Positions 1 to 34,485 of a DNA stretch of 34,485 bases are shown here, piece by piece (within the stretch, counting starts at the first letter, position 1; the number at the start of each line of letters is the position of its first letter). The DNA comes from Micromonospora parva (lineage in GTDB: Bacteria > Actinomycetota > Actinomycetes > Mycobacteriales > Micromonosporaceae). The notes under the pieces were generated by a model, which did no database searches, was not told where the DNA came from, and saw nothing but the letters and a program-made list of their open reading frames with translations. The stretch is from positions 1-34,485 of the forward strand of contig NZ_JNZS01000041.1 in assembly GCF_000718515.1 (NCBI RefSeq), written 5' to 3'. The translations under genes and the position numbers were made by a program.

Positions 1-43
1 GGGTAGGGCGGGGTAGGGCGGGGTAGGGCGGGGCGGCGGGGGG
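1..43. repeat. G-rich tandem repeat downstream of adoK
   Basis: Three exact copies of the 10-base unit GGGTAGGGCG occupy positions 1-30, followed by more G-rich sequence up to the adoK stop codon at 44-46. On the adoK mRNA strand this is a C-rich tract directly after TAA. Two other genes in the window (stops at 20880 and 34437) are followed by similar C-rich tracts, and both of those run into a shared palindromic element. The repeat is cut by the window edge, so its true copy number is unknown. The G-runs on the plus strand could form a G-quadruplex (inference). Confidence 0.8.
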
Positions 44-1083
<1,040 letters not shown>

Positions 1084-1164
1084 CCGCTCGGTCGGACAAC
1101 GGCAACCAGCCCGCCACGGTCCCCTTCGGGACCGCTCCCAGACCGGTGCGACCCCCGACCGGTA

Positions 1165-1202
1165 CGACGATGGGGCCGTTCCGGAGAACGGCCCCATCGT
1201 CG
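1165..1202 (-). terminator. Strong hairpin terminator after erpA
   Basis: A perfect inverted repeat with 17-bp arms (1165-1181 and 1186-1202) and a 4-base CGGA loop lies 19 bases past the erpA stop codon and before adoK on the same strand. It has no U-tract, as is common for actinobacterial terminators. It separates the two transcription units. Confidence 0.75.
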
Positions 1203-1221
1203 CTGGTGTGTGGGGTGTGAC

Positions 1222-1590
1222 TCAGTTGAACGAGTCACCGCAGGCGCAGGAGCTGCCCGCGTTGGGGTTGTCGATGGTGAAGCCCTGGGCGTCGATCCGG
1301 TCGGCGAAGTCGATCGTCGCGCCGGAAAGGTACGGGGCGCTCATCCGGTCGACGACGACCTCGACACCACCGAAGTCGGTCACGACATCACCGTCGAGCG
1401 AACGCTCGTCGAAGAAAAGCTGGTACCGCAGGCCGGAGCAGCCGCCCGGCTGCACGGCGACGCGGAGCCGCAGGTCGTCGCGGCCCTCCTGCTCGATCAG
1501 GGCCTTGACCTTCTGCGCCGCGACGTCGGTGAGGACGACGGAAGTAGGGGCCTGGGCCTCGGTCGACTCGGTCTGCGCTGGCGTGGTCAC
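1222..1590 (-). CDS. erpA: HesB/IscA-family iron-sulfur cluster insertion protein
   Basis: A-type Fe-S carrier of 122 aa. The three conserved cysteine ligands are visible: Cys51 in GGCSG and Cys115/Cys117 in SSCACGDSF near the C-terminus. The family transfers assembled clusters to apo-enzymes in the cytosol; possible local clients include the [4Fe-4S] enzyme NadA (inference). The reading frame is open up to 1857, but homology begins near TSVVLTDVAA. The chosen GTG at 1590 has AGGGAG a few bases upstream. It sits downstream of glycerate kinase on the same strand, as in mycobacteria (Rv2204c/Rv2205c). A strong hairpin follows the stop. Confidence 0.92.
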   Translation of the reverse strand: MTTPAQTESTEAQAPTSVVLTDVAAQKVKALIEQEGRDDLRLRVAVQPGGCSGLRYQLFFDERSLDGDVVTDFGGVEVVVDRMSAPYLSGATIDFADRIDAQGFTIDNPNAGSSCACGDSFN

Positions 1591-1759
1591 GTGGAAGTCT
1601 CCCTGCGCGGTTTGGGTCCGGACGCACTGGCCAACGTCGCGCGCCGTCCAGTGATTCCCGGTTGTGGTCCTCCGCCGATCGTACGCCGCCTCGGCCGGGT
1701 GCACCCGCGTGGCGTGACGCCCACCGCAGGTGGACCCACTCGTCAGGCGGCCGGGGCGC

Positions 1760-2899
1760 TCAGCGGCTCCACTGCCGGGCCAGCCGGGCGCCCAGTTCGC
1801 GCAGCCCGTCCGCGGGTCGGCTGAGCGCGGCGTCGAGCCCGCCGCCCTCCTCGCCACCGAAGTGCTCGACCAGGCTGTACGCGTCGGTCACCCCGGCCGA
1901 GGCGGCCTCCCGCCGGCCGGTGCTCACCTGCCCGGCCACCACCACGCAGGGCACTCCCCGGTCGCGGGCGGCGCCGGCCACCCCGGCGACGACCTTGCCG
2001 CGCAGCGACTGGTGGTCGAACGACCCCTCACCGGTGACCACCAGGTCGACGGTGTCCAGTGCGGCGTCGAGCCGGGTGGCCCGGGTGACCAGGCCGATCC
2101 CCGACTCGCAGGTGCCGCCCAGGGCGAGCAGCGCCGCGCCGATCCCGCCGGCGGCCCCGCCTCCGGGCAGCGTGCCGAGCCCCGTCGGGCAACCGGCCAG
2201 GTCGCGTTCCAGCACCGCCGCGAAACGCTCCAGTGCCGCGTCGAGCAGCAGCACGTCACCGCGGTCGGCGCCCTTCTGCGGGCCGAACACGTTGCTGGCC
2301 CCGTGCAGGCCGAGCAGGGGGTTGTCCACGTCGGTGGCGGCGACCAGTCGGACGCCGCGCAGCCGGGGCGCGCCGTCCAGCGCGTCGACGGCGGCGAGCG
2401 CCGCCCCGCCGTACGGCAGCGCGGCACCGCCCGGGTCGAGCGGTGTCACGCCCAGCGCGGCGAGCATTCCGGCACCGGCGTCGTTGGTGCCGGAGCCGCC
2501 CAGCCCGATCACCACGGTGCGGGCACCACTCTCCACCGCTGCGGCCACCAACAGACCCAGCCCGTACGAGGTGGTGGTCTTCGGGTCGCGTTCGGCTGCC
2601 GAGAGCAGGTGCAGCCCGCACGCCTGCGCGCTCTCCAGATAGGCGGTCGCGCCGTCGGCGGTGAGCAGGATCTCACCGGCCGCCGGCCGGCCCAGCGGGT
2701 CGACCGTCGACACCGGCACCCGCCGACCGCCGAGGGCTTCGGCGAGCACCTCCACGAAGCCCGGCCCGCCGTCGGCGAGCGGCCGGATCAGCAGATCGTC
2801 TCCGTCGGTGACGGTGCGCCAACCGTCGGCGACGGCGGCGGCCACCTCCGGTGCGGACAGGGTGCCGGCGAACTTGTCCGGGCAGAGCAGCACGCGCAT
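1760..2899 (-). CDS. Glycerate kinase (GlxK/GarK family)
   Basis: A 379-aa member of the type-2 glycerate kinase family (TIGR00045), which phosphorylates D-glycerate with ATP to a phosphoglycerate and links glycerate or glyoxylate metabolism to glycolysis. Family motifs are present: VLLCPDKFAGTLSAPEVA at the N-terminus, GGSGTNDAGAGMLAALG in the middle, and TGEGSFDHQSLRGK. The ATG at 2899 (MRVLLCPDKF) is preferred over an in-frame ATG eight codons upstream because homology starts there. It is divergent from nadA, with only about 68 bases between start codons, so the two promoters must overlap. The syntenic gene in M. tuberculosis is Rv2205c. Confidence 0.92.
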   Translation of the reverse strand: MRVLLCPDKFAGTLSAPEVAAAVADGWRTVTDGDDLLIRPLADGGPGFVEVLAEALGGRRVPVSTVDPLGRPAAGEILLTADGATAYLESAQACGLHLLSAAERDPKTTTSYGLGLLVAAAVESGARTVVIGLGGSGTNDAGAGMLAALGVTPLDPGGAALPYGGAALAAVDALDGAPRLRGVRLVAATDVDNPLLGLHGASNVFGPQKGADRGDVLLLDAALERFAAVLERDLAGCPTGLGTLPGGGAAGGIGAALLALGGTCESGIGLVTRATRLDAALDTVDLVVTGEGSFDHQSLRGKVVAGVAGAARDRGVPCVVVAGQVSTGRREAASAGVTDAYSLVEHFGGEEGGGLDAALSRPADGLRELGARLARQWSR

Positions 2900-2967
2900 G
2901 CCGAGCAGTGTGGCAGCCCACACCGAGCGAAGCTGCGTCGCGCCCGCGCTGTGGGAGCATGGATGAC

Positions 2968-4167
2968 GTGACTTCGACCTGGGTGGAACCCTCCAACACG
3001 GCGACGGCTCTGCTGCTGCTCGGCCGGGGCAGCGACCCCGACACCGAGCGCGGCGTCGAGTGTCCGGGCGACCTGCCGGCGCCCAGCGATCCGGATCTGG
3101 TGGCCCGGGCCACCGCCGCGAAGGCGAAGCTGGGCAGCAAGGTCTTCGTGCTGGGGCACCACTACCAGCGCGACGAGGTGATCCAGTTCGCCGACGTGAC
3201 CGGTGACTCGTTCAAGCTGGCGCGGGAGGCCGCGGCCCGCCCGGACGCCGAGTACATCGTCTTCTGCGGCGTGCACTTCATGGCCGAGAGCGCCGACATC
3301 CTCACCACCGACAGCCAGCGGGTGATCCTGCCCGACCTGGCGGCGGGTTGCTCGATGGCGGACATGGCGGTCCTGGGTCAGGTGGAGGCCGCCTGGGACA
3401 CGCTGACCGAGCTGGGCATCGCGGGTGACACCGTGCCGGTGACGTACATGAACTCGTCGGCCGACATCAAGGGTTTCGTGGGCCGCAACGGCGGGGTGGT
3501 CTGCACCTCGTCCAATGCCAAGCGCGCCCTGGACTGGGCCTTCGAGCAGGGGTCGAAGGTGCTCTTCCTGCCGGATCAGCACCTGGGCCGTAACACGGCG
3601 GTGCTGGAGATGGGCCTGTCGCTGGACGACTGCGTGCTCTACGACCCGCACAAGCCCGGTGGTGGGCTCACCCCGGAGCAGCTGCGCGACGCCAAGATGA
3701 TCCTCTGGCGGGGGCACTGCTCGGTGCACGGCCGGTTCACGCTGGACAGCGTCAACGACGTGCGGGAGCGGGTGCCCGGGGTCAACGTCCTGGTCCACCC
3801 GGAGTGCCGGCACGAGGTGGTCACTGCCGCTGACTACGTCGGCTCCACCGAATACATCATCAAGACGATCGAGGCGGCTCCGGCCGGCTCGGCGTGGGCG
3901 CTCGGCACCGAGCTGAACCTGGTCCGCCGGCTCGCATTGGCGCACCCGGACAAGCAGATCATGTTCCTGGACAAGGCCGTCTGCTACTGCTCGACGATGA
4001 ACCGGATCGACCTGCCGCACCTGGTCTGGGCCCTGGAGGAGCTGGTCGCGGGCCGGGTCGTCAACCAGATCACGGTGGACGCCGACACCGCGCACCACGC
4101 CCGGGTCGCGCTGGATCAGATGCTCGCCCTGCCTGGCGCGGACACTCCTCCGCCGGCGGTGCCCTGA
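2968..4167 (+). CDS. nadA: Quinolinate synthase
   Basis: NadA condenses iminoaspartate with dihydroxyacetone phosphate to quinolinate in NAD biosynthesis, using an oxygen-sensitive [4Fe-4S] cluster. The 399-aa protein has the NadA motifs GHHYQRDEV, PDLAAGCSMADM, HPEC and CYCSTMNRI. Likely cluster cysteines are Cys128, Cys280 and one of Cys339/Cys341. The GTG start at 2968 is chosen because GGAG lies 10 bases upstream and a -10-like GAGCAT lies seven bases upstream. An ATG at 2959 is an alternative that would add three residues. nadB and nadC, which often accompany nadA, are not in this window, so its operon context is atypical. Confidence 0.95.
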   Translation: MTSTWVEPSNTATALLLLGRGSDPDTERGVECPGDLPAPSDPDLVARATAAKAKLGSKVFVLGHHYQRDEVIQFADVTGDSFKLAREAAARPDAEYIVFCGVHFMAESADILTTDSQRVILPDLAAGCSMADMAVLGQVEAAWDTLTELGIAGDTVPVTYMNSSADIKGFVGRNGGVVCTSSNAKRALDWAFEQGSKVLFLPDQHLGRNTAVLEMGLSLDDCVLYDPHKPGGGLTPEQLRDAKMILWRGHCSVHGRFTLDSVNDVRERVPGVNVLVHPECRHEVVTAADYVGSTEYIIKTIEAAPAGSAWALGTELNLVRRLALAHPDKQIMFLDKAVCYCSTMNRIDLPHLVWALEELVAGRVVNQITVDADTAHHARVALDQMLALPGADTPPPAVP

Positions 4168-4171
4168 TCAC

Positions 4172-4208
4172 GATCCGTAGCGTTCTTGGTACGCAAAAGT
4201 GCCGGATC
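4172..4208 (+). terminator. Weak interrupted hairpin after nadA
   Basis: Outer arms GATCCG/CGGATC (4172-4177, 4203-4208) enclose a short GCGT/ACGC stem, starting five bases past the nadA stop. The structure is much weaker than the other hairpins here, so this is a tentative terminator. Confidence 0.3.
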
Positions 4209-4230
4209 ACCGATTAATGCCACACACGCC

Positions 4231-4269
4231 GATGTGACCGAGTCCTTTTTCGTCACCGAGGGCTATGCT
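4231..4269 (+). promoter_or_regulatory. Candidate promoter region of the MurA-family gene
   Basis: The 212-base gap upstream of the TTG start at 4380 contains a -10-like TATGCT (4264-4269) preceded by two near-identical direct repeats GTGACCGAG and GTCACCGAG, 18 bases apart, flanking a T-tract. No clear -35 is seen. If used, the 5' leader would be about 105 bases. Confidence 0.3.
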
Positions 4270-4379
4270 GCCCAAGCGACGACACACGCGGGCCGTTTGG
4301 ATATGGCCGCATCCGGGGTAGCGACAACGTTCAGGCGCCCCACCATCAACACGGCAGCACCGACGCGCTGGAGGTTGCG

Positions 4380-5735
4380 TTGACCGACGACGTCCTGGTT
4401 GTGCACGGAGGCACTCCGCTCGAGGGGCGGATCCGCGTGCGCGGCGCGAAGAACCTGGTATCGAAGGCGATGGTCGCCGCGTTGCTCGGCGACAGCCCGA
4501 GTCGGCTGTTCGACGTGCCCAAGATCCGCGATGTCGAGGTGGTGCGAGGTCTGCTCGGCCTGCACGGCGTCAAGGTCACCGACGGCACCGAGGACGGCGA
4601 GCTGGTCTTCGACCCGGCGAACGTGGAGAGCGCGAGCACCGACCAGATCAACGTGCACGCCGGTTCCAGCCGGATTCCGATCCTGTTCTGCGGCCCGCTG
4701 CTGCACCGTCTCGGACACGCGTTCATCCCGGATCTCGGCGGCTGCCACATCGGCCCGCGCCCGATCGACTTCCACCTCCAGGCGCTGCGGGAGTTCGGCG
4801 CCACCGTCGACAAGCGGCCGGAGGGCTTGCACCTGTCCGCGCCGAACGGGCTGCACGGCACCAAGTTCGCCCTGCCGTACCCGAGCGTCGGCGCCACCGA
4901 GCAGGTGCTGCTGACCGCCGTGATGGCCGAGGGCGTCACCGAGCTGCGTAACGCCGCGGTGGAGCCGGAGATCATCGACCTGATCTGCATCCTGCAGAAG
5001 ATGGGCGCGATCATCAAGGTCCACACCGACCGGGTGATCGAGATTCAGGGCGTGCCCAAGCTGCACGGCTACACCCACCGGCCGATCCCGGACCGGATCG
5101 AGGCGGCGAGCTGGGCGGCCGCCGCCCTGGCGACCCGTGGTCACGTCGAGGTGCTGGGCGCACAGCAGGCCGACATGATGACCTTCCTGAACATCTTCCG
5201 TTCGGTCGGCGGCGAGTACGAGGTCACCGACGCCCGCGCGCCGAAGCTGGGCGACCCCGGCCAGGAGGGCGGCATCCGCTTCTGGCACCCCGGCGGTGAG
5301 CTGAACGCGGTGGCGTTGGAGACCGACGTGCACCCCGGCTTCATGACCGACTGGCAGCAGCCGCTGGTCGTGGCGCTGACCCAGGCCCGCGGCCTGTCGA
5401 TCGTCCACGAGACGGTCTACGAGCAGCGGCTCGGCTACACCGAGGCCCTGAACTCGATGGGTGCCAACATCCAGGTCTACCGGGACTGCCTCGGCGGCAC
5501 CCCGTGCCGCTTCGGCCGGCGCAACTTCAAGCACTCCGCGGTGATCGCCGGGCCGAGCAAGCTGCACGCCGCCGACCTGGTCATCCCGGACCTGCGGGCC
5601 GGGTTCAGCCACCTGATCGCGGCGCTCGCGGCCGAGGGCACCTCCCGGGTGTACGGCGTCGACCTGATCAACCGAGGCTACGAGGACTTCGAGGCGAAGC
5701 TCGCCGACCTCGGCGCGCACGCCGAGCGTCCGTAA
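4380..5735 (+). CDS. murA: MurA-family UDP-GlcNAc 1-carboxyvinyltransferase
   Basis: A 451-aa EPSP-synthase-fold enzyme. MurA transfers enolpyruvate from PEP to UDP-N-acetylglucosamine, the first committed step of peptidoglycan synthesis. Conserved residues seen are RGAKN (Lys24, Asn25) and the active-site loop LGGCHIGPRPID with Cys122 in the position of the fosfomycin-target cysteine. The RAGFSHLIAALAAEG stretch near the C-terminus fits the family. The start is a TTG at 4380 with GGAGG five bases upstream. Actinomycetes can carry more than one MurA paralog, and this sequence is somewhat diverged, so it may be a second copy rather than the essential one. It does not belong to the mycobacterial backbone order at this position. 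Confidence 0.88.
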   Translation: MTDDVLVVHGGTPLEGRIRVRGAKNLVSKAMVAALLGDSPSRLFDVPKIRDVEVVRGLLGLHGVKVTDGTEDGELVFDPANVESASTDQINVHAGSSRIPILFCGPLLHRLGHAFIPDLGGCHIGPRPIDFHLQALREFGATVDKRPEGLHLSAPNGLHGTKFALPYPSVGATEQVLLTAVMAEGVTELRNAAVEPEIIDLICILQKMGAIIKVHTDRVIEIQGVPKLHGYTHRPIPDRIEAASWAAAALATRGHVEVLGAQQADMMTFLNIFRSVGGEYEVTDARAPKLGDPGQEGGIRFWHPGGELNAVALETDVHPGFMTDWQQPLVVALTQARGLSIVHETVYEQRLGYTEALNSMGANIQVYRDCLGGTPCRFGRRNFKHSAVIAGPSKLHAADLVIPDLRAGFSHLIAALAAEGTSRVYGVDLINRGYEDFEAKLADLGAHAERP

Positions 5736-5752
5736 GTACCGACACACTCTTC

Positions 5753-5784
5753 ACGCCCGGTGCACCGCGATGTGCACCGGGCGT
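5753..5784. promoter_or_regulatory. Perfect 13-bp inverted repeat overlapping the DUF3043 promoter
   Basis: Arms 5753-5765 and 5772-5784 are perfectly complementary, with a 6-base CGCGAT spacer. It lies 18 bases past the murA stop and covers the likely -35 (TGCACC, 5773-5778) of the leaderless promoter of the next gene, whose -10 is TACCCT (5796-5801). It could act as a murA terminator, an operator, or both. Confidence 0.6.
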
Positions 5785-5807
5785 GGACCGTTGGCTACCC
5801 TTGCCGC

Positions 5808-6401
5808 GTGCCGTCGCTCTTTCGCCGCAAGTCCACCGACCTCGTCGACGAGGCCGTCACCTCGGTGACCCCCGAGGAGACCGCCGAGCGTCCCCGGGGT
5901 TACACCCCGGCCAAGGGTCGGGAGACGCCCAAGCGGCCAACCGTCGGCCGCCGCCCGGCCGGTCCGAGCCGCCCCCTCACCAAGGAGGAGGAGCGGGAGC
6001 GTCGCCGCCAACTGCGCGCTGAGGCCGCAGCGGAGTTCCGCCGTGAGGGTGGCCCCCGCGACCGTGGCCCGGAACGGCTGCTGGCCCGCAACGTGGTCGA
6101 CTCCCGGCGTACCGTCGGCACCTGGTTCTTCGGCGGCGCGCTGATCGTGCTGATCGGGTCGAACGCGGCCATGCCGGCGCCGGTCCGGTTGATCTCCAAC
6201 CTGCTCTGGGGCGCGCTGGCGCTGGGCGTGGTCATCGACTCGGTGCTGATCTGCCGCAAGATCAGCAAGCTGATCCGGGAGCGCTTCCCGAAGTCCGACC
6301 AGCGGATGGGCTCGCTCTACCTCTACGCGGTCATGCGGTCGATCACCTTCCGCCGGATGCGCGCTCCGGCGCCCCAGGTCAAGCTGGGCGACAAGGTCTG
6401 A
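5808..6401 (+). CDS. DUF3043 membrane protein
   Basis: A 197-aa protein with a highly charged N-terminal region (residues 1-100, rich in Arg/Glu/Pro), two hydrophobic segments at about 104-122 and 128-148, and a basic C-terminal tail. This matches the DUF3043 family of actinobacterial membrane proteins; the syntenic gene in M. tuberculosis appears to be Rv2206. Function is unknown. The start is assigned to GTG 5808 because -10-like TACCCT ends six bases before it, implying a leaderless mRNA, and because MPSLFRRK-type starts are typical of the family. The frame is open further upstream, but that part falls in the hairpin. Confidence 0.75.
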   Translation: MPSLFRRKSTDLVDEAVTSVTPEETAERPRGYTPAKGRETPKRPTVGRRPAGPSRPLTKEEERERRRQLRAEAAAEFRREGGPRDRGPERLLARNVVDSRRTVGTWFFGGALIVLIGSNAAMPAPVRLISNLLWGALALGVVIDSVLICRKISKLIRERFPKSDQRMGSLYLYAVMRSITFRRMRAPAPQVKLGDKV

Positions 6402-6429
6402 CCCCGCCGCCCCAGCTCCGCGCGATATC

Positions 6430-6473
6430 GGCGAAACTGCCGCCTCAGACATCTTCGAGGCGGCAGTTTCGCC
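6430..6473 (+). terminator. 17-bp perfect stem-loop after the DUF3043 gene
   Basis: Arms 6430-6446 and 6457-6473 are exact reverse complements with a 10-base loop, flanked by partly complementary outer sequence (CGCGATATC and GTATCTGCGCG). It lies 28 bases past the stop codon, consistent with a terminator. The arm length and complementary flanks would also suit a dispersed palindromic repeat. Confidence 0.7.
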
Positions 6474-6497
6474 GTATCTGCGCGGATCCTGCGGTGC

Positions 6498-6548
6498 GTT
6501 CATCATGCTGAACGGGTTGCCGTTGTTCGCCAGAGCGAACGTTCGAAC
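6498..6548. promoter_or_regulatory. Cluster of GTTC/GAAC half-sites upstream of the XRE regulator
   Basis: Inverted half-sites are packed into 51 bases just upstream of the regulator start at 6564: GTTCA-n6-TGAAC (6498-6513), GTTCGC-n4-GCGAAC (6525-6540) and GTTCGAAC (6541-6548). This is a good candidate autoregulatory operator for the HTH protein encoded next. Confidence 0.5.
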
Positions 6549-6563
6549 CCATGGAGCGAAGGC

Positions 6564-7124
6564 ATGCCTCCGGAACCGGCTGCCCCGCTGGCCACCATCG
6601 CCGCCGCCCTGCGCCGGGAACGGGAACGGGTCGGCATCTCGCTCACCGAACTGGCCCGCCGGGCGGGGGTGGCCAAGTCCACCCTCTCCCAACTGGAGTC
6701 GGGCAGCGGCAACCCGAGCGTGGAGACACTCTGGTCCCTGGGCGTCGCCCTCGGCGTGCCGTTCAGCCGGCTGGTGGAGCCGGTGGACGACGTCGTACGG
6801 GTCATCCGGGCGGGAGACGGGTCGCACGTCCGCTCCGAGCAGGCCGACTTCAGCGGAACGCTGCTCAGTGCCGGTACGGCGCACCTGCGCCGAGACGTCT
6901 ACCTGATCCGGCTGGAACCAGGGGCGATCCGAACCGGCCAGGGACACACCCCGCGCAGCATCGAGCACGTGGTGGTCGCCGCCGGTCGACTGCGGGTGGG
7001 GCCCGAGGGCGCCTCGGTCGAACTCGACCCCGGCGACTACGCCACGTTCCCCGGCGACGCCCCGCACCACTACGAGGCGCTCGCCGCCGGCACGTTCGCC
7101 GTCCTCATCATGGAACATCCCTGA
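6564..7124 (+). CDS. XRE-family regulator with C-terminal cupin domain
   Basis: A 186-aa transcription factor. Residues about 8-65 form a helix-turn-helix of the Cro/C1 type (ISLTELARRAGVAKSTLSQLESGSGNPSVETLW in part), and residues about 110-182 form a cupin_2 barrel (LEPGAIRTGQGHTP and the GDYATFPGDAPHHYEA stretch). Such regulators usually sense a small molecule or metal through the cupin and control an adjacent transporter or enzyme. No obvious target gene is adjacent, so the ligand and regulon are unknown. GGAG lies seven bases before the ATG. Repeated GTTC/GAAC half-sites upstream suggest autoregulation. Confidence 0.88.
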   Translation: MPPEPAAPLATIAAALRRERERVGISLTELARRAGVAKSTLSQLESGSGNPSVETLWSLGVALGVPFSRLVEPVDDVVRVIRAGDGSHVRSEQADFSGTLLSAGTAHLRRDVYLIRLEPGAIRTGQGHTPRSIEHVVVAAGRLRVGPEGASVELDPGDYATFPGDAPHHYEALAAGTFAVLIMEHP

Positions 7125-7204
7125 CCCGCTGCGGTGACTCCCGCCGGAGCCGGGTGGTCGTCGAGTGCGGTAGGGTCGGAGACCAGATTCGGTTATAGGC
7201 CCAA

Positions 7205-7372
7205 ATGTCCGAAACCAATGGGATAACGTTTGCGCCGGTGGGCGGCGCCACAGTGGCGGTGAGCGAGCCCACGCCGTTACCCTCCATCCGCAGCCACGGC
7301 CTGCCGGAGCGGCGACCTGACCGGCTCGTGCGGCCCCAGCGCGACAATTTGCAACGAGGTGACAACGCGTGA
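7205..7372 (+). CDS. Candidate 55-aa micro-ORF coupled to the downstream genes
   Basis: An ORF from ATG 7205 encodes a 55-aa soluble peptide starting MSETNGITFAPVGGATVAVS. I do not recognise it. About 78% of its third codon positions are G/C, which fits coding sequence with an AT-richer start region. Its TGA (7370-7372) overlaps the GTG (7369-7371) of the next small ORF in a GTGA arrangement. No clear Shine-Dalgarno precedes it; a TAGGGT -10-like hexamer lies at 7171-7176. It could be a leader peptide or simply part of the 5' leader of the giant WG-repeat gene. Confidence 0.4.
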   Translation: MSETNGITFAPVGGATVAVSEPTPLPSIRSHGLPERRPDRLVRPQRDNLQRGDNA

Positions 7373-7512
7373 GCGAGCGGACGCGAGCCGGCCACCGGGG
7401 CGTGGCAGGCGGCGACCGGACGCCCAGCGGTCACCCGGCGGCGGCTGCGGACAGCTCACTCCCGGCGAGGATCGGCCCGGCGGCCGGGTGTGGCGACGGG
7501 CTCGCCGGATGA
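7369..7512 (+). CDS. Candidate 47-aa micro-ORF, ATGA-coupled to the WG-repeat gene
   Basis: GTG 7369 is preceded by AGGTGA with six bases of spacing, a good ribosome binding site located inside the previous micro-ORF. The 47-aa product (VSERTRAGHRGVAGG...) has no recognised domain. Its TGA (7510-7512) overlaps the ATG (7509-7511) of the giant gene as ATGA. The chained GTGA and ATGA overlaps support translational coupling. An alternative is that translation runs in the giant gene's own frame from GTG 7359 and neither micro-ORF is real. Confidence 0.38.
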   Translation: MSERTRAGHRGVAGGDRTPSGHPAAAADSSLPARIGPAAGCGDGLAG

Positions 7513-10500
7513 ACGGCCGCTACACCGACCGGTGGCCAGACCCGAACGAACCGGCCTGGGTGATCGAACCGACCACCGAGTGGCACCCCCAGTTTCCCGG
7601 CCAGCGCTACCCCGGCGACATCGGCATGCCGCACCAGCCGCCACCCCGTGGGCGGGCGACGGTGTCCGGCCGCGCCGAGGTGCCGCCGCTCGCGCCCACC
7701 CGCCCGGACGGCACCTACCTCGGCCGGTCGTGGTCCGACGAACCACCGGCGGAACAGCCACCCCACGGCCGGTCCTGGGTGGACGACGAGCCGGACGGGG
7801 CACCGGCCTACGGCCGACTCCGCGACGACGAGCGCTCGGCGTACGGGCGGCCCGACAGCACCGACTCCCGGCACTACGACCACGAGCCGTACCGTCGACC
7901 GCTGCCCGAGCCACCCCGCCGCGAGGAACGCCGCTCCCCCGAGTCGGACCGGCGCACCGCCTGGTCCGATCGACGCCCCGCCGACGAACGGGGACCCGCG
8001 CGGGAAGCCGCCTGGCACCGCGACCAGCCCACCCCGGAGCGGTACGACAGCCGCCGCCCCCGGCAGGAGCCCACCGAGCGGGACCGTGGCTACCGGGGCA
8101 CACCGCCGGTCTCCCCGGCGCCCCGGCCCGAACCCGGCTGGGTGCCCGAGCCGGACGACGCGCCACGTCGACGCGGCACACCGGAGCGACCGGCGGCCGG
8201 CTACGAACGACACCCCGGCGACGGGTACGGCGTCCGACCCACCCGTGACCACGACGGCCGCAGCGCCGACGCTGTCGACCCGTGGGCACCCGTGGACGGC
8301 CGCCCCCGCTACCGCGCCGACGGGTACCCGGACCGGGCCGCCGACGACCTGCGCCGCCCAGACTCGCGCTACCGCGCGGACGAGGGGATGGGCGCAGCTC
8401 CCGCAGCCAACGGTGGACGACGGCGTCGACCCGAGGCGGACCTGCCCGGCCAGTCCCGCCTCGACGACGACCGGCGTCGCCCCGACACCGACCCGCACTG
8501 GCAGCAGCCCCGTGAGGCGGCAGCACGCGCCGAGGCGTACCCGGACCGGCGACCCCGCGAACAGGCCCGCCCGGACGCGTACCCCGAGAACGGGTACCGC
8601 GAGAACGCGCCTCGTGAGGACGCGTACCGCGAGCCCCGGCCGCAGCCGGGCCAACGGTCGGGCGACAGTCTGCCCTGGCCACCGCCGGGTCCGGTGCGCC
8701 AGGACCGCAGCCCGGACCGGGCCCGCGAGCCGGGCCACCGCCCCGAGCCGCCCCGCACCGCAGACCCGCACCGCACGTCAGACCCGCACCGCACCGAGCC
8801 GCACCGTGGCCCGGAGCCGTACCGCACCACGGACCCGTACCGTGGCGCCGACCCGGGCGTCGCGTCGCGGCCGACCGCCCGGCCCGAACGGCCGCCGGCC
8901 ACGCCGTCCCGACCCGACGACCGACCGGTACGGCCCGACGAGCGACCGGCGGCCGCCCCGGCGCGGCCCGACGAGCGAGGGGTACGTCCGGCCGCGACTG
9001 CGCCGCCCACGGCCGGCCGCGCCACGCCGGTCCCACCGGCCTCGCCGGAGCGACCGGTCTCGCCGGCACCCGTGTCCCCCGGTTGGGACCGGCCGGTCTC
9101 GCCGGCACCTGTCTCGCCCGGCTGGGACCGGCCGGCATCGCAGGCACCCGTGTCCCCCGGATCGGACCGGCCGGTCTCGCCGGCACCCGTCTCCCCCGCG
9201 CCCTCGGGTTGGAACCGGCCGGTGTCGGCCGCCCCGGTCTCCCCCGTCTTCCCGGACCGGCCGGTGTCGCCGGTACCCGTCGCCCCCGCGCCCCCCGGCC
9301 CGGAGCGACCGGTGTCCGCAGCCCCGGTGTCGCCGGGCCCGGTGTCCGCAGCTCCGGTGTCGCCCGCCGCCGACCTGCCCGTCTCGGGACCGCCCGCCGC
9401 CCGCCTGCGGCTGGAGTACCTGTCCGCGCCGGTGGAGCCGCCCGGCGCAGACGAGCGGTCCGATGGCCCGCCAGCACCCACACGCCGACCGCTGACCGAA
9501 CCGCCGTCGACGGCCGGGGCGCGTCACACCCCGCCGCCGCGTTACCCCGGCCCGGACACCGGGGACCGCCCGGTGGACCAGCGGCGCGGCGAGGAGCCGG
9601 GACCGGATCACCGTCGGGTCGGCGACCCGCTGTTCGGCAACCCGCCAACCGACCGCCGCCCGGTCACGCCGGACCGTTCGCCGTCCACGGAGCGGCAGCA
9701 CTCCGCCGATCGACCGGCCGCGCCGCAACACCCAGCCGCGCCGCAACACCCGTACCCGCCGCAGCGGCCGGACGCTCCGCAGCGCTCGTACCCGCCGGAG
9801 CGGGTGGCTCCGGTGGCGGACGCACGCCCGTCGGTCGCCCCGCCGCCCACCTGGCAGGCACCGGCGTCACCAGCGACCCGACCCACCCCGCGCCCGGACG
9901 ACCCCACGCCGGTGGCGCCTGCTCCTGGTCCGGCAGCGTCCCCGGACGGCACTGTCCCGCAGCCGCCGGCGATGGACGTCGCGCCGGTGCTTCCGCCGGC
10001 CCCCGGTACGCCGCGCCGCTACGTACCCCCGCCACCCTCGGAAGAACCGGTCACGCCCGTTCGCGAACCGGACGACGTCGCGAGCGTCCGTGGGCCGGAC
10101 GCGTGGTTCAGCCCGGCTCAGCCCGCCGATTCCTCGCCGGGTGCGTCGACGACCGACGAGCGGCAGTACGACCCGACCGACGATGAGTCGACGGCCGGCA
10201 GCCCCGACCTCTTCACGACAGCGGCCGCGTCGGACACGGAGGCGTCGACGCCGACGGCTGACACCCACCTGGACGTGACCGACGCCAGCGGGTCGACACC
10301 AGACGACGCCTTCGCCCCGGTCTCCGCGCCGCCCGCTGCCCCCGTCTCCGCGCCGCCCGCTGCCCCGGTCTCCGGTGCTCCCCGGCGCTGGCTGGACGAC
10401 GACCCGCAGCCCGCGTTCGACACGGCACCTGTGGACGACGACCAACCCGTCTCCGGCGCACCGCTGCTCGCGATCCCCCACCAGCAGGACGAACGCGACC

Positions 10501-12635
10501 TCGCAGCCGAACCCGACGTCGACAAGCAGGCCTACACCGCTTCACCCAATGAGGACGCCAACCCGGTCGAGTACCACCCGACGGACGAACTCGCGCCACC
10601 CGACGAGCCGACCGACGCTGTCGACGCTCCGAGCGCGAGCCCGGAGGGAGGCCCGTACGTCGACGAGTGGCCGGCGGAAGCCGCGCCGCCCGTGACGGCT
10701 GCGAACGACCCGAACCCGCCCGTCTCGGCACCGCCGTTCTCGGCACCACCCGTCTCGGCACCGCCCGTCTCGATCACGCCGGTGTCCGCTCCCCCGGCAC
10801 CGCCGGTATCGGCAGCGCCGGCAGCACCCGTCTCCGCGCCCCCAGCGTCCGCCGCGCCACAGGAACCCGTTTCCGCGCCACCCCTCGGCACAACGCCCGT
10901 CTCCGCGCCGCCTCTCGGCACAGCGCCCGTCTCCGCACCACCCACGCCGCCAGAGCCCCACTCCGCAGCGCCGGTATCCGCACCACCAACACCCGTGTCC
11001 GCACCACCCGCCCCGGCGGCGTCCGTGTCCGCACCGCCGGTGCCCGTCTCGGCGGCACCCGTCTCTGCGCCACCAGCCACAACGCCCGTTTCCGCGCCAC
11101 CGGCCTCGGCGACACCGTCCGCCACGGCACCGGTCTCCGAGCCACCAGCGTCGGTGGAGCCGACGTCCGGACCACCCGCGTCGGTGGAGCCGACGTCCGG
11201 ACCACCCGCGTCGGTGGAGCCGACGTCCGGGCCACCGGCCCCGGCCGTACCCGGCCCGAGGAGCGGCGCGGACGGGGAGAACGTGCCGGTGTCCGCGCCG
11301 CCTGCCGAGGCACCGCCGGTGGTGACCCGCCCGTCGCTGGCCGACCCGGGCGACCCGGAGCAGGTGCTGGCCGCGTACCGCTGGCGGCTGGATCCGGTGA
11401 CCCTGCGCGAGGAACTGACCGAGCCGGACGACCTGCGGGCCATTCGGCGACGGCTGACCGAGAAGTTGGGCTCGGCGGTCGACAACCGCGCCCGGGCCCG
11501 GCTGCTCAGCCTGCGGGCGGTGGCCTCGCGGATTCTCGGCGAGCTGGACGACGCGCTGGCCGACGGCCGGCTCGCCCTCACCTACGCCGAGGCCACCGGC
11601 GAGCTGCGCCGGACCGCGCTGGCCCAGGCCCGGCTGGCCCACGTGTTGCGCTGGCGCGGCGACTTCCCCGAGGCGGACCAGCTCTTCGCCCAGGCCAACT
11701 CGGTCGAGTTGCCTGACCGGTTGCGGGCCGCGCTGCACGAGCACGCCGGGCGGTCGTGTTACGACCAGGGGCGGCTCATGGAGGCGTGCGAGCACTTCGA
11801 GAAGGCGCTGGACCTGCGTGGGGCCGGCGACGCCGAACTGCTGGAGCGGGTCCGGGTGGCCCTCGACGCGGTCACCGTCCGGGCCGAGGCTGATGGCTTC
11901 GGGCCGTACCCCCGGGGTCGGGACGAGGTCCTCGACCGGGACCGGCCCCCGTTGCCGGACCGGGACGGGCAGCTGTGGGGTTACACCAGCCAGGACGGCG
12001 AGGTGGTCATTCCCGCCCGGTACGCCGAGGCGCAGCCCTTCCACGACGGGTTGGCCTGGGTCCGCCGACCGGACAGCGACCGCTGGTCGTTGATCAACCT
12101 GCTCGGTACGACGGTGATCCCGCCGTCCTTCCGGGCCGCGCATCCGTTCAGCGACGGCCTGGCCTGGGTGGTCGGCGAGGGCGGTTGGACGGCGATCGAC
12201 GCGACCGGGGCGGTGCAGGTCGCACCCAACTTCGCCGAGGTAAGACCATTCCGGCGTGGGCTGGCCGCGGTGCGGCGCGAGGGGTGGGGGGCGGTCGACC
12301 GGACCGGCCGGATCGTCGTGCCCACCCGTTACCACGGCTTCGTCACGGAGTTGGCCGACGGCCGGCAGGTCGACGGTTTCACCGATGAGGGGCTGGCCGT
12401 GGTCGACGTGGCGGGCCGGCGGGGTGTGGTGGACCGCACCGGCACGGTGCTGGTCCCGCCGGCGCACCCGATGCTGGTCATCCACCCGGTGGCGTTCCTG
12501 ATCGAGAGTGGCAACGGGCGGTGGGGTGCGCTGGACCGGCGCGGCGTGCCGCTCATCGACCCGGTGTACGGCGATCGCGCCGAGGTGCTGGAGGAGATCG
12601 ACCGACTACTCACCGACGCCAATCCGGTGCTCTGA
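7509..12635 (+). CDS. Giant Pro-rich protein with TPR-like region and WG repeats
   Basis: A protein of about 1,708 aa. Residues 1-1270 are low-complexity and probably disordered: an Arg/Asp/Pro-rich part with DPHRT/DPYR runs, then VSPAPVSPGWDRP-like repeats (about 515-640), then many PVSAPP-type repeats (about 936-957 and 1072-1264). The globular C-terminus has a TPR-like helical region (about 1330-1450) and WG (KWG) repeats from about 1488 to the end, seen as repeated units such as DGLAWVRR and WGAVDRTGRIVVPTRY. There is no signal peptide or membrane segment. A scaffold or binding role is likely, but the partner is unknown. ATG 7509 is chosen for its ATGA overlap with an upstream micro-ORF; GTG 7359 in the same frame is an alternative. 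Confidence 0.8.
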   Translation: MNGRYTDRWPDPNEPAWVIEPTTEWHPQFPGQRYPGDIGMPHQPPPRGRATVSGRAEVPPLAPTRPDGTYLGRSWSDEPPAEQPPHGRSWVDDEPDGAPAYGRLRDDERSAYGRPDSTDSRHYDHEPYRRPLPEPPRREERRSPESDRRTAWSDRRPADERGPAREAAWHRDQPTPERYDSRRPRQEPTERDRGYRGTPPVSPAPRPEPGWVPEPDDAPRRRGTPERPAAGYERHPGDGYGVRPTRDHDGRSADAVDPWAPVDGRPRYRADGYPDRAADDLRRPDSRYRADEGMGAAPAANGGRRRRPEADLPGQSRLDDDRRRPDTDPHWQQPREAAARAEAYPDRRPREQARPDAYPENGYRENAPREDAYREPRPQPGQRSGDSLPWPPPGPVRQDRSPDRAREPGHRPEPPRTADPHRTSDPHRTEPHRGPEPYRTTDPYRGADPGVASRPTARPERPPATPSRPDDRPVRPDERPAAAPARPDERGVRPAATAPPTAGRATPVPPASPERPVSPAPVSPGWDRPVSPAPVSPGWDRPASQAPVSPGSDRPVSPAPVSPAPSGWNRPVSAAPVSPVFPDRPVSPVPVAPAPPGPERPVSAAPVSPGPVSAAPVSPAADLPVSGPPAARLRLEYLSAPVEPPGADERSDGPPAPTRRPLTEPPSTAGARHTPPPRYPGPDTGDRPVDQRRGEEPGPDHRRVGDPLFGNPPTDRRPVTPDRSPSTERQHSADRPAAPQHPAAPQHPYPPQRPDAPQRSYPPERVAPVADARPSVAPPPTWQAPASPATRPTPRPDDPTPVAPAPGPAASPDGTVPQPPAMDVAPVLPPAPGTPRRYVPPPPSEEPVTPVREPDDVASVRGPDAWFSPAQPADSSPGASTTDERQYDPTDDESTAGSPDLFTTAAASDTEASTPTADTHLDVTDASGSTPDDAFAPVSAPPAAPVSAPPAAPVSGAPRRWLDDDPQPAFDTAPVDDDQPVSGAPLLAIPHQQDERDLAAEPDVDKQAYTASPNEDANPVEYHPTDELAPPDEPTDAVDAPSASPEGGPYVDEWPAEAAPPVTAANDPNPPVSAPPFSAPPVSAPPVSITPVSAPPAPPVSAAPAAPVSAPPASAAPQEPVSAPPLGTTPVSAPPLGTAPVSAPPTPPEPHSAAPVSAPPTPVSAPPAPAASVSAPPVPVSAAPVSAPPATTPVSAPPASATPSATAPVSEPPASVEPTSGPPASVEPTSGPPASVEPTSGPPAPAVPGPRSGADGENVPVSAPPAEAPPVVTRPSLADPGDPEQVLAAYRWRLDPVTLREELTEPDDLRAIRRRLTEKLGSAVDNRARARLLSLRAVASRILGELDDALADGRLALTYAEATGELRRTALAQARLAHVLRWRGDFPEADQLFAQANSVELPDRLRAALHEHAGRSCYDQGRLMEACEHFEKALDLRGAGDAELLERVRVALDAVTVRAEADGFGPYPRGRDEVLDRDRPPLPDRDGQLWGYTSQDGEVVIPARYAEAQPFHDGLAWVRRPDSDRWSLINLLGTTVIPPSFRAAHPFSDGLAWVVGEGGWTAIDATGAVQVAPNFAEVRPFRRGLAAVRREGWGAVDRTGRIVVPTRYHGFVTELADGRQVDGFTDEGLAVVDVAGRRGVVDRTGTVLVPPAHPMLVIHPVAFLIESGNGRWGALDRRGVPLIDPVYGDRAEVLEEIDRLLTDANPVL
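9055..9375 (+). repeat. Degenerate in-frame repeats (VSPAPVSP) in the WG-repeat gene
   Basis: Imperfect repeats built around the peptide PVSPAPVSPGWDRP, with a recurring GACCGGCCGGT-type core, make up this stretch. They stay in frame and encode a Pro/Ser/Val-rich linker. They vary between copies and are coding, so they are not a CRISPR array. Confidence 0.75.
11148..11237 (+). repeat. Three 30-bp tandem repeats in the WG-repeat gene
   Basis: Three consecutive 30-bp units (11148-11177, 11178-11207, 11208-11237) are almost identical and encode ASVEPTSGPP three times. The first two are exact and the third differs at two positions. They lie at the end of a longer PVSAPP repeat field (10723-11300). 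The near-identity suggests recent expansion by slippage and predicts length variation among strains. Confidence 0.9.
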
Positions 12636-12679
12636 GTCATCGGTCGCCAATGATGATCCACTAGGGCTAGGGTCGGTAC

Positions 12680-13678
12680 ATGGAATTCCGACACCTGGGC
12701 CGTTCCGGCCTGATGGTCAGCGAGATCTCGTACGGCAACTGGATCACCCACGGTTCGCAGGTCGAGGAGGACGCGGCGTTCGCGTGCGTCCGGGCCGCCC
12801 TCGACTCGGGGATCACCACGTTCGACACCGCCGACGGGTACGCCGGGGGGCGGGCCGAGGACGTGCTCGGCCGGGCGTTGCAGAACGAGCGCCGGGAAAG
12901 CCTGGAGATCTTCACCAAGGTCTACTGGCCGACCGGGCCCAGCCGCAACAACCGTGGACTGTCCCGCAAGCACATCATCGAGTCGATCAACGGCTCGCTG
13001 CGCCGACTGCGCACCGACTACGTGGACCTCTACCAGGCCCACCGCTACGACTACAGCACCCCGTTGGAAGAGACGATGGAGGCGTTCGCGGACGTCGTCC
13101 ACTCCGGCAAGGCGCACTACATCGGCGTCTCCGAGTGGAGCGCCGACCAGCTGCGCGCCGCCCACCCGCTCGCCCGGGAGCTGCACATCCCGCTGGTCTC
13201 CAACCAGCCCCAGTATTCGATGCTCTGGCGGGTCATCGAGGCCGAGGTCGTGCCGGCCAGCGAGGAACTGGGCATCGGGCAGATCGTCTGGTCGCCGATC
13301 GCGCAGGGCGTGCTCTCCGGCAAGTACCTGCCGGGCCAGCCGCCGCCGGCCGGTTCCCGCGCCACCGACGAGAAGTCGGGTGCGGGGTTCATCTCCCGGT
13401 TCATGAACGACGACGTGCTGACCCGGGTCCAGCAGCTCAAGCCGCTCGCCGAGCAGGCCGGGCTCAGCATGGCCCAGCTCGCCGTGGCGTGGGTGCTGCA
13501 GAACCCGAACGTCTCGTCGGCGATCATCGGCGCGTCTCGCCCCGACCAGGTGCACGACAACGTGAAGGCGGCCGGGGTGAAGCTCGACGCCGACCTGCTC
13601 ACGGCGATCGACGACGCTATCGCTCCGATCGTCGAGCGGAACCCGGCGAAGACCGAGTCCCCCGCGAAGCGTCCCTGA
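12680..13678 (+). CDS. Aldo/keto reductase (potassium-channel beta-subunit-like)
   Basis: A 332-aa NAD(P)H-dependent oxidoreductase with an AKR TIM-barrel. The catalytic tetrad can be placed: Asp and Tyr in FDTADGYAGG, Lys in FTKVYWP and His in YQAHRYD. The SYGNWITHG start and AEQAGLSMAQLAVAWVLQNP near the end resemble the KCNAB/YghZ-type AKRs, which reduce small aldehydes and ketones. The natural substrate is not evident. A -10-like TAGGGT (12668-12673) ends six bases before the ATG, and no Shine-Dalgarno is seen, so the mRNA is probably leaderless. A hairpin follows at 13686-13725. Confidence 0.93.
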   Translation: MEFRHLGRSGLMVSEISYGNWITHGSQVEEDAAFACVRAALDSGITTFDTADGYAGGRAEDVLGRALQNERRESLEIFTKVYWPTGPSRNNRGLSRKHIIESINGSLRRLRTDYVDLYQAHRYDYSTPLEETMEAFADVVHSGKAHYIGVSEWSADQLRAAHPLARELHIPLVSNQPQYSMLWRVIEAEVVPASEELGIGQIVWSPIAQGVLSGKYLPGQPPPAGSRATDEKSGAGFISRFMNDDVLTRVQQLKPLAEQAGLSMAQLAVAWVLQNPNVSSAIIGASRPDQVHDNVKAAGVKLDADLLTAIDDAIAPIVERNPAKTESPAKRP

Positions 13679-13685
13679 CGCCGTT

Positions 13686-13725
13686 CCGGCCCGGCCGGCG
13701 CGAACCTCCACGCCGACCGGGCCGG
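13686..13725. terminator. Bidirectional hairpin between the AKR and S2P genes
   Basis: Arms 13686-13700 and 13711-13725 pair at 14 of 15 positions around a 10-base loop. It lies eight bases past the AKR stop in a convergent gap, so it can serve both transcripts. Confidence 0.65.
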
Positions 13726-13735
13726 GCCCGCTGCG

Positions 13736-13787
13736 CTCCGCCCGTCACCGGGCCCGCTCAGCTCCGCCCGTCACCGGGCCCGCTCAG
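13736..13787. repeat. 26-bp tandem duplication across the S2P stop codon
   Basis: Two exact copies of a 26-base unit (13736-13761 and 13762-13787) lie side by side. The second copy contains the TGA stop of the minus-strand protease gene (13784-13786), so the duplicated copy carries an extra copy of the gene's 3' end into the intergenic region. A partial related unit precedes it (13722-13735). Confidence 0.85.
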
Positions 13788-14581
13788 CTCTGCCAGAAGC
13801 GGATCAGCTCCAGGCCGGTGGCGTAGAGCCACGAGGGCAGACCGAGCAGGTCACCGACCGCGAAGACCGCGTCGAAGAACCACCCGCCGATGCGCGGGTT
13901 CCACAGCAGCGCGAAGAGCAGGATGAAGCCGTACGGCGCGAACAGGTCGTACATCTTGCGCCACTGCGGGTTGAGCCACGGCTGGAGCATGTTGCCGCCG
14001 TCCAGGCCGGGCACCGGCAGCAGGTTCAGCACACTGGCGGTGAGCTGGAGGAAGGCGAGCAGCGCCACCCCGGCCCAGAACTCCACCGGGCCACCCGACC
14101 GGGTGCCGAGTTGCACCGCCACCACCAACACCAGCGTGAACAGCACGTTCGTCGCCGGGCCGGCGAGGCTGACCAGGGTGTGCCGCAGTCGGCCCGGGAT
14201 GGCGTGCCGGTCCACCCAGACCGCGCCACCCGGCAGGCCGATGCCGCCGAGCAGCACGACCACCACCGGCAACACGATCGACAGCAACGGGTGGGTGTAC
14301 TTGAACGGGTTGAGCGTCAGGTAGCCGCGATGGGCGATGTCCCGGTCGCCGGCCCGGTAGGCCACCACCGCGTGGGCGTACTCGTGCAGGCAGAGCGACA
14401 CCAGCCAGCCGGACACCACGAAGAGGAACACGTTGAACCGGACGTTGCCGTACCCGTTCCAGGTCAGCACCCCGCTGACCGCGAAGAGGGCGACCAGGCC
14501 GAGGAAGACCGGGCTGGGCCGGAACGCCGCCCGGGGCACGCCGAGGACCAGCCCGTCGCCGCCCGGGCGGTCGTAGGCCAT
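13784..14581 (-). CDS. Site-2 protease (M50) family membrane metalloprotease
   Basis: A 265-aa multi-pass membrane protein with the zinc motif HEYAH (HExxH) and the second conserved motif NLLPVPGLDGGNM, whose Asp is the expected third zinc ligand. Five or six hydrophobic segments are visible. The family cleaves membrane-spanning substrates such as anti-sigma factors, but short forms like this, without a PDZ domain, have mostly unknown targets. ATG 14581 shares its A with the TGA of the upstream 66-aa gene (TGATG), implying translational coupling; an in-frame GTG one codon earlier also exists. Confidence 0.88.
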   Translation of the reverse strand: MAYDRPGGDGLVLGVPRAAFRPSPVFLGLVALFAVSGVLTWNGYGNVRFNVFLFVVSGWLVSLCLHEYAHAVVAYRAGDRDIAHRGYLTLNPFKYTHPLLSIVLPVVVVLLGGIGLPGGAVWVDRHAIPGRLRHTLVSLAGPATNVLFTLVLVVAVQLGTRSGGPVEFWAGVALLAFLQLTASVLNLLPVPGLDGGNMLQPWLNPQWRKMYDLFAPYGFILLFALLWNPRIGGWFFDAVFAVGDLLGLPSWLYATGLELIRFWQS

Positions 14582-14781
14582 CACTCGGCCGTGGGCAGCA
14601 GGCTCATCCGGTACTCCACCCGGTCGTCCTCCACGAGCGCGACCGAGGTGACGCCGGACGCCGCGAGCTCCCGCCAGGTCTGACCGATCCAGGATTCGGC
14701 GTCGGCCTGGCTGCCGAACGACTCCGCCGGCCCCTCGACCGTCTGACCGTCAGTGCCCTCGTACCGCCAGCTCCACGCCAT
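14581..14781 (-). CDS. Small 66-aa hypothetical protein coupled to the S2P protease
   Basis: A 66-aa acidic soluble protein starting MAWSWRYEGTDGQ and ending SLLPTAE. I do not recognise a family by name, but the alternating pattern (WSWRYEGTDG, SFGSQADAESWIGQTWREL, VTSVALVEDDRVEYRMSL) suggests a small alpha/beta fold. GGGGAGA precedes the ATG at good spacing. Its stop overlaps the start of the S2P-like protease, so the two products are likely made together and the small one might be a partner or regulator of the protease (inference). Confidence 0.75.
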   Translation of the reverse strand: MAWSWRYEGTDGQTVEGPAESFGSQADAESWIGQTWRELAASGVTSVALVEDDRVEYRMSLLPTAE

Positions 14782-14892
14782 GCCGCGTCTCCCCTCGCCG
14801 CTGAAGTCCCCGTGGGACGAACCCCCGCCAGCGTAGTCGGCCCGGCGCGCAACGGCCGCTCGCTCGCCCCGGCAGGGAACCCACGGGGTGGA

Positions 14893-14921
14893 TCAATCCG
14901 ATTGACGCCGGCCGGTACGGT
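14893..14921 (+). promoter_or_regulatory. Palindrome and -10 upstream of the Ser/Thr kinase
   Basis: A perfect palindrome TCAATC-C-GATTGA (14893-14905) sits in the -35 region of a -10 TACGGT (14916-14921), which ends six bases before the GTG start of the kinase. The palindrome is a plausible operator and the mRNA is probably leaderless. Confidence 0.5.
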
Positions 14922-14927
14922 GGCTCG

Positions 14928-16727
14928 GTGTTGACGCGGGGAGTGCTGCTCGGCGACCGGTACCGGCTGGGCGAGCGGGTGGCGACAGGTGGGATGGGCG
15001 CGGTCTGGCGCGGCACGGACGTGTTGCTGGAACGCGAGGTCGCGGTGAAGGTGCTGCTGCCGTCGCTGGTCGCCGATCCGGAGTTCACCACCCGGTTCCG
15101 GGCCGAGGCGCGGATGCTCGCCGCGCTGCGGCACCCGGGCGTGGTCCCGGTGCACGACGTGGGGCAGGCGGTGCTCGACGACGGCAGCCAGGTCGACTAC
15201 CTGGTGATGGAGTACGTCGAGGGCGAGCCGTTGTCCGCCCGGGTGCGCGCGGTGGGGCGGCTGGATCCGGCCACCACCATGTCGGTGCTGGCCCAGGCCG
15301 CGGACGCGCTGCACACCGCCCACCTCGCCGGCATCGTGCACCGGGATGTGAAGCCGGGCAACCTGCTGGTCAAGGCCGACGGCACCGTGGTGCTCGTCGA
15401 CTTCGGCATCGCCCGGTCCCGGCACATGGCCGGGCTCACCGCCGCGAACATGGTGCTCGGCACCGCCTCGTACATGTCCCCCGAGCAGGCCACCGGGCAG
15501 CCCGTCTCGGCCGCCACCGACGTCTACGCGCTCGGCGCTGTGGCGTACTTCTGCCTTGCCGGGCAGCCGCCCTTCCACGGTGACAATCCCCTCGCGGTGG
15601 CGCTGCGGCACGCCCAGGAGGACCCGGCGGCGCTACCGGCGGACACTCCGCCGGCGGTCGCCGCCGTGGTGGCCCGCGCGCTGGCCAAGCGTCCGGAGGA
15701 CCGGTTCGGCAGCGCCGCTGAGTTGGCCGCTGCCGCCGCCGATGCCCGCGACGCCACCCTGGCGAGCATCCCGGTCTCTGCCCGCCCACCGTGGGCGCTG
15801 GCCGCTCCGACCCCGGGCGTCGCGGCCTCCGCCGTCCCGACTTCCGTTCCGCCGGCCGGCCCGACTCCCCTTCCGCCAGCCGGCCTGGCTTCCGCACCGT
15901 CGGTCGCGGCGACGCCGCCCGCCGGGTCGGTGTCGGCAGGGCCCGCCGCTCTACGCCCACCGGCGAGCGAAGCGACGACCGAGCCGAAGCCGACCCGGGA
16001 GGACGCGCTCGGGAGCGGGCCATCGGGCCGCCGTCGTCCGCTGCTGGTCGGGGCAGGTGCTGTCGCTCTCGTCGCGCTCGTCGTCGCGGTGGCCGTGGTG
16101 GCGCTTCGACCCGAAGCGAAGTCGGGTTCAACGGATCAGCCACCCGCGCTGGCCGGCGAATCGGCGACGGTCGCCGACGCTCCGCTGCCGCCCGGAGACG
16201 CGACGACCAGCGGGCCTCGGCCCAGCACGACGCCGAGCGCCAGCCGCACCGCGACGGCCGGCCCGTCCGGCTCCCCCGTCGACGCGTCGACCAGCGGCAA
16301 CCCCGCCCGCACCCCGATGCCGGGCGACCCGCCGACCGCCACCGCCAGCAGCCGACCCACGCCCAGCCGCACTCCGTCCAGCCGACCCAACCCGTACACC
16401 GCCGCCCAGGCGTGCGGCAGCGGCTACCAGGTGATCGACTCGGCGACGCTGACCGGCGGCGACGGGCAGCGCAAGGGTCGGGTCTTCCTGCTGTACCACG
16501 CGGGCACCGGCACCAACTGCGTGGTCACCCTCAAGGACACCGCGGTCGGCGCGAAGTCGGCGGCCTCGGCGTACCTGGAGGTGCAGGGTCGGGCCCGCAG
16601 CACCGACAGCGGGTCCTTCGACTACTACGCCGGGCCGGTGCGGGCCAGCGCCGCCGGGACGTGCGTCAAGTGGGGCGGCTCCACCGGCGGGGTCAGCTAC
16701 GGCAGCGGGTTCGAACACTGCGACTGA
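14928..16727 (+). CDS. Membrane Ser/Thr protein kinase with external Cys-containing domain
   Basis: A 599-aa Hanks-type kinase. The kinase domain spans about residues 10-270: a Gly-rich loop ATGGMGAVW, Lys41 in AVKV, HRDVKPGN near 138-145, a DFG motif near 158 and SPEQ. A Pro/Ala/Thr-rich juxtamembrane region follows, then one transmembrane helix at about 370-392, a Pro/Ser/Thr linker and an external C-terminal domain of about 110 aa with four cysteines. That domain has no PASTA repeats and I do not recognise it; two disulfides are likely. The kinase probably transduces an extracellular signal to cytosolic substrates, which are unknown. GTG 14928 follows a -10-like hexamer. Confidence 0.92.
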   Translation: MLTRGVLLGDRYRLGERVATGGMGAVWRGTDVLLEREVAVKVLLPSLVADPEFTTRFRAEARMLAALRHPGVVPVHDVGQAVLDDGSQVDYLVMEYVEGEPLSARVRAVGRLDPATTMSVLAQAADALHTAHLAGIVHRDVKPGNLLVKADGTVVLVDFGIARSRHMAGLTAANMVLGTASYMSPEQATGQPVSAATDVYALGAVAYFCLAGQPPFHGDNPLAVALRHAQEDPAALPADTPPAVAAVVARALAKRPEDRFGSAAELAAAAADARDATLASIPVSARPPWALAAPTPGVAASAVPTSVPPAGPTPLPPAGLASAPSVAATPPAGSVSAGPAALRPPASEATTEPKPTREDALGSGPSGRRRPLLVGAGAVALVALVVAVAVVALRPEAKSGSTDQPPALAGESATVADAPLPPGDATTSGPRPSTTPSASRTATAGPSGSPVDASTSGNPARTPMPGDPPTATASSRPTPSRTPSSRPNPYTAAQACGSGYQVIDSATLTGGDGQRKGRVFLLYHAGTGTNCVVTLKDTAVGAKSAASAYLEVQGRARSTDSGSFDYYAGPVRASAAGTCVKWGGSTGGVSYGSGFEHCD

Positions 16728-16786
16728 ACGACGGCGAGCACCGGGCCGGCAGGCACCGCGAGCCCGGGCGGCCTTAAGGTACGGGC

Positions 16787-18751
16787 ATGTCCGTAGACGG
16801 GTGGAACACGGTCCTGGTGCTCGGCGGTATCCGGTCCGGCAAGTCCGAGTTCGCCGAGTCCCTGGTCACCGACGCGCCGGTGGTCCGCTACGTCGCCACC
16901 GCGCCCGAGGGCGACCCGGAGGACACCGAGTGGGCGACCCGGCTGGCGGCGCACCGCGCCCGTCGGCCGGGCAGCTGGACCACCGAGGAGACCACCGAGG
17001 ACCCGCGCCGGCTGGCCGACGTGCTGGCGTCCGCCGAGACCAACGAGACGGTGCTCGTCGACGACCTCGGCGGCTGGGTGACGGTGCTGCTCGACCCCGA
17101 CCACCAACCCGCCGACGACGTGGCGACGATCGCCGAGCTGGCCGAGGCGATCCGTGGGTGCGCCGCCCGGGTGGTGCTGGTGAGCCCCGAGGTGGGGCTG
17201 TCGCTGGTGCCGACCACCCCGCTGGGCCGGGCGTTCACCGACGCGTTGGGCGCGGCCAACCGCGCGGTCGCCGATGCCTGCGACGCGGTCGTGCTCGTCG
17301 TCGCCGGCCAGCCGGTCTGGCTCAAGTCGGTGGCCGCCGCGACCGAACCGGCCGCCCCCGCCACCGAACCGGCCGCCCCCGCCACCGAACCGGCCGCCAC
17401 CGTGACCACGGCGACGGCCGCCGGCACCGCGCCGGTCGCGGCGAGCCTGGCCGACACCGAGCCGACCCCCGAGGTGCAGCTGCCCGACGTGCTGACCCAC
17501 ACGCCGCCGGCCACCCCGACGCCGGAACCGGGCGACGCGTGGGCCGCACCGACAATGGCGCTGCCGATGGTGGCCACCGGGCTGGTCATCCAGCCCGGCA
17601 TGGAACTGCCGATGCCCGACGAGTACGCGGGCCCGCAGGCGGTGGACCGGCTGGCCACCCTGGACGTACCGGGCGCCGGGCTGGGCGTGCTGGACCGGGT
17701 GGTGGGCTTCGCCGCCGCCACCCAGGGCACCTCCACGCCAGCCGCCTGGGGCTCGGTGCGGGTGCTGCTGCTGCACGGCGACCACGCCGGTGGGGCGTCG
17801 GCCGGCACCGTCGCCGGTGAGTCGGCGCGCCGCGCCGCGCAGGCCCGCGCCGGCCAGGGCGCGTTGGCCCGGCTGGCCGCCGAGAGCGGCGCCAGTCTGC
17901 AGGTGGTGGACACCCCGGCTGCCGCGCCGATCGAGGACCAGCCGGCCCTCACGCCGGAGCAGGTGGAGTCCGCGCTGCGCTACGGCTGGCGGTTGGCCGA
18001 ACAGGCCGCCGACGCCGGCGTACAGCTGCTGGTGCTCGGGGCGTGCGGCGCCGGCACCGAGGCGGCGGCCGCGGCGGTGCTCGCGGCGACCGCGGGCGCG
18101 GAGCCGCCCGCCGTGCTGGGCCGGGTGATCACCGACTCCGGCGAGATCGACGACGCGGCGTGGATGACCCGCTGCGCGGCGGTCCGCGACGCGCTGCACC
18201 GCACCCGCCGCTCGTCACGTGGCGCCAAGGACATCCTCGCCGAGCTGGGCGGCGGCGACGTGGCGGTGGCCACCGGCGTGCTGCTCGGCGCCACCGCCCG
18301 CCGGGTGCCGGTGCTGCTCGACGGGCCGGTCGGGTTGGCCGCCGGCATGGTGAGCCGGGACCTGGCCGGGCAGGCCCGGCACTGGTGCCTGCTGGCCGAC
18401 CACGGCGGGCACCCGGCCGTGCGGCTCGCCGCCGACGTGCTGGGCCTCACCCCGCTGCTCGACCTGCGGCTGGATCTCGGCGAGGGCGCGAACGCGCTGG
18501 TCGCGCTGCCGCTGTTGCGCTCGGTGCTGGCGCTGGCCGCCGCGCTGCCGGTGCACCCGTCGCTGGCTGGCGGTGACGACACCGACCCGGCCGGGGACGA
18601 GCCGGAGTCCACCGACCCGAGCTACGCCGACCCGGACCTCACCGAGCCGGACGTCACCGAGCCCGACTTCGCCGAGCCGGTGCCGGCCGGGCCGGGCCCG
18701 GCCAGCACCGGGACGGACGAGCAGCCAGCGTCGGGCCTGCGTGCCGGCTGA
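16787..18751 (+). CDS. cobUT: CobU-CobT fusion for cobalamin nucleotide-loop assembly
   Basis: A 654-aa fusion. Residues 1-185 are CobU, the adenosylcobinamide kinase/guanylyltransferase, with P-loop GGIRSGKS (13-20), the expected guanylylated His56 in AAHRARRP, and VVAGQPVWLK at its end. Residues 185-262 are an Ala/Thr/Pro linker with 21-bp DNA repeats (17342-17398). Residues about 262-605 align with CobT, which makes alpha-ribazole phosphate from nicotinate mononucleotide and dimethylbenzimidazole. The CobT signature G[ED]MGIGNTT reads GACGAGTEA (418-426) and GDHGV reads GDHAG, but LGEG with Glu566 is kept. An acidic tail follows. A -10-like TAAGGT ends six bases before the ATG. cobS overlaps the 3' end. 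No cobalamin riboswitch is visible. Confidence 0.88.
   Translation: MSVDGWNTVLVLGGIRSGKSEFAESLVTDAPVVRYVATAPEGDPEDTEWATRLAAHRARRPGSWTTEETTEDPRRLADVLASAETNETVLVDDLGGWVTVLLDPDHQPADDVATIAELAEAIRGCAARVVLVSPEVGLSLVPTTPLGRAFTDALGAANRAVADACDAVVLVVAGQPVWLKSVAAATEPAAPATEPAAPATEPAATVTTATAAGTAPVAASLADTEPTPEVQLPDVLTHTPPATPTPEPGDAWAAPTMALPMVATGLVIQPGMELPMPDEYAGPQAVDRLATLDVPGAGLGVLDRVVGFAAATQGTSTPAAWGSVRVLLLHGDHAGGASAGTVAGESARRAAQARAGQGALARLAAESGASLQVVDTPAAAPIEDQPALTPEQVESALRYGWRLAEQAADAGVQLLVLGACGAGTEAAAAAVLAATAGAEPPAVLGRVITDSGEIDDAAWMTRCAAVRDALHRTRRSSRGAKDILAELGGGDVAVATGVLLGATARRVPVLLDGPVGLAAGMVSRDLAGQARHWCLLADHGGHPAVRLAADVLGLTPLLDLRLDLGEGANALVALPLLRSVLALAAALPVHPSLAGGDDTDPAGDEPESTDPSYADPDLTEPDVTEPDFAEPVPAGPGPASTGTDEQPASGLRAG
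17342..17398 (+). repeat. 21-bp tandem repeats in the CobU-CobT linker
   Basis: Two exact 21-bp units (17342-17362 and 17363-17383) and a third partial unit (17384-17398) encode TEPAAPA repeats in the flexible linker between the two enzyme domains. Confidence 0.9.
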
Positions 18752-19514
18752 GCCGCGACTGCTCGCGGGAGCCCGGCTGGCAGTCACCACGTTCACCACG
18801 CTGCCGGTGCGGGCCGGGCGCATCGATCGCCCGGTCGCCGGCACCGCGATGACCCTCGCCCCGGTGGTCGGCGCGCTGCTCGGCGTCCTGCTGGCCGGTG
18901 TGCTGCTGCTGGCCGGCGCGCTCGCTCCCCCGCTGGTGGCGGCAGGTGTCACCGTCGGCGTCGCCGCGCTGCTCACCCGAGGGCTGCACCTGGACGGGCT
19001 GGCCGACACCGTGGACGCGCTCGGCTCGTACCGGCGCGGCGCGGCCGCCCTGGAGATCATGAAGAAGCCGGACGTCGGCCCGTTCGGGGTGGTCGCCCTG
19101 GTGGTCGTACTCCTGGTGCAGGCGGCGGCGCTCGCCGACCTGGCGGGCCGGTCCTGGCCGGCTGCGCTCGCGGCGGTGGTCGCGGCGACCGCGGCCGGGC
19201 GGTTCGGTGTCACGGTGGCCTGCCGGCGAGGGGTTCCGGCGGCCCGGCCCGACGGGCTGGGCGCGCTGGTCGCCGGCACTGTCGGCCCGGTGGCAGTGGC
19301 CGCCGGCGCGGTCGCCGTCGTGCTGCTGGCGGTGCCCGCGGTGCCGGGCCGTCCGTGGCAGGGGCCGCTGGCCGTCGTCGCCGCGATCGCCGTCGCGCTG
19401 GCGCTGCTCACCCACGTGGTACGCCGGCTCGGCGGCATCACCGGCGACGTCCTCGGCGCGACCGTCGAGGTGGTCACCACGCTGGTCTACCTGGGTCTGG
19501 TGCTGTCCGGCTGA
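18741..19514 (+). CDS. cobS: Adenosylcobinamide-GDP ribazoletransferase (cobalamin synthase)
   Basis: A 257-aa integral membrane enzyme that joins adenosylcobinamide-GDP and alpha-ribazole (phosphate) in the last part of cobalamin synthesis. The motif GLHLDGLADTVDAL (81-94), with Asp85, Asp89 and Asp92 for metal and substrate binding, is clear, and most of the rest is hydrophobic helices. The frame is open from 18573, but that stretch lies inside cobUT and encodes a Pro/Arg/Ser-rich shadow, so GTG 18741 is chosen. It overlaps the cobUT stop by 11 bases, implying one operon and coupled translation. Confidence 0.92.
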   Translation: MPAEPRLLAGARLAVTTFTTLPVRAGRIDRPVAGTAMTLAPVVGALLGVLLAGVLLLAGALAPPLVAAGVTVGVAALLTRGLHLDGLADTVDALGSYRRGAAALEIMKKPDVGPFGVVALVVVLLVQAAALADLAGRSWPAALAAVVAATAAGRFGVTVACRRGVPAARPDGLGALVAGTVGPVAVAAGAVAVVLLAVPAVPGRPWQGPLAVVAAIAVALALLTHVVRRLGGITGDVLGATVEVVTTLVYLGLVLSG

Positions 19515-19581
19515 ACCGGGCACGGCGAGCCGGGTAGCGTTCGCCTCGACAACACCGGCACGGCCACCGGGGGATCCCACC

Positions 19582-20880
19582 ATGCTCATCACTGACGACT
19601 TCCTGCCCGTACCGGTGCCGGAGTCGCTCAGCGCGACCTACCTGGTGCCGATGACGGGGCTGCCGAAGGTCAGTGCGAAGACCGCGGTGGCGGCCCTGAC
19701 CGGCCGGCTCGCCGAGCCGGTGCACGGGCTGGCCCGGCAGATGCTCGACAGTCCGCTGATGAGCGTCGACACCCGGCCGATCAGCGAGTTCCCGGAGCTG
19801 CCGCCGGACCTGCTCACCGCGTTCGGCGCCACCGAGGAGCAGTTGGCCCGGCTGGCGGCGGCGACGCACCTGGTGGTCGTCCAGGCCGAGTACCGGCCCG
19901 GCTGGCCGCCGGCACACGAGTGGGCCGCCCGGGCGGTCGCGGCGGCCGTGGCCGAATCCGTCGACAGCGACGTGGTGGACGTCTTCGGTCTGCAATTCCT
20001 CGACCCGGCGACCGCGCTGCGGTCCCTCCCGGACGAGCAGGGCCGCATCCGGCTCGTCGACTGGGTGCTGGTGCCGTACTCCTCGGACACCGAGGGCCTG
20101 TGGTTCACCACGAAGGGGTTGCGCCGATTCGGCCTGCTGGAGTTGCAGACCCAGGGGGTGCCCGACCACCTCACCCGCGCCTGGGGTGCGGTGATGACCG
20201 GGGCGGCCCGCCGGCTGCTGCGGGACTGGACCGACGGGCTCACCGGCGAGGAGGTGCCGGCGTTCGTGCAGCTGCCGGTGCTGGCGACGGTCACCGGGCA
20301 CGACATCGCCGTGGCGTACGGCAATCCGGAGCAGCACGGTGCCACCGCCCCGGTGCTGCTCCGCCTCGAACTGGACCCGGCGACCGACCCGGAGGCCGAC
20401 TCGTTCCTCAGCCTGCGCCCGCCGGCCGGGCATCCCGGCCCGGACGGGCGGTACTACGCCGCCGCCTGCGCCACGCTGTTCTCCGGCATCCAGCCGGACG
20501 TGCGCTACGCACGCTCCGGTGACGCGATGAGCCGTGCGGTCGCCACCGCCCGGGCCGCGCTCGGTGACGCGCGGGCCCGGTTCGTCGCCGGTCGGTTCCC
20601 CACCGAGTCGCAGCTGGTGGTGAAGTACGGCCTGCCCGGGGACGACGGCCCGGAGTACGTCTGGGCGGGCGTCACCTCGTGGGAGGTCCCGGAGCGGATC
20701 GTGGGCGTGAGCGCCAGCGACGCCAACACCGACCAGAGCGTCCGCATCGGAGCCCCGGTGGTGGTGGAGACCTCCGACGTGGTCGACTGGGCCGTCCTGG
20801 ACGCGACAGGCGTCATCGAAGGCGGCTGGACCCAGGCAGTCCTGGACTCCGGCGAACCCCCCAAACCCCAAACCCCCTAA
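19582..20880 (+). CDS. DUF2314 domain-containing protein
   Basis: A 432-aa soluble protein. The C-terminal part (about 310-425) fits DUF2314: an Ala-rich helix followed by QLVVKYGLPGDDGPEYVW, VTSWE and VVDWAVLD. The N-terminal 300 residues (MLITDDFLPVPVPESLSATY...) are not recognised but contain alternating strands and helices like many Micromonospora proteins of unknown function. GGGGGA lies seven bases before the ATG. It follows cobS by 67 bases and may be co-transcribed, but no link to cobalamin synthesis is visible. Its stop is followed by a C-rich tract and a long palindrome. Confidence 0.75.
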   Translation: MLITDDFLPVPVPESLSATYLVPMTGLPKVSAKTAVAALTGRLAEPVHGLARQMLDSPLMSVDTRPISEFPELPPDLLTAFGATEEQLARLAAATHLVVVQAEYRPGWPPAHEWAARAVAAAVAESVDSDVVDVFGLQFLDPATALRSLPDEQGRIRLVDWVLVPYSSDTEGLWFTTKGLRRFGLLELQTQGVPDHLTRAWGAVMTGAARRLLRDWTDGLTGEEVPAFVQLPVLATVTGHDIAVAYGNPEQHGATAPVLLRLELDPATDPEADSFLSLRPPAGHPGPDGRYYAAACATLFSGIQPDVRYARSGDAMSRAVATARAALGDARARFVAGRFPTESQLVVKYGLPGDDGPEYVWAGVTSWEVPERIVGVSASDANTDQSVRIGAPVVVETSDVVDWAVLDATGVIEGGWTQAVLDSGEPPKPQTP

Positions 20881-20906
20881 CCCCCGCCCCCTCCCACCCC
20901 CGCCGA

Positions 20907-20975
20907 ATTGGCGTTGATCATGAGGTTGACGGGGCCGTTGATCTCCAAATGGCCCGTCAACCTCATGATCAACGC
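20907..20975. repeat. Long palindromic element (ATTGGCGTTGATCA family), complete copy
   Basis: Arms 20911-20933 and 20953-20975 are perfectly complementary over 23 bp, extended by CC/GG with one bulged G, around a 14-base loop. It lies between the convergent DUF2314 and gcvT genes and could terminate both. The 21 bases at 20907-20927 recur with one mismatch at 34465-34485, again just past a C-rich tract that follows a stop codon, so this is a repeated element and not only a local terminator. Confidence 0.85.
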
Positions 20976-20990
20976 TGAAGGCGGGTGGGG

Positions 20991-22121
20991 CTACTTCACC
21001 GAGGGGGTTACGAAGGGGGGTTTGGTGAGGGTCAGGGGGGCTCGGCGGCCTCGGATGTCGATCTCGACTTCGGCACCGTCCGCGAGGTTGGCGTCGGTGT
21101 CGAGCAGGGCCAGGGCGATGCCCTGCTTCCTCGTCGGGCTGAAGGTGCCGCTGGTCACGGTGCCGACCTGGACGTCACCCACGTGCAGGGTCATGCCGGG
21201 GCGCGGGATGGCCCGGTCCACGGCCACCAGGCCGCGCAGCGTCCGCCGGGGGCCGGCGGCCCGCTCGGCGAGCAGCGCGTCGCGGCCCCAGAAGGCCGGC
21301 TTGTCCCAACCGACCGCCCAGCCGGAGCGGGCCTGCACCGGGCTGATGTCCAGGGAGAGGTCCTGCCCGTGCAGCGGGTAACCCATCTCGGTGCGCAGCG
21401 TGTCCCGGGCGGCCAGCCCGCAGGCGCGCAGCCCGAACGTCGCGCCGACGGCGAAGAGCGCGTCCCAGACCGCTACCGCGTGCTCTGCCGGCACCACCAG
21501 CTCGTAGCCCAACTCGCCCGTGTAGCCGGTACGGCAGACGGTCAGCTCCACCCCGGCCAGGCTCGCGGCGGAGAAGCTCATGTACCCGTGCTCGGTGGGC
21601 AGGTCCAGGGCGGCCAGCAACTCGGCCGAGCGGGGGCCCTGCACGGCCAGCACCGCGTACGCCTCGTGCTCGTCGGTGACTGTCACCTGCGCGGGCGCGG
21701 CGGCGCGCAACCGGCGTACCACCTCGGCGGTGTTCGCCGCGTTCGGGATGAGGAAGACGTGGTCGTCGGCGTAGAGGTAGGCGATGATGTCGTCCACCAC
21801 GCCGCCGGTGGCGTCGTCGCAGCAGAGTGTGTACTGCGCCCGGCCCGGGCCGATCCGGCCCAGGTCGTTGCTGAGGCAGGAGTTGACGAAGTCGGCCGCG
21901 CCGGGGCCGCTCACCCGGGCCTTGCCCAGGTGCGACACGTCGAAGACCCCGACCGCCGTACGCACAGCGGTGTGCTCCTTGAGCACTCCCCCGCCGGCGT
22001 ACTCCAGCGGCATCTCCCAGCCCCCGAAGGGGGCGAACTTGGCTCCGGCGGCGGTGTGCCGCTCGTGCAGCGGGGAACGGCGCAGCCGGGTCGCGGCGGC
22101 GTCGGAGGTCACGTCGGTCAT
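20991..22121 (-). CDS. gcvT: Glycine cleavage system aminomethyltransferase (T protein)
   Basis: A 376-aa T protein that releases ammonia from the aminomethyl-lipoyl H protein and passes the one-carbon unit to tetrahydrofolate. Recognisable family segments include [52 protein letters not shown] and [20 protein letters not shown]. Homology supports ATG 22121 rather than the upstream in-frame start at 22160. On the minus strand a -10-like TAAGTT ends seven bases before the ATG, so the mRNA may be leaderless. That leaves no room for a glycine riboswitch, and none is seen. gcvP and gcvH are not in the window. Confidence 0.93.
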
Positions 22122-22283
22122 GGGTGGCAACTTACCGGGGGCAACGCCGCTGGTTAGCATCGGCGGGAGCCCGCTGGCGCCGTCGGCGGGACAGCCATGA
22201 CGTCCGGCAGGTAGGTTCCGCCGGAGACCTTCACCGCTGGTACGCGACGCCGCGACCGGCCCGGCCCGCCCGGAGTAGCTTCA
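22122..22283. other. Divergent promoter region of gcvT and pepA
   Basis: This 162-base gap holds the gcvT -10-like TAAGTT (minus strand) and the pepA ribosome binding site GGAG near 22275. I see no riboswitch fold or long inverted repeat here. Confidence 0.4.
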
Positions 22284-23858
22284 GTGACTTCACCCCGCAC
22301 CACCAACCTGAGCCTGGTCGACACCGACCCGGCCGAGCTCGCCGTCGACGCGATCGTGATCGGCGTGCACAGCCAGACCGGAGAGCAGGGCGCCACCAGC
22401 GGCCTCGCCGGCACCCTGCTGCTCGCCAGCGGCGCGGAGAGCATCGCGGCCGCGTTCGACGGCAAGCTGACCGAGACGCTCGCGCTGCTCGGCGCGACCG
22501 GCGGGCCGGGTGAGGTCATCAAGCTGGCCACCCTGGGCACCGTGACCGCCCCGCTGGTCACCGCGGTCGGGCTCGGCCCGGAGCCGTCGGGCGCCGCACC
22601 GGCCCCGGAGACGCTGCGCCGGGCCGCCGGTGCCGCGATCCGGGCCCTGGCCGGCGCGCGCACTGTCGCGCTCGCGCTGCCGCTGCCGGATGACGCGGAC
22701 GCGTCGGCCGAGCTGCGGGCGGTCGCCGAGGGGGCGCTGCTGGGTGGGTACCGGTTCGCCGGGTACAAGACCCGGCCCCAGCCGACCCGGCGGGAGCCGG
22801 TGGCCGAGGTGCTCATCGCGGTGCCGGACGCCGGCGACGCGAACGCCCAGGCGGAGGTCGCCCGAGCGCAGGCGGTGGCGGGCGCGGTCCGGCTCAGCCG
22901 GGACTGGGTGAACACCGCGCCGAACCAGCTGCGTCCGCCGTCGTTCGCCGACGCGGTGGCGAGCGCGGCGCGCGAGGCGGGTCTCGACGTCGAGGTGCTG
23001 GACGAGGCGGCGCTGGCCGCCGGCGGGTACGGCGGCATCGTGGCGGTCGGGCAGGGCTCGGAGGCCCCGCCGCGGCTGGTGAAGCTGACCTACACCCCGC
23101 AGGGCGGCGGCAACGGCAAGCGGGTCGCGCTGGTCGGCAAGGGCATCACCTTCGACACCGGCGGCATCTCGATCAAGCCGGCGCAGGGCATGTGGGAGAT
23201 GAAGTCCGACATGGCGGGCGCCGCCGCGGTGGGCGCGACCATGCTGGCGATCGCCGCGCTGAAGCCGTCGGTGGCGGTCAGCGCGTACCTGCCGATGGCC
23301 GAGAACATGCCCTCGGGCACCAGCTACCGCCCGGGTGACGTGATCACCATGTTCAACGGCAAGCGGGTCGAGGTGCTCAACACCGACGCCGAGGGCCGGA
23401 TGATCCTGGGCGACGCCATCGCCCGCGCCTGCGCCGACGGCACCGACTACCTGTTCGAGACGTCCACCCTGACCGGCGGCCAGGTCATCGCGCTGGGCAA
23501 GCGGGTGGCCGGCGTGATGGGCACCCCGGAGCTGTGCGACCGGGTGAAGGTGGCCGGCGACGCCGTCGGCGAGCCGGCCTGGCCGATGCCGCTGCCCGAC
23601 GACGTCCGTAAGGGCATGGAGTCGGACGTGGCGGACATCTCGCAGGTCAACGCCGGCATGGACCGGGCCGGTCACATGCTGCAGGGCGGCGTGTTCCTGC
23701 GTGAGTTCGTGGCCGACGACGTGGCCTGGGCGCACATCGACATCGCCGGGCCGGGCTACCACTCGGGCGAGCCGACCGGCTACTGGACCAAGGGCGGCAC
23801 CGGCGTTCCGGTCCGCACCCTGGTGCAGCTCGTCGAGGACGTCGCCGCCAACGGCTGA
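22284..23858 (+). CDS. pepA: Leucyl aminopeptidase (M17)
   Basis: A 524-aa cytosolic, two-metal aminopeptidase that removes N-terminal residues during peptide turnover. The M17 C-terminal catalytic domain is clear: LVGKGITFDTGGISIKP supplies the metal-binding Lys and Asp, KSDMAGAAAV a further Asp, and NTDAEGRMIL is the family signature. The N-terminal macro-like domain occupies about residues 1-190. GTG 22284 has GGAG eight bases upstream. The syntenic M. tuberculosis gene is Rv2213 (pepB). A terminator follows at 23876-23901. Confidence 0.95.
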   Translation: MTSPRTTNLSLVDTDPAELAVDAIVIGVHSQTGEQGATSGLAGTLLLASGAESIAAAFDGKLTETLALLGATGGPGEVIKLATLGTVTAPLVTAVGLGPEPSGAAPAPETLRRAAGAAIRALAGARTVALALPLPDDADASAELRAVAEGALLGGYRFAGYKTRPQPTRREPVAEVLIAVPDAGDANAQAEVARAQAVAGAVRLSRDWVNTAPNQLRPPSFADAVASAAREAGLDVEVLDEAALAAGGYGGIVAVGQGSEAPPRLVKLTYTPQGGGNGKRVALVGKGITFDTGGISIKPAQGMWEMKSDMAGAAAVGATMLAIAALKPSVAVSAYLPMAENMPSGTSYRPGDVITMFNGKRVEVLNTDAEGRMILGDAIARACADGTDYLFETSTLTGGQVIALGKRVAGVMGTPELCDRVKVAGDAVGEPAWPMPLPDDVRKGMESDVADISQVNAGMDRAGHMLQGGVFLREFVADDVAWAHIDIAGPGYHSGEPTGYWTKGGTGVPVRTLVQLVEDVAANG

Positions 23859-23875
23859 CGCGACGGACATCGAGG

Positions 23876-23901
23876 GGGCCTCCGGTCGACGCCGGGGGCC
23901 C
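23876..23901. terminator. Bidirectional terminator after pepA
   Basis: Arms 23876-23885 and 23892-23901 pair over 10 positions (one G-U wobble) around a 6-base loop, followed by TTCT. It lies in the convergent gap between pepA and the 109-aa gene. Confidence 0.65.
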
Positions 23902-23904
23902 TTC

Positions 23905-24234
23905 TCAGTACCGCTCGGGGCGGCGTTTGCGGCGCTCGTTGAAGTCGCGCATCCGCTGCGGGTAGCCCATCAGCCGGACGTCGTACACCGGGATGCCCAT
24001 CCGGTACGCGAAGCGTCGCGCCCCGTCCGGCCCGTCGATCCGGCGGCGGGTCCACTCCCCGTCGTCGGCGATCAGGATGACGGTGGTCTCCGTCACCGTC
24101 GTCCGCGGCTCGATGAACGCCTCGACGCCGCGCCGACTCCGGATGAAGTTCTCCAGATGGTCCAGATCGCCACGATCGGCGGCACGGTCACGGCTCGGCA
24201 CAGCCGCCTGTTTGCGGCGCCGGAACAACCCCAA
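23905..24234 (-). CDS. Conserved hypothetical protein, 109 aa
   Basis: A basic protein starting (M)GLFRRRKQAAVPSRDR, with a central part (ENFIRSRRGVEAFIEP, TVTETTVILIADDGEWTRRRI) and an Arg-rich C-terminus (MRDFNERRKRRPERY). I do not recognise a named family; the pattern suggests a small alpha/beta fold with strand-forming TTVILIADDGE. TTG 24234 is chosen because a GGGGGAGAG ribosome binding site precedes it and an MGLFRRRK-like start is reasonable. The frame is open to 24450 with GTG codons at 24318 and 24306 as alternatives. It is divergent from lpdA and shares its upstream region. Confidence 0.7.
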   Translation of the reverse strand: MGLFRRRKQAAVPSRDRAADRGDLDHLENFIRSRRGVEAFIEPRTTVTETTVILIADDGEWTRRRIDGPDGARRFAYRMGIPVYDVRLMGYPQRMRDFNERRKRRPERY

Positions 24235-24256
24235 CGGATCTCTCCCCCACCGTGCG

Positions 24257-24298
24257 TCATCGACAACGGTGCCAAGGGTACGTGTCGATGACGTGTCG
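24257..24298. promoter_or_regulatory. Inverted and direct repeats between the 109-aa gene and lpdA
   Basis: A 9-bp inverted repeat TCATCGACA/TGTCGATGA (24257-24265, 24283-24291) overlaps two direct repeats of ACGTGTCG (24280-24287 and 24291-24298) spaced 11 bp, one helical turn. Repeats on one DNA face in a divergent promoter region suggest a cooperative regulator site. Confidence 0.45.
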
Positions 24299-24350
24299 TT
24301 GGGCACCTCAGTACGCACCCTGTGCTCAGTGGTGACAAGATGACCGAGGT

Positions 24351-24373
24351 GGGGTGTGTCCGTGTTACACCCC
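24351..24373 (+). promoter_or_regulatory. Inverted repeat upstream of lpdA
   Basis: GGGGTGT (24351-24357) and ACACCCC (24367-24373) form 7-bp arms around nine bases, 39 bases upstream of the lpdA GTG. It may be a second operator or a small hairpin in the leader. Confidence 0.3.
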
Positions 24374-24412
24374 TGTGACCCCCGATGCAGCGACGCGACC
24401 TGGGAGTTGGAC

Positions 24413-25804
24413 GTGAGCGAGCCGAACGAAGCGACCTTCGACATCGTCATTCTCGGAGGTGGCAGCGGCGGCTACGCGACGGCCCTGCGCGCCGCCCAGC
24501 TTGACCTCTCCGTCGCCCTGATCGAGAAGGGCAAGCTCGGCGGGACCTGCCTGCACAACGGCTGCATCCCGACGAAGGCCCTGCTGCACGCGGCGGAGAT
24601 CGCCGACCAGGCCCGCGAGTCGGAGCAGTTCGGCGTGAAGGCCGAGCTGATCGGCATCGACATGGCCGGCGTGAACTCGTACAAGGACGGCGTGATCTCC
24701 CGCCTCTACAAGGGCCTGCAGGGCCTGGTGGGCGGCTCGAAGAACATCACCTTCGTCGCCGGCGAGGGCAAGCTGGTCGGCAAGAACGTGGTCGAGGTGG
24801 ACGGCAAGCGCTACACCGGCCGCAACATCGTCCTGGCCTCCGGCTCGTACGCCAAGAGCCTGCCCGGCCTGGAGGTCGACGGCGAGCGGATCATCACCAG
24901 CGACCACGCGCTCACGATGGACCGGGTGCCGTCGTCGGTGATCGTGCTCGGTGGCGGCGTGATCGGCGTCGAGTTCGCCAGCGTGTGGAAGTCCTTCGGT
25001 GTGGACGTGACGATCGTCGAGGCGCTGCCCCGGCTGGTCGCCGCCGAGGACGAGGAGTCGTCGAAGGCGCTGGAGCGGGCGTTCCGCAAGCGTAAGATCA
25101 ACTTCAAGGTCGGCAAGCCGTTCGAGAAGGTCGAGAAGACCGACAACGGCGTCAAGCTGACCATCCAGGGCGGCGAGACCGTCGAGGCCGAGCTGCTGCT
25201 GGTCGCCGTCGGTCGCGGCCCGAACACCGCCAACCTCGGGTACGAGGAGCAGGGCGTCAAGATGGACCGCGGCTACGTGCTGACCGACGAGCGGCTGCGT
25301 ACCAGCGTGCCGAACGTCTACGCGGTCGGCGACATCGTGCCCGGCCTCCAGCTCGCCCACCGCGGCTTCCAGCAGGGCATCTTCGTGGCCGAGGAGATCG
25401 CCGGGCAGACCCCGGCCGTGATCGACGAGGCCGGCATCCCGCGCGTCACCTACTGCGACCCGGAGCTGGCGTCGGTCGGCCTGACCGAGGCGAAGGCCAA
25501 GGAGCAGTACGGCGCCGACAAGGTCACCGCCCTCAACTTCAACCTGGGCGGCAACGGCAAGAGCCAGATCCTCAAGACCACCGGTTTCGTGAAGCTGGTC
25601 CGGGTCAACGACGGCCCGGTGGTCGGCGTCCACATGGTTGGCGCCCGGGTGGGTGAGCTGATCGGTGAGGCGCAGCTCATCTACAACTGGGAGGCGTACC
25701 CGGCGGAGGTCGCCCAGCTCGTGCACGCCCACCCGACCCAGAACGAGGCGTTGGGCGAGGCGCACCTGGCCCTCGCCGGCAAGCCGCTGCACTCGCACGC
25801 CTGA
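24413..25804 (+). CDS. lpdA: Dihydrolipoyl dehydrogenase (E3)
   Basis: A 463-aa FAD flavoprotein that reoxidises dihydrolipoyl groups of 2-oxoacid dehydrogenase and glycine cleavage complexes, reducing NAD. Visible are the FAD-binding VILGGGSGGY, the redox disulfide in GGTCLHNGCIPTK (Cys46, Cys51), the NAD-binding VIVLGGGVIGVEFAS, and the C-terminal HAHPTQNEALGEA with the catalytic His-Glu pair. GTG 24413 has GGGAG seven bases upstream. The E2 gene follows after 66 bases, so the E3 and E2 subunits are probably one operon. gcvT, another lipoyl-dependent function, is nearby. Confidence 0.96.
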   Translation: MSEPNEATFDIVILGGGSGGYATALRAAQLDLSVALIEKGKLGGTCLHNGCIPTKALLHAAEIADQARESEQFGVKAELIGIDMAGVNSYKDGVISRLYKGLQGLVGGSKNITFVAGEGKLVGKNVVEVDGKRYTGRNIVLASGSYAKSLPGLEVDGERIITSDHALTMDRVPSSVIVLGGGVIGVEFASVWKSFGVDVTIVEALPRLVAAEDEESSKALERAFRKRKINFKVGKPFEKVEKTDNGVKLTIQGGETVEAELLLVAVGRGPNTANLGYEEQGVKMDRGYVLTDERLRTSVPNVYAVGDIVPGLQLAHRGFQQGIFVAEEIAGQTPAVIDEAGIPRVTYCDPELASVGLTEAKAKEQYGADKVTALNFNLGGNGKSQILKTTGFVKLVRVNDGPVVGVHMVGARVGELIGEAQLIYNWEAYPAEVAQLVHAHPTQNEALGEAHLALAGKPLHSHA

Positions 25805-25870
25805 TCATCCAAACCGCGGCGTCCGGCGACGGGCGAAGATCCCACCAGGGGAATGAAGGAGTCTCAGAAA

Positions 25871-27715
25871 ATGCCGGTATCGGTCACCATGCCCCGGCTC
25901 GGCGAGAGCGTCACCGAGGGCACCGTCACTCGCTGGCTCAAGCAGGAGGGCGACACGGTCGAGGTTGACGAGCCCCTGCTCGAGGTCTCGACCGACAAGG
26001 TCGACACCGAGATCCCGTCGCCCGCTGCGGGCGTGCTGAGCCGGATCGTGGTCGGCGAGGACGAGACCGCCGAGGTCGGCAGCGAGCTGGCCGTCATCGC
26101 CGGTGAGGGCGAGTCGACCGGCGGTGGCGAGACCGCCGGGCAGGAGCAGGCCCCGGCCGAGGCGGTCGAGCCGGCCGCCGAGCCGACGGCCGCCGCCGAG
26201 GGCACCGCCGACGAGGTCGCCCAGGACGAGGCCCCGGCCGAGGAGCCGGCTCCGGCCGCCGCCTCGTCGGGCGAGGGCACCCCGGTGAAGATGCCGGCCC
26301 TGGGTGAGAGCGTCACCGAGGGTACTGTCACCCGCTGGCTCAAGCAGGTCGGCGAGACCATCGAGGTCGACGAGCCGCTGCTGGAGGTCTCCACCGACAA
26401 GGTGGACACCGAGATCCCGTCGCCGGTCGCCGGCACGGTGCTGGAGATCAAGGTCGCCGAGGACGAGACCGCAGCGGTCGGCGCCGACCTGGCGATCATC
26501 GGTGCCGCCGGCGGAGCCCCCGCCCAGGCCAAGCCGGAGCCGAAGCCCGAGCCGAAGGCGGAGGCCAAGCCGGCGCCGAAGGCCGAGCCGAAGCCGGAGC
26601 CGAAGGTCGAGGAGCCGACCCCCGGCATGTCGTACAACGAGCCCGCCGCGGAGACCGAGAGCTCGGCGCAGCCGGCCAAGACCGAGCAGGCCGCGCAGCC
26701 GGCCGCTGCCACCTCGACGCCGCCGCGTCCGTCCGCCCCGGCGCCGGGTGGCGGCGAGGAGGCCGCCGGGTACGTGACTCCGCTGGTGCGCAAGCTCGCC
26801 AGCGAGCACGGCGTCGACCTGGCCGCACTGAACGGCACCGGCGTGGGTGGCCGGATCCGCAAGCAGGACGTCCTCGACGCGGCCGAGAAGGCCAAGGCCG
26901 CCAAGGCCGCGCCGGCTCCGGCGGCACAGCCGGCCGCCGCGCCGTCGGCGCCCGCACCGAAGCCGGCCGCCAAGCCGCAGCCCAGCGCGAAGCGGGGCAC
27001 CACGGAGAAGCTCCCGCGGATCCGGGCGACCATCGCCAAGCGCATGCAGCAGTCGCTGCACGAGACGGCGCAGCTCACCACTGTCGTCGAGGTCGACGTC
27101 ACCAAGGTCGCCAAGCTGCGGGCCCAGGCCAAGGACTCGTTCCTGGCCAAGCACGGCGTGAAGCTGTCCTTCCTGCCGTTCTTCGCCCTCGCCGCCATCG
27201 AGGCGCTGCAGACCCACCCGATCATCCAGGCCAGCATGGACCTGGACGGTGGCACGATCACCTACCCGGCCGCGGAGCACCTCGGCATCGCCGTGGACAC
27301 CGAGCGCGGGCTGCTCGTGCCGGTCATCCACAACGCCGGTGACCTCAACATGGGCGGCATCGCCAAGCGGATCGCCGACCTGGCCGAGCGCACCCGGAAC
27401 AACAAGATCACCCCAGACGAGATGGCCGGGGCGACCTTCACGCTGACCAACACGGGCAGCCGGGGCGCGCTCTTCGACACGCCGATCGTGCCGTCGCCGC
27501 AGTCGGCGATGCTCGGCACGGGCGCCGTGGTGAAGCGTCCGGTCGTGGTCAACGACCCGGAGCTGGGCGAGGTCATCGCGGTCCGGTCGATGGTCTACCT
27601 GGCCATGTCGTACGACCACCGCCTGATCGACGGCGCCGACGCGGCCCGCTTCCTGACCGCGGTCAAGGAGCGGCTGGAGGGCGGCAACTTCGAGTCGGAG
27701 CTGGGCCTGGCCTGA
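25871..27715 (+). CDS. sucB: Dihydrolipoyl acyltransferase E2 with two lipoyl domains
   Basis: A 614-aa E2 core subunit. Two lipoyl domains (about 3-78 and 140-215) each carry the lipoylated lysine in [11 protein letters not shown] (Lys43, Lys177). Ala/Pro/Glu-rich linkers separate them, a peripheral-subunit-binding domain lies near 300-336 ([23 protein letters not shown] in part), and the catalytic domain (about 385-614) ends with the SYDHRLIDG motif. Databases often name it sucB, but the mycobacterial ortholog Rv2215 (DlaT) serves pyruvate dehydrogenase, so acyl specificity is uncertain. AAGGAG precedes ATG 25871. A strong terminator follows. Confidence 0.94.
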
Positions 27716-27730
27716 TCCGCCTGAACGCCG

Positions 27731-27765
27731 AAAGGGCGCCCCGGTCGTCGACCGGGGCGCCCTTT
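27731..27765. terminator. Strong bidirectional terminator after sucB
   Basis: Arms 27731-27747 and 27749-27765 are exact 17-bp complements around a single central base, starting with AAA and ending with TTT, so an A/U-flanked stem forms in either direction. It lies between sucB and the convergent SDR gene. Confidence 0.9.
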
Positions 27766-27777
27766 GCGTTGGGCTGC

Positions 27778-28713
27778 TCAGCCCTTGAGCAGGGCGGTCG
27801 AGACCTGCCAGAGTCGCTCGGCGGCCTCCGGGTCCAGCGCGTACTCGGCGACGCCCGTTCGCCCACCGGGCTGGGCGGGGGCAGCCTGCTGACAGTCCTC
27901 GAAGTAGCGCCCACCCACCTCGTCGAGCAGCGGTGACGCGGCGACCAGCACCGAGGTGGCGGCACCCTGTTCGACGGTTTTCCAGGCCGCCGCGTTGCCC
28001 GCCCGCATCCGGTCCAGTTCCTCCTTGCTGACGTAGCGCTGCAGGTTGGTCTGGATCGCGCCGGGCATCAGCGAGTTGGTGTAGATGCCGTCGTCGGACC
28101 AGCGCCGGGTCGCCTCCACGGCGAAGAGCACGTTGGCCGTCTTGGACTGCCCGTACGCCTGCCACGGCTCGTACTCCCGGTTGTCGTACTGGATGTCGTC
28201 GAAGACCACCGGTGAGCGCAGGTGGGCGGCGGAGCTGACCGAGACGATCCTGGCCCCGTCGGCGGCCGCGAGGGTCCGGTGCAGCCCGGTGGCGAGCGCG
28301 AAGTGCCCCAGGTGGTTGGTGGCGAACTGCATCTCCCAGCCCTGCGGGGTCCGGGACAGGGGTGCGGCCATGATGCCGGCGTTGTTGACCAGGATGTGCA
28401 GCGGGCCGTCCCAGTTGGCCACGAAATCGGCGATCGAATCCTGGTCGGCGAGGTCGAGGGGGGCGACCAGGACCCGGTCGTTGCCGGTGGTGCCGGTGAT
28501 GTCGTCGGCGGCCTTCTGCCCGGCGTCGGGGTTGCGGACCGCGAGGGTGACCTCGGCGCCGGCGCTGGCCAGGGCGCGGGCGGTCTCCACGCCGATGCCG
28601 GAGGACCCGCCGGTGACGACCGCCCGCCGCCCGACGAGGTCCACGCCCTTGATCACGTCCATCGCCGTGGAGTGATGAGCGAACGGAGTGCTGATCGGAT
28701 TGTTCGTCGTCAT
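27778..28713 (-). CDS. SDR-family oxidoreductase (retinol dehydrogenase-like)
   Basis: A 311-aa short-chain dehydrogenase with the cofactor motif TGGSSGIG, NNAG, a catalytic Ser in SVSSAAH and YGQSK. Its length and the PWQAYGQSKTANVLFAVE stretch match the RDH/WW-domain-oxidoreductase-like class, which reduce or oxidise lipophilic carbonyls and alcohols with NADP(H). The substrate is unknown. AAGGA precedes ATG 28713. It is the first gene of an accessory block not found between the E2 and epimerase genes in mycobacteria, and is divergent from the LtrA gene. Confidence 0.9.
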   Translation of the reverse strand: MTTNNPISTPFAHHSTAMDVIKGVDLVGRRAVVTGGSSGIGVETARALASAGAEVTLAVRNPDAGQKAADDITGTTGNDRVLVAPLDLADQDSIADFVANWDGPLHILVNNAGIMAAPLSRTPQGWEMQFATNHLGHFALATGLHRTLAAADGARIVSVSSAAHLRSPVVFDDIQYDNREYEPWQAYGQSKTANVLFAVEATRRWSDDGIYTNSLMPGAIQTNLQRYVSKEELDRMRAGNAAAWKTVEQGAATSVLVAASPLLDEVGGRYFEDCQQAAPAQPGGRTGVAEYALDPEAAERLWQVSTALLKG

Positions 28714-28865
28714 TGTCCATCCTTGTCCGGGTGGGGCGGACCGGCCGGCCCGCTGCGGGAGGCCGCGGTCCCGGTGTTTCCCCGACCCGGGCCGGAGGTA
28801 ACGCGGGACCCGTCGCCATCGCCGTTCGACCCTCCGACCAGCCCGAACGCTGCCAGAGTTGGGAC

Positions 28866-30203
28866 GTGGGCGGCTACCGGCGGGGTGGACAGCTGGGACC
28901 GGCCGTGCCGATCGCTCCCGGGGCCCGGGTGGACAAGTTCGAGGTCTTCTTCGATCTGGTCTTCGTCTTCTCGTTCTTCATCATCACCCGGGCGACCGCG
29001 GCGAACATCTCCGGACGGCAACTGCTGCACGCCGCCCTGGTGCTCGCCGTGCTCTGGTGGATCTGGGTGGTGCACAGCCTGGTCGCCACCCGGGTCCGGC
29101 TCGGCGAGGGCTACGTCCCGGTGCTCATGGTGATCGCGATGGTCGCCCTGTTCGCGTTCGCCCTGGCGCTTCCGCAGGCGTTCAGCGACCCGAAGGGAAG
29201 CGCCGCCGGCCCGATGCTGGTGGCCATCAGCTACGTCGTGGTCCGGGCCGTGCACATGATCCTCTATCAGCATGTGGTGCGGGACAGCCCACAGGAGCGG
29301 CGGCAACTGCGGCGGTTCGCACCGGAGCTGACGGTGAGCATCGTGCTGTTGCTGGCTGCCGCCCTCATCCCACCGCAGATCACCGACCCCGACCAGGCCG
29401 CCATGGTCCGCGACGGGCTGTGGATCACCGTGGTGGTGGTGCAGTACGCGACCGGCTTCATCGTCGGGACCTGGGGCTGGGGGGTGACCAGCGCCGAGCA
29501 CTGGACGGAACGCTACGACCTCATCCTGATCATCGCGCTGGGCGAGTCGATCATCTCTACGGGGGTGGGCGGCAACCTGCTCGGCAAGCCGGTCACCTGG
29601 CCGGCGGTGGCCGCCGCCGCGCTCGGCATCGTGGTCACCGCCGGCCTCTGGTGGGCGCACTTCGACTTCATCGGGCCGGCCGCCCGGATCGCCCTGCACG
29701 CGGCGGAGGGTGCCCCCCGGGTGGCGATGGCCCGCGACGCGTACGCGTACCTCTACCTGCCGATGATCGCCGGGGTGATCCTCTTCTCGATCGGCAACGA
29801 GGAGATCCTCCACAAGATCACCGACCCGGCCGGCGGGATCGCGGAGAAGGTCGAGGGGCCGGCGGTGCCGATGCTGTTCGGCGGGCTGATCTGCTACTTC
29901 GCCGTCAACCTGCTCTTTCAGTTGCGCACCCTGCACACCGTCACGTGGACCCGCATCGGCGTCATCCTCGTGCTCAGCGCGGCCCTCCCGGTCGGCCAGC
30001 ACCTGCCAGCGCTGGGCGCGCTCACCCTCGCGACAGTGATCTGCGTGGCGCTGGTGGCCGTGGAGGTGATGGTCATGTCCCAATCCCGGCACGCGTTGCG
30101 GGCCGCCGTCTTCGAGGAACGGACCAGTCACGAGGCCCACGAGGCCGGCTGGCGGGCGCGCTGGCACGACGTCCGGGAGACCGACGAGCCGACCACTCCG
30201 TGA
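28866..30203 (+). CDS. Low temperature requirement A (LtrA) family membrane protein
   Basis: A 445-aa polytopic membrane protein. The LtrA signature near the N-terminus (VDKFEVFFDLVFVFSFF) is clear, and about ten to twelve hydrophobic segments follow. The family takes its name from a Listeria protein needed for growth in the cold, but its biochemical role is not known. The frame is open back to 28713, but GTG 28866 is preferred because family similarity starts soon after it and a -10-like CAGAGT ends six bases before it. Its SDR neighbour is divergent; the hemerythrin-like gene follows after a gap containing its own -10. Confidence 0.88.
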   Translation: MGGYRRGGQLGPAVPIAPGARVDKFEVFFDLVFVFSFFIITRATAANISGRQLLHAALVLAVLWWIWVVHSLVATRVRLGEGYVPVLMVIAMVALFAFALALPQAFSDPKGSAAGPMLVAISYVVVRAVHMILYQHVVRDSPQERRQLRRFAPELTVSIVLLLAAALIPPQITDPDQAAMVRDGLWITVVVVQYATGFIVGTWGWGVTSAEHWTERYDLILIIALGESIISTGVGGNLLGKPVTWPAVAAAALGIVVTAGLWWAHFDFIGPAARIALHAAEGAPRVAMARDAYAYLYLPMIAGVILFSIGNEEILHKITDPAGGIAEKVEGPAVPMLFGGLICYFAVNLLFQLRTLHTVTWTRIGVILVLSAALPVGQHLPALGALTLATVICVALVAVEVMVMSQSRHALRAAVFEERTSHEAHEAGWRARWHDVRETDEPTTP

Positions 30204-30251
30204 CCACTGCCGCTCCCCGGCGCGGGCCGCCGCCGGCCGGTCCGATCGGGA

Positions 30252-30257
30252 TAGACT
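30252..30257 (+). promoter_or_regulatory. Candidate -10 of the hemerythrin-like gene
   Basis: TAGACT lies 39 bases upstream of the GTG at 30297. No clear -35 is visible. Confidence 0.3.
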
Positions 30258-30296
30258 CCGGCGCAGCGTCGCGGTGCACCCGGCACGAAGGCCGCC

Positions 30297-30812
30297 GTGG
30301 GCATGGAGGCGCGGGGACAGCATGGGACTCACGTGCACCCAAACGGTTCACCGGCCGACCGGCTCGCCGCCGTCGGCAATCAAATGATCGAGATCCACCT
30401 CTGGCTCAGCGCGGAACTGGCCCGGCTCAGGGCCGACCTCGGCACCCCGTCACGGCACCTGCGGGCGCACTGCCTGACCTTCTGCGCCGCGCTCGGGCGA
30501 CACCACACCGGCGAGGACGCGGGCGCGTTCCGGCTGCTGGCCGAGCAGGTCCCCGAACTGCGCCCGGTCATCGACAACCTGATCACCGACCACGAGGTGG
30601 TGGCCGGGATCCTGGAGCGGGTCGAGGCGTTACTGGCCGGCGGCGACGCGGTGCCTGTCGAGCAGGTGCGCGGTGAGCTGGACGGGTTGGCCGCCCTGCT
30701 CGAATCGCACTTCCGCTACGAGGAGAAGCGGCTGGTCACCGCCCTGAACGCGCTCACCGGTCGAGCCGGGACAGCCGAGGAACTCCTCGGCCTGACCGCG
30801 CCGCCCAGCTGA
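30297..30812 (+). CDS. Hemerythrin-like domain protein
   Basis: A 171-aa all-helical protein with the spaced His/Glu ligand pattern of hemerythrin HHE domains: an early EIH, HHTGED, DHEVV and HFRYEEK. Such proteins bind a di-iron centre and act in oxygen, nitric oxide or redox sensing and in iron handling. No signal peptide is present, so it is probably cytosolic. GTG 30297 is chosen for the GAAGG five bases upstream; ATG 30303 and GTG 30333 are alternatives. It lies between the LtrA gene and a MerR/AKR pair in a block of redox genes. Confidence 0.85.
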   Translation: MGMEARGQHGTHVHPNGSPADRLAAVGNQMIEIHLWLSAELARLRADLGTPSRHLRAHCLTFCAALGRHHTGEDAGAFRLLAEQVPELRPVIDNLITDHEVVAGILERVEALLAGGDAVPVEQVRGELDGLAALLESHFRYEEKRLVTALNALTGRAGTAEELLGLTAPPS

Positions 30813-30830
30813 GCCGTGATCGACTCCGGA

Positions 30831-30879
30831 GCGCCGATGTGGCGGTGTCACCGACCCCGGGACGCCGCCACACCGGCGC
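30831..30879. terminator. Bidirectional hairpin between the hemerythrin and MerR genes
   Basis: Arms GCGCCG-A-TGTGGCGG (30831-30845) and CCGCCACA-C-CGGCGC (30865-30879) pair at 14 of 15 positions around a 19-base loop, in the convergent gap. Confidence 0.65.
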
Positions 30880-30900
30880 GACTGCCGGGCCCTGCCACCG

Positions 30901-31275
30901 TCACGTCGGCGGCGGGCCGGGCAGCCGCTCGTAGTAGCGGATCTTCTCCCGAAGATGCTCGTACTGGCGCTGGAGCAGGCCCATCTGCTCCTCGACCCGC
31001 ACCGCGTGGGTTCGCAGCAGTGCACAGCGCTCGTCGACGGTGTGGTCACCGTCGCGGGCCAGTTGCGCGTATCGGCGCATCTGCGCGATCGGCATCCCGG
31101 TGTCGCGCAGGCACCGGAACAGCTCCAACCAGCCGAGATCGTCGTCGGTGAAGACCCGCTGCCCGCCCGCCGTCCGCTCCACGTCGGCGAGCAGGCCGAT
31201 CTTCTCGTAGTACCGCAGGGTGTCCAGGCTGAAGCCGCTGCGGCGGGCGGCCTCCGAGGGGGCGTAACCGCTCAT
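30901..31275 (-). CDS. MerR-family transcriptional regulator
   Basis: A 124-aa regulator. The N-terminal winged helix-turn-helix (about 4-72) shows APSEAARRSGFSLDTLRYYEKIGLL, the MerR signature, followed by a long dimerisation coiled coil (RVEEQMGLLQRQYEHLREKI) and a short tail. Two cysteines lie in FRCLRD and DERCALL, without the CxxC-type metal sites of CueR/ZntR, so a small-molecule or redox signal is more likely. It is divergent from an aldo/keto reductase whose promoter holds a MerR-type palindrome, so that enzyme is the probable target. On the minus strand TAGCAT (31289-31284) is its own likely -10. Confidence 0.92.
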   Translation of the reverse strand: MSGYAPSEAARRSGFSLDTLRYYEKIGLLADVERTAGGQRVFTDDDLGWLELFRCLRDTGMPIAQMRRYAQLARDGDHTVDERCALLRTHAVRVEEQMGLLQRQYEHLREKIRYYERLPGPPPT

Positions 31276-31293
31276 GTCGCGAGATGCTAGTGC

Positions 31294-31324
31294 TTGACCT
31301 GGAGCGCGCTCCAGGTTGGAGGCT
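31294..31324 (+). promoter_or_regulatory. MerR-type promoter and operator of the AKR gene
   Basis: A -35 TTGACC (31294-31299) and a -10-like GAGGCT (31319-31324) are separated by 19 bp, the long spacer typical of MerR-regulated promoters. A perfect 20-bp palindrome (31297-31316, half-site ACCTGGAGCG) fills the spacer. The -10 ends six bases before the AKR ATG. Confidence 0.8.
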
Positions 31325-31330
31325 GGTGCC

Positions 31331-32329
31331 ATGACGACGACACGGACGCTGGGACGCAGCGGCATCACGGTGAGCGCTATCGGAATGGGATGCTGGGCCA
31401 TCGGCGGCCCGCTCTGGGGTGACGACGGGCAGCCGTTCGGCTGGGGTGAAGTGGACGACGCCGAGTCGATCCGCACCATCCACCGGGCGCTCGAACTCGG
31501 GGTGACCCTGTTCGACACCGCCAGCAACTACGGCGCCGGACACAGCGAACGGATCCTCGGTCAAGCGGTGGCCGGGCGACGGGACAGCGTGGTGATCGCC
31601 ACCAAGTTCGGCAACGTCAGCGAGGAGAGCACCCGGCGGGCGCTCGGCACCGACGCCAGCCCGGCCTTCGCGGTGCGCAGCCTGGACGACTCGCTGCGCC
31701 GGCTCGGCACCGACTACGTGGACCTCTACCAACTGCACCTCAACGACCTGCCGGTGCCCGCCGCGCTCGATCTGGTCGACACCCTGGAGGGCCTGGTCGA
31801 CCAGGGCAAGATCCGGGCGTACGGCTGGAGCACCGACGACCCCGCCTCGGCGGAGGCGTTCGCGGCTGCCGGCCCGCACTGCGCCGCGATCCAGCACGAC
31901 GAGTCGGTGCTGCGCGACAACGCGGCGGTGCTGGCGGTCTGCGACACACACGACCTGGCCAGCCTCAACCGTGGGCCGTTGGCGATGGGGCTGCTCACCG
32001 GATCGACCCGGGCGGTCGGGACGGACGACGTGCGCGGACGGGCACCGGAATGGCTGGAGTGGTTCACCGACGGCCGGCCGACGCCGCGCTGGGCGGCCCG
32101 GGTCGACGAGGTCCGCGCGGCGCTCACCGCCGACGGGCGCACCCTCGCGCAGGGCGCGCTCGGTTGGCTGCTGGCGCGCAGCCCCCGTACCGTGCCGATC
32201 CCCGGCCTACGCACGGTGGCCCAGGCCGACGAGAACCTGGCCACCCTGGAACTGGGCCCGCTGAGCTCCGAGTCGTACGCCGAGGTGGAGCGACTGCTCG
32301 CCGACCTGCGCCCGGCCCCCGCGGCCTGA
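31331..32329 (+). CDS. Aldo/keto reductase controlled by MerR
   Basis: A 332-aa NADPH-type AKR. The tetrad is placed in FDTASNYG (Asp, Tyr), ATKFG (Lys) and YQLHLND (His). GLLTGSTRA and the VPIPGLRTVAQADENL region near the end bind cofactor in the family. A role in detoxifying reactive aldehydes or quinones under control of the divergent MerR regulator is likely, but the substrate is not evident. ATG 31331 is preferred over TTG 31316: GGAGG lies eight bases upstream and homology starts at MTTTRTLGRSGITVS. Confidence 0.93.
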   Translation: MTTTRTLGRSGITVSAIGMGCWAIGGPLWGDDGQPFGWGEVDDAESIRTIHRALELGVTLFDTASNYGAGHSERILGQAVAGRRDSVVIATKFGNVSEESTRRALGTDASPAFAVRSLDDSLRRLGTDYVDLYQLHLNDLPVPAALDLVDTLEGLVDQGKIRAYGWSTDDPASAEAFAAAGPHCAAIQHDESVLRDNAAVLAVCDTHDLASLNRGPLAMGLLTGSTRAVGTDDVRGRAPEWLEWFTDGRPTPRWAARVDEVRAALTADGRTLAQGALGWLLARSPRTVPIPGLRTVAQADENLATLELGPLSSESYAEVERLLADLRPAPAA

Positions 32330-32359
32330 CCACCGGGCCGGTCCACGCCCCGGGTGCCG

Positions 32360-33211
32360 TCACCGGAAGTCGTCCGCGTGCTCGGCGGCCCACTGCCGGA
32401 ACGTGCGCCCGGGGCGGCCGGTCACCTGCTCGACGTCCGGGGCGACCCAGGCGTTGCCGTCAACGTACCGGCCCATCTCCAGGAACCACTCGATGACCTC
32501 CGCGGGATAGGTGTCCTTCCAGTAGTCCCGGGCCTGCTCCGGGGTCAGCTCGTCGAACCGCACCGGACGGCCGATCGCCTCGCCGATCATCTGGACCGCG
32601 TCCCGGCGGCGGACCGGCTCCGGCCCGGTCGGCTGGTACACCCGGCCGGCGTGGCCGTCCTCGGTGAGCGCGGCCATGATGACCGCGGCGATGTCCGCCT
32701 CGTGGACCAGGGCGCTGTTCCAGTCACCGAAGGGCGCCCGAACCACCCCCTCGGCCCGGATGGTGTGCGCCCACTCCCTGGTGTTCGCCATGAACTCGCC
32801 GGGAAACACGTGTGTCCACTCCAGACCCGAGGTCTCGACCGCCCGGTGCAGCGGCCGGTGCGGTGCCTCCAGCGGGTCGTCGTCGGCCCGGCTCGGATCG
32901 TTGTGCCCGAGGTGGGTGACCCGACGGACGCCAGCCTTCCGGGCCAGCTCCAGGATCTCCGCGCCGGTGGTCAGCGGCCCGTACCCATCCATCGCGACCA
33001 GGTGCATACGCGTCACGCCGCGCAGCGCCGGTGCCAGCGTGTCGGGCCTGGCGAAGTCGCCGGCCACCACCTCCACCCCGCTGGGCAGCGCGGCGGCCGC
33101 CGGTGACGCCGGGTCGCGGGTCAGTGCGCGTACGTCGTGGCCGGCGGCCACCAGTTGCCGGACCAGGCTGCCTCCGACGGTCCCGGTCGCTCCGCTCACC
33201 AGGATCGGCAT
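32360..33211 (-). CDS. NmrA-like NAD(P)-binding protein (atypical SDR)
   Basis: A 283-aa atypical short-chain dehydrogenase with the dinucleotide motif GATGTVGGSL (7-16) and the NmrA-like pattern RALTRDPASP and VEVVAGDFARPDTLAPAL. No catalytic YxxxK is evident. Some relatives act as NADP(H) redox sensors, others as quinone reductases or isoflavone-reductase-like enzymes; the role here cannot be decided. GAGGAGGA lies five bases before ATG 33211. It is convergent with the AKR gene and closes the accessory redox block. Confidence 0.88.
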   Translation of the reverse strand: MPILVSGATGTVGGSLVRQLVAAGHDVRALTRDPASPAAAALPSGVEVVAGDFARPDTLAPALRGVTRMHLVAMDGYGPLTTGAEILELARKAGVRRVTHLGHNDPSRADDDPLEAPHRPLHRAVETSGLEWTHVFPGEFMANTREWAHTIRAEGVVRAPFGDWNSALVHEADIAAVIMAALTEDGHAGRVYQPTGPEPVRRRDAVQMIGEAIGRPVRFDELTPEQARDYWKDTYPAEVIEWFLEMGRYVDGNAWVAPDVEQVTGRPGRTFRQWAAEHADDFR

Positions 33212-33531
33212 GGTTCCTCCTCAGGGATCGCCCGACGGTGGGCACGGTGAGCCGACCCCGCCTTTCGGGGGTGCTACCGGATGGCTCATGGTCAGCCATA
33301 TCGATGCGGGAAGCAATCGCGAACACCACGTTCACGTTTGCTCTGACCTGCGGAAACGCGGCAATCACCGAATACGCGCGGTAGCCTTTTTCGGCCGCTG
33401 GGAGGCCCGTTGACCTGCGTACTCCGCGCCGTATGGCGGGTCCCGCAAATTTCCTCGCCGGTCCGTCCCACAGCCGGTGACGTCGGCCGCCCCGCGCATC
33501 CGTCGGCGGCGTTCTGGACGAAGATGGGGGT
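33212..33531. other. 320-base gap with candidate promoter of the epimerase gene
   Basis: No convincing gene lies in this gap, which is less GC-rich than its flanks (about 33290-33400). It contains a short hairpin (ATGGCT/AGCCAT, 33281-33299) and a plus-strand promoter candidate, TTGACC (33410-33415) with TATGGC (33432-33437), 16-bp spacing. A second -10-like TAGCCT is at 33382-33387. A third, GAAGAT (33520-33525), ends six bases before the epimerase ATG. Confidence 0.45.
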
Positions 33532-34437
33532 ATGCGGATCCTTCTGGCCGGCGCGTCCGGCTTCCTCGGCACCCGGCTGGCCGACCGGCTCACCGCCGAC
33601 GGGCACCAGATCACCCGGCTGGTCCGTCGGTCGCCGCGCGACTCGCAGCAGCGTCAGTGGGACCCCGCCGCCGGGCAGCTCGACCCGGCAGTCGTCGCCG
33701 AGGCCGACGCGGTCGTCAACCTGGCCGGGGCGGGCGTCGGCGACAAGCGCTGGAACGACGACTACCGCCGGTTGATCCGCACCAGCCGGGTGGACAGCAC
33801 CACCACGCTGGCGACCACCATCGCCGGGCTGCCCACCGCGGACCGGCCCCGGGTGCTGCTCAACTCATCGGCCGTGGGCTGGTACGGCAACACCGGCGAC
33901 CGGGCGGTCGAGGAGGACGCGCCGGCCGGCGAGGGCTTCCTGGCCGACGTCTGCCGGGTGTGGGAGGCCGCGACCCGGCCGGCCGAGGACGCCGGGGTAC
34001 GCGTGGTGCGGCTGCGGACCGGCCTGCCACTGGACCGCGAGGGCGGGCTGCTCAAGCCGCAACTGCTGCCGTTCAAGCTGGGTATCGCCGGCCGGCTGGG
34101 CAGCGGTCGGCAGTGGCTGCCGTGGATCTCGATGGCCGACTGGCTGGACGCGACCCGCTTCCTGCTCGACCACGACGACATCGCCGGCCCGGTGAACGTG
34201 GTGGGGCCGAACCCGGTGACGAACGCCGAGTTCACCCGTGAACTGGCCCGGCAGCTGCACCGCCCGGCGATCATCCCGATCCCCGCGCTGGCGCTCAAGG
34301 TGGTCCTCGGCGGTTTCGCCCACGAGGCCCTCACCAGCACCCGCGTCCTGCCCGGCGTCCTAGCCCGAGCCGCCTACCCCTACCAGCACCCCACGCTCCC
34401 CCAAGCCCTAAAAGCAGCCCTAAACCCCACCCCCTAA
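33532..34437 (+). CDS. TIGR01777-family epimerase (SDR39U1-like)
   Basis: A 301-aa atypical SDR. The N-terminal Rossmann motif AGASGFLGTRL (6-16), VNLAGAGVGDKRWNDDYRR and the C-terminal DUF1731 segment (LGGFAHEALTSTRVLPGVLARAAYPYQHPTLPQAL in part) are diagnostic of TIGR01777. The biochemical role is not established, though the family is linked to cell division or lipid/sugar nucleotide metabolism in some hosts. In M. tuberculosis the ortholog Rv2216 directly follows dlaT and precedes lipB-lipA, so lipB may lie just beyond this window. GGGGG or a -10-like GAAGAT precedes ATG 33532. Confidence 0.92.
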   Translation: MRILLAGASGFLGTRLADRLTADGHQITRLVRRSPRDSQQRQWDPAAGQLDPAVVAEADAVVNLAGAGVGDKRWNDDYRRLIRTSRVDSTTTLATTIAGLPTADRPRVLLNSSAVGWYGNTGDRAVEEDAPAGEGFLADVCRVWEAATRPAEDAGVRVVRLRTGLPLDREGGLLKPQLLPFKLGIAGRLGSGRQWLPWISMADWLDATRFLLDHDDIAGPVNVVGPNPVTNAEFTRELARQLHRPAIIPIPALALKVVLGGFAHEALTSTRVLPGVLARAAYPYQHPTLPQALKAALNPTP

Positions 34438-34464
34438 CCCCCACCCACCCACCCACCCACCACC
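34438..34464. repeat. C-rich tract after the epimerase stop
   Basis: Repeated CCCA units follow the TAA directly and run into a second copy of the palindromic element. The same layout follows the stop at 20880. Confidence 0.75.
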
Positions 34465-34485
34465 ATTGGCGTTGATCAAGAGGTT
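34465..34485. repeat. Second copy of the palindromic element, cut by the window end
   Basis: These 21 bases match 20907-20927 with one mismatch (T to A at 34479). Only the left arm is in the window. Its complementary arm is expected just downstream. Confidence 0.8.

Follow-up and report, generated by a model that had tools for sequence, protein, structure and literature searches.

The palindrome and its neighbors in the window

The window analyzed in this study, a stretch of 34,485 nucleotides, is the whole of contig C41 of the Micromonospora parva genome. Two of its genes, a plus-strand gene whose DUF2314 match falls just below the cut-off (19582-20880) and the minus-strand gcvT gene encoding an aminomethyltransferase (20991-22160; PF01571, E 3.3e-86), are convergent, and a palindrome lies between their ends. 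The first gene stops with TAA at 20878-20880, followed by a C-rich tract on the plus strand (20881-20906); on the other side, a G-rich tract at 20980-20990, that is, the minus-strand C-rich tract of the opposite gene, separates the palindrome from the gcvT stop codon (TAG, minus strand), with gcvT ending at 20991. The palindrome (20911-20975) has perfect 23-bp arms at 20911-20933 (plus strand) and 20953-20975 (minus strand), its interior pairs further, and the arms lengthen to 30 nt at 90% once mismatches are allowed. A preliminary description of this DNA was right about the perfect arms, but its start at 20907 takes in four bases (ATTG) outside of them. The palindromic unit proper, GT-TGATCATGAGGTTGACGG with its inverted copy, occupies 20913-20973, conservation between copies ending at the outer G/C, and belongs to the subtype denoted TG below. 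The covariance model introduced in the next section matches 20911-20975 with 70.1 bits (E 5.1e-15).

The left arm of a second copy, of subtype A, is found on the plus strand at 34469-34485, where it is cut by the contig end. It is preceded by a plus-strand gene of the NAD-dependent epimerase family (33532-34437; Pfam match) with a TAA stop codon at 34435-34437, and by a C-rich tract on the same strand (34438-34464). As described earlier, each copy in the window is preceded by a TAA stop with a C-rich tract behind it, and positions 34465-34485 repeat 20907-20927 with one mismatch (T/A). As this mismatch distinguishes two subtypes, the copies represent different variants. Judging from the overlap, the complete form of the second copy is very probably the start of contig C6 (C6:38-101): the last 52 bases of the window (34434-34485) align with the C6 start with one mismatch, so that C41 and C6 are probably neighbors left unjoined by the assembler at the hairpin.

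A 15-base arm pattern has six matches in the window against 0.07 expected, three of them being the arms reported above and the other three carrying two mismatches. Comparison of the window with Rfam gave no match above the curated gathering threshold; at the palindrome, three microRNA matches were far below it. Elsewhere in the window, positions 7359-12635 form an open frame of 1758 aa, of which the codon model called only the end, from 11319, as coding.

Copy number, range and placement of the family

In the M. parva genome (G000), a 17-base arm with at most two mismatches gave 52 + 50 matches, compared with 3 + 0 for the reversed pattern. Of 150 candidates scored in the 7.1-Mb genome, the covariance model R1, built from 22 copies (alignment A1), matched 137, corresponding to 69 places, all but one of them matched on both strands; model searches scored at most 150, 86, 26 or 17 candidates per genome, and hence this and other copy numbers are lower bounds. 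The possibility raised earlier that only two copies exist is thereby discarded. As the seeds were picked by the arm pattern and the model favors the arm, the conservation of the outer arm among the matches is partly by construction. A motif-free scan for long hairpins in 784 kb, which serves as an unbiased check on these seeds, identified 21 hairpins, six of them of the palindrome family, with none in a Markov control.

The comparison with other Micromonospora genomes, proposed at the outset, detected R1 matches (E <= 0.01) in all 36 same-genus genomes drawn, although one of them (G015) has only two, with a best E of 3e-4. At the same threshold, matches occur in 43 of 61 genomes and 7 of 23 genera of the order, including other families; the family draw (E <= 0.001) gave 82 of 200 genomes and 20 of 44 genera, and the class draw (E <= 1e-4) 43 of 296 genomes and 30 of 114 genera, the own genome and genus being included in the order, family and class counts. 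Most of 37 genomes contain the same arm patterns, about 19 bases long, in tens of copies. Among the best matches of 17 distant genomes, one per genome (L334-L350), the left arm is exactly TGATCNTGNNGTT in nine and within one mismatch of it in 16, and in other families of the order (L112-L133) it is within one mismatch in 14 of 22 loci. The loop CGACACGC or GCGTGTCG is present in 16 of 66 own copies, 6 of the 22 order loci, and 2 of the 17 distant loci. No copies were found in plasmids and phages with one A-type query, or in viral contigs with one arm-pair pattern. We found no description of this palindrome family in open-access papers, subscription literature lying largely outside the scope of the search.

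Placement was analyzed for 66 of the 69 own places (C16:32-96, C11:167838, and C31:24000 were left out), with gene calls from a simple codon model that are crude and in some cases surely wrong. Thirty copies lie between convergent genes, 16 + 7 between tandem and four between divergent ones, two are inside a called gene, and seven have one neighbor, the other being off the contig; thus the alternative that copies are scattered randomly within genes did not hold. Of the intergenic bases in the 784-kb sample, 9.4% belong to convergent gaps, yet these contain 30 of the 57 copies with both neighbors called, against 23 tandem and four divergent ones (p 1.5e-16). The convergent enrichment has p 5e-9 when gap numbers serve as the reference; divergent gaps contain fewer copies than expected (p 1e-5). 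The four copies called divergent and the two inside called genes count against a role at gene ends. In other families of the order, 21 of 22 loci could be located, of which 11 are convergent, eight tandem, one divergent, and one inside a gene. Flanking genes (79 proteins of 81 listed) match 143 Pfam families; the best 25 of these have an ordinary metabolic or housekeeping look and include no transposase.

The palindrome follows the upstream stop codon at a median distance of 22 nt (65 stops). The 65 spacers consist of C by 66.8%, and the right 40-nt flanks of 65 copies contain 56.5% G. Stop codons preceding a unit are TAA in 37 of 65 cases, compared with 33 of 696 other genes (Fisher p 4e-26); on the gcvT tree (see below), co-occurrence of TAA and hairpin as independent events did not reach significance (8 pairs, median p 0.5). 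That tract and palindrome form a composite, as had been proposed, agrees with one clear presence/absence pair: at C9:424471 the own genome has a TAA, C tract, hairpin, G tract, and the TAA of the opposite gene, and in the close relative G002 the plus-strand gene ends with TGA and neither tract nor hairpin is present. At C9:201107, G002 likewise lacks tract and hairpin, with TGA in both genomes. From these two comparisons, tract and palindrome appear to come or go jointly.

The TGATCA of the unit gives a TGA on either strand. It supplies the called TGA stop at L112, L117, L127, and L131, and the own copies at C13:43621, C36:21037, C23:84201, and C6:169095 also have a stop of this kind.

Unit structure and exchange of subtypes

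In a comparison of 53 copies, with rough subtype labels that put some TA-like copies under TG, conservation within a subtype begins sharply at G[T/G]TGATCA and stops at its mirror, C-richness alone extending beyond. The outer arm is conserved (GKTGATCAWGARGTT in the own genome), and the inner arm and loop are variable. The earlier remark that the primary sequence is conserved beyond the needs of folding is supported. The compensatory changes between arms that had been suggested as a check were also found: 89.7% of cells are paired, and 11 of 24 pairs have changes on both sides; such double changes affect 44 cells, compared with 17.4 in shuffles, although these counts are inflated by relatedness among copies. 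Every slid pairing register is far worse than the true one. The median MFE of 66 own copies is -36.8 kcal/mol.

Three subtypes share the outer arm and differ inside, namely A (TGATCAAGAGGTTTGCGTCA), TG (TGATCATGAGGTTGRCGG), and TA (TGATCATGAAGTTATTGCC). By eye, five own A copies combine one GCGTC arm with one CGGTC arm, and hence arms can be mosaic. The subtype mix of the own genome is 59% A, 22% TA, and 19% TG. It differs between genomes: by arm counts, G008, G012, and G011 have only A, G021 is 94% TG, and G002 is 65% TA, and at least 90% of arms are of one subtype in 6 of 32 genomes having at least 10 arms, the patterns used permitting one mismatch and missing divergent copies. Unit numbers differ as well, with 90-100 in the complete genomes G008 and G012 and few in G006.

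Eight of nine own copies on contig C9 (443750, near the contig end, was left out) were compared with the syntenic 400 kb of G002, a close relative available in one contig and matching at 91% along a 3.1-kb query, for part of which a few fragmented genomes come closer. G002 has no unit at two of the sites, and six are shared. At two of the shared sites the units are of the same subtype and 85-86% identical, and at the other four the subtype differs: A in the own genome and TA in G002 at 302979 and 346876, and TG and TA, respectively, at 322803 and 323867. The alignment of the hairpins at 322803 broke down (15/65), and the subtype call there comes from the syntenic sequence comparison. The 300-nt flanks of the four swapped sites are 78-95% identical, the lowest values (78-81% at 300 nt; about 75% in another comparison) belonging to the weakly conserved gene that separates 322803 from 323867. 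The C tract is partly retained at the swapped sites, best at 346876. As controls, we considered other long hairpins from the motif-free scan, five of six having a syntenic match in G002, without regard to whether they lie at gene ends. All five are recognizably the same sequence in both genomes; three are 95-100% identical, and the others are 84%, a member of the second dispersed hairpin family described below, and 73%.

The site behind gcvT was compared in 80 named genomes and the window, of which 72 of 81 were scorable, nine loci ending near the gene end. A unit is present in 37 of the 72 loci (16 TG, 15 A, 6 TA, assigned by regular expression, with no missed copy noticed in the first 150 bases) and absent from 35; it is therefore dispensable behind gcvT. 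On the gcvT tree, presence requires 11 changes against a shuffled mean of 24.3, with none of 200 shuffles as low, while subtype requires 17 changes against 16.2, with 153 of 200 shuffles as low or lower. Thus presence follows the tree, and subtype carries no phylogenetic signal at this site. Of the eight two-row forks with a unit in both rows, two of the eight being unstarred on the tree, six join units of unlike subtype, their gcvT genes being 93.2-97.5% identical.

A second site, the gene end at C9:302979, was fetched from 30 of 36 genomes. The unit is present in 14 loci and absent in 12, the remaining four loci ending before the site. The own copy is A, that of G002 is TA, that of G017 is TG, and 12 further genomes have A (nine by label and three divergent ones, L259, L265, and L268, by eye); one subtype dominates, and exchange is seen here less often. 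Taken together, these sequence comparisons strongly indicate exchange of whole units at unchanged sites.

Function and origin of the units

Although actinomycetes are among the major sources of antibiotics, little is known, to our knowledge, about how their transcripts end, and terminators with a U-tract are rare. The best reading of the palindrome is probably that of a dispersed bidirectional hairpin acting at transcript 3' ends, that is, a terminator. The dispersed terminator considered in the preliminary description is right as to dispersal and position at gene 3' ends, and termination is the predicted function that fits best. Specifically, we suggest, with a probability of about 0.6, that the palindromic units, about 60 bp long and lying a few tens of bases past stop codons, in about half of the cases at convergent gene pairs, serve as bidirectional terminators or 3'-end stabilizers and are replaced by copying. 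Rho loads onto C-rich, G-poor RNA, and in RNA arriving from either side the C-rich stretch could invite it; the long stem would then halt the polymerase or protect the trimmed 3' end. Replacement would proceed by copying of another unit from elsewhere in the genome, the common outer arm possibly providing a shared end or homology.

The best argument for a 3'-end role in RNA is the predicted interchange of hairpins at the gene end C9:302979. Of the 12 genomes that lack the palindrome there, 10 have an unrelated best stem behind the stop that beats all 20 shuffles, the stops having been located by a loose context rule that failed at the palindrome-bearing L254, L256, and L272. These substitute hairpins are not independent, as several genomes have one in common. 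For instance, GCGAAGGCCCGGCC...GGCCGGGCCTTCGC occurs in four genomes, and L275 and L280 (similarly L264) have a hairpin near GCCCCCTG...TTRACAGGGGGC instead, which resembles the own C9:55928. Folding of the whole region in the 12 palindrome-free loci, which is weaker evidence, gave z-scores from -0.04 to -2.75, three of the 12 being below -2. The unit resembles a canonical intrinsic terminator in having a stable hairpin shortly behind the stop codon, but differs in the missing U-tract: the 10 nt after the hairpin contain on average 1.2 U (83 ends), so it is not a terminator of the canonical type.

A recognizable dispersed gene-end unit makes transcript ending in actinomycetes testable. If the exchange of units at fixed sites is true, it would be an unusual bacterial case of functional signals overwritten by copying, would call for some copying process, and might possibly represent a new principle. 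More tentatively, and with rather less confidence than in the reading above, one may envisage an old, class-wide family of mobile terminators, which share an outer arm close to TGATCNTGNNGTT and some of which also share the loop CGACACGC or GCGTGTCG, that would be copied from site to site within a genome without a known transposase. Gene ends with a unit would keep one, but its subtype would be overwritten faster than sister species separate. If so, molecular drive would act on functional 3'-end signals.

It is rather unlikely that the unit is a MITE, in which two terminal inverted repeats adjoin and are moved by a DDE or other transposase that has escaped recognition, with gene ends tolerated or targeted and a terminator role secondary. 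Such an element would account for the sharp edges, the presence/absence pattern, the whole-unit exchange, and the mosaic arms seen by eye in the five own A copies; but at two pairs of empty and filled sites no target-site duplication was visible by eye, and swaps (four) outnumber empty sites (two) between own C9 and G002. Moreover, 38 of the 39 best arm matches (at most one mismatch) lie in a model palindrome or at a contig end; with one exception, these matches thus include no solitary arm that could derive from a longer parent element.

We consider it unlikely that the palindrome is a DNA-level site for a conserved chromosomal protein involved in nucleoid structure, condensin function, or recombination, for which gene ends would merely be safe ground. 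The results speak neither for nor against the nucleoid protein named in the preliminary description. The palindromic symmetry and the outer arm alike in distant relatives favor a DNA site. G-U versus A-C mismatches, counted in 37 tandem copies of the own and other genomes, lean towards G-U when read with transcription (20:12, 27:22, and 40:30 in the outer 18, 22, and 24 pairs), a skew that is not clear and to that extent agrees with a DNA site. However, the unit comes with a C tract and a TAA stop and its placement is bound to stop codons, and the inner stem remains paired despite sequence change, which a duplex-binding protein would not need.

An RNase III site is still less probable. The stem of about 24 bp, equal to about two turns of an RNA helix, could be cut as double-stranded RNA, setting the 3' ends or the decay of mRNA, and the position behind genes suits this proposal, which by itself leaves the exchange of sequences unexplained.

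By kind, the unit is a dispersed extragenic palindrome, and the preliminary description had suggested a REP-like element spread by a host transposase. Spreading finds a counterpart in the strongly indicated whole-unit exchange, but movement of a REP or REPIN by a RAYT (Y1) transposase is very improbable. REPs are described as palindromic, extragenic, high-copy sequences of 20-40 bp, with proposed roles in termination and mRNA stability, that bear a GTAG or CGTC tag at one end (PMC3733652, in the part of that article drawn on here). The M. parva palindromes are similarly extragenic and numerous (69 places, 2 of 66 copies inside called genes), and the subtype mix is genome-specific. Unlike these elements, they have units of about 60 bp with arms of 20-30 bp, too long for a REP as described in that part of the article, are bound to gene 3' ends together with the C tract, and retain a unit at a site while its subtype changes. 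They end in G[T/G]TGATCA instead of the GTAG/CGTC tag, with flanks beyond that are merely C-rich, and no Y1 transposase (PF01797) was detected in G000, with 5 of 14 controls positive. Thus membership in the REP family fails on transposase, size, and tag.

Finally, the notion that these are ordinary long terminators whose similarity is due to convergence, although compatible with the gene-end position, the lack of phage, plasmid, or viral-contig matches for the queries tried, the occupation of the same gene end elsewhere by other hairpins, and the likewise long, stable, and U-poor terminators of Streptomyces (PMC12207403, as far as its terminator descriptions are used here), is hardly tenable in view of the primary sequence identity among copies at unrelated genes, the recurrence of arm patterns of about 19 bases tens of times in most of 37 genomes, the sharp edges, and the swapping of whole subtypes at fixed sites. 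In that Term-seq atlas, the terminators are U-poor, long, and covarying, and Rho-dependent or non-canonical termination is discussed (PMC12207403, same parts). The M. parva units share with them length, stability, lack of U, position behind genes, and hairpin covariation, and differ by forming a dispersed primary-sequence family with subtype exchange, neither of which is mentioned for the atlas terminators in the parts of the article considered. In Neisseria, inverted pairs of DNA uptake sequences are described as terminators (PMC2267715, in the portion cited here). These also consist of a repeated motif in an inverted pair that may form a terminator hairpin, but the Micromonospora arms almost never occur singly, and the inner stem and loop are part of the unit.

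In Actinoplanes sp. SE50/110, another genome of the Micromonosporaceae, stable GC-rich structures broke assembly contigs (PMC3364876, in the passages used here). The Micromonospora units likewise are stable contig-breaking structures, but they constitute a repeat family, and the SE50/110 structures are not so described in those passages. In the own genome, 11 of 174 contig ends lie within about 100 bases of a unit or arm. The mean number of arms per strand is 55 in 11 genomes with at most five contigs and 27.5 in 10 genomes with at least 250, kinship being ignored in this comparison. The units account for some short-read contig breaks, which may explain why the family was overlooked. Two of the loci behind gcvT, L146 and L159, are on short contigs that fold back at the hairpin and continue with the gcvT end in reverse complement; this is probably an assembly or library artefact.

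A second hairpin family, of 75-77 bases and with arms near TGATC[G/C]ACTCG[G/C]GTTTC.GGAA, also opens with (T)GATC. Its copies in G000 are located at C9:353223-353297, C4:82489-82565, and C4:236333-236409, and the C9 copy is 84% identical in G002.
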